From the IMG/VR virus record IMGVR_UViG_3300032092_000015, positions 31,303-95,302 of that record: a stretch of DNA of 64,000 bases, one strand, 5' to 3'. A program made the position numbers and the translations under genes. The stretch is from a virus. The notes under the pieces were generated by a model. It saw only the letters and a program-made list of their open reading frames with translations, ran no database searches and had not been told where the DNA came from. Below, piece by piece: positions 1 through 64,000 of this stretch; position 1 is the stretch's first letter; the number at the start of each line of letters is the position of its first letter.

Positions 1-814
1 CTCCAATTAGATCTTTGTAGTTTTCTCGGAACCAAATAACTCTATCGCCATAAGGAATATCACATCCTTCGCCAAACATAAGATCTAATGTATATCTAGC
101 ACCAGGACCAGGAACACAGAATCTTTCGTCATGGTTAATTGGAATTCTTGGATTTACAGAATTAGACGTTGAACAGTGATATCCGTAGTATTGTCCCACA
201 CCTTCAAGCGAGGAGATAATATCATACATCTCACTTAAAGATTTTACTTGGGCCATTCTACCTGTGATTCCTCGAGGTATAAAAGATGCTACCCATAATA
301 GAATATTGATTTTATGAGCATCTCTTGGTTGATTTCTTAACTGAGCAACATAATTATTTGCAGCACCAAAAAGACTTGTACGTAATTCCGTACTTCCATA
401 GATTGGTAAACCTAAAGAAACGGCATCTTCTAAATTTTTACGGATTTTATCTTCATATTCTCTATCAACTAAAAGTCTTTCAAAATCAACTAAAGCTGTT
501 TTAGGATTTGGGTCTCTTGTTAATACTTGGTGAATTCCACGAGCTCCATAGAAGTGAGAAATAATTGTGTTGCAAATAATATTATCCATTGAGATTGGAG
601 CATACACGATGTTCTCCATGATATATCTCATACGATCGTCTAGAGTAATTTGAGGATGGAAATATTCAACTGTTTCTCCAAGAGCATCGTCTCCACCGCT
701 GTCGTAACTTTCAAGAACACCCATATTATAGAGTGCTCTTTCATTTACTTTATTAAAGAATCGTCCAACGTCTTTTACAACGTCCATATTGACTTGTTCA
801 ATTATATTACTCAT
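1..814 (-). CDS. Alpha-glutamyl/putrescinyl-thymine pyrophosphorylase-like protein (partial)
   Basis: The reading frame opens at an ATG at 814 and is still open at the window edge, so the C-terminus is missing. About 271 residues are visible. A segment reading L-E-G-V-G-Q-Y-Y-G-Y-H, then ERFCVPGPGARYTLDLMFGE, resembles the glycosylase-fold (helix-hairpin-helix) domain of phage enzymes that act on pyrophosphorylated hydroxymethyl-dU in DNA to build hypermodified thymines. In that family the GVG hairpin and a conserved PGPGA segment are typical; I rely on memory of the family, so the call is tentative. It is the last gene of the HAD/FkbM unit and follows the methyltransferase after 9 bases. If correct, the phage DNA would carry a modified base. 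Alternatively it is another HhH-fold protein of unknown role. Confidence 0.45.
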   Translation of the reverse strand, partial: MSNIIEQVNMDVVKDVGRFFNKVNERALYNMGVLESYDSGGDDALGETVEYFHPQITLDDRMRYIMENIVYAPISMDNIICNTIISHFYGARGIHQVLTRDPNPKTALVDFERLLVDREYEDKIRKNLEDAVSLGLPIYGSTELRTSLFGAANNYVAQLRNQPRDAHKINILLWVASFIPRGITGRMAQVKSLSEMYDIISSLEGVGQYYGYHCSTSNSVNPRIPINHDERFCVPGPGARYTLDLMFGEGCDIPYGDRVIWFRENYKDLIG

Positions 815-823
815 AATATTATT

Positions 824-1495
824 TTATTTTTTAAACCAACAATCATATCCAGCAGTTTTATTAAAAACTGTAAATGCATGTACATGATTATGGTTTGGAT
901 ATAATTCAACCAATCTTTCAATTGCAGGTTCAGCAAATCGTTTTACTTTACCCATATGAAGTTCAACAAATAAAACTTCTGGATGATAAGCTTCAACAGC
1001 TTGTAAAATTTCGTATTCAGCTCCTTCAATATCGATTTTAATAATGTCTGGTCTATATTTGTCTAATAACTCCTGAATATTAAAATTGTTTACTTCATCA
1101 TAATCTGAAAATTGACTACGTTTCATAATTGAAGTAGAACAATGCGCTTGTTTACTTTTACCTTTATAGATTCTAAGAGTTGGGCATGTTTGTCCAGAAA
1201 CTGCACCGTGTATGATGTTTGCCTTTGGCTCATTTCTAAAACTATTCATCATTTTTTCATAGTTTCTAGAATCACATTCAACCGTATAAACAGCTTGAGC
1301 TCCACCATCAATTGCAATCTTTGTAAACCCTCCAATATTACCACCTAAATCTAAACATACTTTACCAGTATAATCAATTTCTGGTTTTATGTAATGTATA
1401 ATGCAATCGGTAATCATGTTATTATCGACGCGTTCAGTTGCATTTAGGTACCTAAGGTAATGTTTCTTTAATCCCTTTTGGAAATCATTTAACAT
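824..1495 (-). CDS. FkbM-family SAM-dependent methyltransferase
   Basis: This 223-residue protein has a class I methyltransferase fold. The SAM-binding motif I is VCLDLGGNIGGFT, followed by the acidic strand end VYTVECD. The later segment PDIIKIDIEGAEYEIL is the hallmark of the FkbM family, whose members usually O-methylate sugars or small hydroxylated molecules. The length is typical for a single-domain enzyme. It lies 8 bases downstream of the HAD gene and 9 bases upstream of the partial pyrophosphorylase-like gene, so all three are probably co-transcribed. Its substrate is unknown; the nearby inositol-phosphate synthase makes a cyclitol or sugar a reasonable guess, but that is inference. 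Confidence 0.85.
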   Translation of the reverse strand: MLNDFQKGLKKHYLRYLNATERVDNNMITDCIIHYIKPEIDYTGKVCLDLGGNIGGFTKIAIDGGAQAVYTVECDSRNYEKMMNSFRNEPKANIIHGAVSGQTCPTLRIYKGKSKQAHCSTSIMKRSQFSDYDEVNNFNIQELLDKYRPDIIKIDIEGAEYEILQAVEAYHPEVLFVELHMGKVKRFAEPAIERLVELYPNHNHVHAFTVFNKTAGYDCWFKK

Positions 1496-1503
1496 ATTTT
1501 ATA

Positions 1504-1872
1504 TTATTTTTCTACTAAATTTGATACAATATGGACTATGTCAAGATCTGGATGTTCTTGTTTAATCACAGCAATTTGAACTTCATCATCATCGAAAAAA
1601 CGCTCAACAATAATTCCCTGTTCTGCCAATTCTCTAATTGTTTTTGCTTTATGTTTTCCAGAGAATACTCTAGCTTCAACACTATGATTTCCTCTTTCAG
1701 CCAATGTCATTTGATTAAAATATACATTGGTTGAGATTCCCATTTCAGATAGTTTTTCAAAAACATAGGGTGCTTCTTCTTGACAACGACCAGTAATAAT
1801 AACATCGTCACTATATCTAGGACAAACACCAATTGATACTACACCATCAAAATCGTATGCAAATATTTTCAT
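1504..1872 (-). CDS. Small HAD-family phosphatase
   Basis: About 122 residues starting at MKIFAYDFDGVVS. DFDGVV is HAD motif I with the nucleophile aspartate and the general acid aspartate two residues on. IITGR fits motif II, a lysine in SGKHKAKTI fits motif III, and FFDDDE fits motif IV. It resembles the small phosphatase domains often carried by phages, related to the polynucleotide 3'-phosphatase type, though no kinase domain is attached. The frame is open up to 1914, but that extension runs through a terminator hairpin, so the ATG at 1872 (preceded by an A-rich leader) is the better start. It may dephosphorylate the product of the upstream inositol-phosphate synthase, but nothing in the sequence proves that. 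Confidence 0.75.
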   Translation of the reverse strand: MKIFAYDFDGVVSIGVCPRYSDDVIITGRCQEEAPYVFEKLSEMGISTNVYFNQMTLAERGNHSVEARVFSGKHKAKTIRELAEQGIIVERFFDDDEVQIAVIKQEHPDLDIVHIVSNLVEK

Positions 1873-1885
1873 TTCTTTCTTTTTT

Positions 1886-1916
1886 AAAAAAAGATGGAGA
1901 GCAAAACTCTCCATCT
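1886..1916 (-). terminator. Rho-independent terminator after the inositol-phosphate synthase gene
   Basis: On the minus strand a perfect 10-bp stem AGATGGAGAG/CTCTCCATCT with a 5-nt loop is followed directly by seven T residues. It sits 12 bases past the stop of the synthase gene and just before the HAD start codon. Confidence 0.92.
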
Positions 1917-1927
1917 ATTTGGATTAA

Positions 1928-3106
1928 TTAAGCCTTAACCTGTTTCTCTGTAACTTTAGTAAGTTTACGATTTGCTAAAGCTTCGCATTCTTGAACAGCG
2001 TCAACAAACATCATTTGTTGAGGTGGTGTCTTTTGAGTAAATGCAGATGGTCCACGAAGAGCACCAACAATTCCCATTTCTCTTGCAACTCTAACATAAC
2101 GTAGAGCGTCAATTACAACTCCTGCGGAGTTTGGACTATCTTGTACAGATAGTTGAGCATCAAAAATAACCGGTGCTCCACCAAATCCTTCAAGTTCTAA
2201 ACGGAAGTTTGCAACTTTATTATCTCCATAGTAAGAGATATATTCAGAAGGACCAGCATGTAAGAATGAACCTTCGGTTGAGATTCCACGAATATCATTC
2301 TGAGCACGAATTACATTCTCTTTAGAAATCTTTTTAGATTTCAAACGAGATTTATCTTCCATATTTAAGAAGTCAGTATTACCACCAACATTACGTTGAA
2401 TATGTGCTCTTACTACGTGGCCTCTTTCGAATGCAAGTTCTTGTAACATTTGAGACAAGATAGATGCACCAAATTGAGAACGCATATCATCACCAATCAA
2501 TGGAATTCCTGCGTCGATAAAACGTTTCTCCCATGCTGGATCAGATGCAATAAATACTGGAATACAGTTAACAAAAGAGATTCCAGTTTCTAGACAAATT
2601 TCTGCCCAAAATTCTGTTGCTGCTTGAGAACCTACTGGTAAGTAGTTAATCAATACCTCAACTTCATGTTCTTTTAATTGAGAGATGATTTTGTCTTTCC
2701 ACTGTCTGTCTTTTTTATCAGTCCATTCAGTACGATTAGTTTCAGTTGAATTTCTCAACTCTTCAGAAACCAAGAAACGATTTGTTTCTGGATATGCATC
2801 CATTAACAATGCGTAACCATCAATAACTGGTGCTTCATATACTGGAGCAGTAGAATCGATAGTTGGAACAATGTCCCATGCAGAGTTTGGACGCTGCTTC
2901 AATGCAACACCTAATGGTTGATTTACTTTACGTTCATCAATATCAAAAGCACAAACGAATTCAATATCTTTTGCACCATATCCACCGATGTCGCTACGCA
3001 TCATACCGTCGATGTTTGCTTCATTTTCGGTGTAGAATTGTACTCCTTCTACTAGAGACTTGGCACAATTTCCTGTACCAATAATTGCAACTTTAATTTT
3101 ACTCAT
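1928..3106 (-). CDS. ino1: myo-Inositol-1-phosphate synthase
   Basis: This 392-residue protein would convert glucose-6-phosphate to 1L-myo-inositol-1-phosphate using NAD as a redox cofactor. The N-terminus VAIIGTGNCAKSLVEG is the dinucleotide-binding loop. NMEDKSRLKSKK and GDNKVANFRLE carry the conserved catalytic lysine regions, and DSPNSAGVVIDALRYVRVA is a family signature shared with the mycobacterial and archaeal enzymes. The length fits those short (about 370-390 residue) forms rather than eukaryotic ones of over 500. It looks intact. It stands between the SGNH-hydrolase gene and a strong terminator. This is a rare phage gene; its role could be to make inositol for lipid, surface or DNA modification. 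Confidence 0.95.
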   Translation of the reverse strand: MSKIKVAIIGTGNCAKSLVEGVQFYTENEANIDGMMRSDIGGYGAKDIEFVCAFDIDERKVNQPLGVALKQRPNSAWDIVPTIDSTAPVYEAPVIDGYALLMDAYPETNRFLVSEELRNSTETNRTEWTDKKDRQWKDKIISQLKEHEVEVLINYLPVGSQAATEFWAEICLETGISFVNCIPVFIASDPAWEKRFIDAGIPLIGDDMRSQFGASILSQMLQELAFERGHVVRAHIQRNVGGNTDFLNMEDKSRLKSKKISKENVIRAQNDIRGISTEGSFLHAGPSEYISYYGDNKVANFRLELEGFGGAPVIFDAQLSVQDSPNSAGVVIDALRYVRVAREMGIVGALRGPSAFTQKTPPQQMMFVDAVQECEALANRKLTKVTEKQVKA

Positions 3107-3154
3107 GATTTTTAGTAATTTGTTTTAAGTTATACTTATAATTTATAAAAGGTT

Positions 3155-4204
3155 TCAAAATAGGCTAGTAACTTTTGGTTTAAGTTCTGGATTCTTTTTT
3201 CCGGTTTCAAAGTCATATTGATAATATTTCCTTGAAAGGTGCACCGATCCGGGTTTTTCCATATACATATCCGCATAGTCTTTAGGGCTAAGTTGATACC
3301 ATTCGATTGGCCATTCGATTAATTCGTATCCGGCCTCACTTAGATATATACTCAGCTTTTGATTAAAAATTCGACAAATTTCTAATCTTTTTTCTAAAGA
3401 TCCATAAAAAGGTGTTCCTTTGTAGAATCCAGTTTTTGGAATTCTGCGTTCTTCATGATCTATTGGTAATAATTTGACTGCACTAATCTTTGGAATGTTT
3501 AAAGATTTTAAATGTTCAACATAATTCTTAACCAAATCTTCAGTTGCTTTAACCGGATCTGGTTGTCGGCATAAATGGTGTCGAATATCAATATTACCAA
3601 AATACGTAATTAGGTGTTTAGTTCCTTCTGGAATATAGGTTGTCATACCTTCTTTAATAACTCCAAATAATGTTTTGCCATCATTTCGACTGATATTTGA
3701 GCCTGGTACATAAACTGAAACCGAATGGCTATCACCTAACACAAATATATCAGACTTTAGAGTTGTATCTATTGTCTGAGTTTCTACTGATTTTGTACTT
3801 AAAGTTTCAACATCAAGATTTTTCCAAATCTCAGTACATGCATTCATTCTGCTTTTAGCAAATGCTCCAATGTCTGGCATTTGTCTATTTAGACAATACA
3901 CAGATCCTTTAAAATCTATTAGCCTTTGCATTCTAATTGCAGTTTCATCATTAGCACCGCCAAATAAATTGTAACTTCCTTGAAATTCCATTGGTAAAGC
4001 TACTAACCAAACGTCATAGTTATGAACATTTACATCTTTGGTTAAAACGGTAGCATCAATACCTAGACTCTTTAATTGTGACATTAATAAATATGTCCAT
4101 GCTGATTTATGAGATTCTGGTTTTGAACTATAAGTAGTAACCACATCATCTATTGCAACTTTTTTACCAAGTAAAGAATCTTTTATATCGTAGATGCTTA
4201 TCAT
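3155..4204 (-). CDS. SGNH/GDSL-hydrolase-like protein with unknown N-terminal domain
   Basis: 349 residues. The C-terminal part holds the SGNH blocks: FVLGDSHS (about 153-161) with the nucleophile serine, GNID (about 203-206) for the oxyanion hole, and PGSVHLS near residue 318 supplying the Asp/His-type block V histidine. Such hydrolases usually remove acyl groups from sugars or lipids. The first 150 residues are not recognised; they include a conserved-looking VWLVALPMEFQGSYNLFGG stretch. The start ATG overlaps the stop of the upstream membrane-protein gene by 4 bases (ATGA), indicating translational coupling. There are 48 bases to the inositol-phosphate synthase, so the two probably share a transcript. 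Confidence 0.65.
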   Translation of the reverse strand: MISIYDIKDSLLGKKVAIDDVVTTYSSKPESHKSAWTYLLMSQLKSLGIDATVLTKDVNVHNYDVWLVALPMEFQGSYNLFGGANDETAIRMQRLIDFKGSVYCLNRQMPDIGAFAKSRMNACTEIWKNLDVETLSTKSVETQTIDTTLKSDIFVLGDSHSVSVYVPGSNISRNDGKTLFGVIKEGMTTYIPEGTKHLITYFGNIDIRHHLCRQPDPVKATEDLVKNYVEHLKSLNIPKISAVKLLPIDHEERRIPKTGFYKGTPFYGSLEKRLEICRIFNQKLSIYLSEAGYELIEWPIEWYQLSPKDYADMYMEKPGSVHLSRKYYQYDFETGKKNPELKPKVTSLF

Positions 4205-4545
4205 TTTAAAAGCTTTTTAATAAGAGATGGTAAATATGTAAATGAAATAATAATGCCAAAACTAAACATTATTACGGCTAACTCTTTGGTCTGAGCATTA
4301 AATTGTTCATGTGACATCCATAGAGTGTTTGCTGTTAACCAACAAAGTATTGATATATTTTCCATCTTTTCGAAAAATCTATCACTCCATTTAATTAATA
4401 GAACCGAGATTATGATTGTTGGAATTGCAAGTGTTAAACTTAAAACACCAAATCCCATCATCCACGCTAAATCTTTAAGAATCCACATTGGAAAATGGAT
4501 CACTTCTAAAACGTCTTTACTTCTTTGTTCCTTCGTTCTTTTCAT
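4201..4545 (-). CDS. Small integral membrane protein, unknown function
   Basis: 114 residues with a charged N-terminus (MKRTKEQRSKD) and about three hydrophobic segments: roughly residues 18-50 (WILKDLAWMMG onward, possibly two helices), 62-78 and 88-105, ending in KKLLK. No recognised family. It overlaps both neighbours: 29 bases with the DUF6378-like gene upstream and 4 bases with the SGNH gene downstream, so it belongs to that operon. A holin-like role is conceivable from size and topology, but there is no specific evidence. Confidence 0.6.
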   Translation of the reverse strand: MKRTKEQRSKDVLEVIHFPMWILKDLAWMMGFGVLSLTLAIPTIIISVLLIKWSDRFFEKMENISILCWLTANTLWMSHEQFNAQTKELAVIMFSFGIIISFTYLPSLIKKLLK

Positions 4546-4798
4546 TAATATAATTTTCTAAACCTTGAATATACGCAACTGCATCAAGCAAATTATCTCG
4601 TTTGTGATTATAACTTTCACGCGAGAATTTAAGCGCTACTAGCGCCATAAACATTTCACGACCCGTAACATTAAGTCCGGTCATACCATTAAAAATCATT
4701 GCTGCTCGATCCATGCCTTCTGAAAATGGACCATATTGGCGATCTGCTTCTTCTGAACGATTGTTGACAATCTTGTCTGCTTCTTCTAAAATACTCAT
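4517..4798 (-). CDS. DUF6378-like phage protein
   Basis: 93 residues. The pattern ILEEADKIVNNRSEEADRQYGPFSEG followed by MVALKFSRE-type and HKRDNLLDAVAYIQ segments matches a small conserved phage family that I recall as DUF6378; its function is not established. The family resembles all-alpha nucleotide-handling proteins (MazG-like helices), which is only a structural hint. A TAGATATAAG motif about 12 bases upstream of the ATG could be a promoter. The end overlaps the next gene by 29 bases. Confidence 0.7.
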   Translation of the reverse strand: MSILEEADKIVNNRSEEADRQYGPFSEGMDRAAMIFNGMTGLNVTGREMFMALVALKFSRESYNHKRDNLLDAVAYIQGLENYINEKNEGTKK

Positions 4799-4849
4799 AT
4801 TTGCTGCTTTAGAACTTATATCTAAAACTACAAAAAAGTTTCGAAAAAA

Positions 4850-5155
4850 TTATAGAGTTTGTAAACTAATTGATTCTAAATCCATTGAATCAATTTCATC
4901 TAAGAGACTAGTGATTAGAGATGTCTCTTTAATTTTAAGTAATAAAAATAATTGCGAAGATACTAATTGTAGAACTGCATCATTTTCGTCTTTTCCGGTC
5001 ATAATTGATGCAAACATGAAATTATTTACTAGAGCTTTGCAAGTTCTTAATTGCTTTAAAGTCTGGCATGAATCGATTGATTTAATAATCTTTTCGATTG
5101 CCATAACTTCCCAATTTTTACCTCGGTTAGATCCTAATAAAAGTAATTCCATCAT
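4850..5155 (-). CDS. Hypothetical protein, helical
   Basis: 101 residues, not recognised. It is rich in Leu, Lys and Ser and looks mostly alpha-helical (for example IKSIDSCQTLKQLRTCKALV). Two adjacent ATGs at 5155 and 5152 could start it. It lies 14 bases after the DUF3008-like gene and is the last member of the internal-head protein run before a 51-base gap. Confidence 0.55.
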   Translation of the reverse strand: MMELLLLGSNRGKNWEVMAIEKIIKSIDSCQTLKQLRTCKALVNNFMFASIMTGKDENDAVLQLVSSQLFLLLKIKETSLITSLLDEIDSMDLESISLQTL

Positions 5156-5169
5156 AATATTTTATAGAT

Positions 5170-5625
5170 TTACTTTTGTTTGTTTAATTTTTCAAAAACA
5201 AACTGCTCGAATGTTTTTACCGGTTTTTCATTCTTTTCGGCTTCAGCCTCTCTTTTCTTACGCTTTTTCTTCTCTTCTTCGTATTCATCTTCTGCCCAAC
5301 CTGCTCCCTTTGGAACATCTCCAGATCCATTTGCGCCAGTTCCTAAGTTTGGTAATTTAACTGCCCCCATACCAGCTCCTGGCATGAATACGCTTTGAGG
5401 TCCTCCAATATTAGTAGCAAAACCTAGTGCTTCTTTAACTTTTTCTGGAAGATCCTCATGTGGCGTTGATGCAAAGTCTTTAAGTTGTTTCAATGTCATT
5501 CCATTGATTAAATCTTTAACTTTGTCTTGGTATTCTTTTGAAACATCAGAGATTAGCATATGACCGGCTTTAACAGCATACGCTACTCCCATTAGTCTTT
5601 GTTGTGTTTTACTTGTGCTCGGCAT
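5170..5625 (-). CDS. DUF3008-like phage protein with C-terminal capsid-targeting-like peptide
   Basis: 151 residues. The N-terminal 65 residues (MPSTSKTQQRLMGVAYAVK, then MTLKQLKDFASTPHEDLPEK) match a small phage family I recall as DUF3008, of unknown function. The middle is Gly/Pro-rich, followed by a Lys/Glu-rich helix (YEEEKKKRKKREAEAEK). The last residues, VKTFEQFVFEKL, match the tag found at the N-termini of several neighbours and of T4 internal proteins, so this protein may be carried in the head. It lies 5 bases after the gene at 5631-6176. Confidence 0.7.
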   Translation of the reverse strand: MPSTSKTQQRLMGVAYAVKAGHMLISDVSKEYQDKVKDLINGMTLKQLKDFASTPHEDLPEKVKEALGFATNIGGPQSVFMPGAGMGAVKLPNLGTGANGSGDVPKGAGWAEDEYEEEKKKRKKREAEAEKNEKPVKTFEQFVFEKLNKQK

Positions 5626-5630
5626 AAAAA

Positions 5631-6176
5631 TTATTTAGCATCTATTGATAAGAAAACGCTGTTTCTAATTTCAATATTATTATAACCAACTTGCTTGTCC
5701 TGATCACCGACGATTGTAGTAGCTGATACGAAGAGTGCAGTGTTTGTCATTCCACCAAGCTTACGATCAAATTTGCTAGCGTCAACATCATCAGCAAAAC
5801 CAATATTAATTACAAAATCACTTTTTAAACTAACAAAAAGTTCTGTACCTGTTGGTGTATTTAATCTATTAACAACATCGGCAATCCATTGTGAATTTGA
5901 TAAAGTTGCTGTAATATAAACTATAGCTTCTTTATCTTTTACAACTTTCATTACTTCTTGTTCAATGATTTTAGAACCATCGCGATCTGCCCAGTATGAC
6001 CAAATTTCATTTAGTTCAGCTAAAGTTGCATCAGCATCACCTTCATATTTAATCTTTTCTACTTCTTTCTTAAAGGCAAATAGAACTTTTCCAATAATAC
6101 CTTTAGCTCCGTAGATTCCAGTTAACTGGTATGCTTTTTCAGCAATAAAGTTTTCGTATAGCTTAATGTGTTTCAT
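5631..6176 (-). CDS. Putative internal head protein with capsid-targeting tag
   Basis: 181 residues. The N-terminus MKHIKLYENFIAEKAYQL aligns with the T4 capsid-targeting peptide MKTYQEFIAE and ends in an A-E-K context suited to a T4-type prohead protease. The remainder is a globular alpha/beta sequence with no family I recognise; it includes VYITATLSNSQWIADVVNRL and VINIGFADDVDASKFD. It is 6 bases after the next tagged gene, in a run of tagged proteins. Confidence 0.6.
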   Translation of the reverse strand: MKHIKLYENFIAEKAYQLTGIYGAKGIIGKVLFAFKKEVEKIKYEGDADATLAELNEIWSYWADRDGSKIIEQEVMKVVKDKEAIVYITATLSNSQWIADVVNRLNTPTGTELFVSLKSDFVINIGFADDVDASKFDRKLGGMTNTALFVSATTIVGDQDKQVGYNNIEIRNSVFLSIDAK

Positions 6177-6182
6177 ATCTTA

Positions 6183-6752
6183 TTAATATTCGTTGGCACG
6201 ACACCATTCAACGGCATCTTTAACTGTTTTTAGTTCTTGGTCATATCCACTTAAATCGTAAATTCCGAGAATAGTTTTGCCATCGTCATTTAAATAGAAT
6301 GAAAATTGCTCTAGTTCTCCATCATGTCTAGGTGATTGCGCTTCTAATCCATTTTCAAATTTCACAACATGTGGAAACTCTTCATCTGCATCATATCCCC
6401 AAGATAATGATTCTACGTTTTTAGCCTTAGATAATTCTTTAAACAATTTTACTAAAATTGCTGGTTTTTCTGGCTTAGAAGCTTCATTAATAAAGTTTTC
6501 ATTAGCAAAATCTGGTTTAACAATAACCCAATATGGGCCTCTGCTAGTACCAACAATTCTATTTTGATCAGTATCTAATGCTCCCATTTTCACATCACCA
6601 ATAACAGATTCTTTATTGTCTTTGATCCATTTTGAGCATGATGTTCCATTTTGAAATTCAATAACTGGATTTCCGTCAACAGTAACATCAAGTACTTTAT
6701 ATTGTTTCCTAGCTTCATTAATGAAACTTTCAAATAGTTTTACGTGTTTCAT
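6183..6752 (-). CDS. Putative internal head protein with capsid-targeting tag
   Basis: About 189 residues from the ATG at 6752, MKHVKLFESFINEARKQ, nearly the same tag as its downstream neighbour. An in-frame TTG at 6761 would add only three residues and is less likely. After the tag come two short similar beta-rich segments; a second cluster, ANENFINEASKPEKP, may be a second tag or cleavage site. The rest is not recognised. The start lies within 3 bases of the stop of the upstream gene, so the two are coupled. Confidence 0.6.
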   Translation of the reverse strand: MKHVKLFESFINEARKQYKVLDVTVDGNPVIEFQNGTSCSKWIKDNKESVIGDVKMGALDTDQNRIVGTSRGPYWVIVKPDFANENFINEASKPEKPAILVKLFKELSKAKNVESLSWGYDADEEFPHVVKFENGLEAQSPRHDGELEQFSFYLNDDGKTILGIYDLSGYDQELKTVKDAVEWCRANEY

Positions 6753-6754
6753 AT

Positions 6755-8083
6755 TTACCAAGCGTAATTTAAGTTGTCAATTTTCTTAATGTAATCTTGA
6801 AGATTTTTAGCATGTTGTTTCATACTACCTTCATAGTAAGATCCGGTATAACCAGCTGCTTTTTCTCTCTCTGCGTTAGTAACATCGCCAACATATCTGC
6901 CATACTCATCTAGAATGTTTCTCATTAAGTTTGCAGCATCACTCATTCTAACTTCTCTTCCTTTTGGATCTGTTCCGATAATAGGTTCATCATATCTTCC
7001 CTTTAAACCTTTAGCTAAACCATCTTTGATTTGATCTGCGATAGTTTCAATTGCTTTAGATACAAGAGAATCTAATGGTAATTCAGCAGCTTTAGTAGCT
7101 AAAATTTCATTATATCTTTTCAAGTTTTCAGCTTTGAAATCTTTGTCGTTTTGGAATGCGATTGCTCCTTTTTTTGCAGCTGCTCTTTCAGATTGTATAG
7201 CTGCTGTAGAATATCTTGCTCTAAGAATTTCTAGGTCTAGACAATATGCTCTATCTGCAAGCTCAACAACTTGTTTTAAGCTTGAAATTCTAGAACCGTA
7301 TGCAGAACTAGCAGAAGATTTTGCAATACCCGCTGAATCATCTCTTTTGGTTGTCTTTAAAATTCTATTGTTATTTCTGGCGCTATATCTACTTTGCCAT
7401 TCAACATTCATCCATTCATTTTGACCATCAGTGATAGCTAATAAACAGTTTGCTGGAATCGTTCTAGTTGACCAATCGTCTTGAGAATATGGATTCTCTT
7501 TTTCATTAGTTGTAAAATAGAAATATACAGCGCTTGCTCTTTTTTCTTTTTTAGCAGTTTCTGGATCCATTTCAATAATATCAATATCTTGAACTTTATC
7601 AAGTGCAATTTTAGACATTGCATAGAATGCTTTTGGAAGATCTTTTGGCATTTTTGCGGCACCAAGTAAAATACTAGCAAGTTTTGCTGATGCAAATGCT
7701 TCATTTATAGTACCTTCATTTAAGTTCTCAACAAATTCTGAGAATGATTCAACTAATCTTTTCATTTCGAAACGAGGTTTATTTTGATTTTCTTTTTCTT
7801 GTTTAATCTGGTTATAAATTTTAAGACCATCTTTGCTTAAAGATATACCATCTTCGGAAACGTTGAAAAATCCAGCGTTTCTCTTTAGCCATCTTTTTTG
7901 GTCTTCTGAAACTTTAGAAAGAATAGCATTGAAATCTTCTTTAGAAATCTTACCATCTTTTACAGCTTCAATTACAGTATTTCGAATAGTAGCATGTTTT
8001 CCAACTGTCTTAGCTGGATGATTCTCAGTATACTGTCTTTTAATAGTAATTCTGGATTCATTTAAAAACTCTTCAAAATTCAT
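6755..8083 (-). CDS. Putative internal head protein with two capsid-targeting-like peptides
   Basis: 442 residues. The start MNFEEFLNESRI matches the capsid-targeting tag. A second copy, VESFSEFVENLNEGTINEAF (about residues 110-129), carries N-E-G and N-E-A sites that resemble T4 prohead-protease cleavage points, so the first 120 residues may be removed. The remaining 320 residues are alpha/beta with an Ala/Lys/Arg-rich helical region (YSTAAIQSERAAAKKGA). No enzyme motif was recognised. An R-ATATATA-R promoter-like element lies about 23 bases upstream. Confidence 0.6.
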   Translation of the reverse strand: MNFEEFLNESRITIKRQYTENHPAKTVGKHATIRNTVIEAVKDGKISKEDFNAILSKVSEDQKRWLKRNAGFFNVSEDGISLSKDGLKIYNQIKQEKENQNKPRFEMKRLVESFSEFVENLNEGTINEAFASAKLASILLGAAKMPKDLPKAFYAMSKIALDKVQDIDIIEMDPETAKKEKRASAVYFYFTTNEKENPYSQDDWSTRTIPANCLLAITDGQNEWMNVEWQSRYSARNNNRILKTTKRDDSAGIAKSSASSAYGSRISSLKQVVELADRAYCLDLEILRARYSTAAIQSERAAAKKGAIAFQNDKDFKAENLKRYNEILATKAAELPLDSLVSKAIETIADQIKDGLAKGLKGRYDEPIIGTDPKGREVRMSDAANLMRNILDEYGRYVGDVTNAEREKAAGYTGSYYEGSMKQHAKNLQDYIKKIDNLNYAW

Positions 8084-8105
8084 AATCTTTAGTATTTTTA
8101 TAAAC

Positions 8106-8112
8106 TATATAT
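8106..8112 (-). promoter_or_regulatory. Putative late promoter (GATATATAG)
   Basis: Minus-strand GATATATAG lies about 23 bases before the ATG at 8083, in the only gap of this gene run. It matches a motif recurring at transcription-unit starts in this window and resembles the T4 late -10 box TATAAATA. Confidence 0.4.
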
Positions 8113-8114
8113 CA

Positions 8115-9560
8115 TTATTTCATTTTGAAACCTAGTTTACCATTACCTGGGTTTGTTGATGATACGTTCGGTGCTTCGAATGAAAGTTTTGCATTAGCAT
8201 CGCTAAATCCTTTTAAATAAAAATGAATCTGGTCTCTTTTAAGATCCACATCCATATATAATTGTTTAACATCTAATTTAGCAACGATGGTTCTTAGTGT
8301 GTTAATATAAGTATCTCCAACACCAAGTTTACCATTTAAAACATCAATAAGTTCTAAGCTTAATGAGTAACTAAATAAGCCAATATACTTTTTACCTTTA
8401 TCTAGTTTGTCCCATTGAACTTTGTCAAATTTGTCAACTCCTCTACCAGAGGATTTAACCAATGGTTGAACGTAAGTTGTAAAGAATTCTTCTCTACCAA
8501 GCTCAGTCATTTTAGCTTGTATAAAACTTTCTAGAGATTTTTCATCTAATGGAACATTTCCAATCAATCCCTTTAACACAGAAATTGATGGCGTATTCAT
8601 AAATTCAGCGCCTTTAATATAACCATCGACTACTGAATTGTTTTCTATAATTTTAAATAAATCGTACAACTGAACTTCTGAAGTTTCAGTAAAATTTTCA
8701 GCTTTTAGATTTTTAATAATATTTGATAGGGTTGGGGCTGCTCCAGATTTATATTTTGAAGATATACCATATCCATCAATATAAAAATCTACTAGTGGAT
8801 TATTTCCAGAAGGAAATGATATTCCATGTTGAGTTGTTACCATATTTAATAGTAATGCAGCTCCTAGAACTTCACCAAAATCTTTACCGATTGTGTTTAG
8901 ATCTGTTACACCAAGAGCATCAATTGCTTCTCTAACATTTTCATCATATCCGATAGTTTCAGAAAACGCTGAAATTGATAATGGATCTTTAAAATATGTT
9001 GAAGGTTTATGCATTGATATTAAATCATAAAGTTCGATTAAAAAACTTTGCATAAAGAGATTAGAGCTATACTTACTGTTAATTGCGCTTTTAACACTGT
9101 TTGATAAAACTGTAGAATTCATATCAGTGTCTTGTGGTAAATTAAGAGAAGTTGGAGTAAGTTCTTTAGATTTAATAGATCCTCTTGGTGGATTATTATC
9201 AACAAATTTAATAACATCTCCGATTGAAACTTTTAAATCTTTTACATCTTCACCGAATGTTACGATGAAAGTTGTAAATTTACCTGAATTAGAACCATTT
9301 GAATATTCTCCAGGTCCAGCAGTTACGATATCGAATTTTGATGCTCCTAATTTATTAAGAGCATCACTGATTGATTTTAGTGCGCTTTTAGAATCTCCAC
9401 CTAAATCAAATCTTAAATCTTTTCCACCATTCTTTGTATTAATTCTACCGGGTCCTAATAATTTCTGCATTGCCGGAAGTACTGTTCCTTCAATCGATCT
9501 TGCTGCTTCATTTAATGCAAGTTGAAATCTTGCTCTAATATCTCCGTAAGTTTGTCCCAT
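8115..9560 (-). CDS. Putative PD-(D/E)XK-nuclease-like phage protein
   Basis: 481 residues. Around residues 255-275, NPLVDFYIDG-YGISSKYKSGAAPTL has the spacing D...(I/S)-S-x-K typical of the PD-(D/E)XK catalytic core. Similar 'PLVD...S.K.G.G' segments occur in uncharacterised T4-like phage genes. A conserved N-terminal region (MGQTYGDIRARFQLALNEAARSI) and a C-terminal helical region are not assigned. Its stop is followed directly by a promoter-like element, and its ATG overlaps the stop of the ligase-like gene by one base, so the two are co-expressed. The nuclease call rests on one motif only. It has no capsid-targeting tag at its N-terminus. Confidence 0.4.
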   Translation of the reverse strand: MGQTYGDIRARFQLALNEAARSIEGTVLPAMQKLLGPGRINTKNGGKDLRFDLGGDSKSALKSISDALNKLGASKFDIVTAGPGEYSNGSNSGKFTTFIVTFGEDVKDLKVSIGDVIKFVDNNPPRGSIKSKELTPTSLNLPQDTDMNSTVLSNSVKSAINSKYSSNLFMQSFLIELYDLISMHKPSTYFKDPLSISAFSETIGYDENVREAIDALGVTDLNTIGKDFGEVLGAALLLNMVTTQHGISFPSGNNPLVDFYIDGYGISSKYKSGAAPTLSNIIKNLKAENFTETSEVQLYDLFKIIENNSVVDGYIKGAEFMNTPSISVLKGLIGNVPLDEKSLESFIQAKMTELGREEFFTTYVQPLVKSSGRGVDKFDKVQWDKLDKGKKYIGLFSYSLSLELIDVLNGKLGVGDTYINTLRTIVAKLDVKQLYMDVDLKRDQIHFYLKGFSDANAKLSFEAPNVSSTNPGNGKLGFKMK

Positions 9561-11416
9561 TATATCTTATTTATAAATTGTTCAAATGTTAAAATATCTT
9601 CTTCAACTTGAATAGATTCCATAGCTGCAAAAGAAGCATCTAATTTCTCTTTTAAATCATTAAACATTCCGTGTAGAGAACGTGGAGTCATTTTATTAAA
9701 CTCTTTTACATTACCATCGCTAAGTGCTTGTCTAACTTTGGTAGCTGAAATATCATCGTCTCCTCTTTGGATTTCATATAAGCCAAATTCAGGAAGTACT
9801 CCAAGTTCTTGACGATATTTATCATTGTTAACCATATATCCATAAGCTTTCATACGGTCAGTTCCAGTGCCCCATAAAACAGGCTCATAATTAGGTCTAA
9901 GTTCATTAAACATAACATCGATTGCAGCAGAAGGAACAACAATAACTTCTTTTAAGAATCTGTATTCGCTCTGTACATTATTAAACATTTGAATTTGAGT
10001 TTCTACATCATAAGGTCTTTTAATAGCATCCTCTTTCTTAGCAGTTTTTGCCTTAACTAAGAATACAATAACTGGATATCCATTTTGCTTATTAAGTGTT
10101 TCTAATACTTTAACGTGACCTAGTGTAAATGGTTGAAATCTACCAACAAAAATATTTACTTTTTCGCGACCTTGTTCTGGATAATCGATCTTTAATGCTT
10201 CAGTAATTTTTTGGCTATTTGCAACTTTATGATGCATTATAAAATTATGAAAGTCAAATACTGCGTTTTCTTCAGTTGGTTCAACATAGATCTTTTGTTC
10301 AATTTTATCCACGATTTCATTAATTTGATTTAAAACCAACCCTGAAATAATAGTTGATTCCTTGGTTCTTTTCTTTCTAAAACTACCTAAAACTATTTTA
10401 TACAATTCAGCAAGAACTGGATTTGAAATATAATCTAGCGTAGTTTCATTTTTAATATATGTTGTATTCAACTTAAATGACTCAATTGTTGCAAAATTAG
10501 CAGAATCAAAATTAGCACCAACATATTTAAATGCATTCTTAGAAAGATATTGATTGTAAATTGCTGAAGTTAACTCAATATATCGTAAATCCGGGTTTGT
10601 TTCGGTTAATTCAATTTCGTCTAAATTAAAACTATTCATATATTCTAATAAATCAACGATGGTGATCTGGTACATATGAGAAGACTCTCTATCGTCATTT
10701 GATTCATTAAGTCTATCGAATGATTCTAATTTATAGGATTTTACTTTAGTTCCATCAATAAAAGAAACTATTAAACCATCAATTTCTTTATCTAAATTTT
10801 CATTTAATGTACTTTTAGTTAAAGATTGATTAAAAATATGATACGCTTCTCTTGTAAACGTATCTTTATTATATCGTTTATTAAATTCGCCTTCATTCAT
10901 TGAAAGTAATTTAATTAAACGATCTTTTTGTTCTGTGTGTAATATACCTTCAAAAATAACGGGTGGCTTTTGTACACCAAACATTCCTGCCCATTTATTA
11001 AGAATAGCAGTATCGTTAATAACTTTTCTAGGTTTTCTATTCTCACCTAAAACCTGAATGTGTGTTAATATTAAATAGTTTGTAGGTAAAGTATCATATT
11101 GATATGGAGAAGCTTCGGCTTCTGGAAGATATTCAAATCCAAATTTCCAATCAATTGGCATATTTTGCTTAACTTCATGTGAAATTGATTGAAAATATTT
11201 AATGGCAGTTTCATATAAAGAAACCATGGTTCTATCGATTGGAGAAAGCTCTTCACTTGATCCGTTTTTATAGAACTCAAATCCATTTAAACTTCTTCTA
11301 ACATATAAAGAAGGGGCTGCGATCTTTTCAGAGACAACAATTTTATCATTCAACATTGAGTTGAATTCATTAATATTTACCGATTGGTATAGATCTCTTA
11401 ATTTTTGTAATGCCAT
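9560..11416 (-). CDS. Ligase-like nucleotidyltransferase fused to NMN-adenylyltransferase-like domain, C-terminal capsid tag
   Basis: 618 residues, three parts. The N-terminal part looks like a covalent nucleotidyltransferase (ligase superfamily): SEKIAAPSLYV (Lys31, motif I position), FGFEYL (93-97, motif III-like), EIDGLIVSF (211-219, motif IV) and VKSYKLE (225-231, motif V). Motif I lacks the usual D-G after the lysine, so activity is uncertain. Residues 420-565 form a cytidylyltransferase-type domain: GRFQPFTLGH holds the (T/H)-x-G-H signature and ISATKVR the I-S-x-T-x-x-R signature, as in NMN adenylyltransferases that make NAD. The last residues ILTFEQFINKI match the capsid-targeting tag, here at the C-terminus. 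It overlaps both neighbours' operon: 1 base with the downstream gene, 1-base gap to the upstream one. Confidence 0.75.
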   Translation of the reverse strand: MALQKLRDLYQSVNINEFNSMLNDKIVVSEKIAAPSLYVRRSLNGFEFYKNGSSEELSPIDRTMVSLYETAIKYFQSISHEVKQNMPIDWKFGFEYLPEAEASPYQYDTLPTNYLILTHIQVLGENRKPRKVINDTAILNKWAGMFGVQKPPVIFEGILHTEQKDRLIKLLSMNEGEFNKRYNKDTFTREAYHIFNQSLTKSTLNENLDKEIDGLIVSFIDGTKVKSYKLESFDRLNESNDDRESSHMYQITIVDLLEYMNSFNLDEIELTETNPDLRYIELTSAIYNQYLSKNAFKYVGANFDSANFATIESFKLNTTYIKNETTLDYISNPVLAELYKIVLGSFRKKRTKESTIISGLVLNQINEIVDKIEQKIYVEPTEENAVFDFHNFIMHHKVANSQKITEALKIDYPEQGREKVNIFVGRFQPFTLGHVKVLETLNKQNGYPVIVFLVKAKTAKKEDAIKRPYDVETQIQMFNNVQSEYRFLKEVIVVPSAAIDVMFNELRPNYEPVLWGTGTDRMKAYGYMVNNDKYRQELGVLPEFGLYEIQRGDDDISATKVRQALSDGNVKEFNKMTPRSLHGMFNDLKEKLDASFAAMESIQVEEDILTFEQFINKI

Positions 11417-11417
11417 T

Positions 11418-12698
11418 TTATCTTCCGTATTTAATAATACCCATTAGCTGATTTATTGCAGCAAATGTACCAGTTAATTTATATAGTTTTCCTTTATATT
11501 TAAACACCAAACCTTCTGATGGAACAATTGATTCGATGCCTCCAATTCTTTCTAAACGAGCTAATTCAGCTTCTACTTTAGAAATTTGAGAAAGGTCACC
11601 ATTTTTTTTAATTTTATCAGCTTCAGTTTTAATTTGATTATGAAGTCTCTGCATTTCTTGGTCTGGATTTGCCGCTAATAAGTTTGAAACGTTCTTTAAA
11701 ACAACAGATCCTAATTCAAGGAAAATGTTTTCAAACGGCATGATGTTCTCTTTATACTTCTTTTTAGCATCAGTTTTTTCGAACTCTTGTAGTTTTTTAT
11801 ATTCACTAGCTCCAATTTGTTTACTAACATCGCGCATATTGAGAGTTTTCTTGTCATCAAATGCCCAACGTTTAACCAAACCTTCTTTAGTAATGTCATC
11901 TAAAGTTGGAAATGTTGAAGCAATTAATTCTCTCCACCACATTTCATGATACTTAGAAACCTCATCAGTATCTGCCAAACTATATCTTTTTTGAAGATCT
12001 TCAATTTGCTTCATGAAATAAGACTTTTTCTCTTCAAAATTAACATTTTTACCAATTTGCAAATCTTGCGGAGGAATAATTTGAAATGTTTTTTGAACAT
12101 CTGCTGTAACTTTATTAAGAGCTGCTTGAACTTTTCTAGCAACACTAGAATCAGATCCAATTTGATTACCATTACCATCAGTATGGACAATTCCATGGAA
12201 TTGAATTACATCGCGATCATAATTAATTACATTTGAGTTACCTGAATAAATTAACTCCATATTCATAAATGAAGTTCCATTATTAAAGTCCTCTAAATCA
12301 GCACCCTTTAATGAACCAAGTGCACTTGCTAGGTCTGATGCGGCATAAGTGAATGTATCTCTTACTCCAGCTGAAGGGTGATCCTTAAACATATCTGTGA
12401 TTCCCTTTAAATCAATTGGATTCGCCATTTGACCTTTATTTCTAGCAAACAAAACTCTACCATCTTTTACCGTAACAAATAGATTCTGTCCATCTGTTTT
12501 TTCAGTCGGTGCCTCTTCAAAACTTAAATTACCTTGAAGCGCAGAATCAACTAAATGGCGTAAATCGCCAAATGTTAAATCATGATCGTCAAAAGGATGC
12601 ATCATATGCCCGGCTGCACCACCTTCCATTACTAATTCTGGATATTTGCTATTCCATTGTTCTAGTAAAAAGCTGTTAAATGTATGTAGTTTTTTCAT
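11418..12698 (-). CDS. Ligase-superfamily nucleotidyltransferase (DUF6267-like) with capsid-targeting tag
   Basis: About 426 residues from the ATG at 12698; the frame also has a TTG at 12704 lying in the terminator U-tract and therefore rejected. The tag-like start is MKKLHTFNSFLLEQW. Next come GGAAGHMMHPFDD and TEKTDGQNLFVTV, where K-T-D-G (Lys67) is ligase motif I, then FMNMELIY (motif III-like), and EGLVFKYKGKLYKLTG near the C-terminus for motifs IV and V. This fits an ATP-dependent RNA/DNA-ligase-type adenylyltransferase; I recall the phage family as DUF6267. A head-delivered end-joining or nucleotidylating enzyme is the inferred role. The next gene, coupled 1 base on, has a related domain. 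Confidence 0.7.
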   Translation of the reverse strand: MKKLHTFNSFLLEQWNSKYPELVMEGGAAGHMMHPFDDHDLTFGDLRHLVDSALQGNLSFEEAPTEKTDGQNLFVTVKDGRVLFARNKGQMANPIDLKGITDMFKDHPSAGVRDTFTYAASDLASALGSLKGADLEDFNNGTSFMNMELIYSGNSNVINYDRDVIQFHGIVHTDGNGNQIGSDSSVARKVQAALNKVTADVQKTFQIIPPQDLQIGKNVNFEEKKSYFMKQIEDLQKRYSLADTDEVSKYHEMWWRELIASTFPTLDDITKEGLVKRWAFDDKKTLNMRDVSKQIGASEYKKLQEFEKTDAKKKYKENIMPFENIFLELGSVVLKNVSNLLAANPDQEMQRLHNQIKTEADKIKKNGDLSQISKVEAELARLERIGGIESIVPSEGLVFKYKGKLYKLTGTFAAINQLMGIIKYGR

Positions 12699-12702
12699 AA
12701 TC

Positions 12703-12734
12703 AAAAAAGACCTGAGTGTTTTATACTCAGGTCT
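12703..12734 (-). terminator. Rho-independent terminator after the 866-residue head protein gene
   Basis: Minus-strand stem AGACCTGAGT/ACTCAGGTCT (10 bp, 7-nt loop) followed by six T residues, ending 4 bases before the next ATG. Confidence 0.9.
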
Positions 12735-12752
12735 AATATTTATCTTTTTAAA

Positions 12753-15353
12753 TTATACCGTTTCCTGATTAATCATTGCGTGGCAAACGTTTACTGAGAT
12801 CCATTTAGCTTTATCAAAAAATTCTTTTGCTAATTTTTTAATTTTAGGCTCTTGGTTAGAAGGTAATTTATTCTCTTCGCCATCAGCTTCTTCATTCCAT
12901 GATTTAACTGCAATTTTCCAAATTGTATCAAAATCACGGCTTTTTTCATAATATTTTGAATTTCCTTGTCTGTCTATATGATCGTGATAATCTGCCCAAT
13001 ACTGTACATCGATTCCTTCATTAGAAACTGATTCTCCAAGAGAACTTGTTAGAGTTCCAACGCATGCACCATAATCATCTCCACATTTCTTAAGAATACC
13101 ATCTACAACTTCTTGAGCTTTCTCAGCATCAAATTCTTCTCCAAATGCTTTTTGTAAAACATTAAATGCATATTCTTTAAATTCGTCATCTGATTTAATA
13201 TCAGCTTCAGAGATTAATGATTCATTTGCGAAAGATTCAGCTGCCATACCATAACATTCAGTAAATTCATCAATATCTAAGCCATAGTGGTCAACAACTT
13301 CCATGATTTCATCTGGAAAATCCATTTCATCATTGCGCATTGATTTTCTAAGACCAGTTACTTTATCATAATTATCATATACGAATGAAGCAACATCCAT
13401 ACATTCTGGATTATCTCCTAATTGAGAAATAATCCAATCTAAACCTTTAGCTTTTGCTTCATTAACTTCTGCTGATTCTTTAATACCAAGCTCTTTTAAA
13501 GATTTAACTTGCTCGCCTTTATCTTCTCCAGTTTCTTCGTCAGCATACCATAAAAGTCCTGCTTTAATTAATCTTCCATAGATTTCAGATGCAACTAACT
13601 CAAATGGAAAAGAGTCTGATGAATTTTCCCATGTTGTAGCTACGTAATCTGGATCAATCCAACCAATACCTCTTTTAATAGATTTCTCCATATCGGCATA
13701 GTCCATTTCAAATTGCTTTACAGCACCTTCATTAACTTCTAAAGATTCGTTTTTCTTTACATAATCTTGAAGATCTTTTACTTCGTCTTTTAATTCTTTT
13801 GGTATATTATTTGTGAATGTATTCCAATTAAAACTTGCTTTAACAATCATAAACAAAGGTAAGCCAGAATTTCTTTTACCGAATTCAGATCTTTCAATCC
13901 AATCTAAATAATATTCAGCTAATTCTTTTGACATTTTAATACCTTCTGCTCTTGAAGTATTTCCTTTAATAATATCGTTAAGTAATCTCTTAGCCATGCC
14001 ATGTGAACCTTCGTTGACTTCAACTGATTCCATTTTAGCATTTGCAATTACTTCTGCGATAGTTTCTAATAAATCTTCAGTTTTCTTTCTAACTGGAATA
14101 AGATCCATGTCCACTAATTTATTAAGAACTTTGTGTGCAATGATTCTACCACCTTTAATAGAAACTACACCTTCAGTAACTACTGATTCTTCTACTTTAT
14201 AAGTTTTACCTTGGAATTCGAATTCGTCTTTACCTTCTTCTTTTGCCTTTCTAACCGCATCTCCAAAAGCATTTCCTTCTTCAAGTTCCTCGGCTTCTTC
14301 TACTTTATAAGTTTTACCTTGGAATTCGAATTCGTCTTTACCTTCTTCTTTTGCCTTTCTAACCGCATCTCCAAAAGCATTTCCTTCTTGAACTTCTTCA
14401 TCATCTTCATTAACGGTCTTAGCACCATGTACTTTGTATGTTTTTCCGTTAAATTCAAAAGTTTTTTGACCTTTATTTCTTGCAGCAAAAAGAGCTCCAG
14501 TAAATGCATTTCCTTCAGAAACTGCTAATTCAAGATCTTTATCTTTACCAGCAACTGCATCGTTTAATTCAGCTTCTAAAGCTTTTTTCTTAGCAGTCAT
14601 TGCTTTTAATTCATCTAATAAAGCTGCTTTAGCATCGCCTTCGGCTGCTTTCCATTCTTGAGCTTTAGCTGCCATTTCAGCAGTAATTTTGCTCCAATCA
14701 TTTTGAATTTTATTAATTGAACGAGCTTCAAAAATATATGCTTCTTCGATGAATTCTTCTAGACCACTATCTTTTCCCCAGAAATCTTGAATCATTTTTT
14801 CAAGATCCTTCTTTTTACCAACATATTCAACTTCTGGATAGTTGGCTGCAGGACCATTCATATTTACGATTTTCCACTTAATACCCTTTTTCTTACAAAA
14901 ATCAACTAGACCTTTTTCATTAGGCTCAATAGCATCTAGAGTAACTGTAGCTTCATATAAATCTGCTTGAACTTCTTCAGCATCATCAGCATCTTCTTTT
15001 TCAGGCTCTCCTAAATCTTTGATTTTACCTTCGATTTCTTCAGCGCGGTCTTCTTCAACTTTTTTAAGAACATCTTCAACTGCATCTTTTTCTTTACCCA
15101 TCGCCATGATTTCTTTTTCGATTTCTTCAGCGCGGTCTTCATTAAAAATTTTTGCAACTAGTGCTCTTTTCTTTTCTTCGTCAAGTTCTGACATGTCTGA
15201 AATTTCTAACTCATCTAAGATAGCTGAAATTTTCTCAAGAGATTTAACTCTTTTACTTTTATTATCTTGTTCAGTCTTTACAGCATCCTGCTGTTTTTTC
15301 ATTTCTGAAAAAGATTTAAATGATGAAATTCTGTTTAGTTCCATTTTATTCAT
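12753..15353 (-). CDS. Large multi-domain putative internal head/prohead core protein with repeats
   Basis: 866 residues, acidic and helical. The N-terminus (LNRISSFKSFSEMKK) is a weak version of the capsid tag. Residues 72-130 contain two D-R-A-E-E-I-E segments, the second continuing DLGEPEKEDADDAEEVQA; the same module recurs in the protein at 62150. Residues 280-308, 323-351 and 359-387 are three copies of a unit with core EGNAF..A...A...G...FEF.GKTYKV, the last two identical. Several V-N-E-G/V-N-E-A sites (for example EVNEGSHG, EVNEGAVK, EVNEAKAK) look like T4-type prohead-protease sites, so it may be a precursor cut into many pieces. No enzymatic motif seen. An R-ATATATA-R element precedes it and a terminator follows. 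Confidence 0.65.
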   Translation of the reverse strand: MNKMELNRISSFKSFSEMKKQQDAVKTEQDNKSKRVKSLEKISAILDELEISDMSELDEEKKRALVAKIFNEDRAEEIEKEIMAMGKEKDAVEDVLKKVEEDRAEEIEGKIKDLGEPEKEDADDAEEVQADLYEATVTLDAIEPNEKGLVDFCKKKGIKWKIVNMNGPAANYPEVEYVGKKKDLEKMIQDFWGKDSGLEEFIEEAYIFEARSINKIQNDWSKITAEMAAKAQEWKAAEGDAKAALLDELKAMTAKKKALEAELNDAVAGKDKDLELAVSEGNAFTGALFAARNKGQKTFEFNGKTYKVHGAKTVNEDDEEVQEGNAFGDAVRKAKEEGKDEFEFQGKTYKVEEAEELEEGNAFGDAVRKAKEEGKDEFEFQGKTYKVEESVVTEGVVSIKGGRIIAHKVLNKLVDMDLIPVRKKTEDLLETIAEVIANAKMESVEVNEGSHGMAKRLLNDIIKGNTSRAEGIKMSKELAEYYLDWIERSEFGKRNSGLPLFMIVKASFNWNTFTNNIPKELKDEVKDLQDYVKKNESLEVNEGAVKQFEMDYADMEKSIKRGIGWIDPDYVATTWENSSDSFPFELVASEIYGRLIKAGLLWYADEETGEDKGEQVKSLKELGIKESAEVNEAKAKGLDWIISQLGDNPECMDVASFVYDNYDKVTGLRKSMRNDEMDFPDEIMEVVDHYGLDIDEFTECYGMAAESFANESLISEADIKSDDEFKEYAFNVLQKAFGEEFDAEKAQEVVDGILKKCGDDYGACVGTLTSSLGESVSNEGIDVQYWADYHDHIDRQGNSKYYEKSRDFDTIWKIAVKSWNEEADGEENKLPSNQEPKIKKLAKEFFDKAKWISVNVCHAMINQETV
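14187..14389 (-). repeat. 95-bp perfect tandem repeat, period 108 bp
   Basis: Bases 14187-14281 and 14295-14389 are identical. The 108-base period equals 36 codons and encodes the two identical EGNAF...GKTYKV units. The third, older unit (around 14430-14515) has diverged, so this duplication is recent. Confidence 0.95.
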
Positions 15354-15371
15354 ATTTTTTTAATCTTATCT

Positions 15372-15378
15372 TATATAT
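15372..15378 (-). promoter_or_regulatory. Putative late promoter (GAATATATAAG)
   Basis: Minus-strand GAATATATAAG about 18 bases before the ATG at 15353, in the 49-base gap after uvsW. The same 11-mer occurs at 58320, upstream of another transcription unit. Confidence 0.45.
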
Positions 15379-15402
15379 TCATTTGAATTTACTAAAGTTT
15401 AC

Positions 15403-16911
15403 TTATGCCGAACCGTCAAATGTAACCTTCTTAACGTCGAATTTAAATTTTTCTTGATTATAGATTCTTTGTCGTTCTTGTCCATGCCTATAAAGATAGC
15501 AATCCCAATCAGCCGTTGACAAATTATCAACAAAATCTACAATTATTACTTCTTTTTTTGACTCGTGCTGTCTAAGTCCTCGACCAATTGATTGTCTAAT
15601 GATAACTTCTGATTTAAATGATTCCGTGAAGAAGACGCTGTGAATCTTTTTAATCGAGATTCCCGTTGAAAAAGTTCCGTAAGATGCAACAATGACAACT
15701 TCGTCCCCGTGTTCCATCTTCTTTTTATACTCTTCTCTAATATCTGAATCTGTTCCACCGTCAACATAGAAAACCTTTTTTTGACTTCTTTGGCGTAATG
15801 CATCGTATAACCTTTTACCATGCTCGATTCGGTGAAAAAGAACCAAAGAATTCCTTGGTACTCTGGAAATAACGTTGACAATGAAGTCAAGACGTGCATC
15901 ATTGTTGATGATGTAGTTTTGCTCGAGTTGGAAGACATCTTTATTTTCGTATCTGTTCTGAGCAAGTTCTTGGAAAGCTTTCTTTGTTGCTTCTGGTGCA
16001 TAATCCATTTCTATTACTTTTACACGACACTGTGCAATGTGGCCTTCTTGCTGTAAATATGCTGCTTTTACTTCAGTAATTACAGGACCTGTTTGAGACA
16101 TCAGTGTTAGCTTATCTATTGATCCATCCTTTGGAATTGTTCCGGATAGACCAAATCGATAGTGTGCATTTCTGCATTTTGCTAAAATATCTTTAATTGA
16201 TTGTGATTTGGCTTTGTGTGTTTCATCGACGATTACACAATCAAATTCATCGAAGTATTCTTTCTCTTTTTTAATTAGGGATTGATATGTACCAATAACC
16301 ACATTTGCATTCGGTTTAACCTTTTGACCAGAATAGATTTGTTGAATTCTAATCTTAACTTGGTTTTTCCAATTATAGTCAATAAAGTCCTCACTTGCCT
16401 GAACGACAAGAGAAACATTTGGTACGATAAAAAGAATTTTTTGTGCTTTTTGTTTTTCTAGCATATAGGCAACTGTCATAAAGGAAATCATTGTCTTTCC
16501 AGCTGATGTTGCTAATTCTGCTAAGCATCTTTTAAATTTAAGAATATTAAAAGCTGCATCAATTTGATAATCATGTGGTGTTAATTTATAGCCATTGAAA
16601 AAATCATATGCCCATTTTTCAAATCCTTCTGCTGTGATATTTCGATCAAATATGCGAGTAATTCCATTAATTTTTAAATCAAAGTTGTATTCTTTGCAAA
16701 CCTCCATGACATATTTCCATAGACCTGCAGGAATCCATTTATTATCTTTAATGTATGAAATGTACCCGTCCCAAACACCCCTTTTGACTAGAGGATTAAA
16801 CCTCCAGCCATCAATTCGCTTGGTGAGACTTAAATTTAATTGTTCGAGTTCAAGTTCATCAGCTTCATCAATTCGTAAAAACCTATTATCATCTGTTAGT
16901 GTAATTACCAA
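15403..16911 (-). CDS. uvsW: UvsW-like DNA helicase
   Basis: 502 residues, the same size as T4 UvsW. The N-terminal region (RIDGWRFNPLVKRGVWDGYI) matches the double-stranded DNA-binding domain of UvsW. Helicase motifs follow: Walker A LATSAGKT (about 133-140), DETH (229-232, DExH box), GLSGT (motif III), and QSIGRGLRQ (motif VI). It should act in recombination-dependent replication, branch migration of stalled forks and R-loop removal. It follows uvsY by 17 bases, as in T4. The frame has no ATG near the start: a TGA lies at 16917-16915 and the first usable codon is TTG at 16911, so a TTG start is likely. Confidence 0.95.
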   Translation of the reverse strand: MVITLTDDNRFLRIDEADELELEQLNLSLTKRIDGWRFNPLVKRGVWDGYISYIKDNKWIPAGLWKYVMEVCKEYNFDLKINGITRIFDRNITAEGFEKWAYDFFNGYKLTPHDYQIDAAFNILKFKRCLAELATSAGKTMISFMTVAYMLEKQKAQKILFIVPNVSLVVQASEDFIDYNWKNQVKIRIQQIYSGQKVKPNANVVIGTYQSLIKKEKEYFDEFDCVIVDETHKAKSQSIKDILAKCRNAHYRFGLSGTIPKDGSIDKLTLMSQTGPVITEVKAAYLQQEGHIAQCRVKVIEMDYAPEATKKAFQELAQNRYENKDVFQLEQNYIINNDARLDFIVNVISRVPRNSLVLFHRIEHGKRLYDALRQRSQKKVFYVDGGTDSDIREEYKKKMEHGDEVVIVASYGTFSTGISIKKIHSVFFTESFKSEVIIRQSIGRGLRQHESKKEVIIVDFVDNLSTADWDCYLYRHGQERQRIYNQEKFKFDVKKVTFDGSA

Positions 16912-16928
16912 AACTCATCTTTGTATTT

Positions 16929-17363
16929 TTAAAGTTGCTTCATATCAATTCGATTCTTAATTGCAAATCCAATATTATCAAGCGTTTTAACAGAATTTGT
17001 AAAGAAATCTTTTTGATTCTCTAACAATTCTAGTATTTGATAGTCCTCAGATAAATCAGCCTCAATAAATCTTACGCGCTGTCCATCTGAAAGTTTATAA
17101 TCATAGTTGTAATAACCAATCCAAGCGGTCTTATATTCTCTATCTAGTTTTGCTTTTTGTGCTCTAATCTTAGAGCTAATAGATGCCATCATATCAACTA
17201 AAATTTGTCGATAGCTAAGAGTATATGAAGATGTTTCGGGAAGATTAACTCCAGCCTTTAATTCATCTGCAACTTCTCTGATTTTCTTAGTCCATTCAGC
17301 TCTTTGAGCTGCTAAATACTCATCTAGTTGCTGTATTTTATTTGGTTTAGTTTCAACTTCCAT
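16929..17363 (-). CDS. uvsY: UvsY-like recombination mediator
   Basis: 144 residues; T4 UvsY is 137. The C-terminus LDNIGFAIKNRIDMKQL aligns with the T4 segment GFAIKHIQDMR, and an upstream Lys/Arg-rich helix (ISSKIRAQKAKLDREYKTAW) matches the family's layout. UvsY loads the recombinase UvsX onto gp32-coated single-stranded DNA. Position next to uvsW supports the call. No frameshift or odd feature is seen. Confidence 0.85.
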   Translation of the reverse strand: MEVETKPNKIQQLDEYLAAQRAEWTKKIREVADELKAGVNLPETSSYTLSYRQILVDMMASISSKIRAQKAKLDREYKTAWIGYYNYDYKLSDGQRVRFIEADLSEDYQILELLENQKDFFTNSVKTLDNIGFAIKNRIDMKQL

Positions 17364-17374
17364 TATTAATTATT

Positions 17375-17605
17375 TTAAAATAAGCTATTGCTGTTTTTAT
17401 CGGGTTTTATATAAATACTAGTTTTCACCTTTTGTTTAAATTTAGGTTTAATTTCAGTACTTATTTTAGTTCCTTCATATTCATATTTTGATGCCTCAAA
17501 ATCAACAAGAGTTTTTAAACCCTTAAACTGATCTTTTTGTCTTTCAAAATCTTCAAATTCGTTATCGATCATTTCGATAAAGCTATTTTTATAGATAGTA
17601 TGCAT
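17375..17605 (-). CDS. Hypothetical protein in the replication/recombination block
   Basis: 76 residues, unrecognised. The N-terminal half is acidic and helical (FIEMIDNEFEDFERQKDQFK) and the C-terminal half is Lys-rich with beta character (KPKFKQKVKTSIYIKPDK). The start overlaps the primase gene's end by 17 bases and uvsY starts 11 bases on, so it is translated as part of the operon. Small open frames also occur beside uvsY in T4, but I see no clear similarity to them. Confidence 0.6.
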   Translation of the reverse strand: MHTIYKNSFIEMIDNEFEDFERQKDQFKGLKTLVDFEASKYEYEGTKISTEIKPKFKQKVKTSIYIKPDKNSNSLF

Positions 17606-18668
17606 CTAACATCGAGTTACTAAAGTAATTGTTTATTTTAGAGAGACAGTCACTTTTGTTTCGATATGCAGCAATTACTAAATCATTTAAATCTTTTATT
17701 TCTTCATTATATGTATTCATTTTAGTTTCTTTAAGAAATTTGGTCCACAAGAAGATTGATTTACCAGCTTTTAGCTTTTCAAGCATCTTTGTTTTACCAG
17801 CTTTATCATTATCAAACATATAACGAATTGTTGGAACCTCATCAAGTTCCGTTGTATCGCGTCCTACCGAAGAAAGAGCAATTGAATTACTCATAAACAT
17901 TCGGTCAAGTGGACCTTCAAAAATAGTTACGGGTCGAGTAAAATCAGTTTGCGTGATTCCAAATAAGGTTGATATTTTACTAATGGCAATCTTTTCTTCT
18001 GGAGTAACTTCAATTGGTCGCTCCATCCATTCTAAGATTTTATCAAGATCGTATGTTAGGTATTTTGAATTGCTTGTTTTAACAAGAGCTCTTGATTGCA
18101 TACCAATTACCTTATTTCCTGGAGCCAAATTTAAAACATAGATACGTTTATCTCTTGGGGAAAAAAGGAAGTTTTCTAATTTGTTTGATAGTAACCTTTT
18201 TCTAAGATAGAGCCAAGGAGCATCGCCGACATCGATTTTAACCATCTTTAACGTAGAACATAATTCATCTACGGTTGGAGCCAACTGAAACATTTTTTCA
18301 AACATTCCATATTGCAAAACTTCAACATGATTTGTTTCGCTCTTATTCTCTTTGATCCATTCAATAACCTGAATTGAATCTTCAGTGTTGTCGAATCTTA
18401 TTTCATGGTCCTTTAAGAAACTATATACGTCAGAATGCTCTCCACAGTTGAAGCAATGATACTGTAGAGTGTCCCAGTAGATATTACCACGTTTCTTTTT
18501 ATCGTCAGAATGCGAATCACCACAATAAGGACATGCCAGAGTTATTCGCCCTGGCATTTCCTTTATCATGGTCTTGTTTAAGTTTGCGTGCTCTTTTTGT
18601 AGAACTTTCTTAACTAAGACTTTGATTTTTAACTTTAATTCTTCTGATATTTTAGAGGTCGAGGTCAT
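17589..18668 (-). CDS. 61: T4 gp61-like DNA primase
   Basis: 359 residues (T4 gp61 is 342). An N-terminal zinc ribbon has Cys pairs at C46-P-Y-C49 and C72-F-N-C75 (CPYCGDSHSDDKKKRG ... HCFNCGEHSD), which selects the priming site. A TOPRIM-type catalytic segment follows: VTIFEGPLDRMFMSNS with the Glu, and YMFDNDKAGKT with the D-x-D. It would synthesise lagging-strand primers with a gp41-type helicase, not in this window. The start overlaps the end of gene 32 by 17 bases, giving coupled expression. Confidence 0.92.
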   Translation of the reverse strand: MTSTSKISEELKLKIKVLVKKVLQKEHANLNKTMIKEMPGRITLACPYCGDSHSDDKKKRGNIYWDTLQYHCFNCGEHSDVYSFLKDHEIRFDNTEDSIQVIEWIKENKSETNHVEVLQYGMFEKMFQLAPTVDELCSTLKMVKIDVGDAPWLYLRKRLLSNKLENFLFSPRDKRIYVLNLAPGNKVIGMQSRALVKTSNSKYLTYDLDKILEWMERPIEVTPEEKIAISKISTLFGITQTDFTRPVTIFEGPLDRMFMSNSIALSSVGRDTTELDEVPTIRYMFDNDKAGKTKMLEKLKAGKSIFLWTKFLKETKMNTYNEEIKDLNDLVIAAYRNKSDCLSKINNYFSNSMLDAYYL

Positions 18669-19590
18669 TCAAGAACGAATCTAAATCATCAGAACTATCT
18701 ACTGAACTTGATTCAACTGGAGCAGCTTCAGCTTTTTTCGGAGCTGGAGATGTTGGAGTATCGAAATCGAAATCGTTTGATTCTTCAACTTTTGGAGCTG
18801 CTTTAGCTTTTGGTTTTGATACAATCTCATCCATTGCAGAACCTGGGTTCAAATATTGGCGAAGAATGCTGTTCACGAAATCGCGAGTTTCTTCATCCCA
18901 TGCTTTGTACTCATAAGGTTCCAATGATGGAGCTGCATCTAATTCAGTTTTGATTTTGGTCATGAACTCTTGGGTCTTTTCTGCAGTTTCACCATCAACA
19001 ACAACTGCTGATTTGCTTGCTGAGAATTTCGACTTATCATAGTTGTTATAATCTCCTTGACGAGTAATAATCAGCTCAAAGTTCTTACCATTAAATAGAT
19101 CGAAAATTTGTGTAGGTTCACCGAATGCAGGTTTCAATTCTTCATCGATTTTCTCTTTGATTTTGTAACCAAACTTGAAAATCTTGTATTGTCCTTCGAA
19201 TTCAGGATGCTGAGGATCTTTGATAATTTTTACCAAAGCATAATACTGTTCGCGTCTTTTTAATTTATCAGCGATCTTGCGATCTACAGCTGATTCAGAC
19301 TTACGAAGTTTAAAGAATGCATCTGCAATTGGGCACTTTTCTCCAACTGAAGAAGGAGAGTCAATAAGTTTACCTTCACCGGCTGCATCTGTCAACCAAT
19401 GTACGTACTTTTTAACTAGTGAGTTGCGGGGATTCTTTGGATTAGGAACAAATCGGATTAGAGCTTTGTAAGTTCCGTCTTTACCTTCATCAGCGGTAGG
19501 TTTGTAAATGTCATTTGTTGATGAAGAGCTCTGTGTTTCATGAGTATCGACTGCGTCAACGCTCAGATTAAAAATGTCAAATTCTGCCAT
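18652..19590 (-). CDS. 32: T4 gp32-like single-stranded DNA-binding protein
   Basis: 312 residues (T4 gp32 is 301). Similarity runs through the core: GTYKALIRFVPNPKNPR, the YYALVKIIKDPQHPEFEGQYKIFK-type region, and NYDKSKFSASKSAVV near the end of the OB fold. The C-terminal tail is acidic (SSDDLDSFLNDLDL), as needed for contacts with other replication proteins. The zinc-binding site looks degraded: one His (YVHW) and a single Cys (GEKCPIADAF) remain, whereas T4 uses His and three Cys. The start ATG is preceded by an unstructured A-rich leader that could act as an autogenous operator, as in T4. Confidence 0.93.
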   Translation of the reverse strand: MAEFDIFNLSVDAVDTHETQSSSSTNDIYKPTADEGKDGTYKALIRFVPNPKNPRNSLVKKYVHWLTDAAGEGKLIDSPSSVGEKCPIADAFFKLRKSESAVDRKIADKLKRREQYYALVKIIKDPQHPEFEGQYKIFKFGYKIKEKIDEELKPAFGEPTQIFDLFNGKNFELIITRQGDYNNYDKSKFSASKSAVVVDGETAEKTQEFMTKIKTELDAAPSLEPYEYKAWDEETRDFVNSILRQYLNPGSAMDEIVSKPKAKAAPKVEESNDFDFDTPTSPAPKKAEAAPVESSSVDSSDDLDSFLNDLDL

Positions 19591-19882
19591 GTCTTTAATA
19601 CTTTAATTTTCTTTAAATTTGTTAATACGTTAAAATCTTTAGGTACCTTAAATCTTTAAAACGATAATGTTTATATAGTGTAATTTGATAATGTTTCACA
19701 GCGTCCTGTAATATTATCAGCTTACATACTATATATCTCACTTTACACATTGTAAGCTCCGGACTTTACACATTGTAAGATCCTAAAACTTTTTTCACTT
19801 TTTTAAAACTTTTTTTTAAATTTGTGAAACAAACCCGTGCAGAGTGAATATAAGTTATGGTTTTGAGGTGAAGATAAGGTTC
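19591..19882 (-). promoter_or_regulatory. Leader and promoter region of gene 32
   Basis: The 292-base gap between the resolvase gene and gene 32 is the longest in the window. From upstream down it holds three spaced A-tracts (19785-19820 on the plus strand as T-tracts), a 16-bp direct repeat (19741-19779), a minus-strand GATATATAG element just after the repeats (around 19730), and an A/U-rich leader up to the ATG. A 42-codon frame (19622-19750) begins inside a repeat copy and is probably chance. Confidence 0.55.
19741..19779 (-). repeat. Two 16-bp direct repeats, possible activator or operator sites
   Basis: CTTACAATGTGTAAAG (minus strand) occurs exactly at 19741-19756 and again at 19764-19779, 23 bases apart. 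Each copy is an imperfect palindrome, and the copy nearer gene 32 ends 5-6 bases before an ATATATAG element. This layout suits protein binding upstream of a promoter. Confidence 0.6.
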
Positions 19883-20527
19883 TTAGAGCGCTTCCAATGA
19901 GCTTAAGTAATTAGCTAGGAAGTAAGCGTCCACCAAATCATCAAGCGGCTTCGGGACCGACTTCCCAATTTCAAGTGTCTGTAGATACTGAAAGAACTCC
20001 AGGTCGGACAAATTTTGGTCTTGTAAACGGTTTTCGACAAAAACGTCCCACAATTCCCTTTTCCCCATATTTCCCTTTCCAGCATGCTTCTTAATTGTCG
20101 ATGGTGCAACTGTAAGAATATTACTAATATTATCAAATGAATTTATTATCTTATACTTAAAAATAGCGGCGGCAGCAGCCATATCAATAAGATTATTTGT
20201 TCCACCATTTGAACCGTAAGAAACACCCTCAAACCCAAAAATACAAGGACCTTCGTTAATTTTTGTTTTGATTAACTCAATCATTGAATCCGCCATATTA
20301 ATAAAGCGATTGATTTTTAAAAGTTCTTGAGATGAAAAATCTTTAGATGTCTGATAGACCGGCTGATTTACAAGAACTACATTCGGTAATTGTGAAATAT
20401 GGGATTGCATAGCTTGGTCTGCTTTTGTACCAGTACCAGGCTTTAAAAAAGAAATAAAGCTGAGTTTATCATTAAGTACTACAACTCCGGGAGAGTTAAG
20501 TGAAAAGTCAATTCCTATAAAATTCAT
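19883..20527 (-). CDS. RuvC-like Holliday-junction resolvase
   Basis: 214 residues with an RNase H fold of the RuvC type. The N-terminal MNFIGIDFSLNSPGVVVL carries the first catalytic Asp (D7). IFGFEGVSYGSNG supplies the Glu, and the C-terminal KPLDDLVDAYFLANYL carries the paired Asp residues. It would resolve branched phage DNA before packaging. T4 uses the unrelated endonuclease VII (gp49) for this. The gene is 1 base from the tagged small protein upstream and is followed by the gene 32 regulatory region. Confidence 0.75.
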   Translation of the reverse strand: MNFIGIDFSLNSPGVVVLNDKLSFISFLKPGTGTKADQAMQSHISQLPNVVLVNQPVYQTSKDFSSQELLKINRFINMADSMIELIKTKINEGPCIFGFEGVSYGSNGGTNNLIDMAAAAAIFKYKIINSFDNISNILTVAPSTIKKHAGKGNMGKRELWDVFVENRLQDQNLSDLEFFQYLQTLEIGKSVPKPLDDLVDAYFLANYLSSLEAL

Positions 20528-20896
20528 TTAGATTCTTTTACCAAGAGCAGCACCTAACGCAGCACCAACTAATCTTGAGGTTAATAAATCATACATTAAT
20601 CCAGATTGGATTCCTAATACTTTACAAACAGTTTTACCAATTGAAGAACCAAGTGCAAAACCAGTTAGACCGCCAATAATAGATCCTAATAAACCTTCAT
20701 TGGTTAGTTCCTCGTTGAATCTTTCAAAATCATAAGATCCATCTTCATTTTTATATGAAGCAACAAATTGTTCTAGAGCAGCTTCTACTTTAGCTTCTAA
20801 TTCAGGAGTCCATTCTGAAACAAGTGACTCTTGTAGGAGTTGAATATCTTGTTCTGTTACTTGCTGTTCTGATAAATATTGTTCAAATGTTTTCAT
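20528..20896 (-). CDS. Tagged internal head protein with glycine-zipper C-terminus
   Basis: 122 residues. MKTFEQYLSEQQ is the closest copy in the window to the T4 capsid-targeting peptide MKTYQEFIAE. Residues 15-65 are acidic and helical. FNEELTNEGLLG resembles a prohead-protease site, after which the C-terminal 50 residues are Gly/Ala/Leu-rich with small-residue spacing (GSIIGGLTGFALGSSIGK; LVGAALGAALGKRI), typical of membrane-active glycine zippers. The inferred role is a small head-carried protein that inserts into the host membrane during DNA entry. It lies 10 bases after the tube-like gene. Confidence 0.65.
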   Translation of the reverse strand: MKTFEQYLSEQQVTEQDIQLLQESLVSEWTPELEAKVEAALEQFVASYKNEDGSYDFERFNEELTNEGLLGSIIGGLTGFALGSSIGKTVCKVLGIQSGLMYDLLTSRLVGAALGAALGKRI

Positions 20897-20906
20897 ATAG
20901 TATATA

Positions 20907-21458
20907 TTAGTCTATTTCTAGCACCAAAGAGTACTGATTATAATTAAAAGAAACTGAAAATGTGTTAAATTCAGCAACGTTTTGACTCATATTTAAATCA
21001 ATTTCCGAGATTGACTTCATGATTGGTTGATGAAATCTTGCTGAAATAACATGAATACCTTCCGCATCCATAATTTGAAGTTTTAAATCTTCGGCATATT
21101 CTTCTTTCTTTGCCCAACTATAATAATATAGAAGAGTATCATTCATTATCCAATAATTAATAAATCCGTCAAGAAGTTGCATCGTTACTGTAAATTCTCT
21201 CTCAACTAAGTTTTGAATTGGCATAGCTCCTCTATGATAATTAATAGTACCATCGTTATTCTGTTGAGTTACTGGGTCGAAACTAATTCCAGGCAAATTA
21301 ATACCTTGAATACTATAATTAATAAAATCTATTGGCTCAGTAAGTATGTTCCCAGGCATTCTGTTCAAATATTTTTTATATTTGTCAGCAACTTCCTTGG
21401 GAATAAAGTTTCTAGGAAACTTAAAGTTGTATAGATTATTTCTACTATTTAAAATCAT
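20907..21458 (-). CDS. Tail-tube-fold virion protein (gp19-like)
   Basis: 183 residues. The layout ISFDP...PIQNLVEREFTVTMQLLDGFINYWIM..., then a beta-hairpin rich end with EFNTFSVSFNYNQYSLVLE, fits the T4 gp19/gp54 tube fold, in which the C-terminal strand carries a 'conserved Asn/Glu...F.V.F.Y' pattern. T4 gp19 is 163 residues. It could be the major tube protein or a baseplate tube-initiator. The stop of the upstream large structural gene overlaps its ATG by one base. Confidence 0.5.
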   Translation of the reverse strand: MILNSRNNLYNFKFPRNFIPKEVADKYKKYLNRMPGNILTEPIDFINYSIQGINLPGISFDPVTQQNNDGTINYHRGAMPIQNLVEREFTVTMQLLDGFINYWIMNDTLLYYYSWAKKEEYAEDLKLQIMDAEGIHVISARFHQPIMKSISEIDLNMSQNVAEFNTFSVSFNYNQYSLVLEID

Positions 21459-23542
21459 TAGATGATATTTACATTTCCATGGTATAGCAATGAGCTAGTA
21501 CCACCGTTTATGATGTTAATATAAAATTTATCAGCATTTAAGTTAGCATCAGATTCATCAAATCTAGCCGCAGTAGATTTTGTTATTTTAAATAAAATTT
21601 CACCAACGCCTAAGTCAATATCTGGGAAAGAAGGATCATGATTAATAGTTGCTAAAATATTACCACTCTTAAGAATTAGTTCAATATTTTCAGCATTTAC
21701 TAAACTTACAGACTTTGTTGAATCTCCATCTTTTTGTGCAACTTTAAATTTAACAAAGTTATCTGAAACTTTTGATAGAGTAATAGTAGCCTCTCCATCA
21801 GAAAAATACTGAATGTTCGCTAACTGATTAATAGTTACACCATCTAATGTTACTAGGCTACTTCCTGCTAAAATATTAGTTGTATCTACCGCAACTGGAA
21901 CGTATTTAGTTTCTCCAACACTTGGTCTAATTGAGTTAACAAAGTTTGTTAAACTTCTATTTGAACTTGTATCAGCCAAAGTATTGTAAATCTTATTTAT
22001 AGCATTAGAACCTAAATTTACTTGTGATAATCTCTTACCATATTTAGAAGTATTTCTATAAAATAAAGTAGATTTCTTTACAATTTGAGTATTATCAGTT
22101 TCATTATAAATACGAAGTACATAATTAATAAAGAATCCTGACGCAACGTTAGAGTTTTTAATAATAGGTCTAAATAATATAGGTTGGTCATATTCTTCAG
22201 TTTGAACAAATGTTGTATTAAAAGTAGAAATACTACTTAATCCAAGTACTTCTCTAATTTCAACATCATGAAACACAGTAATATCATCGCCTGTTGTGGA
22301 TTGTCTAGTTAAAATATAATCTTCAAATTCATTTTGGCTACCGTCTTTAGTACCATATAATTTAAAATAATCTCCATCAGTTGCCTCTTCGATAACTCCA
22401 ACAATATCTTGGAATTCATCTTCTTGCGGAACGGTAAATGTTTTTCCTTCTGAAACATCAGCATACTCTATTCCAGCAACTTCAAGTATTCTATCAATTA
22501 GTTTAAAATTAATAGTATAACCAGCAGATCCATCAAGACATGCATATCCTCCAGTTTGATGATTTGCAAAGAATACATCTTGGAAATCTTGGTTTAAATT
22601 GTTGTCATACATGTGAGGTAATGCAGGAACCTTAATCTCAATAAATTTAGAGTATGCAGTACCATTAAGTACGAATGGATTTGGATTTTGAATTTCAAAA
22701 TTACTTGAATTTTTATAAACCAAAGAAGTAAAATAGTTATAGACTCCAGATATTCTAGGTACTTTAACTTGAAATAAGAATCCATCATATCCTCTACCAG
22801 CAAAACTAAATCCAGTTCTTAAATGCAATCTAATAGTATCATACCAAATTTGGTTACTATTATTTGCTAAAGTTTCTGGAAGAAAATTCTGAACTGTTGT
22901 TCCACTCCATGAAGGAGATTGTAGATAATCTAATGAATTATTTAAGAGTGCAAATCTAGTTCCATCAACATCATGCTGTACAGCATAATATCTACCAATT
23001 TCTCCAGCTGCTGTTTTAATAGTATTTCCAGTTTCTGCGTCTGGAATAGAAAATAAAGAACTTGCTTTATCTCTAACTATAATTCTTCCAGATTGGTAAA
23101 CTTTATCAGGATTTAGTGTAGTATCAGTGTATTCGTAATTATAAGAACCATTTGTGTTAGGTGTATATGTTAAAATACCAGTTATGTTTGAATATGAAGT
23201 AGATCCTCCACCGTTAATACTAAAATTAGAAGGATCGTTTAAATTATTTAAATCAAACTTATAAGTTTTACCATTTTGTAATTGTAGTTCTCTAGATGCA
23301 AAGTTATTTACAACAATGTAAATCCCATCCGTATCAACTGAAAATTCAACAACATCGTTACCTAATTCATGTACTAAGTATCTTGTTTTTGTTGAATCAG
23401 AGGCATCGGTATCTAAAAATTTTACATGACTACCATTATTATCGGTCTCTATCAGAACCTCAGATAAGCTAGTTTGGTCATGATAGATAAATTCCATCAC
23501 GATATCCTGATCTAGTCCTATAAATTTAGATGATCTTGCCAT
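21458..23542 (-). CDS. Virion structural protein, unknown
   Basis: 694 residues, beta-rich, Asn/Ser/Thr-rich and with almost no Cys, as in extracellular tail proteins. No motif was recognised. The start MARSSKFIGLDQDIVMEFIYHDQTSL resembles baseplate-type N-termini. Its position between the spanin-like gene and the tube-like gene, overlapping the latter by one base, places it in the tail operon. Confidence 0.6.
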   Translation of the reverse strand: MARSSKFIGLDQDIVMEFIYHDQTSLSEVLIETDNNGSHVKFLDTDASDSTKTRYLVHELGNDVVEFSVDTDGIYIVVNNFASRELQLQNGKTYKFDLNNLNDPSNFSINGGGSTSYSNITGILTYTPNTNGSYNYEYTDTTLNPDKVYQSGRIIVRDKASSLFSIPDAETGNTIKTAAGEIGRYYAVQHDVDGTRFALLNNSLDYLQSPSWSGTTVQNFLPETLANNSNQIWYDTIRLHLRTGFSFAGRGYDGFLFQVKVPRISGVYNYFTSLVYKNSSNFEIQNPNPFVLNGTAYSKFIEIKVPALPHMYDNNLNQDFQDVFFANHQTGGYACLDGSAGYTINFKLIDRILEVAGIEYADVSEGKTFTVPQEDEFQDIVGVIEEATDGDYFKLYGTKDGSQNEFEDYILTRQSTTGDDITVFHDVEIREVLGLSSISTFNTTFVQTEEYDQPILFRPIIKNSNVASGFFINYVLRIYNETDNTQIVKKSTLFYRNTSKYGKRLSQVNLGSNAINKIYNTLADTSSNRSLTNFVNSIRPSVGETKYVPVAVDTTNILAGSSLVTLDGVTINQLANIQYFSDGEATITLSKVSDNFVKFKVAQKDGDSTKSVSLVNAENIELILKSGNILATINHDPSFPDIDLGVGEILFKITKSTAARFDESDANLNADKFYINIINGGTSSLLYHGNVNII

Positions 23543-23559
23543 TTGTTATTTTAATAATT

Positions 23560-24363
23560 TTAGAATCTTAACCATTTAGGGCTCCAAAATAGTCCAATAC
23601 TTAAATTTGGACCAGTTTGAATTTGTTGACCATTAACTAGAGAGAATCCATATCCGATTCCCGCGCCAATTGACCAACCTGCCTTCTTTTCTGGTTTATT
23701 TAACTTATTATTTATCAAGTTTATATTTTCAATCTCTCCGAAAGTAATTCCCGGATAGTCAGTTGCAATTCTAACTTGCTTATATCCATCTTTCTCATCG
23801 GTCATTGCATATAACTTAATGGTTTGTTCAATTTTGAATTCTCCTGGAGATGCTGTAAATTTATTTGAATTGTAAGCAACATCAACAGATCCTGAAAACT
23901 TTCTTGTATTTCCTTTCCCAAAATCATCAAATTTAGAGAATGCAACGTTTGCTGTAGAATCAGAACTTTGTGTTACTGTAGATTCTCCACCTTTAACTTC
24001 GGATAGAACTGCAATTTCAGTTTTCATCAAAGAGTTTACATCTTTTAGATTTTTAATATCTCCAAGAGCCTCTTTGTATTCTTCAACTAATTCTGAATTA
24101 TTATCTTTTAGTTCATCGATAGTATATTCAAAACTTCTTTTTGAAGCAACTAAGCCTCCGTTTTCTTTAATAAGAACTCTAACGCTATCTTGCTCTGCTA
24201 AAAGATTGTTCATTGCTCTTTTAGCCTCTTTTTTAGCCATTTCTTTTTCGTCTTTCAATTGTTGAATTGAATTACATTGTTTTAGGAATAGCAATACAAC
24301 AATAGCTCCAACTATAAAAGTTAGAACGCTTTTGTTGATACTAGGTAATTTAGGAATTATCAT
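23560..24363 (-). CDS. Membrane-anchored coiled-coil protein, spanin-like (DUF6808-like)
   Basis: 267 residues. An N-terminal transmembrane helix (about 13-29, SVLTFIVGAIVVLLFL) is followed by KQCN and a long coiled coil (about 32-125), then a beta-rich C-terminal part ending GWSIGAGIGYGFSLVNG and NLSIGLFWSP, whose alternating hydrophobic strands resemble outer-membrane beta segments. Bacteroidetes phages carry similar proteins (I recall DUF6808) near lysis or tail genes. An inner-membrane anchor, periplasm-spanning coil and outer-membrane-like end would suit a spanin that fuses the membranes at lysis. It lies 17 bases before the 694-residue gene; no endolysin is adjacent. Confidence 0.6.
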   Translation of the reverse strand: MIIPKLPSINKSVLTFIVGAIVVLLFLKQCNSIQQLKDEKEMAKKEAKRAMNNLLAEQDSVRVLIKENGGLVASKRSFEYTIDELKDNNSELVEEYKEALGDIKNLKDVNSLMKTEIAVLSEVKGGESTVTQSSDSTANVAFSKFDDFGKGNTRKFSGSVDVAYNSNKFTASPGEFKIEQTIKLYAMTDEKDGYKQVRIATDYPGITFGEIENINLINNKLNKPEKKAGWSIGAGIGYGFSLVNGQQIQTGPNLSIGLFWSPKWLRF

Positions 24364-24386
24364 AATTTATATTTAAAATTTATTTA

Positions 24387-26711
24387 TTAGTAAGATGAAC
24401 CTCCAGAACCTCCAGAACTTCCACCGCCATAACCATAACTTATGCTACAATCTCCTCCACCATCTGTAATATCATAAGAGTAATCTGAACTTGCACAAGA
24501 AACAGACATTCTAGTTAATAATCCATTCGAAATAACAAAAGACCATGATTTAAAACAAGGGTTTAAAGAAACATAACCGCTTCCATATGTTCCATCGGTG
24601 CACCAGTTAATTGGAGCGTCATTACCCTGTACTGCTCCCGAGGCAACAACTCTAGCAGTTGAACTAGTTGACATTGTTGATAATGACGAAACAGTTGACC
24701 AAAAATGTACAGCGTTCATATCCGGTGTTACCGTAGAATTACACGCATTATATTGAGCAACTAAATTATAAGAACCAATACCGCCGCTCGTTATTAATTG
24801 ATCGTATGAAACATTATACCAACTTCCAGGGGCATTAGTAACGCCTGACATATTATACATTGAACTAAATGTACCGTTGTTATAATATCTATAAGACCAT
24901 CCTGATCCGCTATTCCATGCATACCATCCTGAACTAGCTCCACTAGTTAAGTTACTATTACTGTAAAGGTTTGCAGTAGTATTAAAATTTGAATTAGATG
25001 GAATATAGACAGTTTGATCAGTCCATGCTGAAGAACTACTACCTTGGAATCCACTTAATGATCTTTTAACAGATATTCCAGTGCCAGTTACATTTTGCAC
25101 CGCATCTCCTATTAGATAAAGCCAAGTATATAAATTATTAGTTGTTGGAAAACTACTATCCGTTAAAGTTAAAACTAATTGACCGGATTGATTAATTGAC
25201 GCCGATGTCTGCGTCACAGAAGCATCATAAGCTCCCCATCCTCCTTGAGCATTAGTCCATGGCACGTTTTGTGTACGTAATGCAACATTTGTTGTATTAT
25301 TAAATTGATAGCCTGAAGATGGAGTAAGTGTATATGTTATTGTAACACCACTTGCTCCGGGAGCTGCACTAGTTGTAAATGTTCCACTTCCACTAATAGT
25401 GTAATTAACACTAGAATCTAAACTAGAAGCTGTCTTTGATCTTAAAGCTATAAATGAATTAGTAACTCCAGCTACTCCACTATCTTGCCAGTACCACCCA
25501 TCCTCTCCTAAATAAACAACAAACACCAAATGTACTAAGTCATATGGCGTTGAATTAAGTGCTCCCGTTGGATAGATCGTCTGCGTTGTATTTGTTATTG
25601 TGTCGTCAAATGCGTATCCTGTCGTATAATCAGCAGTAAACTCAACGTTTGCTCCGCCTACAATTGCATATTTTGAATTTGTTACAGACGCAGCACCCTG
25701 TCCGGTTCCAGAAACAGCATCAATTGTATAATCAAATGAGCTTAGATCTGGGACTTGTATAGATGAACCTTGTCCGTTTGTCCAGTTTTTACCATTACAC
25801 AAATACCATCCTTTGTAATCTCCTTTGCCGCGACCATGTCTAACTTTTAAAACTTGTCCAGATCCACCTGACCAAGTTTCAGCATCTTTATAAAAATTAT
25901 TAGTATCATCAAATATACTAGTTAATATAGGAACAATTGTGCCAACTGGAACAACACCACCAATTTCATTGACTGATTTCCATGTTGTAGTACCTTGAAT
26001 ATCTGTTGCTACCAATATTTTTCCATCTGCTGGACTTCCACTATTAATCTTTACAGTATTTTGAAAAGTAGTTGCTTGAGAAAAAGCAGAGTTAACATTA
26101 ACATTAAAACCGCTATTTAATATTTCAACAAAATTATTAGTACCATCTGAAAACTCAAACCCATCAGCAAAAAATTGCCATTGAGTTGGATTTGCATTTG
26201 AAGTGTTCGCAAAACCCATTTCAAATTTAGTAGTTGTTCCGTCTTGAAATAATTTAAAACCAATTTTGTTATTATCTGAAGTAGTTACACCATCATCAGT
26301 TAATAATAAATTATATCCATATATTGCCTTTCTATTAATAAGAACAGAAGTTTCATCAAATACTGTGTCATATAAAGGATCTAACTTATCAATACCGAAC
26401 ATTACTGTCGGAGGATTAATTTCATTACCGTGTATTGGAACTAGAGTCTTGTTGCTTGCATTTATGTTAGCATTAATTTTCCAATAATTAGCAGCCGCAG
26501 CACCTTGAGGTCCTTGATTTCCTTGAGGTCCTATAACACCTTGATTTCCTTGTGGTCCAGTTAAACCATCTAAACCCTGCGGTCCAGTTGCGCCTTGTGC
26601 TCCGCTTGGACCACCACCATTTGCAACAATCTGATCAAAGTTATAATTTATTGTATCTAACTTTTGATTATCAGTTTGAGCGGATAATATAGGTTTTAAA
26701 TTTAGTGACAT
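24387..26711 (-). CDS. Collagen-like tail fibre with tail-collar domain
   Basis: 774 residues. The N-terminal INYNFDQIVANGGG attachment segment is followed by collagen-like G-x-y triplets (about 32-70, for example GPQGNQGVIGPQGNQGPQG). Around residues 255-340, VPVGTIVPIL and KGDYKGWYLCNGKNW match the phage tail-collar (tail knob) domain. The C-terminal half is a Ser/Thr/Tyr-rich beta region with segments such as ASSGWYAWNSG and YRYYNNGTF, ending in GGGSSGGSGGSSY. It should be a trimeric receptor-contacting fibre. It is a paralogue of the fibre at 27374. Confidence 0.85.
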   Translation of the reverse strand: MSLNLKPILSAQTDNQKLDTINYNFDQIVANGGGPSGAQGATGPQGLDGLTGPQGNQGVIGPQGNQGPQGAAAANYWKINANINASNKTLVPIHGNEINPPTVMFGIDKLDPLYDTVFDETSVLINRKAIYGYNLLLTDDGVTTSDNNKIGFKLFQDGTTTKFEMGFANTSNANPTQWQFFADGFEFSDGTNNFVEILNSGFNVNVNSAFSQATTFQNTVKINSGSPADGKILVATDIQGTTTWKSVNEIGGVVPVGTIVPILTSIFDDTNNFYKDAETWSGGSGQVLKVRHGRGKGDYKGWYLCNGKNWTNGQGSSIQVPDLSSFDYTIDAVSGTGQGAASVTNSKYAIVGGANVEFTADYTTGYAFDDTITNTTQTIYPTGALNSTPYDLVHLVFVVYLGEDGWYWQDSGVAGVTNSFIALRSKTASSLDSSVNYTISGSGTFTTSAAPGASGVTITYTLTPSSGYQFNNTTNVALRTQNVPWTNAQGGWGAYDASVTQTSASINQSGQLVLTLTDSSFPTTNNLYTWLYLIGDAVQNVTGTGISVKRSLSGFQGSSSSAWTDQTVYIPSNSNFNTTANLYSNSNLTSGASSGWYAWNSGSGWSYRYYNNGTFSSMYNMSGVTNAPGSWYNVSYDQLITSGGIGSYNLVAQYNACNSTVTPDMNAVHFWSTVSSLSTMSTSSTARVVASGAVQGNDAPINWCTDGTYGSGYVSLNPCFKSWSFVISNGLLTRMSVSCASSDYSYDITDGGGDCSISYGYGGGSSGGSGGSSY

Positions 26712-26744
26712 TATGGTCTAAATATTTTTATCTTTATATTTATC

Positions 26745-27371
26745 TTAGATTATTTTGTTGCTTTCTTCTGTTAAAGCCGAATAATCACCGTCTATTATTT
26801 GTTGTGCAGTCAAGTATCGATTCTTTACTCGATTCGAGTTCTCTCTTTTAAACCATTTTTTATCATTAATCGATTTTACTACAATATCCTTAAGCTTACA
26901 TTTAATCAAGTATTCTCCATATTGATTCTCTTCAGTTCTTAAATCATCGAGCCATACAACTTCTCCATTAATTATTTTCTTAACAAAACCAATTTTAATA
27001 TGATCAGAATCTAAATCTAATTCTAAATAATTATCTTTGTTAATATCTATGTCTAGTGTTTTATAAGTTGGAATTGAAGACCAATTTACATCAATCAATA
27101 AATTATTATCATCTCCAATTTTTTGAATAATTAAAAAATCATTCTCTATTTCATTAGGATCTGGTACACTATTAGAAGAAATATTAATATCCAAATCCCA
27201 CGTGTGATAAAGATTTTTATACATTACTCCGCCATATATTGTAAATTCGTATTTGTTTAAAATATTGGTTTCGCTTAAAACTTGATTAAAGAATGATAAT
27301 ATTGATCTTATGTTAGGTCTATTCCAATGCTTGGTGGTTTCAAATTTTCCGGCTTTGTAAAAGAATTCCAT
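26745..27371 (-). CDS. Unknown protein between the two fibres
   Basis: 208 residues, acidic and soluble. The segment FTIYGGVMYKNLYHTWDLDINI looks like the G-G...D-x-D region of minimal nucleotidyltransferases, but the second catalytic region is not clear, so this is only a hint. The C-terminal part KRENSNRVKNRYLTAQQIIDG is basic. It lies 2 bases after the Hint-domain fibre and 33 bases before the second fibre, so it may assist assembly or modify a fibre; that is inference from position. Confidence 0.5.
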   Translation of the reverse strand: MEFFYKAGKFETTKHWNRPNIRSILSFFNQVLSETNILNKYEFTIYGGVMYKNLYHTWDLDINISSNSVPDPNEIENDFLIIQKIGDDNNLLIDVNWSSIPTYKTLDIDINKDNYLELDLDSDHIKIGFVKKIINGEVVWLDDLRTEENQYGEYLIKCKLKDIVVKSINDKKWFKRENSNRVKNRYLTAQQIIDGDYSALTEESNKII

Positions 27372-27373
27372 AT

Positions 27374-30073
27374 CTATAATAATCTTTGAATCTCTTTATT
27401 ATGTGTTACTATTCCATTTGCAACAAATAAATCATTATCTTCAACATCCACTCTATAAACAATAAAGCTACCTGACATTTTAATAATGTTAAAGATTTGA
27501 ATTTCATTACCATCTTTATCTAATAAAAAGTCTCCTTCAGTTAGTTTATAGGTTTGACCAACTTTCCATAGACCTTCATGTTTATATAAATGTAGGTGAT
27601 CTTCTGATGCAAATAGTTTACCGTCATTGATCGAATAAACAGTATTTATATTAACTGATGCAATAGATTTAACAACAACAGTGTCTTTTGAAATATCTGC
27701 TGTCTTAGAACTCCATTCATAAACCGAAGGATAATCTTTAATCGGCATACCTTCGAATTTTAAACTATATAAGACGTCATTAATTTTTAAATCTTGTATA
27801 AATTTATTAGAACCATCGGCCATCAATATTTTAGTTCCATATAATAAACAAGGTCCAGTATTTCCTGTGCCTGGCCCTGTTGAAAAACAAGATACTACGG
27901 ATCCTAATGCTCCTGTAAATGAATTAGTTCCTTGTCTAGAATTAGTTCCGTTTATATCACTATAATATCTTCCTGATTGAGCAAATGTTAATGGAGATTC
28001 TCCATCTGAACTAGTAGATTCAAACATCGTAGATATTGTGGTAAATGAAAGAAATCCAGAGCTAGAACTCTGATAATATCCTTCAGTAAAATAATTACCA
28101 TTACATGCACCAGAAGCATTATTGTCCCAAGATAGTCCAGATAAATATCTAACATAATCTAATGTAGGAGCAGCTCCTTCAAATGATGTTCCATCCCAAT
28201 ATCTTCTAACACCAGAATCTCTATACCATCCAGCCGAAGCAAATGTAGTTCCAGTTGAATTTGTATAAATTGCACTACTATTACTTAATGAAGTACCATT
28301 AACATAGTAAGTTGATTTTGATAATCCAGAAAAAGATCCATTTAAAGAACTACTATTTACCGCAATATTGTAAGCAAGTTGCAATGAATTATTAGATGGA
28401 CAAGATTCTCTAGTTGTAAAGGCTGAACCCGTCCAATATCTTACAATTCCAAATTTTTCATAATACCCACTGGTTGCGTATGCTGTTCCAGTGCTATTAT
28501 ACAATTTATATCCGGTCGTACTCCAGTTGTTAGTTTCAGTCCAAGACGCAACAAAATCAGTTTTATAAGAGGTTTCAGATGCTTCGCATGCTTGTCCTGC
28601 TGCATAGAAACCATATCCTGCTGTAATATCATTAAGAGATAATGAAGATCCTTCTGTATTCCACTGCATATCATCTTCTCCTAAATAAACAACATATACC
28701 AATCCTTTGCCCAGTCCCATTTTTAATTCTAAACCGCTATTAACAAGATCACCTGTGTACGGATTTAATAAATTTGCATCTCCACTATAAAATTCATTTA
28801 CGCCGTCAACATAAGATTCTAAAACATCAGTCCCACTTGTACCATTACTAAAAGTATATGCGCTGCCTGAAAGAGCAGCAACGAATTTTAAAACAGCGCT
28901 AGATAAAAACTGCCTGTTGTTTGTTGTTTGTACAAGTTGAGCAATTTGATTTGCTTGTCCCAGACCTGGTGAAAATGGATAATCAACTGTTAAATCAAAA
29001 CTACATAAATTTGGAACATCATAAGATAAGGCTCCTTTATACCAAGTTCTGCCATGACATAAATACCAACCTTTAAATTTACCTTTTCCTTTTCCATAAG
29101 TAAACGTAAAAGTTGGAACAGTGCCTCCGCTACCAGTAACGGCAGCTTGTTGCGATATTGTTAATGTTCCGGAAACAGAAGTATCTACTAAATCAAAATT
29201 TTGTGTGTTAAATTCAGCATCAATTGCAATAATCGATCCAATTGGAAAACCACCAATAACATCTTTAGGATCTCCCCATCTAACTCGACCAACATTACTT
29301 GAATCGGTGTATGCTACATATCCTGGATTCGGAGAATCATTTTGAAATCTATTGACGCCATTTAAAGATACTCCTGAATTAAATATTGAAGTTCTATTAA
29401 CAGTCACTCCATTTGAATCTAACTTAAACATTGGAGTATCGTTGACATTTCTTGTTTTAAATAAAACTTCTGAACCAATTGCATTAGATGTTTTTAGAAT
29501 AAATTCCTTAGCATTATTAATATGTTCAAAGCCAAATTCAAATTTAGAATGACTAGTATCGTAAAATAAATTACCAAAAACCTGTTTTCTAGAAGATAAG
29601 TCTGTATTAGATCCATCTATTTCTGAAGAAATAAAAACAAAGTTATTTTGTAATGCATCATTAGTATGAAACGTTTTTACTGAAGTTGTATTTCCAGCAG
29701 TGCTAACTAAACTATAACCGGTTGCAGTATTATCTAATCCTAAAATGATGTTACTTGGATTATCAACAGATTGAGGTATTTTTAAAGTAATATTATTAGT
29801 ACCGATATTTGCTAACCAATTAGTTTCTCCTAAAGGACCTTGAGTTCCTTGAATTCCTTTTGGACCTTGTCTGCCAATAGGACCCTGATTTCCAGTTACA
29901 CCATCCGGACCAATACCGCCAGCCCATCCTTGAGGACCTAATGGACCTCCTCCTATTGTTTCAATCTGATCAAAATTCCAATTTAATTTTTCAATCTTTT
30001 TTGAAGACCACCAAGTGTTTGGATTATTTGGATCCAGATCCGATCTGAATATTTCTTTAATATCTAACGGCAT
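27374..30073 (-). CDS. Collagen-like tail fibre with C-terminal Hint (intein-like) domain
   Basis: 899 residues. The N-terminal NWNFDQIETIGGG matches the second fibre. G-x-y triplets cover about 42-82. A tail-collar domain with FPIGSIIAI and GKFKGWYLCHGRTW spans about 275-350. Residues 515-720 contain repeated modules of the type 'A-(S/T)-(A/S)-G-(W/Y)-Y ... R-Y-W-(T/D)-G' (for example ASAGWYRDSGVRRYWDG). Residues 742-892 form a Hint domain: Cys742 in GPCLLYGTKILMADG, a block-B-like SEDHLHLY, and a C-terminal YRVDVEDNDLF...NGIVTHN. The residue after the final Asn is Lys, and only 7 residues remain, so ordinary splicing is unlikely; cleavage or cross-linking of the fibre tip is more plausible. 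Confidence 0.85.
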   Translation of the reverse strand: MPLDIKEIFRSDLDPNNPNTWWSSKKIEKLNWNFDQIETIGGGPLGPQGWAGGIGPDGVTGNQGPIGRQGPKGIQGTQGPLGETNWLANIGTNNITLKIPQSVDNPSNIILGLDNTATGYSLVSTAGNTTSVKTFHTNDALQNNFVFISSEIDGSNTDLSSRKQVFGNLFYDTSHSKFEFGFEHINNAKEFILKTSNAIGSEVLFKTRNVNDTPMFKLDSNGVTVNRTSIFNSGVSLNGVNRFQNDSPNPGYVAYTDSSNVGRVRWGDPKDVIGGFPIGSIIAIDAEFNTQNFDLVDTSVSGTLTISQQAAVTGSGGTVPTFTFTYGKGKGKFKGWYLCHGRTWYKGALSYDVPNLCSFDLTVDYPFSPGLGQANQIAQLVQTTNNRQFLSSAVLKFVAALSGSAYTFSNGTSGTDVLESYVDGVNEFYSGDANLLNPYTGDLVNSGLELKMGLGKGLVYVVYLGEDDMQWNTEGSSLSLNDITAGYGFYAAGQACEASETSYKTDFVASWTETNNWSTTGYKLYNSTGTAYATSGYYEKFGIVRYWTGSAFTTRESCPSNNSLQLAYNIAVNSSSLNGSFSGLSKSTYYVNGTSLSNSSAIYTNSTGTTFASAGWYRDSGVRRYWDGTSFEGAAPTLDYVRYLSGLSWDNNASGACNGNYFTEGYYQSSSSGFLSFTTISTMFESTSSDGESPLTFAQSGRYYSDINGTNSRQGTNSFTGALGSVVSCFSTGPGTGNTGPCLLYGTKILMADGSNKFIQDLKINDVLYSLKFEGMPIKDYPSVYEWSSKTADISKDTVVVKSIASVNINTVYSINDGKLFASEDHLHLYKHEGLWKVGQTYKLTEGDFLLDKDGNEIQIFNIIKMSGSFIVYRVDVEDNDLFVANGIVTHNKEIQRLL
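27398..27850 (-). other. Hint/intein-like autoprocessing domain in the fibre
   Basis: Codons for residues 742-892 of the fibre. The domain starts with Cys (TGT at 27850-27848) and ends in His-Asn, the two residues that do N-S shift and Asn cyclisation in inteins and bacterial intein-like domains. No homing-endonuclease insert is present. Confidence 0.8.
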
Positions 30074-30077
30074 CTAT

Positions 30078-33000
30078 TTAAGCAAATATTTTGATAGCTG
30101 GTATAAAATTGTAACGATATCCCGGCCTTTTATTATATATTAATCTAAATCCAAGTCGATCTTCGGTAAAAGTCTTATATGTAAAGTTAGACTGTTTAAC
30201 AAAAATAGATTGATCTATTTCAGAAACATCCGATATTGAAGTAAATCCAGTCTGAATATCTTTGCCTTCTCTAGCATACAGATCAACTGAACCAATAATA
30301 AATCTAGGAACAATATTCAATTCAACATATCTAGATAAGTCATCCTCTATTGTTGTAATATCACCATAAGACTTAGATGGGTCGACATATTTATTAAACT
30401 TAGATTTAACACCATTTTCAATAAGTTCGTCTAGTACGGCATATTTTAAATAAACATCAATATAAACTTTTTCTTCATTTTCAAAGAATCCAATTGAAGA
30501 ATCTTTAGATGCTTTAATAGCAAAAGAATCTAATTCATCTAATGAGTTAACTTGAACAACATTAAACCTAGATAATGTGTATTCATCAGAAACTTTCATA
30601 ACAGTAGAAGCCATAAATGAACTTTTTTCTGAAGGATTTATAGTACCAAATGCGTTCTCATACTTACTATTTAATAAAGATTTTATATAGTAATCATCCT
30701 CATATTTAGATTTTAAAATATTTAAATTTCTTTTGTCAATAGCAATTTCACCAATTTTTGGATATATTGGTAATTTATCAGAAGTTACTGAAAGTTTTAA
30801 TACTGCATCCGCAGATTCTGTATTAACTTTATGATAATAATAATTTGGAATATATCCAATTGTATTAGCTCCTGTTAAAGAATACGCAGTTCCAAAAACA
30901 ACTCCAATATTATTATATTTGTTGTATAGTATTGACTGTTTAGTTTTAATAGGTTGACCGGAATTATTTAAATCATAGTACATATTAGAAGGATAAATCT
31001 CTTCAAAGAAAAGAACATCATTGAATTTAGGTAAATAATCACCATTCATTCGTTTCATTGCAATGAAATACTCATCACTTCTTTTTATAATATTTTTACC
31101 AATTTCTTCTGCTGTAACTTTATATGATTTTGGTTTATCGCTATCAACTTCAGTAGAAAGAGATGATAATTTTATAAACTCAATACCATCTTCAACTTCT
31201 AAAACATATTCATTGTTAGTCACTGTACCGTCATCTTTTATAGTAGTATAAGTTACTTGAGATGGATTATTATTTAAAAGATCTGAAAATCTTTTAGCAT
31301 TCAATGATTCAAAAACTTCGATCATTACACCGATTCCACCCTTGTAGTATTTGTAAGATAATGATTGTTCTAATGTAGAAGAAATAGAACCAACTGTTAA
31401 CCATTGATTTCCAGCTTCCAAATCACCATTTACTCCATCCCAATCTCTAGGCCATCCTTTTACAATAATAGCGTCATCACCCACAACTCGATCTACTTTT
31501 AAAACCTTAGTAGAATTACCAACGTTAACAATTAAATAAGAATATTGACCGTCAACTTGATTTAATTGCGTTAAGAATCTTGGAGATTTTCCATTAGCAC
31601 CAACAATACCTTTAAGATAAGTTAATCCAGAATTTTGACCTCCAAAATTTAACCAATTTGCTCCATTCAAGTCTAGACCTCCATCAATAATTGTATCAAC
31701 TGGAAGACCATTACTTACACTTAGTGCATTTTCAATTTCATAAAATACTTTTCTAGGAAAAGACCTAACTAAATTATTTTGAAGAACTAAATTAACATAA
31801 ATGCATATAAATTTAAATTTATCATTCTTAATAACTTCAATAGTTTTCGTAGTACTATCAGTATCGTTGTTTGAAACTGATACGTTAACAACAAATCCAA
31901 ATTTATAACCATTAACCTCTCCAGTTTGTATAAATTCCTTAGGAGTTGACAAACTAGTTTCTTTTCTATTTTTAAAATTATATCTTAATCCTCTAAATAA
32001 AGTAGAAGGATATTGACTTGCATTTCCATTAGAAAATCTAGAATATCTAACCTCTCTCTTGTTTTTAACGTATGTTGACGTAGGAACACCATTCGAATCT
32101 ATATTTCTATTAATAATATCTCCTATTGCAAAATCTAGTAATGGATCAATTGGACTACCAATTGTTGATAGTTTATTAGATCCAGCTGCAGAAGAAGCAA
32201 TAGCATTAAAGATAACTGGATTTGATCCAGCTCTAATAATCTGTGTATTTGCGGGTATTGAAAGAGCGACGCTAGAAATCGGACCATTAAATGTGTATAT
32301 TGTTTGAGTCACGTTTCCTGGAAGACTAACTTTAGTAATATCTTGTAAAATAATAAAATCACTAAGAAGACCGTTCCATATCATATACTTATCAAAATAA
32401 TTATATGATGTTGATTTTAAATCAGCAACTGAGAGATTACGTCCAATGCCAAGATCTATATAGCTTTTATTTTTATAAAGATTGTCAATATCCGCCTGTA
32501 AAAATAAAGGCATTTTATTAATATGGAAATGTTCCATATTAAGTAGATCGGATCTTCTAGTATCACCACTTAAGCTAGGTGATAGATTATTAGTTCCAAA
32601 TGATTCATTAACAGATAAGTGGTATGGCTTCATCCTAGCATTAAATCCGTCCTTAAATACAAACTTATTAATGCTTGGGACAACTCTACTTAAAATAGCA
32701 GTATCTTTAATTTCATTTTCATTTAATCTGTTATATTCAGAAGAAACAGTTTCTCCAAAAATTTCAACAGCGCCATCTTCATCTAAACCTACAACAGAAG
32801 CCTGTTTATTAATAACCTCTTCTTTGGTTATAGGAACTAAGTTAGAATAGTATTTACTTGGTTCGATTAAGAAATCTGGACCACAGCTTAAATCATATTT
32901 ATTGTATTGTCTAGAAGTTAATGATGTTTCTAAAGCTAATTCATTTAATTCAGAATTTGAAGTATCGTAGAAATCAAAATCAAAATCTTTAATATCTAAT

Positions 33001-34874
33001 ATTTGAAATCTACCATATTTTGTTTTATATGATCGGTATACATTTAAATTCTTGGTCTTTGGTAGTTGTATTTCTTTATCAAAGACAATTCTCCAATATC
33101 CAACTTTAATAGGATCTTCTATAATTTGTTTAACTTTAACAAATCTATCTCCAATAGCAGATCTAACCAAATCTCCAACCTGGATATTTCCTTTATTTTC
33201 AGATTTAATAATAACAGCCTGATCTTTAATTGATCCACCAACCGGATAGTAAATATCCCAGTTTGAAATTATTCCATTCGTTAAATTGGTTGGGGTCTCT
33301 AAATATCCAGTATGTACATTAATAAAATCAATAATATTTGCAGTTCTAATACCAAACAAAGTCATTTTTCTATTAGATCCAACTCCATAATCTTCTATAA
33401 CAATCGAAGTTCCGCTATATGTTACTTTAAATCCATACTCAGATTGCAATAAACAACCAGCTAAAGATCTTGCTATTTGCTCTAAAGTTCCATTAATAGA
33501 GAATTTGTTTGATGTAAATGTTCCGGCCGCAAGGCTATTTTCAGCAGCTATAACAAATGGCGTAATATTAAAAGAATTAGCAGACAATTCAGAAAAAGGA
33601 ACAATAAATATTTTATCACCATTTAACGGAGCCTGTACAATTTCTATCTTTAGAAAATCTTTTAGATTAATTGAAAAATCTTCTAGTTGAATTGTATCAA
33701 CTAAAATGTTTCCAAGGAATTCAGACTCGGGTTGCTTATTTAGAGAAACCGGTAAAAAATCATTTTCTGTAAAAAGTTCATTATTTCTAATGTGATAAAA
33801 GTCACCATCCTTAGATTGAATCCAATTTAAAGATGGAATTCTTAATTCAGAAAACTTAGGAAGCATATCATTATTAGTTAATGTTGTTCCAGTTAAATTA
33901 AAATAGGTACGTTCTGAATCTTTAGTAACAAATACACCTTCTTTATTTTCGTTGTTAATAATTCTATCAACATCAAATTCACCTTCTTCGTGAGGAATTA
34001 CATAAACTCCAAAGTATCTGTAAATATCGTAATTATCGGCATAAGTATCATCAAACAAGAATTCTAAGTTAATTAAATTTGCGCAAGCAACCTCATTTCT
34101 TTTAAATCCATTTGAAAATAACTCATTATTAAAAATTTCTAAGTTATCATATTGAATAAAATCTTCATGTAAACTTTCTTTCTTTTCAACAAAACCTCCT
34201 TTTACAACATCAATACCTCTAAATACTGTAAATTGGCCAGATCCGAAGTTTTGCGAAATTGGAGAAACCGGAAATCTTTGATCAGATATATGATTTCTTA
34301 AATATCTACCTATTCCAGATTTTTCAGTTAAATCAAAAGATTTTACAATTGTTGCATTCTTTAATAGTTCTAAAACTCTAGAGTTTTGACCAGCTATAGA
34401 ATCTCCAAAATTAGAAGAATACGTTGTTCCTTTAATTCTATAAATTACAAACTGGGAAGGAAGTTTTCTGTCTAACCAAAGTGGAGCAAAGAATTTATAT
34501 TGTTCTTTGTATATTTTATTTTGAATAAAAGAGGCACCATAGCTATATTGCATTTCATATTGATTAGAATAATCAGTATATACGGTGTAGTCAGATGCTG
34601 TTCTAGCAGGCCTGTATTTAATATCGTTTGGTAAATTACCAAAGAATTTAGCAATGTCGTAAGAATACGACCCAGTTTCTGAGTTGATAGGATATTTGCG
34701 ATATGTGCTCTTCGCAAGTTCTTGGTCTGCAATAAATGCATCCATAAAGATATTACCAGAGCTATCAACAACTAATTTAGCATTAGTTGAAAGAGCTGGG
34801 TTTGTTCTTAGTAGACCAAATGAAAAATCATCAACGTTATTATTAACGTGATCTAAGTTTAGTTGAATTGCCAT
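30078..34874 (-). CDS. Giant virion structural protein, probable baseplate or fibre component
   Basis: 1598 residues, the largest gene here. It is Asn/Ser/Tyr/Ile-rich, beta-dominated and low in Cys, with no domain that I recognise. The N-terminus MAIQLNLDHVNNNVDDFSFGLLRTNP and the C-terminus NKRPGYRYNFIPAIKIFA look well formed, and no frameshift is apparent. It is the last gene before the Hint-domain fibre (4-base gap), so it may be the part that the fibres attach to. A promoter-like motif inside a 14-bp inverted repeat precedes it. Confidence 0.65.
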   Translation of the reverse strand: MAIQLNLDHVNNNVDDFSFGLLRTNPALSTNAKLVVDSSGNIFMDAFIADQELAKSTYRKYPINSETGSYSYDIAKFFGNLPNDIKYRPARTASDYTVYTDYSNQYEMQYSYGASFIQNKIYKEQYKFFAPLWLDRKLPSQFVIYRIKGTTYSSNFGDSIAGQNSRVLELLKNATIVKSFDLTEKSGIGRYLRNHISDQRFPVSPISQNFGSGQFTVFRGIDVVKGGFVEKKESLHEDFIQYDNLEIFNNELFSNGFKRNEVACANLINLEFLFDDTYADNYDIYRYFGVYVIPHEEGEFDVDRIINNENKEGVFVTKDSERTYFNLTGTTLTNNDMLPKFSELRIPSLNWIQSKDGDFYHIRNNELFTENDFLPVSLNKQPESEFLGNILVDTIQLEDFSINLKDFLKIEIVQAPLNGDKIFIVPFSELSANSFNITPFVIAAENSLAAGTFTSNKFSINGTLEQIARSLAGCLLQSEYGFKVTYSGTSIVIEDYGVGSNRKMTLFGIRTANIIDFINVHTGYLETPTNLTNGIISNWDIYYPVGGSIKDQAVIIKSENKGNIQVGDLVRSAIGDRFVKVKQIIEDPIKVGYWRIVFDKEIQLPKTKNLNVYRSYKTKYGRFQILDIKDFDFDFYDTSNSELNELALETSLTSRQYNKYDLSCGPDFLIEPSKYYSNLVPITKEEVINKQASVVGLDEDGAVEIFGETVSSEYNRLNENEIKDTAILSRVVPSINKFVFKDGFNARMKPYHLSVNESFGTNNLSPSLSGDTRRSDLLNMEHFHINKMPLFLQADIDNLYKNKSYIDLGIGRNLSVADLKSTSYNYFDKYMIWNGLLSDFIILQDITKVSLPGNVTQTIYTFNGPISSVALSIPANTQIIRAGSNPVIFNAIASSAAGSNKLSTIGSPIDPLLDFAIGDIINRNIDSNGVPTSTYVKNKREVRYSRFSNGNASQYPSTLFRGLRYNFKNRKETSLSTPKEFIQTGEVNGYKFGFVVNVSVSNNDTDSTTKTIEVIKNDKFKFICIYVNLVLQNNLVRSFPRKVFYEIENALSVSNGLPVDTIIDGGLDLNGANWLNFGGQNSGLTYLKGIVGANGKSPRFLTQLNQVDGQYSYLIVNVGNSTKVLKVDRVVGDDAIIVKGWPRDWDGVNGDLEAGNQWLTVGSISSTLEQSLSYKYYKGGIGVMIEVFESLNAKRFSDLLNNNPSQVTYTTIKDDGTVTNNEYVLEVEDGIEFIKLSSLSTEVDSDKPKSYKVTAEEIGKNIIKRSDEYFIAMKRMNGDYLPKFNDVLFFEEIYPSNMYYDLNNSGQPIKTKQSILYNKYNNIGVVFGTAYSLTGANTIGYIPNYYYHKVNTESADAVLKLSVTSDKLPIYPKIGEIAIDKRNLNILKSKYEDDYYIKSLLNSKYENAFGTINPSEKSSFMASTVMKVSDEYTLSRFNVVQVNSLDELDSFAIKASKDSSIGFFENEEKVYIDVYLKYAVLDELIENGVKSKFNKYVDPSKSYGDITTIEDDLSRYVELNIVPRFIIGSVDLYAREGKDIQTGFTSISDVSEIDQSIFVKQSNFTYKTFTEDRLGFRLIYNKRPGYRYNFIPAIKIFA

Positions 34875-34876
34875 TG

Positions 34877-34930
34877 ATTAAGCCTTCTTTTTATTCTAAG
34901 TTATATATTCGAATTTAAAGAAGGCTTAAT
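34877..34930 (-). promoter_or_regulatory. 14-bp inverted repeat enclosing a promoter-like motif
   Basis: Perfect arms ATTAAGCCTTCTTT (34877-34890) and AAAGAAGGCTTAAT (34917-34930) flank 26 bases that contain the minus-strand motif GAATATATAAC (34902-34908 core). The distal arm starts 2 bases from the ATG at 34874. No U-tract follows, so it is not a standard terminator; an operator or a translation-masking hairpin is possible. Confidence 0.6.
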
Positions 34931-34938
34931 CGGCCAGT

Positions 34939-37900
34939 TTATTGTTGTATGTAGAATGTATATTCTGAAGGTTGTGATAGATCGTCTCTTAGTAACCATC
35001 TCTTATATGAACCACCGCCAGCTCCACCACTATTAAAATTAGTTAGCATCGATTTTGTAATATTTGTTACTGAAGAACCTTCTGCCTTATATTTAGCATA
35101 AACTTCAACATCAAATTGGAATTCATTCTTTTCAGCATCAACAACATCAATGCCAATCTTTTTGCTGTACGTTAAGTTTGTTAAAGTATTTGTTATGATA
35201 CCACCTACACGTCCAGTAGAATTAGCATCTCCATAATAATCGGTCATTCTATATTGGAAAATCATATCAATTGATAGAGATTTTGATGATCCACTTTCAA
35301 CTCTAGATTTACCAAATTTATTCTTAGCATCAACTAATAATGAATTTTTTTCTAAAGGAGCAAGGAATAAGAATGATCCGCAGGTTCTACCACCTAGTAA
35401 ATATACGTCATTTGTATCAAAAGACATTTTTAAAGATCTTTTAACAACTGTTCCAGCGTTATTGGTCCATTCTGCTACTCTATATGGAGATTGTTTTAAT
35501 CCAGAATCCATGTTAACTCTTCTAGTTGCAGTTTTTGGCATTCCAATAACTCCAGCAGATTGAAGATCTGTTATAGACATTACATTTGCTAAAACAGTTT
35601 GGTTAATTAATGGATGTGATTTATGTAAAAATATACCATTATCATACTGACTAGAAGTTGGAGTATTTACTCCCGCATCTAATGCTGTTGTATTCGGTGT
35701 AAGTGATGTATAAGAACCTGCCCAAATAAAGTCATTTGCATTAGTTGTTGTTGCAAATGGAGCATTTGTTGAGTTGTTATAATTTCTGTTATTGTTAATC
35801 GTCGGTGTATTACCAGCACCGTAGTTGATAGTATACGTTAATCCATATTCATAATCATCAATACCGCTACCATCAAAGGCAGATGCATCAATTACACTGC
35901 TAGAATATAATTCATCATCATTTGCAATGTTTTTATATCTTGAATAAACATATTGACCTTTCATCTGTGAAGATTGGAAAGGAATCTGGCCGTACCAAGG
36001 AGTTGAAGAATTTGTACTTGGAGTATTTTGATATTGAATTGGTACCCAATCATATCTACCTTCGTTAGTATAATAAGTATCGGATGCTATTTTTGAATCA
36101 ATAGTTCCAGTTCCTAAACCAAACTCAGTGTTTGTTGTTGAAACATGCGCTGGTGTTTCAAAATCTCCAACTAATCTTGAAACTAATTCAAGTGTTGTTG
36201 CTTTTGAATTTGCTAATTTTAATTTAAATATTTTAGTAATGATGGCTCCTTTCTTGGTTCCAGATAGAGCATTAACTTCGTCAGAATAATATCCAGCAAA
36301 TAATTTTACTGTGGTATTATTAGCAACGTTTGTAATATTACCATCTTCATCTTCAATGTAAACTTGAAGTTCTCCAAGAGTACCATCAATTTTAGCGCGA
36401 AGTCTTTCGATTTCAGACTGCATTTCCTGTAATTTCTCAAAAACAGAAACTGGATTCTGCTCAGCGGTTAAAAATCCAGAAGCAATAGTTTGGGCAGTAT
36501 GCGCATAATATTTTTCATTAGAGTTAAATGAATCTGAAACGTGTGAATATACTCCAGATGCATTTAGGTCATCATTAATTCTAACTCTAATAGATTCTAA
36601 TCCATTTTCATTAACAATATCGGATAGATTTTCAACTGGGATTTCTCCTTCTGGGAATTCTATCTTAGCAATATCTGACCAGTCTGATTCGATCGGAGTT
36701 GATGGAAAACCAGCTTCAGAAACCGATTTAATCATAACTTCAACAACTTCACCCGGTTGAATTGCAATATCTAATGAATTGAAATTAATTTCTTGTGAAT
36801 CTTCTTCGTTTTCAACTTTCCAATAATACTTACCAGTAGTTTCATCTTTTAGTCTTTTTCTAACCGGCCCAGGTACTTCAACCCAGTTTGAGAATGCTGC
36901 GGTTTTTGCAGTTGTTCCATCTTGGAATGCAATTTGCTCAATTTGAGAAGTAGAACCATTTGTTGATAAGTATCTATAACGAATCTTAAATTGTACAACT
37001 TCTTGTGGAATTGAATCGTTTACAGATTTAGGTTCTGGAATTGACCAGAATCCTCTAATTCTATATTTAGGAGAAACATTAGTTAAATTGCTAGAAGCTG
37101 CCAATGTAGATATTTCACTAACAATAGAAGAATATGCATCAGATTCAGCTTTTCTAGATGCTAATAAAGAGTTTAACTGAGTTTTATCCTTGTCAGCCTC
37201 GACTTTAGAAGCATATTTTTTAGTATTAACTAAGCTTCTTGTTGAACCAATTGAACCATCAAGCTTTTTAATATTTTGTTCAACTGTAGCTTTTTCAGCT
37301 TTTAATTTAATAATTTTATTAGTTGCGTCATTGTCTGTCAAATGTTTATTAATTTGAACAACTTTAAAATTATTAGTATCTAGTGATGGTTTGTCTGGAA
37401 CAATACCAACTGCCGCTGGTGGAATTGAATCAACCTTTAAGCTTTTAATAAATTGCCCAAAATCAGCAACCTCTTTTTTATAATAATCAGCAAGAGTAGA
37501 AGTACTTCCATCCTGCATTTGAATAGTTAACTCATTTGAATAAAATCCAGCTCCTGGAGAAAAAACTTCAGCTTGAACTTTAGATTCAGCATCAACCGAT
37601 TTTACAAATAAAACTTGTCTCTCGTCAAAAGAAACGCTAATTTCAAGAGCAACATCAGTGTCAACATCTTTGTAAATTGAAAGCTGTGATGCTCCAACTC
37701 TAACTGGTTCAAAACCTTCAAGCAATGAAAGTTCAACTTGAAGAGTATCAGTATTAATAGAACTAACAATATATCTTGTTGAAAACTTACCGCTATTAAT
37801 AACAACCGAATCACCAACCTTAAGTGTTTCGGTTTCTTTTAATGATTTAGCAGAGTCTGAATATGTTAACTTATTTAAAGTAAAAAGTCTAGCGGTTTTA

Positions 37901-38601
37901 GTCTGAGATACACCGTCGACAATTTTAGTTACTTGCGCATTATCAATTGAAACAACATCAAAGTAACCAAAGTATTGAATAGATCTTACAGGCATATCGA
38001 TAACCTGAGAATCTAAGAAATATTTATAGCCGTTATTAGTCAACTCAGTTTTAAAAGTTGAATAATCAATTTCACTATTATTTTTATATAAAGTATCAAA
38101 TGCCGCTATTGAAGCAGCATCATCAGATTTAAATACGTATCTTTCAATATACGCTTGTTCTGTATTTGCAGGTATCTGACCACTTAGGTCAAATTTAACT
38201 TTTAGTAAAGGATTTAAAAAGTCTTCAAAAAATTCGTTTGGTCTAGCTTCAAAAACTGTTGGAGCAGAAATTGAAGTAATTGTAGGAGCGGGTCCTTTTA
38301 ACTTGCTAGTAAAAACTTTTCTAAAAGTACCATCTTTTAATCGCACATTTGACGATGCATCATTTGCACCGGTCAAACTCTCAACATTGTTACTTAATCT
38401 TTCTAATTCTCTTTTCAAATAACCAAACGATGGAACTTGTACTGTTTTAATATTTCCAGCACTAGGATCGAATAGATCAATCGTTACGGTTTCTTTATCC
38501 GTAGTAATAGCTTCATTTGTTTTCTCAAATGTAGCAAGAGAATTGTTATACAATTCAATAAACTGTTCTAGAAGTTTTGATATCGAGTTATTTGCGCTCA
38601 T
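34939..38601 (-). CDS. Large virion structural protein with coiled coil
   Basis: 1220 residues. The N-terminus is helical (ISKLLEQFIELYNNSLATFEK). A charged coiled coil occurs at about 425-485 (KIIKLKAEKATVEQNIKKLDG onward) and a shorter one near 725 (LQEMQSEIERLRAKIDG). Much of the rest is beta-rich and could include fibronectin-like modules around 515-640. No T4 counterpart is recognised. It lies 1 base after the 651-residue gene and is probably part of the peripheral baseplate. Confidence 0.6.
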   Translation of the reverse strand: MSANNSISKLLEQFIELYNNSLATFEKTNEAITTDKETVTIDLFDPSAGNIKTVQVPSFGYLKRELERLSNNVESLTGANDASSNVRLKDGTFRKVFTSKLKGPAPTITSISAPTVFEARPNEFFEDFLNPLLKVKFDLSGQIPANTEQAYIERYVFKSDDAASIAAFDTLYKNNSEIDYSTFKTELTNNGYKYFLDSQVIDMPVRSIQYFGYFDVVSIDNAQVTKIVDGVSQTKTARLFTLNKLTYSDSAKSLKETETLKVGDSVVINSGKFSTRYIVSSINTDTLQVELSLLEGFEPVRVGASQLSIYKDVDTDVALEISVSFDERQVLFVKSVDAESKVQAEVFSPGAGFYSNELTIQMQDGSTSTLADYYKKEVADFGQFIKSLKVDSIPPAAVGIVPDKPSLDTNNFKVVQINKHLTDNDATNKIIKLKAEKATVEQNIKKLDGSIGSTRSLVNTKKYASKVEADKDKTQLNSLLASRKAESDAYSSIVSEISTLAASSNLTNVSPKYRIRGFWSIPEPKSVNDSIPQEVVQFKIRYRYLSTNGSTSQIEQIAFQDGTTAKTAAFSNWVEVPGPVRKRLKDETTGKYYWKVENEEDSQEINFNSLDIAIQPGEVVEVMIKSVSEAGFPSTPIESDWSDIAKIEFPEGEIPVENLSDIVNENGLESIRVRINDDLNASGVYSHVSDSFNSNEKYYAHTAQTIASGFLTAEQNPVSVFEKLQEMQSEIERLRAKIDGTLGELQVYIEDEDGNITNVANNTTVKLFAGYYSDEVNALSGTKKGAIITKIFKLKLANSKATTLELVSRLVGDFETPAHVSTTNTEFGLGTGTIDSKIASDTYYTNEGRYDWVPIQYQNTPSTNSSTPWYGQIPFQSSQMKGQYVYSRYKNIANDDELYSSSVIDASAFDGSGIDDYEYGLTYTINYGAGNTPTINNNRNYNNSTNAPFATTTNANDFIWAGSYTSLTPNTTALDAGVNTPTSSQYDNGIFLHKSHPLINQTVLANVMSITDLQSAGVIGMPKTATRRVNMDSGLKQSPYRVAEWTNNAGTVVKRSLKMSFDTNDVYLLGGRTCGSFLFLAPLEKNSLLVDAKNKFGKSRVESGSSKSLSIDMIFQYRMTDYYGDANSTGRVGGIITNTLTNLTYSKKIGIDVVDAEKNEFQFDVEVYAKYKAEGSSVTNITKSMLTNFNSGGAGGGSYKRWLLRDDLSQPSEYTFYIQQ

Positions 38602-38602
38602 T

Positions 38603-40558
38603 TTATCTTAAGATGTCAATTTCAAATGACTTATTTGTTTCATCAACACAGATAAGTTCAATGTATGGTTTATTACTAATTAGATCAGATTCATATACTT
38701 GACCGATTACTTTCCAACCATTAACACCGTTTTTATCAGTGATGAATTTAATTTTTTGACCAGCTAAAAGTAAGTTAGTTTTAAAGTTAAACTTTAATAC
38801 TTGACCAACTTTCCACTTTGTGATAGAATCATCTATGTATATATTAAGATCTGAAGTTAGAGTGCTGGTATTATCAACCCATAAATTAATACGGTTTGTA
38901 TAATTTTTATACCTTAACCAGATTGCAGTTGACGAAGCTTGAGAAGCAATAAACTTATTGGTTAATTGTATTTTTGAACCAACCGACCAGTTTGCGCTTG
39001 AAGCATTACTTATATCAAAATTATAGGCATCGATCAATTCGTAACCATGTACCTTATTTTTAATAGTAATAAATCCAGGAACTGATTTATCAAGTTCAGT
39101 ACCTAAGCCCTGTTTAATAACATCTATATTGTATTGAACTTCGCTAGGAACCGTTCCATCTAATAATTGATTAATTCTCTTATTTGTGCTTTGAATTAAT
39201 TGCAATAAAGAAGAAGAGTTCGAATAGTTTAGTTTAGCATCTTCAATTGCAGTTTCAAGATTTTGAATTTTATTTGCAAAATCCCCAACTTGAGTTGATG
39301 TTAGTAGTAAATTTTCTAATTCAACAACCTTAGCAGCAATTGTATCGTATCTGTTACTTGCAGATAAAAGTAGTTTCGTAGCTTGATCTAAAGCAGCTGT
39401 AGTATCTAAGAAAATATCCATTGAGAATGTTGAAAAACTATCAATATTCTTTTCAACACCAACATTATCAAGAGATGAATTAAACTTAACGTTTAATTTT
39501 AAAGCAAAAGAATTACCATTTAAACCGGTAACATCATTTGGTTTGTATTTTGTTAAAGAAGGAATATACCAACCATTTTGGTTTGGATCCTCTTTAAAAT
39601 TATCAAGAATCAAAACACCATATAAGTTAGTTGACTTATTGGCCGTTGTTGACTTTGAGTAAATATCATAATAAACTAAGATAGCATTAAAACTAAAATC
39701 ACCACCTAATTTAGCATAATCAAATAAAGAATTTAATTCAGGATTACCAATAACTTTAGCATATTTAGCAGCATCAAATTCAATACCAAATGATGGCTCA
39801 ACATTTGGATCAAAATTAATTTCGCCTTGATTTGAATCTGCTAATGCTTCAACATTTAAATTAGCATCTGGATGATTTTGGCCAGCTCTACCTTCTATAT
39901 AAGTGCCGGGATTGTATATTACAGAAGTTGTATTCCATACTCCAGATTTAAATAAAATTTCTGGTGTATAACCAACTACCGAAGGAACATTGATGAAAAC
40001 TTCATTATAAGTATTTCCTTGATAGTTTTTATCATTAGAAACATCGATGTTCCCAATATATTTTATAACTTTTGAATATTCAGTTCCTATTCCAGTAGAT
40101 TCATCATGCTCTAGAAATCTAGAATAGCCAGAAGAAACTTCTTGTGAAGTTCCAGCTTGCCATCTAATACCGCCAATTTCATATAACCATTTAAAGAATA
40201 TTTGCTCAGCATCAGATTTAAAAATAGTAGGATCAAAATCATCGTCTGTTAAAATTAATTGCTCAAAGTTTAAAGCGTAATTTTGAAAAGTTTGAGCAAA
40301 GTGAACGTTTGCATTGTCAACTGATGTGTCATCATATCCCGCACCGGAAGCATCAAATAGATTACCAAACTGTACATAATTGTTGGTAGATCCTAATGCT
40401 GGAGTTGCAACTTGAGGTAATTGAGCCAGTGCAAACTTTGAAAACTCAAAATTAATGTCCGGGTTATAATACGCTCTAGTTAAATCTCTAGCAGCAGATG
40501 CAAAGGCATATAATGTGCCTCCTTGTTCTTGCGGTATTCTTACTAATGGTGTAGCCAT
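38603..40558 (-). CDS. Virion structural protein with central coiled coil
   Basis: 651 residues. The N-terminal 380 residues are mixed and beta-rich (MATPLVRIPQEQGGTLYAFASAARDLTRAY at the start). A coiled coil lies at about 390-470 (LVELENLLLTSTQVGDFANK-type heptads), followed by a beta-rich C-terminal domain. No specific family recognised. It is adjacent to, and probably complexed with, the 1220-residue protein downstream (1-base gap). Sequence composition matches the other tail proteins. Confidence 0.6.
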   Translation of the reverse strand: MATPLVRIPQEQGGTLYAFASAARDLTRAYYNPDINFEFSKFALAQLPQVATPALGSTNNYVQFGNLFDASGAGYDDTSVDNANVHFAQTFQNYALNFEQLILTDDDFDPTIFKSDAEQIFFKWLYEIGGIRWQAGTSQEVSSGYSRFLEHDESTGIGTEYSKVIKYIGNIDVSNDKNYQGNTYNEVFINVPSVVGYTPEILFKSGVWNTTSVIYNPGTYIEGRAGQNHPDANLNVEALADSNQGEINFDPNVEPSFGIEFDAAKYAKVIGNPELNSLFDYAKLGGDFSFNAILVYYDIYSKSTTANKSTNLYGVLILDNFKEDPNQNGWYIPSLTKYKPNDVTGLNGNSFALKLNVKFNSSLDNVGVEKNIDSFSTFSMDIFLDTTAALDQATKLLLSASNRYDTIAAKVVELENLLLTSTQVGDFANKIQNLETAIEDAKLNYSNSSSLLQLIQSTNKRINQLLDGTVPSEVQYNIDVIKQGLGTELDKSVPGFITIKNKVHGYELIDAYNFDISNASSANWSVGSKIQLTNKFIASQASSTAIWLRYKNYTNRINLWVDNTSTLTSDLNIYIDDSITKWKVGQVLKFNFKTNLLLAGQKIKFITDKNGVNGWKVIGQVYESDLISNKPYIELICVDETNKSFEIDILR

Positions 40559-40576
40559 TTAGATTATATTGTTTTA

Positions 40577-41137
40577 TTAGAATGTTACGCCGTATGAAGA
40601 GATAACATACCATTTAGTCCCTACATAACGTAACGTTAAAGTACCTTTATTACCAATTGAAATCGAAGAAGGACCAGAAACGTTGGTTACCGCGATTGCA
40701 ATTGAACCACCATCAGCAATTAGAGTAATTTGTTGACCGTTTGCACCAGCATTTAATACTAATGGAACCGTAACTCCCGAAGAGCTAATTGTCGCAACGT
40801 CAAGAACATAAGTTGAAGACGCAAAGTTACCCGCTGTCGGCAGAGTTGTTACACCAGTAGTAACAGAGAAAATCATATCTTGCGCTACAGTAAGTGTTTC
40901 ATTAATAGTTGTAGGAACTGTTGCAGTAATGCTTGAAGGCCCAGCTATTAATTTACCATTTGCAATATTTAGAGATCCGAATTTTGCTAAACCTGATAAT
41001 TCAATAGTTTCATTAAGAATGTCAAGTAATGCAGCGATATCCGCAAGCTCTTGGTTAATTGCAGCAAAATTATCATTTAGAGTTACTCTTGATGACGATA
41101 CGCTGTCCGTACCTAGAATTTGTGTGATGTTTGCCAT
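40577..41137 (-). CDS. Small fibre-like virion protein
   Basis: 186 residues. The start TQILGTDSVSSSRVTLNDNFAAIN is typical of the attachment end of phage fibre or baseplate proteins, followed by a short coiled coil (INQELADIAALLDILNETI) and a repetitive Ser/Thr/Gly/Val beta region ending LTLRYVGTKWYVISSYGVTF. It is probably trimeric. A promoter-like CTGATATATAGAC lies about 37 bases upstream. No specific homologue is recalled. Confidence 0.6.
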   Translation of the reverse strand: MANITQILGTDSVSSSRVTLNDNFAAINQELADIAALLDILNETIELSGLAKFGSLNIANGKLIAGPSSITATVPTTINETLTVAQDMIFSVTTGVTTLPTAGNFASSTYVLDVATISSSGVTVPLVLNAGANGQQITLIADGGSIAIAVTNVSGPSSISIGNKGTLTLRYVGTKWYVISSYGVTF

Positions 41138-41173
41138 TTTAGTTTATTTTTATGTTTTTATGTATCATCAGTC

Positions 41174-41180
41174 TATATAT
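41174..41180 (-). promoter_or_regulatory. Putative late promoter (GATATATAG)
   Basis: Minus-strand GATATATAG about 37 bases before the ATG at 41137, within a 57-base gap and just after a hairpin. Confidence 0.42.
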
Positions 41181-41187
41181 CAGTATA

Positions 41188-41206
41188 ACCGAGGTTAGGC
41201 CTCGGT
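41188..41206 (-). other. Hairpin spanning a stop codon
   Basis: Minus-strand ACCGAGG-CCTAA-CCTCGGT: a 7-bp GC-rich stem whose loop holds the TAA stop of the upstream 950-residue gene. It lacks a U-tract; it may protect the mRNA end or act as an attenuator. Confidence 0.5.
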
Positions 41207-44047
41207 ATATTGATAGTTAGGTCTTTTTTTCGGTCTAGCCTTTTGAGGAACCGTAACAGAAACCATATTTCTAGAAACCGTGTTCGTGTTTCCATTGCAA
41301 TCGGTTAAGGTTAATTCAATAGTATAATCTCCTCTTTTTGTAAAAAGATAGGTTAACCATTGTTCATCATAGTATATATTTTCGCCAGTATTATTGTTCG
41401 TAATTTTCCATTCTTGGTCAATTATACCGGGCATATTAGTTTTATCATAAGAAAACGTAACATGTTGCAGCAATGATATGTTTGCATGGTCATTGAATAG
41501 AATGATATCGTTATATTTAGGATTGTAAGATTTATAGTTTATTTTTCCTACAACCGATCCATTATTTGGATTTGAAAAGTTAACATTAACAAAATCATAC
41601 GATGAAGAATATTCTTTACCCACTGCCAATATAAAATAACAAGCATCTTCAGTTCCATTGTTATTTGTATCAACTAAAACTGCGTTATATGTAAATTTAC
41701 TTAAACCCGGATGTTGTACCGGATCTAAAGCATTTAATTCATTTTGAATATTAATATATGCTTGAAGACTAGAATTATTAACAGGATATGTTGATTGAAT
41801 TGTATAAGAATCTACAACATTTTGACCATTATAATTTCTATAAGTTAGATTTAAAGTTCCACCACTAAGATAAGGCCCACCAGCCTGATCTATTTCAAGT
41901 TTAAAAGAAGCAGTCAAATCAGGTCCTACTCTAGTCGAATCCCATGTAATTCCATATCCATCATCCCATGTTGCCTGCTTTAAATTACTCCAAAAGAATG
42001 GACCAGTTGTTTCTGAAAATCCAGTATAAGAATTAGCATCTACATATCTTGAAACTGTTGAGAAGTTAACTCCTTTTGAAGTATCATGCGGATAATTAGC
42101 TCTATCTAAAGTTAAATACCAGCTTGCAACCATTTCATCCATGATATTATAACTATTCTGTGGTTGTTCAAAATAACCGCCAGAAAGATCCCATGTTGAG
42201 TCATCTAGATTCCATTGATCTAATTCAGGTTTAAATGAATAAAAACCGTATACCTCAACGGCTTTATTATAAACTTTAATATCATTTTTTCTACGATATG
42301 ATCTGGCATTATATAAGTCATATAAACTTAAAACAACTTCATAATTTCCAGCTTTTGGTAAAACCAACAATAAATTTTTGTTGTTATCGATTGTGTCTCT
42401 TAATCTAAATTCATAACCATTTGGTCCTGTAATATACCATTCTGCTTCGTATACATCTTTTTTCCATAAGGTATTCCATGTGTATAGTGTTGAAGCAATT
42501 TGAGTATAATCATTTGCAGCTGAATCAACATCATTCCATGTGAAATCACAACTATTCCAACTATCGGTTAAAGAAGTACATTCTAAAATAATAGGACATC
42601 CAATTGGAACCGGACTTAATGTTGTAAATGTGTTTAATTCTTGATTATAATAATTAGTATAAAAATCTTTGACCTTTTGTATCTCAGTCGCCTCATTTGC
42701 GATTGGCCATATATTATTAAATCCACCGTTTTGAACGGTATTTGCAATAACTTGGCTAACTAATCTTAAATCTTCAATATAAAGTCTGCTTCTATTTGGA
42801 ACTATTTGAAAATCAACTTCGGTTCCAGAACTTTGAACTTGTATAACCTGTTGGTCGTTCCATACGTTTTGTGTAAATTGCGTAAAGAAATCACCTTCAC
42901 CGGTAATATCAACAATTTTTGCCTGTAATGGCAAATAATCTTTTTGTAGCCTTCTTTTAAGACCATATAATTTAATAAGAATTTCTTCAGGTGTAAAGTC
43001 AAAAGACTCTTTAACTGTTGGAATATCCCACTCATCAACATTACCATTTGGTTCATTAATTTTATAAACCAATGAGAATCTAGATGTTTTCTTAAGATTT
43101 GAATTTGGTAATTCAACAGAACTATTTTTTGTAGCTAAATAACCAGCCTTGCCGGTATCTGGGACTGCAATTGCAGTTAGTTTACCAAAGTTTTCAGCCT
43201 GTTCATTAATATTAAGCCAGTATTCTTTTAATTTAACATTGTCATATCCAAAAAACTTAATAGCATTAACAATCGCCTTGTAAGTTCCAACAAATGGTTT
43301 AATATTATGAGCCTCAAGAAGTAATTCTTTTCTCTTTTGATTTAATAACTGATAGTCAACTTTAAATTCATTAACATCACTAGTTTTAAAAATCAAAAAG
43401 TCTTCTTCATTAAGTGACATTCCTAAATTAGATAAAAGAGTAACTAATCTTTCATCTTCACCGACAGTTTCCCCATATATTTTAATCGATGCAATCTGAT
43501 GAGTTTTATTACCATTATTATCATACTCATAAATATTTAAAAGCTTGATATGGATTTTTTCTTCATCAGATTTTAAAGCTAATTTACAATGAACAGCTTC
43601 ATTTGAAACTAAATTGTTTATTGTTTTAAATTCACCGCCCTGATTAGATTGTCCAACTGTTGTGTTATAGTTTTGATAAGTCCATAAACCCGTTGAAGTT
43701 GAAGAGCTTAAGATATTTTCAACTTGGGTAGTGGTCTCTTCAATTTGATAATAACCATTGTTTGAAACTACATTGTAAATGAACACATCACCCTGGTAGT
43801 CCTCATTATCCTCTATTTCAAATAGAAATTTAGTTGAAGATCCTTCTGCGATTGGGCGAACATATTCAAATCCACCTAAATTCTTATGTACTTCTTCAAG
43901 AATAAAAAGATTTATTGTTTCATATAGACCCACAGAAACCTTTGGAACGAAAATAATTCCATCCCATAATTCGGCATCAGCGTCATAATTGAAGTTAAGT
44001 TCTCCAGAAGTGCCATTAAAAAATCTAAGATTTGCGTATTTAGACAT
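41195..44047 (-). CDS. Large baseplate-associated protein with PKD-like domains
   Basis: 950 residues. The N-terminus MSKYANLRFFNGTSGELNFNYDADAELWDG suggests a baseplate protein. Two PKD/Ig-like beta sandwiches can be inferred: one around 545-620 (AEWYITGPNGYEF ... GNYEVVLSLYDLYN) and one at the C-terminus, about 865-935 (QEWKITNNNTGE ... GDYTIELTLTDCNGNT). The tail VPQKARPKKRPNYQYTEA is basic. Such domains bind surface glycans or proteins in other systems. It follows the 93-residue gene with no gap and lies downstream of gp6, a position compatible with a wedge component. Confidence 0.6.
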   Translation of the reverse strand: MSKYANLRFFNGTSGELNFNYDADAELWDGIIFVPKVSVGLYETINLFILEEVHKNLGGFEYVRPIAEGSSTKFLFEIEDNEDYQGDVFIYNVVSNNGYYQIEETTTQVENILSSSTSTGLWTYQNYNTTVGQSNQGGEFKTINNLVSNEAVHCKLALKSDEEKIHIKLLNIYEYDNNGNKTHQIASIKIYGETVGEDERLVTLLSNLGMSLNEEDFLIFKTSDVNEFKVDYQLLNQKRKELLLEAHNIKPFVGTYKAIVNAIKFFGYDNVKLKEYWLNINEQAENFGKLTAIAVPDTGKAGYLATKNSSVELPNSNLKKTSRFSLVYKINEPNGNVDEWDIPTVKESFDFTPEEILIKLYGLKRRLQKDYLPLQAKIVDITGEGDFFTQFTQNVWNDQQVIQVQSSGTEVDFQIVPNRSRLYIEDLRLVSQVIANTVQNGGFNNIWPIANEATEIQKVKDFYTNYYNQELNTFTTLSPVPIGCPIILECTSLTDSWNSCDFTWNDVDSAANDYTQIASTLYTWNTLWKKDVYEAEWYITGPNGYEFRLRDTIDNNKNLLLVLPKAGNYEVVLSLYDLYNARSYRRKNDIKVYNKAVEVYGFYSFKPELDQWNLDDSTWDLSGGYFEQPQNSYNIMDEMVASWYLTLDRANYPHDTSKGVNFSTVSRYVDANSYTGFSETTGPFFWSNLKQATWDDGYGITWDSTRVGPDLTASFKLEIDQAGGPYLSGGTLNLTYRNYNGQNVVDSYTIQSTYPVNNSSLQAYINIQNELNALDPVQHPGLSKFTYNAVLVDTNNNGTEDACYFILAVGKEYSSSYDFVNVNFSNPNNGSVVGKINYKSYNPKYNDIILFNDHANISLLQHVTFSYDKTNMPGIIDQEWKITNNNTGENIYYDEQWLTYLFTKRGDYTIELTLTDCNGNTNTVSRNMVSVTVPQKARPKKRPNYQYTEA

Positions 44048-44329
44048 TTATCGTACTTTAGTATAGTTTTTAGGAACTGTAAAGTCCTTATAGATTTTTA
44101 AATGCGTTGCAGCATCAATATATTTAACAAGGACATCCTGTATTAAAATAATAAAATCACTTAAGTATGCGTTTCTTAAAAGAGCATTTGAAAGTGATTT
44201 AGTCAAAACTGAATTTCTAAAATTATGACCTAGATTTTTTCGATCATCCGCCAATTGATTCTGAAAATCATATAAACTTTCATAACCAGCCGAGAATAAT
44301 CCATCAAATAAATTTTGATTTTCAGCCAT
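44048..44329 (-). CDS. Small hypothetical baseplate-operon protein
   Basis: 93 residues, helical, with an Asn/Leu-rich middle (NSVLTKSLSNALLRNAYLSD) and a hydrophobic IILIQDVLVKYI stretch that is too polar-flanked to call a membrane helix. It overlaps the end of gp6 by one base and ends one base before the 950-residue gene, so it is tightly coupled to the wedge genes. Function unknown; a wedge adaptor is one possibility. Confidence 0.55.
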   Translation of the reverse strand: MAENQNLFDGLFSAGYESLYDFQNQLADDRKNLGHNFRNSVLTKSLSNALLRNAYLSDFIILIQDVLVKYIDAATHLKIYKDFTVPKNYTKVR

Positions 44330-46146
44330 TAGATTTTCTTTCTATTTTGTGTTTGAATCATTGAATAGATTGTGCTTGAAACAGCAGGCTCATCAAAATA
44401 TACCGATAAAGCAGCCATTTCTCCAGCCTTAGCATCGTCCGATACCATGACATTATCTCGATCGTACCAACCTCCTCTGAAAATTGCAACCTCTTCTTTA
44501 CCAAGAATAATATCACCAAATGAATCTAGTCCTATTACACTTTCTGGTAATGCTGCACCTGGTTCGAAATTAACTTGAGTTTCAGTTACAGTCTTTTTAA
44601 AGAATACAAATTTCTGTTTACCATTACCAATTGTTTCCAAAGTAGGAGTTGAAGGAGTTACTGTTACAGTTTTTGAAATATAATAACCATTCTTTCTTGC
44701 AGTTTCTTCAGTTTCAGATACAAATCTAATGTTAACAGAATCGATACCGTCGATAGCTTCAATTACGGCAATTAAATCTGATTTTGGTAAACGATCTCTC
44801 CTAGTAATATTCATTAAATATTCTGATACCTTTGATCGAACTTCAGTATATAAATTTTGTTTAGAATATCCTTCAAAGTATCTAACTTTAATGTCCATTC
44901 TATAATATTTAGCAATTGGATCTACTATTTTTACTTCAGTTGTAACCATTTGCTGTCCAGAGTTTTCTAAAACTCCTAATATTCCGTTTTTCTCATCAGT
45001 TGAAAAGAAGAATTCATTAATATCTAAGCTAAAATAATCTTTATTTTTAGCTAACTTCTTTTTAATGTTCGGCAACATAAATAAATAGATAACATTATCA
45101 TCATCAATATATCCATCATCAGTTGTATTATAGGCATCAAGGTATGAAAATAATCCGTATCTTGATAAGAAATATTCATAATTTTCAGGTGTTGCTAGAA
45201 CAAACGATTTTGATGCGAGCGGAGCAATCATTTTAGTCATTTTTAAATCTTCAGGATCTGAAGCCATTTTAGGAGCCTGCAAGCATTCTAATTCTAATAT
45301 CTTATTTAAATCATAAGTTGTACCCATAGAATCAGCACCTTCGGTAATAAATTTAAACGTAATATCTTTAGCATCATTTAAATTACCAGCTGCACCAGCA
45401 TGAATAATATACTCAACCATTATTGAGCTTCCTTGTTCTGGAATCATACCAAAACTATCATTTCCAAAGTAAATATCTAATCCACCACTAATTCCAGTTT
45501 TAATTAAATAACCCTTGGTTGTTGGTAACATATCGTAAATGCTATCATATTTAGTCCAAAGTTCTCCATTTACCGAAACTCTAGTGTTAAAATGATCAGT
45601 ATATCCTTTAACAGCAATGTTAAAAGACTGTAAAGGTTCTCCAGTTCCAGTTAAGGTTTGTGATTCGTGAGAACCTTGAATTACTGGAATTGTAATGTAT
45701 GCATAGTTAGATTTTTCTAATCTAAATTGATCTGTATTGGTTCTTAAAAGATATTCTAATCCATTTGAATTAGATTTAATAATTGCGTTTGATGGAATAT
45801 TAATACCGTCACCGGCAATTTCACTAGTCGAAGAAGTATTAAGTCTAACTCTAATTTCACCAATTGCAGCTGTTCCTCTAAAAGCATCATGCCCTGCAAT
45901 TCTTGCAAGGCCATAAACTGATTCCGGTTGTTGAGCTGTTAAAATGTTTTGCTCAACTGTCGCATCTTCAATGTAGAAGAAAATAAGTTCTGATATTTCA
46001 GTTATTACTTTAATAATTTGAAAAAACGGAGAAGCAGGTGTAAATACCTCATTTATTCTTCCATATAAACGAGACATATAAATCTTAGTGTCTGCTAAGA
46101 GTTGATTTGCCTGAATTCTAGTTTTTTGTAAAAATGTCATTGCCAT
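44329..46146 (-). CDS. 6: gp6-like baseplate wedge protein (baseplate J family)
   Basis: 605 residues (T4 gp6 is 660). The start FLQKTRIQANQLLADTKIYM and the region INEVFTPASPFFQIIKVITEISELIF match baseplate J/gp6 proteins. The middle has the J-domain hallmark of beta strands ending in GNLNDAKDITFKF, and the C-terminal part (TRRDRLPKSDLIAVIEAIDGIDSVNIRF) matches the dimerising end. It forms the inner ring of the baseplate with gp25 and gp53. It lies directly after gp25, an order conserved in contractile-tail systems. Confidence 0.85.
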   Translation of the reverse strand: MAMTFLQKTRIQANQLLADTKIYMSRLYGRINEVFTPASPFFQIIKVITEISELIFFYIEDATVEQNILTAQQPESVYGLARIAGHDAFRGTAAIGEIRVRLNTSSTSEIAGDGINIPSNAIIKSNSNGLEYLLRTNTDQFRLEKSNYAYITIPVIQGSHESQTLTGTGEPLQSFNIAVKGYTDHFNTRVSVNGELWTKYDSIYDMLPTTKGYLIKTGISGGLDIYFGNDSFGMIPEQGSSIMVEYIIHAGAAGNLNDAKDITFKFITEGADSMGTTYDLNKILELECLQAPKMASDPEDLKMTKMIAPLASKSFVLATPENYEYFLSRYGLFSYLDAYNTTDDGYIDDDNVIYLFMLPNIKKKLAKNKDYFSLDINEFFFSTDEKNGILGVLENSGQQMVTTEVKIVDPIAKYYRMDIKVRYFEGYSKQNLYTEVRSKVSEYLMNITRRDRLPKSDLIAVIEAIDGIDSVNIRFVSETEETARKNGYYISKTVTVTPSTPTLETIGNGKQKFVFFKKTVTETQVNFEPGAALPESVIGLDSFGDIILGKEEVAIFRGGWYDRDNVMVSDDAKAGEMAALSVYFDEPAVSSTIYSMIQTQNRKKI

Positions 46147-46156
46147 CTTAATATAT

Positions 46157-46516
46157 TTATATTACAACCTGTACCGTTTCTTGGCCGCCATCAATATTGA
46201 TATTAATAAAAATAGCATCTCTGTCCGGAGAAGAAGTATCAAATTCAACATCAACAGTAACATTCATTTCTTGAGCAAGAGGAACATATCTAAATAATTG
46301 TTCTTCGATCTCATTCTTAATTTGAGTGTCATTGTAGCTAAATGAATATACTAAATCTTCTAAATTACAACCAAGACCAGGCTCACCCATTATCTCTCCT
46401 CTTCTCGTAAATAATATCACATCAAGATGGGCCAACAAAGTTGCAATTCTAGTATCTGATTGAACTTTGTTTGGATCATAGTTTGGATCGCCATTTGTCT
46501 TAATATACAATTCCAT
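46157..46516 (-). CDS. 25: gp25-like baseplate wedge protein
   Basis: 119 residues (T4 gp25 is 132). The core LDVILFTRRGEIMGEPGLGCNLEDLVYSF is the signature of the gp25/lysozyme-like wedge family, with the E-x-G...G-x-N-L pattern. It joins gp6 in the wedge and is a sheath polymerisation anchor. It lies 10 bases before gp6 and 19 bases after the 277-residue gene. Confidence 0.92.
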   Translation of the reverse strand: MELYIKTNGDPNYDPNKVQSDTRIATLLAHLDVILFTRRGEIMGEPGLGCNLEDLVYSFSYNDTQIKNEIEEQLFRYVPLAQEMNVTVDVEFDTSSPDRDAIFININIDGGQETVQVVI

Positions 46517-46535
46517 TTAGTATCTATCAATATTT

Positions 46536-47369
46536 TTATGAATGCATCATCCAATCAGTTCCTTCGTCCGATTTGATTTCTTCTATAACTGCTTCTAATT
46601 CACTTTCTCCAAGAGACTGAATAGTATCAGCATTAATTGAAATATTACCAGGGAGATTAAACCCAAAAATACTCATTTTATTTCCTAATGCAATTTTAAT
46701 TTTTGCAGCACAATATCTAAAGAATGCTTCATCTTCAAAAAGAGCGCATTGTGGAATTGTTTCATAAATTTCCAATACAACATCTTTCTTAGGAACCTCT
46801 CCTGTGAAACGAATCTCATGTGTTAATTGATTATAGTGGAAACTAATTGGATTATCTACAATTTGTCTAACCATATCAAAATACATTTCATTGATAACAT
46901 AATATTGTAGATTTTCGGCACCTGCCACAGTTCCTGTACCTCCATATAAACCTCCGTATAACATTCTTTCAATTGCAAAGTCTCCAGTTGTAAAAGTTAC
47001 TGAAGTTCCTGCTCCATATCTTGAACCTACCGGCCAAACACCAAATACCGAATAAACCTCTCCTCCACCTGAGGTTAAATCCTCTTTAGGTAAAGTAAAA
47101 GATCTTGTTCTTTTAAAATATTCAGTTTCAAACATTTCTTTTGGAATACCAATAAAGCTTTCTTTCATTGAATACTCATAGTTTTTATGAAACCATTTTT
47201 TAGCTCTTTGTATAATATTCTGAACTTCCTTTTTTGGAAGATTCATTGGAATCATACAAGATCCAGTAATATCATCAGCAAGTTGGTTTACAAAGTCATT
47301 ATAACAAGTATTAGCCCATGATGGTGGGGTTGTTAAATTACCTTCGGTACCTTCATAAATATCGCTCAT
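46536..47369 (-). CDS. Conserved virion protein, baseplate/neck-like
   Basis: 277 residues. The N-terminus is helical with a basic QNIIQRAKKWFHKNYEYS segment. The middle is Gly-rich (MLYGGLYGGTGTVAGAEN). The C-terminal part AKIKIALGNKMSIFGFNLPGNISINADTIQSLGESELEAV is a pattern I recall from uncharacterised T4-like structural genes. No T4 name can be given. It sits just upstream of gp25 and 7 bases after the amidoligase-like gene, consistent with a structural role. Confidence 0.55.
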   Translation of the reverse strand: MSDIYEGTEGNLTTPPSWANTCYNDFVNQLADDITGSCMIPMNLPKKEVQNIIQRAKKWFHKNYEYSMKESFIGIPKEMFETEYFKRTRSFTLPKEDLTSGGGEVYSVFGVWPVGSRYGAGTSVTFTTGDFAIERMLYGGLYGGTGTVAGAENLQYYVINEMYFDMVRQIVDNPISFHYNQLTHEIRFTGEVPKKDVVLEIYETIPQCALFEDEAFFRYCAAKIKIALGNKMSIFGFNLPGNISINADTIQSLGESELEAVIEEIKSDEGTDWMMHS

Positions 47370-47376
47370 ACCTTAA

Positions 47377-48669
47377 TTATATTTTTGTTGAATTTACTAT
47401 TTCAGTATCTTTAAAAACAGCATCCTTAGTGTATTTACCTTCTCTAAAAATACCGTTAAACATTTTTCCAGAGAAAACACCATCAATGCCATACACATAA
47501 CAGTTATTTGTAACGCAGCTTCCATTAACATAAGAAGATCCGATTTTAGATCCTGTAATTTGAGATCCTTGATAGAAATTACACATTTTTAAATCCGAAG
47601 ATTTAACATCGCATTTAAAAATATCGCACTGCGTTAATTCTCCCATAATATCGCACTTAATAAATTCATAATTCATTAAACCGAAACAATATGGTAATTC
47701 ACCTCCTTCAACCTGGACTCTTCCAGAATCAGAATCATAGTTAATATTACCCTTTGTTAATTGACCATTAGTGAATAAGTCAATCACTCTGTCTTTGATT
47801 TGAGGCCAGTAAATATCAATAATCTTAGGATCTTTATTTAAATCAACCATTAAATGCACATCCTTCCAGCCTTTGTTAATATTCTTCCAATCAACTCTAG
47901 CATCAATAATTCTCTTATTTAGATTTAAAATCTTTTTAAGCTCTAATTTATTATTAGGACTAAATCCATCGCTTGACGCTGTTTTCCAAAGTTGTAACAA
48001 GAAAGAATCTAAAAGATTTAAAATTTTAGACTGTTTTTTGTGCCAGTTTTCGCCTCCTAAATATCTAAACTCTAGGTAATTCTTTCTTAATTTTTCAAAG
48101 TTTACTCCATAGTATTTAGATTGAGGGAAAATGAAGTTAGTTTGGTTAATATGATTTCCATCGTATATGTAAGTTTCATTTTTTGGTAAAATAAACTTAA
48201 TTGATTTTGCATAAGCAGAATCTTTTCTTTCTGGAAAGGCTTTCCAAACCTGCTCTTCGTTAAAATCTAGAATAAATTTAAGAGGACTCATTCTAGAAAT
48301 TAAGTATTTGTTTCCAATTAATTTAGGGTCAAAACTTAAATTTAAATGGATCGAAGATCTATTTGTAGTATAACCATTTTTAGCGATCCAATCGCATACT
48401 TTAATAATTACCATTCTACCCTCAGAATATGGTAAAGCGCCGGTGACTAATTCCATTAGTCCGGCGCCACCACTCATATCGGGTTCTATTTTAAATTCGT
48501 TTTTAGTTGGAGAAAATTCACTGTGGTGCTTTTTCTCAATTCGAATCTTTTTACCTAAAACTTCAGCTAATTGCTTTGCTGTTTCTTCAAGGCTAACGTT
48601 TGCATAGAATTCGAATTCAACTCCTACTAGACCATTTTGAAGGATCTCAGAATCTTTTAAGTTAATCAT
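47377..48669 (-). CDS. Amidoligase-like protein fused to pentapeptide repeats
   Basis: 430 residues. The N-terminal 330 residues match the amidoligase (carboxylate-amine ligase, glutamine-synthetase-like fold) pattern: GVEFEFY for the first metal-binding Glu residues, FKIEPDMSGGAGLMELVTGALPY for the D-x-S...E region, and SSIHLNLSF for the conserved His. Residues about 340-420 are a pentapeptide-repeat helix, with five-residue spacing of hydrophobic positions (CDI-MGELT-QCDIF-KCDVK). ATP-dependent peptide-bond formation would be the inferred activity; the target is unknown. It stands among baseplate genes and has its own promoter-like element upstream. Confidence 0.6.
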   Translation of the reverse strand: MINLKDSEILQNGLVGVEFEFYANVSLEETAKQLAEVLGKKIRIEKKHHSEFSPTKNEFKIEPDMSGGAGLMELVTGALPYSEGRMVIIKVCDWIAKNGYTTNRSSIHLNLSFDPKLIGNKYLISRMSPLKFILDFNEEQVWKAFPERKDSAYAKSIKFILPKNETYIYDGNHINQTNFIFPQSKYYGVNFEKLRKNYLEFRYLGGENWHKKQSKILNLLDSFLLQLWKTASSDGFSPNNKLELKKILNLNKRIIDARVDWKNINKGWKDVHLMVDLNKDPKIIDIYWPQIKDRVIDLFTNGQLTKGNINYDSDSGRVQVEGGELPYCFGLMNYEFIKCDIMGELTQCDIFKCDVKSSDLKMCNFYQGSQITGSKIGSSYVNGSCVTNNCYVYGIDGVFSGKMFNGIFREGKYTKDAVFKDTEIVNSTKI

Positions 48670-48679
48670 TTACCGGTTT

Positions 48680-48702
48680 TATATAGTTATGTTCACTATA
48701 TA
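48680..48702 (-). promoter_or_regulatory. Promoter-like region with 8-bp inverted repeat
   Basis: Inverted repeat TATATAGT (48680-48687) and ACTATATA (48695-48702), 7-nt spacer, overlapping the minus-strand GGATATATATAGTG motif. It lies 11-33 bases before the ATG at 48669, in the gap after the S1-like gene. Confidence 0.42.
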
Positions 48703-48716
48703 TATCCAGTTCAGAA

Positions 48717-49919
48717 TTAAACTAACTTTAAGAAAACCTTTCTAGTTTCTTCTTCGATTCTACTAATAATCACTGTAATTGGATCCCCTTTCTTAATAGT
48801 AGTAGTATCTACTCCATTTAATTCACTAGTGTGCAACAGTCCAGTGATACCATCCTCGATTTCAATAAATAAACCATAATCTTTAATTGATCTAACGGTT
48901 CCTTGAACTTCAGACGGAACATTGTATCTTTTTGATGCGCCATTCCATGGATTAACTTTGGAATCTAATTTTTGTGTTAGCGTGATTTTAGTATTTGATA
49001 TAATATCTTTAACTAAAAACTTGATTGGTGTACCCGGCTCTAATGTATGTTTTGCATACATTTCAGCGGTTTCTCCTGATAAATCATTAATGTGTATCAT
49101 ACCAGTTAAACATCCGGCAAATTCAACGAATACACCATATTTGGTAGATCCTGTAACATGACCTTCTTGTTCAACTTCGATATTATTTCTAAGATCTTCG
49201 ATCGCATTCGGAATTAATGCTTGTAGGTATTTTCTATGAGATACTACAACAGTTCCTTTTTCATGTGAATACGATACAGGAACAACATATAAATCAGTTC
49301 CAATAATAGATTCAAAATTTGCTAATTTATTAATACCAGCTAAAGAACCTGGCATGAAACATTCAATACCTTGAACTAATACCATGTAACCGCCACCTGG
49401 GATCATTTGATTAACTCGGCCCGGGTATGCTGTATTTTCTTCTTTAGCAGCTTCTAATAACTCATTAAAGATAGCTTGTTTAGTTCCTTCTGTTACTGAA
49501 CCAACTACAAATCCTCTTTCACGGTGTGTTGCGATAACTTTTACACTTAATTCACGATCTTTAACGATCATTTCTCTAAATGATGGAGCCTCTTTTTCAA
49601 TGTCAATATAGATAAATTCTCTATATCCGACATCAATTGTTGCCCATTTACCATCATTTGCCCAGATTTTACCGGTCAATTTGTCGCCGACATTAATGTC
49701 TGGAACCATTGTTGTAAATGACCCAGCATATAAATCATAAAGTTGTTGTGCGTTTTTAGATTGAGAGAAAACCTTAACTCCCTTTGCAACTTTTACATGT
49801 GGGTTGCCTTTTCTTAGTCTCGATGGACAATCTTCGGCATGCGCGTCCCAATCAAAATCAGGATCTCCGGCTACTTGTAAGGTTTTTGTTGTTTTTTGTT
49901 TTACTAATTCTTCTAGCAT
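48717..49919 (-). CDS. Ribosomal protein S1-like protein with four S1 domains
   Basis: 400 residues. After an N-terminal extension of about 75 residues come four S1 RNA-binding OB folds: about 76-144 (VGDKLTGKIW ... ATIDVGYREFIYI), 164-228 (YPGRVNQMIPGGGYMV ...), 249-316 (EGHVTGSTKYGVFVEFAG ... TGMIHINDL) and 336-400 (VQGTVRSIKDYGLFIEIED ... GLLHTSEL). Bacterial S1 has six domains and recruits mRNA to the 30S subunit. A phage version could compete with or replace host S1, or bind phage RNA. It has its own promoter-like element at 49950 and no structural-protein features. The call is firm; its role is inferred. Confidence 0.9.
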   Translation of the reverse strand: MLEELVKQKTTKTLQVAGDPDFDWDAHAEDCPSRLRKGNPHVKVAKGVKVFSQSKNAQQLYDLYAGSFTTMVPDINVGDKLTGKIWANDGKWATIDVGYREFIYIDIEKEAPSFREMIVKDRELSVKVIATHRERGFVVGSVTEGTKQAIFNELLEAAKEENTAYPGRVNQMIPGGGYMVLVQGIECFMPGSLAGINKLANFESIIGTDLYVVPVSYSHEKGTVVVSHRKYLQALIPNAIEDLRNNIEVEQEGHVTGSTKYGVFVEFAGCLTGMIHINDLSGETAEMYAKHTLEPGTPIKFLVKDIISNTKITLTQKLDSKVNPWNGASKRYNVPSEVQGTVRSIKDYGLFIEIEDGITGLLHTSELNGVDTTTIKKGDPITVIISRIEEETRKVFLKLV

Positions 49920-49949
49920 TGTTTTTAAAATTAAAAGTGAATTATACGT

Positions 49950-49956
49950 TATATAT
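49950..49956 (-). promoter_or_regulatory. Putative late promoter (TAATATATAAC)
   Basis: Minus-strand TAATATATAAC about 31 bases before the ATG of the S1-like gene, in a 44-base gap. Confidence 0.45.
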
Positions 49957-49963
49957 TAGATTT

Positions 49964-51751
49964 TTAAAAAGCTGTTGGGACAAAGCCAATCATCGGAATC
50001 GGTGAAGGCGCTGCCGCTATTTGTCCAACATAAATAAATTTAAGTTCCATTATATGTTTAGCACATGCAACTGCAACAGCAGATGCAACAGCCTTAGTTA
50101 TTGGTTGTGTTAATGGTTCAAGTTGAGCTAACTTTCCAGTATTCCAAGCTCTTCTAAGATTTGCTGATAATGATTTTTGACTTCCATAATACAATGGAAT
50201 AAATGTACCGGGAGTTGGAATATTACAAGGGGGGACGGGTGGCGCTGAATTAAATGGAGCTGCGGTAGTACTCATCCAATATGCAATAATAGCTTTAGCC
50301 ATAGTTTCATAAGGATCTTTTTCAGATTCTGGATCTGCATCTTTCTTTTCAGTTATTGCCAACTCATCAATCCATTGTTTCTTTAATGCATGATATTTTT
50401 TTCTATCCTCATCATATAACTTTCTCTTTGCATCGATTCTTTCATTTTCATTAGAATTATTTGCATTAGAATGTTTTTCAAGACTAATATCATCAATGTT
50501 TGCAACATAGCAGAATTTACAAATAAAATAATCAGTCATCCAAGTAGGCCAAACTTCAATATCATCTTTATGTTCTAATTGAATAATCTTCTTGTTTAAC
50601 GGATTTACTAAACCGGTTTTAAGACCAGTGTTACGCTTAATATAAGCTTCATTAGATTCTTTCTTTATTTTATCGTTAACTGCCTTTAAATAAGCATCTA
50701 ACTTAATTCCGTCACTATAAGTTATTCCATCAATTATGATTTGGTATTGAGGATTTACAGTATTAGGTCCATATCCAGGTTTTGGAGTTCTAAGCCTTTT
50801 ATCATATAAATTTTTATACTTTAATGTAACTTCTCCAGTTACAGTAGTAATATCAACTGCTTTTAGTAAAGCTAAACATTTTTCTGCTACCTTTTTGCCA
50901 TAAGAAGATTCATATCCTAATGATAATCTAGTAAGGAACCTGACGAATTTTATATCTTCTGTATTTTGATATAATACTCTTTTTACAAGCAATTCAAATT
51001 TTTGATCTTCTGTTAAATTTAATTTAGTTTTTTGGGTACCGTTTATAACTTCAGCAGGTTTGGTGTTATCATTTGGAACAACAACATCAACACTTTGATT
51101 TAAACTATGTTTAACATCTGGAAATCCAGCATCATCAACACCAATAAGAGTATATTTGAATTTTCCTGGAATATCAAATGGAACATACAGATTAGCTATT
51201 CCAAATTCATCTGAAATAATCTCTAAAGGTTCTCCATTGTTTATAGTATATGTAAATCTATATGGAGCAATTCCATTTTGACCAGTAAAAATTAATATGG
51301 TTTGATTCTGCTCGTCTGGAGTTCCAAATAAACTAGCGCTTGTTAATTCTGGTTTTTCTGGTTCTGGTGGAGGTGGAAAAAATTCATAGAATCTATTGTT
51401 TGGAATAGCATCACCCTTTGATAAAAGCCATTTTTTAAATTCAGCTTCAGCATTATACTTTTTAGGAACCGGTAAACCTTCTAATAAATCACTATAATTA
51501 GGATCTGTAATTTTATCTTCAAGCGTTGGTGATGTAGATTTAAATAAATCATTAAACGCCTTTTTAAAACCTGCTTCTAAAATTGATTTTTGCCCAGATT
51601 TATGTAGATTACCAAATGGAGTTTGTGCTGTTTTGACTGCATTGAAATATTCGTTGGCCATAAACGTACCGAAGTCATCGGGTCCTTTAGAAGACCGACT
51701 TGCGAGTTTTGATGATACGTTATTTATAAATATTGGCCACTGTGCAGGCAT
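49964..51751 (-). CDS. Virion protein with flavobacterial-type Ig-like domain
   Basis: 595 residues. The start MPAQWPIFINNVSSKLASRSSKGPDDFG is helical. After a Pro-rich hinge (FFPPPPEPEKPE, about 125-135) residues 148-210 form an Ig-like module with NGIAPYRFTYTINNGEP and PGKFKYTLIGVDDAG, a style abundant in secreted proteins of flavobacteria. The C-terminal 330 residues are helical and charged with unknown function; a Cys pair in DYFICKFCYV (about 415-425) is notable. It lies between the gp5-like spike and the S1 gene. Probably a baseplate-attached protein. Confidence 0.6.
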   Translation of the reverse strand: MPAQWPIFINNVSSKLASRSSKGPDDFGTFMANEYFNAVKTAQTPFGNLHKSGQKSILEAGFKKAFNDLFKSTSPTLEDKITDPNYSDLLEGLPVPKKYNAEAEFKKWLLSKGDAIPNNRFYEFFPPPPEPEKPELTSASLFGTPDEQNQTILIFTGQNGIAPYRFTYTINNGEPLEIISDEFGIANLYVPFDIPGKFKYTLIGVDDAGFPDVKHSLNQSVDVVVPNDNTKPAEVINGTQKTKLNLTEDQKFELLVKRVLYQNTEDIKFVRFLTRLSLGYESSYGKKVAEKCLALLKAVDITTVTGEVTLKYKNLYDKRLRTPKPGYGPNTVNPQYQIIIDGITYSDGIKLDAYLKAVNDKIKKESNEAYIKRNTGLKTGLVNPLNKKIIQLEHKDDIEVWPTWMTDYFICKFCYVANIDDISLEKHSNANNSNENERIDAKRKLYDEDRKKYHALKKQWIDELAITEKKDADPESEKDPYETMAKAIIAYWMSTTAAPFNSAPPVPPCNIPTPGTFIPLYYGSQKSLSANLRRAWNTGKLAQLEPLTQPITKAVASAVAVACAKHIMELKFIYVGQIAAAPSPIPMIGFVPTAF

Positions 51752-51787
51752 GATTCTATATTTTTATAAGATATTTATCCTTATTTA

Positions 51788-52516
51788 TTATTTACCCTTT
51801 TGCTGATACGTTTTATGCTTACCCTTCAGACTAGATATTGTTGCTGGAGTCGGAGGAGATGGAGGACCAGATGGACCGGTCGGAGTTGGGTGAATGTGCT
51901 TTTGATAATCATCTAATAATTGATTTAACCATTTTTCAAGAGAAACACCACGAACTGCTGGTTCTGCTTCATCTTCAGAAGCTTCACCGGTATTAGATAA
52001 AAATATATTACCAGAATCTAAAAAGATTTTGGCATCAGTACTAATTTTAATAATATTCTTTTCATCGATTTGAATTAGGGGTCTCTCCTTAGCACCCTTT
52101 CCTCGTGTGATAATTATACCATCTTTTGGAGAATGATAAATCCTGATGTTACGGATTTCATCATACACTAATGAAATTGTCTGTTGAGCTTCGTCTTCTG
52201 ATAGCGCGTCTAAGACCTCGGATTTTAAAGCTTTGCGTTGATTAACTTGGAAAAAATACTCAGGGTGGTACATGTTACCATTATCAAATCGAACTGATAC
52301 GATATCGTCAACGTTAGGAACACTATGTGCTCCTACATTATTTCTATTTCCATTAGCAGCCCATGGAATATCTTCGGGAGGTACAGTGTCGAACTTTCCA
52401 AACACCATAACTTTACATCTACCATTTTTTAATGGATCTTTATTATCTAAGACTTTTCCAAGCCAATGGGTGTCTCTGATATTATCGCTTCCTCCTATTT
52501 CGTCGACTGTTGTCAT
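51788..52516 (-). CDS. gp5-like baseplate central spike (OB fold, no lysozyme domain)
   Basis: 242 residues. The N-terminal HWLGKVLDNKDPLKNGRCKVMVFG is the OB fold of gp5/VgrG-type spikes, followed by PNVDDIVSVRFDNGNMYHPEYF. The segment IRIYHSPKDGIIITRGKG then IDEKNIIKISTDAKIFLDSGNI is the start of a triple-stranded beta-helix. A Pro-rich end with KHIHPTPTGPSGPPSP contains the H-x-H-P found before spike tips. T4 gp5 has a lysozyme domain; none is seen here. The ATG overlaps the stop of the upstream gene by one base, and an SD-like GGAAG lies upstream of the start. Confidence 0.8.
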   Translation of the reverse strand: MTTVDEIGGSDNIRDTHWLGKVLDNKDPLKNGRCKVMVFGKFDTVPPEDIPWAANGNRNNVGAHSVPNVDDIVSVRFDNGNMYHPEYFFQVNQRKALKSEVLDALSEDEAQQTISLVYDEIRNIRIYHSPKDGIIITRGKGAKERPLIQIDEKNIIKISTDAKIFLDSGNIFLSNTGEASEDEAEPAVRGVSLEKWLNQLLDDYQKHIHPTPTGPSGPPSPPTPATISSLKGKHKTYQQKGK

Positions 52517-53829
52517 TATCTTCCTTTAAAATCGTTATATACATTACCAATACTAATTAAAGCATCTCTATTTGCCTTATCAAGAACATCAACTATTGGA
52601 GTTCCATCTAAAAAGTGTACATTTTTTCCAACCACACTTTCAACACCAGCACTTATGCCTTTTACGTCAGTTGCAGCATCAATACCTCTCATGATTTTGC
52701 CATAAACATTTTCTAGAGTAGGTAATCTGCGCATAATTAATCTTGTTGCTTCAATCTGTGCTTCTTCTGCTTTCATTCTAGCCATTCTTGCTAAATCATC
52801 TTTAGACCTATCACCATAATCTTTAAGCTGCTTTACTGCTTTATTCTTAAGATTTTTCATCTTACCACCAACTTGCTGCTTAAATGAAAGCTTTTTAGTT
52901 TGTCCTGGATCGGTTGCTCCAGAGTTAGCAGCTTCTAGTTTTGCAATTTTACCAGCAGTTTCTTCGTCTAATCCAGCATTTGGATCTAATGTTGATGGAT
53001 CTACTTGAGCTTTTGTATTTTCCATGTCAGTTACAGGAGCTATAGTATCAGGTTTTTCAGAAACTAAATTAATTCCAGTCTCATTATTCATGCCAGCAAT
53101 AACTAATCCATTTAATGCTCTTGCATCTACTCTGTAAACGCGATCATAATTTATAATAATCTCATTTGCTGCCATTTCTGGGGCCGAAGCACTTAAATCA
53201 GCAAGAGGTTTATTACCGCTTGTCATATCAAATTCACAATATCTAAGTTCAAACATAAAGAAAGGTCTAGATCCTTCACCTGCAATTACTTCATTTGGAG
53301 AATTATCATAAATCGATCTAACATCAGCAACATAGATATACATTGTAAACTTTCTAAGATTTGGAGGTAGAATATATCTCCAATTCTTCTCGTCCCAAAT
53401 AGCCTTTCTATATAACTGCATTAAACCTGCAATATTCATATTAATTGTTTCTAAACAACCAATAGTTAATTTAGCTTCACTTCCACCAAAATATGGATTT
53501 TCAGGATTAAACTGTACTAATCTATCAACACCACCTAAACTTTGCCAATGCCAAGGCATTTCGCTATTGATTTTATATAGAGCATTTTTAAATGCCTTTA
53601 AAGAATCTAATTTATGTTGATACTTTTTAGAATCGCCATCAACTAGATGTTTTTGAATAAATCTTTCAGCTTCACCATTAAATAAGGGTGAATCAAGTTG
53701 CATGTCAAAAAGCAGAGTAAAAGACAAGTACGTTGGATCTTGATAACTATCAAATCCAACATTATTGATGTCTCCTTTTTTAAGGACTCCACCTTTTCTA
53801 AATGATTCTAAATTTAAGAAATGCGACAT
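52516..53829 (-). CDS. Baseplate/tail structural protein
   Basis: 437 residues. The N-terminal half includes PTYLSFTLLFDMQLDSPLF and, around 120-190, NMNIAGLMQLYRKAIWDEKNW and FTMYIYVADVRSIYD, a pattern I associate with uncharacterised tube-proximal baseplate proteins. The C-terminal third is helical and charged (KQQVGGKMKNLKNKAVKQLKDYG; LARMARMKAEEAQIEATRLI). The gene sits between the hub and spike genes, 19 bases after the former, so a hub or tube-initiator role is likely. No T4 name assigned. Confidence 0.6.
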   Translation of the reverse strand: MSHFLNLESFRKGGVLKKGDINNVGFDSYQDPTYLSFTLLFDMQLDSPLFNGEAERFIQKHLVDGDSKKYQHKLDSLKAFKNALYKINSEMPWHWQSLGGVDRLVQFNPENPYFGGSEAKLTIGCLETINMNIAGLMQLYRKAIWDEKNWRYILPPNLRKFTMYIYVADVRSIYDNSPNEVIAGEGSRPFFMFELRYCEFDMTSGNKPLADLSASAPEMAANEIIINYDRVYRVDARALNGLVIAGMNNETGINLVSEKPDTIAPVTDMENTKAQVDPSTLDPNAGLDEETAGKIAKLEAANSGATDPGQTKKLSFKQQVGGKMKNLKNKAVKQLKDYGDRSKDDLARMARMKAEEAQIEATRLIMRRLPTLENVYGKIMRGIDAATDVKGISAGVESVVGKNVHFLDGTPIVDVLDKANRDALISIGNVYNDFKGR

Positions 53830-53848
53830 GAATTATATATTGTTTTTA

Positions 53849-55816
53849 TTAAACCTTATCAACTACTGTAACTTGTCCAGTTTTGGTAAAAGTTTTACCT
53901 TCTGCTTTTATCCAAACTTCAAGAGTATATGTTCCAGGATCAATTGATCCTACATTTGTAAAATCAACATCCCATGTACCATTCTTCCTTACAATTATAC
54001 CATCGCCTGATGATAATAAAGTTCCATCAATTTCCCCACCAAAATCTTCAACCGATTCAATCGTTTTATTAGCGGTCCATGTGCCTTGAAATTTAGGATA
54101 CGTATTATTAGATGCAAAAGCGCTTGTAACATCCTGTGTCGTTGTCTGTACCGGAACGTCTATTTGAATATTTAACTCAACACTAGGTGCCGGAGCTGGA
54201 CTAGGTGCTGGAGCTGGGGCCGGAGCTGGACTAGGTGCTGGGGCCGGAGCTGGACTAGGTGCTGGGGCCGGAGATGGAGGAGTCTGGTTTGCCATAGACT
54301 CTTCATCAATTTCATTTAATTTAGAAGGCCATTCTCTTCTAAGAAGAGTTAATTTTTGTCTAATACCTAACCCATCATCAGAATCATACAAATACTCGAT
54401 GTTTTCAACAACATAGTAACCGGTATGAAATTCATCCATTGCTATTTTATCACCACCTTCTGATTTTTCATCTTCACCGAATTCTTCACCGACAGGTTTA
54501 AATCCTTTTTCCTTTAGCTTATTCTTTAATGATCTTTGTCTAGCAACCTCGTCAGTGTTATAAGTTACAACAAACACTGGTAATTTCATAAAAAGATAGA
54601 TGCTAGGATTTACATTATCTAGAATAACTTCTAATTTCATTTTAGAAGCTTCAGCATAGTTAATTTTATTTTGAATTGCTGCAAAATAATGGTTAATATT
54701 CATGTTTCCATGGGTTTTATCAACATCCATTCTTCCAACAAACTTCTGCTTTACTTCCTCTTTATATCTAGTTTCGTCTTTTCTTCTACCCTTTAATGGT
54801 TCTTCGATGTCTCTCATATTTTTCCCAGCTCTAGGTTCTAAGTCAAACTCAACTAAACCTTCATCACTGTCATTTTCAAAATACTGAAGTTTCATTTTAT
54901 ACCCATACTTTGCAGTTTTTGCTCCTGAATCATTAATAATTCTAAAGTTCTCAAAGAATTGAGAACTAGACATCCATTGAGGATGATTAGTAATCATTAA
55001 TGGAGCCTTGATTTCATTGCCATCGTTTTTATCTTCTGGATTCTTATTTAAATCTTCTTGTAATTTATGGAAATAACTCATTTCCAAATCATTTTTTGAA
55101 TCTAAAACTTTGTTTAAATCAACATAATTTAAATAATAATATGCATCAATTTTACCAGTAACAAAACTATCATCACTAACATATCCATGCTTTATAATAT
55201 CATTAATAAATCTTATTTTAGGCATATATGCGCAGAATCTAGACATTTCATCATCAGTTGAATCAATATTGGTTGCAAATCCTAATTGTAATTCAGTTGC
55301 AACTTGTTCTAAATGATCTAATGACGTTTTTCTTCCGTATCCCTTTGATTCTTCTGCAAATATTTTAGGAACCTTTAATCTTCCAGTAATTGTATACAAC
55401 CCGCCGGGCTGAGATTGTGCCGGTTGGCCATTATCGCCAGATGAGTCAGCATTACATCTAATAATATCAAAGTCCATTCTAATATCTTTAAAGATCTTAT
55501 CCTGTCTTGAAGCTAATCTAACACTAACAACATCACCATCTCTAGGTATTGAATCTCCTCTAAACATGTTTTGGCTGTCCATAAATGATAGAGAAATTTC
55601 AGGTAAAAATCCATTTAACTTAATAGTTAATGAATTTAATTCCATATGTTCAATATCAATTCCATTGATCCTAACAGCTGGAGTTAATGAACCATTCTCT
55701 CTTGAAATCTTCTTACCCTCCGGTTCTTCTTCTTTACCAGAATCATAAACCATTTTTTCCAACTTGATAGTCGGTTCAGTTATAACGAGTATATGTCTAT
55801 CTAAATCGCTAGCCAT
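53849..55816 (-). CDS. gp27-like baseplate hub protein with Pro/Ala linker
   Basis: 655 residues (T4 gp27 is 391). The N-terminal 500 residues contain INGIDIEHMELNSLTIKLNG and GDVVSVRLASRQDKIFKDIR plus a LysM/gpD-like pattern, as expected for the tube-like hub domains that dock gp5. A (Pro-Ala)n/Ser linker, about 525-555, follows; it is encoded by a GC-rich tandem repeat. The last 90 residues form an Ig-like beta domain (TWDVDFTNVGSIDPGTYTLEV). The upstream LysM-like gene overlaps its start by one base. Hub assignment rests on position and partial pattern, not a strong motif. Confidence 0.65.
   Translation of the reverse strand: MASDLDRHILVITEPTIKLEKMVYDSGKEEEPEGKKISRENGSLTPAVRINGIDIEHMELNSLTIKLNGFLPEISLSFMDSQNMFRGDSIPRDGDVVSVRLASRQDKIFKDIRMDFDIIRCNADSSGDNGQPAQSQPGGLYTITGRLKVPKIFAEESKGYGRKTSLDHLEQVATELQLGFATNIDSTDDEMSRFCAYMPKIRFINDIIKHGYVSDDSFVTGKIDAYYYLNYVDLNKVLDSKNDLEMSYFHKLQEDLNKNPEDKNDGNEIKAPLMITNHPQWMSSSQFFENFRIINDSGAKTAKYGYKMKLQYFENDSDEGLVEFDLEPRAGKNMRDIEEPLKGRRKDETRYKEEVKQKFVGRMDVDKTHGNMNINHYFAAIQNKINYAEASKMKLEVILDNVNPSIYLFMKLPVFVVTYNTDEVARQRSLKNKLKEKGFKPVGEEFGEDEKSEGGDKIAMDEFHTGYYVVENIEYLYDSDDGLGIRQKLTLLRREWPSKLNEIDEESMANQTPPSPAPAPSPAPAPAPSPAPAPAPAPSPAPAPSVELNIQIDVPVQTTTQDVTSAFASNNTYPKFQGTWTANKTIESVEDFGGEIDGTLLSSGDGIIVRKNGTWDVDFTNVGSIDPGTYTLEVWIKAEGKTFTKTGQVTVVDKV
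54192..54269 (-). repeat. GC-rich tandem repeat encoding a Pro/Ala linker
   Basis: An 18-base unit (plus strand GGAGCTGGACTAGGTGCT) starts at 54192, 54222 and 54246; the 24-base unit at 54222-54245 and 54246-54269 is exactly repeated. Its base composition stands out from the AT-rich surroundings. Confidence 0.9.
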
Positions 55817-56424
55817 TAAGTATTACTATCTAGTTTTTTATTAATATTGTTCATTGCTTTTAATTCAGTAGGAGATGCTTTGCCACTTGATAATTTAGCA
55901 GTAGTTCTTATTTGGCTAGTGCTCAGCGCAGTACCAACTTCAGTCTGTCCATTTTGGATAACAACATTACTCTGTCCTGGTTTTAAAACATTTGGAGGTA
56001 ATATTTCTTTTGCTCCATTTGATTTCTCAGAAGCTTTTCTTTTTAGATATTCTAATCTCTTCTGATCTTGAACTGGTAATCTTTTTGTTTCTATAAATTT
56101 ATCTCGAACGAGATTTGCTTCTTTAACATCGATTCCAGGCTTTTTCCAACCAATCAATAAAATATCTGCCGGCGGGATTATAAGAACATCACCTTCACCG
56201 ACTGAAAATGGATTTGAAATACCATTGTATTTTAAAATTTGATCAGAAAGCTCTGCTGTACCATAAACGTTCAGCGAAATTAGATCGATTCTACCTGCAT
56301 GATAATCAGTAACAACGAACACATCATTGTCAATAGTACCATTTTTAAATAGAAGATATGGTTCAGTCATGATGATTTTGTCATCCGCTGATACCTTTTT
56401 GTTTTGAAAAGTTTTAAGTTCCAT
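55816..56424 (-). CDS. LysM-like baseplate protein (gp53-type position)
   Basis: 202 residues. Residues about 42-85, GRIDLISLNVYGTAELSDQILKYNGISNPFSVGEGDVLIIP, follow the LysM pattern found in T4 gp53-like wedge and tube proteins. The C-terminal half is charged and low in complexity, with LKPGQSNVVIQNGQTEVGTALS. It overlaps both neighbours by one base, tying it to the hub genes. It may be the gp53 equivalent that clamps wedges together, or a hub adaptor. Confidence 0.6.
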   Translation of the reverse strand: MELKTFQNKKVSADDKIIMTEPYLLFKNGTIDNDVFVVTDYHAGRIDLISLNVYGTAELSDQILKYNGISNPFSVGEGDVLIIPPADILLIGWKKPGIDVKEANLVRDKFIETKRLPVQDQKRLEYLKRKASEKSNGAKEILPPNVLKPGQSNVVIQNGQTEVGTALSTSQIRTTAKLSSGKASPTELKAMNNINKKLDSNT

Positions 56425-58280
56425 TATTCGTTAGCAAATTTTCTAAATACTTTATCTACTGATGATGGTTTAAGATTATTAGTATTTGTTCCACCACCTG
56501 GTTTATCTTTATTACCATAAGCAGATACTTCATGTAGATTGTTAATATCAGCACCATCATCTGGTTGTAGATAGAACCTTCCTCTTCCAGCGTTAAACAT
56601 TCTTTCAATATCTGCTTTATCTCTTGGTCTTCCTGGTTTTAAAGTGATTTCAACTTCCATTATTTCCGGAAAATCTTGAACTCCATTACCACCATGAAAA
56701 TTAATTTTGGTATTTGTGCAAACTAAGTTACCCATAACAATCATAGGATTTAATGGATTACCAACAGTAACATGCCATTGTCCAGTAGAATCACCGGTTA
56801 ATAAGGCGTTTGCAACCTCACCACCTTGTGGAGAATTAAATAAATCCATCAACATACCACCAAGTAAGTTACTCATTACCTTAGAACCACCTAGACCATT
56901 CTTCTTAATATCATCAACGATATTAGTTGCCATACTCTGTAATTGTCCAAGTACTGAAGTTAAGAATCCTTTATAATCGCCGTTTCTTAATTTATTAATA
57001 TCACCGAATGGTTTACCAATAGATCCACTTCCTAAATAACGAACAGCTCCACCCCAGAAAGGAGCGGTTGAATATGTTAGTGCAAGAACGTTAGATAATT
57101 GGTCCATAAAAAGAACCTTTGGGTTTGCACCATATAAAGACTTCATTTGATATTGAAACTTAAGTGTAAATTCTTTATCAAAAAGAAGACCTTTATCTCC
57201 ACGTACAACCATTGATGCAATTTTATTATACGGTCCAAATACGTGGTTTGGATAAGTTCCTTTTAACGGATCGAATCCAGCTCCATGAGCTTCCATTTGA
57301 GCAACTTGTACTCCGTTTAATCCTTGGCCAGCTCCCATAAAAGCCTTACCAACTTTATTACCCATCAGCGCTTTACCCAATTTACCTCCTGAATTTTCAT
57401 TATTAGTTGAGGTAATTGTTTGAACATCCGCTTCAACATCTTTCCAATCATATTTGTAACTAAGTGCTAGAATTTCAGCTAAACTATTTCCAGTTTCTTC
57501 TGACATCCATGTAATTGCTCTTGCAACATCTGGGCTTTTTCTTGGGATTTTACTACCATCTTGACCAACTGAAAAAGGCGTGATAATATCGTCTTCAACT
57601 GGATATGCAAATCTTCTTAATGTAACCATGTACGTATTTGGTATTTTACCAAGATATTTACACATTGCAAAATCAGAATAATTATAACGATATCCTAAAG
57701 ATCCTTTGTCATCGGTTATATTGATAATATTTCTAATTGTTGGTTCAATAATTGTAGCAGCATCAATTTTATTATAAACAGGATCTGCGGTTTTATCTTG
57801 TGCAGCATTATCAACCGGACTTAATGGCGTTCCTCTATATTTAAATAGAGAATATCTGTTAAAAGATGAATATGGGGCTTTGCCATCATTAACCTTTTTT
57901 CCATTAGTAGTTGATCCAGCGGGTGCCTGCTCTGCTTTATCTAGAGTGTAGAAATACGAATCATCTACTTGATTATATAATTTACCCTCACCTGGCCCAG
58001 GTGCAACATTATTTTTTACACCACTAAATGAATTATTTTTACCAAAATTCTTTATTGGTTCAGTAGGACTAGTGATGTTGTTTGACTGTAACACTGTTTC
58101 AGGCAATTCATCGGATGATGCAATAGTTTTAGTAGCATCTTTAGTGTCAATTTTCTTATATTTCTTCTTTGGAGCGGGGCCAGAAGGCTTCGAAGCCTTT
58201 TTTGGATCTTTTCCTAAATTCCAAGCAGCATTATATGCTTTGTCTGCTCCACTAATAAAACCGTCTATAATACCAGGCAT
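56424..58280 (-). CDS. Baseplate hub/tube-cap protein
   Basis: 618 residues. The N-terminal 120 residues are Lys/Pro/Gly-rich and probably flexible (KKASKPSGPAPKKKYKK). The middle has conserved-looking globular blocks (MCKYLGKIPNTYMVTLRRFAYPVEDDIITPF) and a Gly-rich hydrophobic region (GKAFMGAGQGLNGV). The C-terminal part, WHVTVGNPLNPMIVMGNLV then FPEIMEVEITLKPGRPRDK, resembles the beta hairpins of tube-fold proteins. A gp48/gp54-like role capping the baseplate hub is inferred. It opens the hub operon, with a promoter-like motif upstream. Confidence 0.55.
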   Translation of the reverse strand: MPGIIDGFISGADKAYNAAWNLGKDPKKASKPSGPAPKKKYKKIDTKDATKTIASSDELPETVLQSNNITSPTEPIKNFGKNNSFSGVKNNVAPGPGEGKLYNQVDDSYFYTLDKAEQAPAGSTTNGKKVNDGKAPYSSFNRYSLFKYRGTPLSPVDNAAQDKTADPVYNKIDAATIIEPTIRNIINITDDKGSLGYRYNYSDFAMCKYLGKIPNTYMVTLRRFAYPVEDDIITPFSVGQDGSKIPRKSPDVARAITWMSEETGNSLAEILALSYKYDWKDVEADVQTITSTNNENSGGKLGKALMGNKVGKAFMGAGQGLNGVQVAQMEAHGAGFDPLKGTYPNHVFGPYNKIASMVVRGDKGLLFDKEFTLKFQYQMKSLYGANPKVLFMDQLSNVLALTYSTAPFWGGAVRYLGSGSIGKPFGDINKLRNGDYKGFLTSVLGQLQSMATNIVDDIKKNGLGGSKVMSNLLGGMLMDLFNSPQGGEVANALLTGDSTGQWHVTVGNPLNPMIVMGNLVCTNTKINFHGGNGVQDFPEIMEVEITLKPGRPRDKADIERMFNAGRGRFYLQPDDGADINNLHEVSAYGNKDKPGGGTNTNNLKPSSVDKVFRKFANE

Positions 58281-58319
58281 TCTTGTTAACGAATATTTTT
58301 AGGCAATATTTACCTATCT

Positions 58320-58326
58320 TATATAT
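58320..58326 (-). promoter_or_regulatory. Putative late promoter (GAATATATAAG)
   Basis: Minus-strand GAATATATAAG about 40 bases before the ATG at 58280; same 11-mer as at 15372. The 73-base gap is otherwise featureless. Confidence 0.48.
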
Positions 58327-58353
58327 TCATAGTACTTTAAATGAGCCCAGAAA

Positions 58354-59094
58354 TTAATAATCCCATAAATTAGAATAATGGCATCTAATATATCCTGGCG
58401 CGTTGATTTGGGCGCCGTTTTTGTACGATTTTCTAAACCTTATATTAAAGTCAACATCTTCACTAGTTCCTATTGTATCTTTCCATTCAATGTCAGATTT
58501 CCTTTTATGAATAAAAAGCCATGGAGCCATAACAATCATACCGGGTTTAACATGATTTATAACCCATTCTCCACCAACCTGTTTAAATTTGTAGGATTCT
58601 AAATTTTCAGTTGAATAAGTTGCAGATCCTTCTGGCCATCTATGATCCGCACTATCAAACCATGTTGTATTTGAATAGAAATCTAATTCGCTGTTTTGAT
58701 TATATATGTTAACTAATAGATCTAAATAATTTGGTAGTATAAGGTCATCTGAGTCCATGTATGTGATTAAATCTCCAGTTGTGATAGTAACACCAACTTG
58801 ACGCGGAATTCCTCGATAGTATTTCTGATCACCAACCAGATCATACATATTAGGAGTTCCTGTTTTAGACACATATGCATATTTAATACGGTCTTCATGT
58901 TTATATTTTTCTAAATATAAACTATGCGCTATGTCACAATCATCACTAACTATTACTAATTCTGAGTTAGAATAGGTTTGATTCAGGAAACTATCTACTG
59001 CTCTTATGAATTTATCAATTGGATTCTTTCTTGACCCAGGATAGTCCCCTAAATATGCCTGCATAACTATAGAAATCTTAGGGTTAAGTATCAT
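58354..59094 (-). CDS. GT2-family glycosyltransferase
   Basis: 246 residues with a GT-A fold. The N-terminal ISIVMQAYLGDYPGS, SFLNQTYSNSELVIVSDDC and GDLITYMDSDDLILP match the GT2 pattern, the last holding the D-x-D metal site. GTSEDVDFNIRFRK supplies the acceptor-side E-D motif. It could glycosylate modified DNA bases, virion proteins or host surface; the substrate cannot be read from the sequence. The start overlaps the stop of the upstream gene by 4 bases (ATGA). Confidence 0.85.
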   Translation of the reverse strand: MILNPKISIVMQAYLGDYPGSRKNPIDKFIRAVDSFLNQTYSNSELVIVSDDCDIAHSLYLEKYKHEDRIKYAYVSKTGTPNMYDLVGDQKYYRGIPRQVGVTITTGDLITYMDSDDLILPNYLDLLVNIYNQNSELDFYSNTTWFDSADHRWPEGSATYSTENLESYKFKQVGGEWVINHVKPGMIVMAPWLFIHKRKSDIEWKDTIGTSEDVDFNIRFRKSYKNGAQINAPGYIRCHYSNLWDY

Positions 59095-59684
59095 CCTTTA
59101 TCTATTTTATCTAATTCAACTGAATCTGGCCGGTATAAGAGTTTATCAAAATAGTCCTTGCGATCAGGTTTTCTAACATCTAAAAACTTTTTAAGTGCTA
59201 TTATAAATTCATCTCTTGTATGATAATAATATTGTCCTTTAGAATAAAAAGATCGATTTGAAAGTTCATATAATTCTTTCAAATGTTTTTCAATAAAGAA
59301 ATCTTGTAGATTTTTAAATAATTCGTTTAATTCATACTGTGTTTTAACACAGAAAATAGAATCAACAACAAACATGTAACTTTCCCATTTTTCAGAAAAT
59401 ACACGTTCTAATTCAGAAATTGTAGAATATTCTTTTCGGCTTAGATTAATTTTAGTTTGTTTACCTTCAAAGTTACCATCAAAAGTTAGGCCAAAGAAAT
59501 ATCTTTTGAGAAAATCAATATCGTCATATAACTTATCAATTTTAAGCATATATCTAGGCATGGTGTCATCAAATTTGACATCATATATAATAGCTCTTAC
59601 AGGAAATAAAATGTTTGGGAATCTTTTGTTAGATAAAAGAGCATAAATTTTCTCGCCTTTTGTATATAGCTTATGCTTTATCAT
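59091..59684 (-). CDS. Hypothetical protein, coupled to the glycosyltransferase
   Basis: 197 residues, unrecognised. It is aromatic-rich and charged. The N-terminus KHKLYTKGEKIYALLSNKRF looks like a small beta barrel (tudor or SH3-like), followed by helical segments (YELNELFKNLQDFFIEKHLKEL). The 4-base overlap with the glycosyltransferase and 14-base overlap with the upstream gene show one operon. Its function is unknown. Confidence 0.55.
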   Translation of the reverse strand: MIKHKLYTKGEKIYALLSNKRFPNILFPVRAIIYDVKFDDTMPRYMLKIDKLYDDIDFLKRYFFGLTFDGNFEGKQTKINLSRKEYSTISELERVFSEKWESYMFVVDSIFCVKTQYELNELFKNLQDFFIEKHLKELYELSNRSFYSKGQYYYHTRDEFIIALKKFLDVRKPDRKDYFDKLLYRPDSVELDKIDKG

Positions 59685-60075
59685 GTTCTAGATATGTAAC
59701 ATTATCAAAGAATGATAATATGTTTTCATTCTCTATTTTTTTATCTGAAATAAGATTAAGATTAAATTCAAAATCTCGATAATAGAAATCAGTAACCGTC
59801 TCTTTAAGATTAGAGATGGTTACTGGTTCTAAATTTTTAAATAAGTAAAGGATTTTCTGATCAGTGTGAAAAATGAGTACAGATTCTAAGATTTTGAAAA
59901 TATGAAGTCCAATTACAGATTGTTTTGGTTCCTCTCCATACGGACACGATTTTGCTAATTTATTTGAAATTGTATGATAGTCAATTATAGTGCTATAATT
60001 AGACTCACTCATTTTCAAATAACGAACATAATCTCTCCTATGTTCAGACCAGATACAATCAATAATTAAACCCAT
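59671..60075 (-). CDS. Hypothetical protein
   Basis: 134 residues, unrecognised; mixed alpha/beta, beginning MGLIIDCIWSEHRRDYVRYLKM. One stretch, IGLHIFKILESVLIFHTDQKILYLF, is hydrophobic but not long enough for a confident membrane helix. It overlaps the downstream gene by 14 bases and follows the 107-residue gene by 2. Confidence 0.5.
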   Translation of the reverse strand: MGLIIDCIWSEHRRDYVRYLKMSESNYSTIIDYHTISNKLAKSCPYGEEPKQSVIGLHIFKILESVLIFHTDQKILYLFKNLEPVTISNLKETVTDFYYRDFEFNLNLISDKKIENENILSFFDNVTYLEHDKA

Positions 60076-60077
60076 TT

Positions 60078-60398
60078 TTATACAAGAAGAGATTGAAGTT
60101 TATTAATCTGAGTATTAAGTTCAGAAATTCTAGCTTCAATTTCAGCCTTATTTGGCTGATAATGTTCTCCCCAATCTTTGATTATTTTTATTTGATCAGA
60201 ATCATTAGTGCTTCCGAATTCTAAACCACAATCTTCTGAAATATCTAGAAGAAATTTGATTTTATTTTCGGAAGCATCATTAGATTCAAAATCATAAACA
60301 ATAGTTGAACTGTAACCTTCTCCAGCTGAGTTTGCATTATCATCCTCAACGTATTTTATTACGCCATTGTCTGCCAACTGAACTGTAATAGATTGCAT
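60078..60398 (-). CDS. Hypothetical acidic protein
   Basis: About 106 residues from the ATG at 60398; a TTG at 60404 would add two residues. Acidic beta-rich N-terminus (MQSITVQLADNGVIKYVEDD) and a short C-terminal coiled coil (EIEARISELNTQINKLQSLL) that probably mediates dimerisation. No family recognised. Confidence 0.5.
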   Translation of the reverse strand: MQSITVQLADNGVIKYVEDDNANSAGEGYSSTIVYDFESNDASENKIKFLLDISEDCGLEFGSTNDSDQIKIIKDWGEHYQPNKAEIEARISELNTQINKLQSLLV

Positions 60399-60407
60399 AG
60401 TCAATTA

Positions 60408-60782
60408 TTATTTTCTAGCTGATCTTAATTGATTAGCTTGTTTACTTAATTCTCTTGAACGTTTCTTATCTTCGCGATAAGTTTCTTTACTCTTAACTGC
60501 CGTTAAGGACCAAGACTCTTCTAATAAAGAAATTTCTTCTTCATTATAACCTAGCCCTACCCAAGTTTCTTTCATCTTATCTAAGATAGTTTGAAGTTGG
60601 TTTTCAATAGCGTCCATGTTTGCTTTTTCGTTCATTTCATGGATTCTTTTACCTTCTTCTTTGGCTTTTTTATACCACTCTTGTCTTTGTGGTGAAAAGA
60701 AACTTAGCTTTTCTTTTTCGCGTAAAACACCGTACGCTTTTAGTTGCGCTCTGCGAGCTCTTCTGTTAGGAATTTGATTCAT
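60408..60782 (-). CDS. Hypothetical basic helical protein
   Basis: 124 residues, rich in Lys, Arg and Glu. The start MNQIPNRRARRAQLKAYGVL is strongly basic and the C-terminus YREDKKRSRELSKQANQLRS is helical and basic, compatible with nucleic-acid binding or with a scaffold-like role. The start overlaps the upstream gene's end by 17 bases. Not recognised. Confidence 0.5.
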   Translation of the reverse strand: MNQIPNRRARRAQLKAYGVLREKEKLSFFSPQRQEWYKKAKEEGKRIHEMNEKANMDAIENQLQTILDKMKETWVGLGYNEEEISLLEESWSLTAVKSKETYREDKKRSRELSKQANQLRSARK

Positions 60783-61317
60783 TGTAATAGTTGTTTAAAA
60801 AAAGGGTGACTTCATCGTAAATATACGATTGTAGTTTATCTATTTGAATTTGTGAAGTGACTACCTGAGAAATTGTTTTAATCATTTCATCTCTAGACTC
60901 ATCACTATTTTCTAGCAGCATGTCAAATACTTCGCGCTTTGGAAGATTAACTCCTAGATTTAATTTTAAAGTTTCAACATTCTTAGAAGATAACTTTATG
61001 ATTAAATTTTCCAGAGGTGATTTTTCAACAGGAGCAGATACTTTCGATTGTATAATTTTTGGAGCTTCTTCCTTAACGGATTTGGCTTCATTTTTATTAG
61101 AAGGTGAAATTACTGTAGTTGACGGAAATGGTAAATTATTAATATCATCTACTTTTTCTAAAAATTCAGTTGCTACACTTTTAAATATTTGTGTTCCATC
61201 GGTAAAAATATAAAATTCAGAATCTTCTGATTCTACTTCGACAACTTTACCAAAGTGATCACCTTTCTTCCATTGAAATCTTTTGACTTCTTGTGCTGTT
61301 TCAGTATTATTTTCCAT
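60766..61317 (-). CDS. Hypothetical protein with SH3-like N-terminus
   Basis: About 183 residues from the ATG at 61317 (MENNTETAQEVKRF). The frame is open to 61380, but that start would overlap the previous gene, and the ATG at 61317 has an A-rich leader. WKKGDHFGKVVEVESEDSEFYIFTDG looks like a small beta barrel; then a Ser/Lys/Pro-rich linker and a C-terminal helical domain (LNLGVNLPKREVFDMLLEN). Function unknown. Confidence 0.5.
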   Translation of the reverse strand: MENNTETAQEVKRFQWKKGDHFGKVVEVESEDSEFYIFTDGTQIFKSVATEFLEKVDDINNLPFPSTTVISPSNKNEAKSVKEEAPKIIQSKVSAPVEKSPLENLIIKLSSKNVETLKLNLGVNLPKREVFDMLLENSDESRDEMIKTISQVVTSQIQIDKLQSYIYDEVTLFLNNYYNESNS

Positions 61318-61339
61318 AATTTCTTTCTTAAAAAGGTTT

Positions 61340-61555
61340 TTAATCTTCGATACTATAAAACTCGACATCAGTTGATTCATTGTATTTTTGCATGAATTTT
61401 TCTATAAATCTTTCAGATGCTTTTGCTTTTTCAGATCCCATCCAGCATTCAACTCTCTTGATATACATGTTATAAAAATAATGAGATCCTTCTTCTTTAA
61501 GTTTATTTTCTAATATCTTTACATCTTCTGGATAATGTCTAATGTTAAATCCCAT
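61340..61555 (-). CDS. Small hypothetical protein
   Basis: 71 residues (MGFNIRHYPEDVKILENKL ... SEKAKASERFIEKFMQKY), probably helical. It lies 13 bases after the dCMP deaminase gene and is likely part of the same transcript. Not recognised. Confidence 0.5.
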   Translation of the reverse strand: MGFNIRHYPEDVKILENKLKEEGSHYFYNMYIKRVECWMGSEKAKASERFIEKFMQKYNESTDVEFYSIED

Positions 61556-61568
61556 AATATTATATTAT

Positions 61569-62084
61569 TTATTCGTTATTCCATACTATCTCCTGGTAAA
61601 CAGGAATTCCAGCCTTATTAAGTAATTCTACACCTGAAGTATCTCTATAATCCTCACAATAATAAACTTCGGCAACTCCAGCTTGAATAATCAATTTTGC
61701 ACAATCAAAACAGGGCATGGTAGTTGTATATAGCGTCGTTCCAATTGAACTAATTGTACTTTTAGCCAATTTTGCTATCGCATTCGATTCAGCATGTAGA
61801 ACCTCTTTTTTAGTAACATATCGATGACAAGTACATGAATTATCAGTAGATAATATCCATCCAGCATCTTCTAGTAGTTCAGCTCCGGCTGGATTCTCCC
61901 AATATGTTGTTTGTTTATACTCACATTGATTTTCAAAACCATGTGGAGTTCCATTGTAACCAACACTGATGATTTGCTCATCTTTGACAATGATACATCC
62001 GACTTTTCTACGTTCGGCGTAACTTAACTTGGCGATCTGGTACGCCATCTGCATATAGATCTTATTAATCGGTATTCTTGGCAT
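61569..62084 (-). CDS. cd: Deoxycytidylate (dCMP) deaminase
   Basis: 171 residues. The zinc site is H-A-E in VLHAESNAIAKLA plus TTMPCFDCAKLI (P-C-x-x-C), the hallmark of cytidine/deoxycytidylate deaminases, and GYNGTPHGFENQC matches the substrate loop. It turns dCMP into dUMP, feeding thymidylate or modified-thymidylate synthesis. T4 carries the same gene. A terminator precedes it on the minus strand, so it starts a new unit or is read from an internal promoter. Confidence 0.93.
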   Translation of the reverse strand: MPRIPINKIYMQMAYQIAKLSYAERRKVGCIIVKDEQIISVGYNGTPHGFENQCEYKQTTYWENPAGAELLEDAGWILSTDNSCTCHRYVTKKEVLHAESNAIAKLAKSTISSIGTTLYTTTMPCFDCAKLIIQAGVAEVYYCEDYRDTSGVELLNKAGIPVYQEIVWNNE

Positions 62085-62091
62085 ATTAAAT

Positions 62092-62125
62092 AAAAAAGGA
62101 TCTGAATAATTATATTCAGATCCTT
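62092..62125 (-). terminator. Rho-independent terminator after the acidic tagged protein gene
   Basis: Minus-strand stem AAGGATCTGAATA/TATTCAGATCCTT (13 bp, 4-nt loop) followed by a T run. It lies 25 bases past the stop at 62150. Confidence 0.92.
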
Positions 62126-62149
62126 GATTTAGTTTCTTATTTAACGAGA

Positions 62150-62626
62150 TTATTCTCCGGCTTCAGGCTCGTCAGAAGATTCTGGTGATTGTCCAGATTC
62201 GGCCAATTTAACTTCTTGAATTTTCTTATCAAATGCTTCGGAAATCATATTTAGAGCAGCTTCATAAGCTTCTAATCCAAATTCTTCTTTACATTCTTTA
62301 AGAGATTTAGCAGCTAATCCAGCAACTAATGCTGCATTTTCGCACATATAACTTTCAATTGTATGTTCATCATGCGCATCGCTTTCCCAAGCTTTAGCTT
62401 CTTTAGTTACCATTTCATAACATTCTGATAAAATTTCAGAAACGGCTTTTTCAACTACTTCAGCCTTTTCAGCTTCTGCTGGTTTTTCTTCAGATTCATT
62501 GGCTTGAACTTTTTCAGCCTCATCTTCGTCATGTTCTTCAGGAGTGCCTAAATTAACAACTTCTTTTTCGATTTCTTCAGATCTATCCATTTCTGAAATA
62601 AACTGATCAAATGATTTATATCTCAT
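62150..62626 (-). CDS. Acidic internal head protein with capsid-targeting tag
   Basis: 158 residues, strongly acidic. MRYKSFDQFISEMDR is the capsid-targeting-like tag. It is followed by DRSEEIEKEVVNLGTPEEHD and E-D-E-A-E-K-V-Q-A, the same module found in the 866-residue protein at 12753 (DRAEEIEGKIKDLGEPEKED...AEEVQA). The C-terminal helical part has several Cys (SECYEM, YMCENAAL, SLKECKEEF). The inferred role is a packaged or core protein. Confidence 0.65.
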   Translation of the reverse strand: MRYKSFDQFISEMDRSEEIEKEVVNLGTPEEHDEDEAEKVQANESEEKPAEAEKAEVVEKAVSEILSECYEMVTKEAKAWESDAHDEHTIESYMCENAALVAGLAAKSLKECKEEFGLEAYEAALNMISEAFDKKIQEVKLAESGQSPESSDEPEAGE

Positions 62627-62653
62627 CTTATTTAGATTTTTTTATTATACTTT

Positions 62654-62660
62654 TATATAT
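62654..62660 (-). promoter_or_regulatory. Putative late promoter (TAATATATAAA)
   Basis: Minus-strand TAATATATAAA about 28 bases before the ATG at 62626, in a 33-base gap. It abuts the stop of the upstream gene. Confidence 0.4.
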
Positions 62661-63127
62661 TAAAGATCTTCACCTTCTTTTGGTTCTTTAAGGAATGTAT
62701 AACCGTCAGGAATATGTCCCCAAATAAGAAGTGATTTTAACCATCTAGTCATTTCTCCATCTCTAAAGAAATACGGTGATTTCATATTCTGCTTCATTCC
62801 AATCATTCGACTATTAAATGAAACTTGTTTACCACACCAAAACCACATAGCTGGGGTCCAATTTTTTTCAGCATCTTCAAACGTTTTGCCAGATGGTATC
62901 ATCTTAATAAGCATTTCGGCTGATTCTTTACCAGTGTCGATGCCTGCGTTCTTTGCCTGTTTCTGAGTTAAACCTGCATCTTGGCCATGTCTTGACTCTC
63001 TAAACTGTTTAATCTGAGCTGGAGTCATATTGATTAATTCCTTCCAAGATTTATACAAATCCTCAGAAGGTTCAGCGCTTCTGTCTTCAGCTTCAAGAAT
63101 AAATTGTTCGAAAGTTTTAAACTTCAT
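62660..63127 (-). CDS. Tagged internal head protein
   Basis: 155 residues. MKFKTFEQFILEAEDRSAE is a strong copy of the capsid-targeting peptide. The body, INMTPAQIKQFRESRHGQDAGLT followed by AGIDTGKESAEMLIKMIPSG, is a helical sequence I have seen in uncharacterised phage and bacterial proteins but cannot name, and KNWTPAMWFWCGKQVSFNSRM is aromatic-rich. The start overlaps the upstream gene by one base. Confidence 0.62.
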   Translation of the reverse strand: MKFKTFEQFILEAEDRSAEPSEDLYKSWKELINMTPAQIKQFRESRHGQDAGLTQKQAKNAGIDTGKESAEMLIKMIPSGKTFEDAEKNWTPAMWFWCGKQVSFNSRMIGMKQNMKSPYFFRDGEMTRWLKSLLIWGHIPDGYTFLKEPKEGEDL

Positions 63128-63381
63128 TACGCCTTAGGTTTCTTATTATACTTTCTTTTAGGCTTTGCTTCTACTGCAGAAGAAACGGCAACTTCTTTTT
63201 TAGGCTGCTTTTTAGCTTTTGGTTTAGCAGTCATTTTAGGAGTTTCTTTCTTTGCTTCAAATGCTTTTACCTCAGCATGATCGCTTGCAATAGAATCTTC
63301 TTCATTTTTCTTAAGGTAGTTAAATGCTAACAATACTACACCAAGAACAATTGCAATTGAGAAAATAATTTGTGTTGTCAT
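63127..63381 (-). CDS. Small single-pass membrane protein with basic tail
   Basis: 84 residues. An N-terminal transmembrane helix (about 4-22, QIIFSIAIVLGVVLLAFNY) is followed by a Lys/Ala/Pro-rich tail (KPKAKKQPKKEV ... KPKRKYNKKPKA), probably cytoplasmic and possibly DNA- or membrane-binding. No family recognised. A promoter-like GATATATAG lies about 33 bases upstream. Confidence 0.6.
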   Translation of the reverse strand: MTTQIIFSIAIVLGVVLLAFNYLKKNEEDSIASDHAEVKAFEAKKETPKMTAKPKAKKQPKKEVAVSSAVEAKPKRKYNKKPKA

Positions 63382-63413
63382 AATTTAATTTTTAAAATGG
63401 TTAATTAATACTC

Positions 63414-63420
63414 TATATAT
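63414..63420 (-). promoter_or_regulatory. Putative late promoter (GATATATAG)
   Basis: Minus-strand GATATATAG about 33 bases before the ATG at 63381 and just after a terminator, so it would restart transcription. Confidence 0.48.
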
Positions 63421-63426
63421 CTAGAC

Positions 63427-63453
63427 AAAAAAAGGGACCCTTTCGGGTCCCTT
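63427..63453 (-). terminator. Rho-independent terminator
   Basis: Minus-strand stem AAGGGACCC/GGGTCCCTT with GAAA tetraloop (9 bp) then a seven-T run. It lies 20 bases past the stop at 63473. Confidence 0.95.
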
Positions 63454-63472
63454 ACCAACTAGAAGCTGACAT

Positions 63473-63712
63473 TTACTCTTGTTCTTTAGTAGTATCTGTG
63501 TTTTCAGTTTTGGCGATAAACAAAGTTTCCAGGGTCGCAATTAGGTCATTTGCTTCGCTAACTTTACGTACTAAAGCATCCATCTCATCGATGATTTGAT
63601 GGTGTTCTCCGATCCCAACAGAGTTTTGGTAATATACCTCAAGAGTTGCCAACGCTTCTTTTCGTTGAGCCTCGTATCGAGCTTTTAATGCTTCTACTTT
63701 TAATGATGCCAT
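63473..63712 (-). CDS. Hypothetical coiled-coil protein
   Basis: About 79 residues from the ATG at 63712 (MASLKVEALKARYEAQRKEA). The frame continues to a TTG at 63745, but the ATG is preferred. Helical with heptad-like patterns (MDALVRKVSEANDLIATLETLF) and an acidic end. A terminator follows. Function unknown. Confidence 0.5.
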   Translation of the reverse strand: MASLKVEALKARYEAQRKEALATLEVYYQNSVGIGEHHQIIDEMDALVRKVSEANDLIATLETLFIAKTENTDTTKEQE

Positions 63713-63731
63713 TTTCTTCGTTTGTTTAAAA

Positions 63732-63989
63732 TTATATTGATTCAACTAAAATTGTTTCAAATTTATTCACATAATTTATTAGTGCTAGTTCTTTTGCTTT
63801 GGCTTCAATATCAACATCAATGTTAAGGCCATAAGATTCTATCTTTTCATAGATATAATCAGCATGCGCTCTGTTTACAACAGTAGCATCCTCATATAAT
63901 TTCTTACATGAACTATAATGTGTGAGTTGACGTATACCATGAATATCCCACGTTGTTGCAGCTAATTTAAGAGCATCTTCAACCAACAT
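63732..63989 (-). CDS. Hypothetical protein at the window edge
   Basis: 85 residues from the ATG at 63989 (MLVEDALKLAATTWDIHG). The frame remains open to the window edge, so the true start may lie outside. Helical, with YEDATVVNRAHADYIYEKI in the middle. Not recognised. Confidence 0.5.
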   Translation of the reverse strand: MLVEDALKLAATTWDIHGIRQLTHYSSCKKLYEDATVVNRAHADYIYEKIESYGLNIDVDIEAKAKELALINYVNKFETILVESI

Positions 63990-64000
63990 AGGATCTTCAT

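Follow-up and report, generated by a model that had tools for sequence, protein, structure and literature searches.

A bS1 homologue conserved in the tail-gene block of an environmental phage group with a likely Bacteroidota host

The window, the 64-kb stretch of DNA analysed here, is the last 64 kb of an IMG/VR record totalling 95,302 bp, and nearly all of its genes are carried on the minus strand. The original prediction, made for positions 48717-49919, named no strand. The gene lies on the minus strand, where an intact open reading frame of 400 codons runs from an ATG start to a TAA stop, and the plus strand across the same interval has many stops. The gene, the parts of its product and its surroundings are as follows.

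44329..47369, minus strand: baseplate/adaptor genes (Ad2-like adaptor, gp25-like, gp6-like), from context
47377..48669, minus strand: Amidoligase_2 gene, conserved neighbour downstream of S1, from context
48717..49919, minus strand: phage bS1 homologue gene (D1-D4), 400 aa, from the ORF, phmmer, NCBIfam and profile-profile alignment
48723..48923, minus strand: OB4, about residues 333-399, with RNA-face residues Y348, F351 and H363, from Pfam, AlphaFold2 and alignment
48969..49178, minus strand: OB3, about residues 248-317, with RNA-face residues Y261, F264 and H276, from Pfam, AlphaFold2 and alignment
49230..49442, minus strand: OB2, about residues 160-230, the best conserved part within the phage clade, from AlphaFold2
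49485..49703, minus strand: OB1, about residues 73-145, divergent, with D96/R100 aligned with E. coli D39/K43, from AlphaFold2 and alignments
49728..49859, minus strand: N-terminal segment, residues 21-64, with the FDWD motif, a phage-only block and a helix aligned with the uS2-docking helix, from alignment and AlphaFold2
49920..49948, minus strand: A/U-rich leader without a Shine-Dalgarno site, from a leader scan
49949..49956, minus strand: ATATATAA promoter-like box, 29 nt before the S1 start codon, from its recurrence in intergenic DNA and in relatives
51788..52516, minus strand: gp5-like baseplate hub gene, from context

S1 is flanked on one side by the gp5-like hub gene and a variable 595-aa gene, and on the other by the amidoligase, the Ad2-like adaptor, gp25 and gp6. 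The 595-aa gene (49964-51751, minus strand), located between hub and S1, is highly variable and is replaced or absent in relatives, with its neighbours conserved. In almost all relatives, Amidoligase_2 is the next gene downstream of S1. Each of the six S1-bearing huge phages in the phage collection has an Amidoligase_2 homologue, including those in which it is distant from S1; the Lak and Tenacibaculum phages have none. That the amidoligase substrate might be linked to ribosomal proteins, like RimK with bS6, is only a guess by analogy. Elsewhere in the window, positions 9560-11416 (minus strand) encode a protein of 618 aa that ends in a nucleotidyltransferase domain at its C terminus (cytidyltransferase/NMN adenylyltransferase-like).

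Pfam recognises two stretches of the S1 protein above cut-off (PF00575, 65 bits), corresponding to D3 and D4. D1 and D2 have diverged beyond the reach of Pfam, and are revealed by phmmer, profile-profile alignment and AlphaFold2. In the phmmer search, residues 81-398 match residues 24-345 of E. coli bS1 (E 3e-39), while the profile built from 17 phage relatives gives a single colinear alignment to cellular bS1, covering residues 21-398 (E 1.3e-37). The AlphaFold2 model consists of four OB beads on a flexible chain (mean pLDDT 74, about 80 within the beads; pTM 0.45), and Foldseek matches it best to the bS1 bound in the 30S mRNA delivery complex (9gut, E 7.6e-26). Together, these methods confirm the four S1 OB folds of the original prediction.

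The prediction had also held that no nuclease or polymerase domain is present, and neither of these nor any other catalytic domain was found in the 400-aa protein by Pfam or NCBIfam. PNPase, RNase R and other S1-domain enzymes were ruled out by this absence. Among NCBIfam models, those for bS1 rank first, at about 154 bits (154.5), versus 60 for CvfD and 53 for PNPase, so that bS1 outscores every other S1-domain family. With the colinearity to D1-D4, this bears out the proposed homology: judged from sequence, the product is a true bS1 homologue, and not an unrelated S1-domain protein. A bS1 equivalog is defined by six domains, as in Bacteroidota and E. coli, and by the NCBIfam equivalog cut-offs (368 and above). 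The phage S1 lacks D5-D6 and its 154.5 bits fall below these cut-offs; it is therefore named a bS1 homologue rather than an equivalog.

The phage proteins form a lineage of their own. In a tree of D2-D4, they are split from 17 cellular bS1 rows by a branch with 100/100 support and about 3.2 changes per site, although fine placement within the tree is limited by such long branches. The phage side comprises the window's group, Lak phages, phages of 462-735 kb and a stray rumen MAG contig. Phylogeny against host S1 had been proposed as a check; it sets the phage clade apart from cellular bS1. Recent capture of a host bS1 was rejected, given the long branch outside all cellular bS1 and an identity of about 26-28% to any cellular S1. 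The cellular rows were drawn from chromosome-like records in a plasmid collection, together with some from faecal scaffolds, and the E. coli row in the tree and alignment carries what we take to be the E. coli bS1 sequence.

Several further records deserve mention. The deposited 'Bacteriophage sp.' human faecal scaffolds L159-L162, found as tblastn matches, carry bS1 of the cellular type and appear to be contamination from bacteria; they were left out of the phage counts. The Erysipelotrichaceae MAG contig ONCO01000010.1 has a phage-type S1 beside gp25/gp6-like genes at its end, and is probably phage DNA that was misassembled or misbinned. In the huge phages LR756502 and LR745206, another S1-domain ORF, about 645 aa long, lies at a separate place in the genome.

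The N terminus carries a possible sign of the ancestry of this lineage. The FDWD motif of the phage S1 (F-x-W-[DE] in its phage form) is also present in Bacteroidota bS1: F-x-W was found in 7/7 sampled Bacteroidota proteins and was absent from the other cellular bS1 inspected. Since the motif is confined to Bacteroidota among these, the phage N terminus is likely to reflect either descent from a Bacteroidota bS1 or convergence on a shared docking site. In the phage proteins, including those of Lak, an extra conserved block separates the motif from the OB1 helix; it continues into KV[YF]S and then into a helix with 'AQ'. Only the later part is retained by the more distant 462-kb phage group. 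An equivalence of this 'AQ' with E. coli A6-Q7, suggested by an alignment by eye, was not supported by the multiple alignment.

In E. coli, bS1 contacts uS2 through F5/F9 and K43 (PMC10123108). The multiple alignment shows that the phage S1 keeps the hydrophobic pair aligned with F5/F9, a basic residue at the position of K43 (27/27 proteins) and Asp at that of D39 (26/27). The RNA-face residues of D3 and D4 (Y/F, F, H) are likewise kept in 27/27, and variation within the main family is confined to Y/F exchange. The pocket lysine of OB2 (E. coli K117) is lost, and OB1 is highly divergent.

A Bacteroidetes host had been assumed from the start. The genome collection yielded only two S1 loci, neither informative on the host, and a query with Flavobacterium johnsoniae bS1 gave no matches among viral contigs. 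The N-terminal motif and the Bacteroidia-type bS21 of the closest relative, described below, make a Bacteroidota host likely for the window's phage.

S1 is a constant component of this phage group. An S1 relative is encoded in 492/505 pattern-matched IMG/VR stretches, and S1 is present in every gp6 locus (56/56) and every Ad2 locus (66/66) with enough flank; these two sets overlap and are not independent, and no S1 loss was seen among them. Pairwise dN/dS values of 0.06-0.16 indicate purifying selection. The IMG/VR relatives examined share the gene order around S1, and most of it recurs in a 462-kb phage that has an S1 of 37% identity. S1-domain proteins are absent from the complete genomes of two Tenacibaculum phages whose gp6 is related (28-30%).

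Many S1-bearing phages also encode bS21. It was found in 28/45 S1-bearing records (9/16 and 19/29 in two sets). By coordinates, six of the 17 records without it end too close upstream of S1, which gives an informative ratio of 28/39, with about a quarter of informative records lacking bS21. Neither of the two related, S1-less Tenacibaculum phages encodes it. In environmental records, the bS21 gene shares the strand of S1 and is found about 16-37 kb upstream of it; the distance is about 20-25 kb, on the opposite strand, in phages of 635 and 642 kb, and about 140 kb in a 735-kb phage. The co-occurrence of S1 and bS21 may partly reflect shared ancestry. In two relatives, an ORF of 84-95 aa overlaps the start of the bS21 gene (L323, 9144-9398; L326, 2098-2385), an arrangement that suggests possible translational coupling.

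No bS21 was found in the window's own record. The closest long-contig relative (S1 73% identical) is colinear with the window up to the window edge, and has its bS21 about 4 kb past the gene matching the window's last ORF. The window's record ends about 4 kb short of this position, so the absence is uninformative. The relative's bS21 is of the Bacteroidia type, with its best match in F. johnsoniae (E 4.5e-15), and keeps Tyr54, the tyrosine reported to stack on the anti-SD region (PMC9723584).

The original prediction placed a promoter-like element before S1, among structural genes. S1 does lie amid baseplate genes, and a recurrent ATATATAA box stands upstream of it. The total count of this box in the window is not raised, and the signal therefore lies in the position of the copies: 11/16 coding-strand copies are intergenic, in 3.5% of the sequence, versus 1.3 expected. 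A box of this type occurs within 70 nt upstream of S1 in 22/27 representative relatives versus 3.9 in shuffles. A scan for the sigma-70 consensus gave no excess (80 vs 81) and was discarded as promoter evidence in favour of the ATATATAA box. We infer late S1 expression from gene placement only. Elsewhere in the window, the leader of an 84-aa gene (63127-63381, minus strand), with a ATATATAG box followed by TTAACCATTTTAAAA, resembles the conserved S1 leader.

Leaders in the window are A-rich, and SD-like sites precede 2/83 genes versus 2.9 expected. The A/U-rich leaders without Shine-Dalgarno sites on which the prediction had drawn are thus real, but they are not evidence for the function of S1. 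The Tenacibaculum phage pT24, which has no S1-domain protein, is equally SD-free (1/44 leaders versus 1.2 expected), and the trait therefore does not discriminate. It is a trait of Bacteroidota hosts and no pointer to S1. An SD correlation was taken as support for the role of S1 in huge phages (PMC7162821); the pT24 leaders show host confounding here, and the same confounding may apply there.

Bacteroidota choose start codons without Shine-Dalgarno pairing, and bS1 is a leading candidate for this choice (PMC3155529); with F. johnsoniae bS1, initiation on an SD-less mRNA increases about two-fold (PMC9976891). It is fairly probable, as far as sequence can tell, that the window's protein is a phage-lineage bS1, consisting of D1-D4, that acts at the host 30S late in infection and favours initiation on phage mRNAs. 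The N-terminal segment and OB1 would dock on uS2, on the side where mRNA exits, as host bS1 does, and OB3-OB4 would hold A/U-rich 5' leaders. Late in infection, the phage S1 would join or replace the loosely bound host bS1, so that initiation is favoured on phage structural mRNAs. We infer that the protein binds ribosomes, prefers phage mRNA and displaces host S1. Ribosome targeting gains new support from the bS21 gene that so often accompanies S1: many relatives would make a phage bS21 as well, and since this protein is the platform neighbour of bS1 OB1, with its C terminus contacting OB1 in E. coli (PMC10123108), both proteins probably act at one site. Against this reading stand the divergent OB1, the lost K117, the missing D5-D6, leaders that do not discriminate, the quarter or so of informative S1-bearing records without bS21, and a linkage to tail genes that would also fit a role in the virion.

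The shortened S1 might instead be a decoy that occupies the uS2 site and mainly shuts off S1-dependent host initiation. Overproduced residues 1-106 of E. coli bS1 do displace native bS1 and inhibit canonical translation (PMC3296737), and the absence of D5-D6 would suit such a role. However, a pure decoy would have no need of the invariant RNA-face residues of D3-D4, its action would also hit the phage's own leaders, which are SD-less and A-rich like those expected of host genes, and S1 sits with late structural genes. This makes a decoy unlikely.

A virion component is quite unlikely. S1 would then be built into the tail or baseplate, or be packaged and injected, with its OB folds serving assembly or early RNA handling. 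Its position in a tail/baseplate block that stays invariant among relatives down to 37% identity, and from which it is never missing in the gp6/Ad2 loci tested, is what such a role predicts. In Lak phage, however, S1 adjoins Thg1 and DnaB, away from tail genes; the Tenacibaculum phages have related gp6 and gp25 neighbours without S1; no significant PHROG structural match was obtained; and the bS1-type RNA-face residues are retained. An off-ribosome RNA factor (a stabiliser of phage mRNA, an RNA chaperone or a cofactor of a phage nuclease, compare T4 RegB) has precedent in such roles of host S1 during infection by T4 and further phages (review: PMC13157829), but is very unlikely given the retained uS2-contact features of the N terminus and OB1, the co-encoded bS21, which points to the ribosome, and the lack of a RegB match in a search run without a positive control.

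Phage-encoded S1 and the translation-hijack hypothesis are already known (PMC7162821; also PMC13157829), rpS1 of huge phages and its proposed role having been published in 2020 (Al-Shayeb et al. 2020, PMC7162821). Those rpS1 proteins (among them those of the deposited phages LR756500-LR756504 and LR745206) and that of Lak fall in the same tree clade as the window's S1, with the same colinear bS1 homology, scarce Shine-Dalgarno sites and the same proposed role. That study saw S1 in a few genomes, whereas the window's phage belongs to a large environmental group with S1 inside the tail block in every locus tested. The jumbo cyanophage PhiMa05 also encodes a bS1 (PMC13157829); compared by description, that protein came from a Vampirovibrio-like host with five further ribosomal proteins, whereas the one described here belongs to an old phage lineage. 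Bacteroidota bS1 (F. johnsoniae 9zcd, Bacteroides, Prevotella) shares with the phage S1 the colinearity of D1-D4, F-x-W, the K43-type basic residue and the RNA-face residues; the phage protein differs in lacking D5-D6, in being about 26% identical, in its extra N-terminal block and in its separate clade.

The bS21 of Bacteroidetes phages (Chen et al. 2022, PMC9723584) is likewise a protein of the 30S mRNA platform, encoded in the structural-gene region of Bacteroidetes myoviruses. Its late expression was shown in that paper, where it lies on the reverse strand relative to the structural genes (on the same strand in relatives of the window's phage); S1, a different protein, is not mentioned in the available part. 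The core-gene status of S1, its single old phage clade, its Bacteroidota-type N terminus and its pairing with bS21 were not found in the open-licence papers searched and appear unreported.

With S1 in hundreds of related viruses, and bS21 in many of them, the phage S1 probably helps to turn host ribosomes to viral messages. It is also conceivable, if tentative, that bS1 and bS21 form a two-part kit that rebuilds the Bacteroidota 30S mRNA platform late in infection and yields phage-specialised ribosomes in hosts that dispense with Shine-Dalgarno pairing, S1 being the universal and bS21 the optional half. Because this phage lineage has retained a bS1 of its own among its core genes over long evolutionary times, frequently alongside bS21, it lends itself to a test of how start codons are chosen, and comparing phage and host bS1 and bS21 would bear on whether such phages make specialised ribosomes or merely borrow those of the host.
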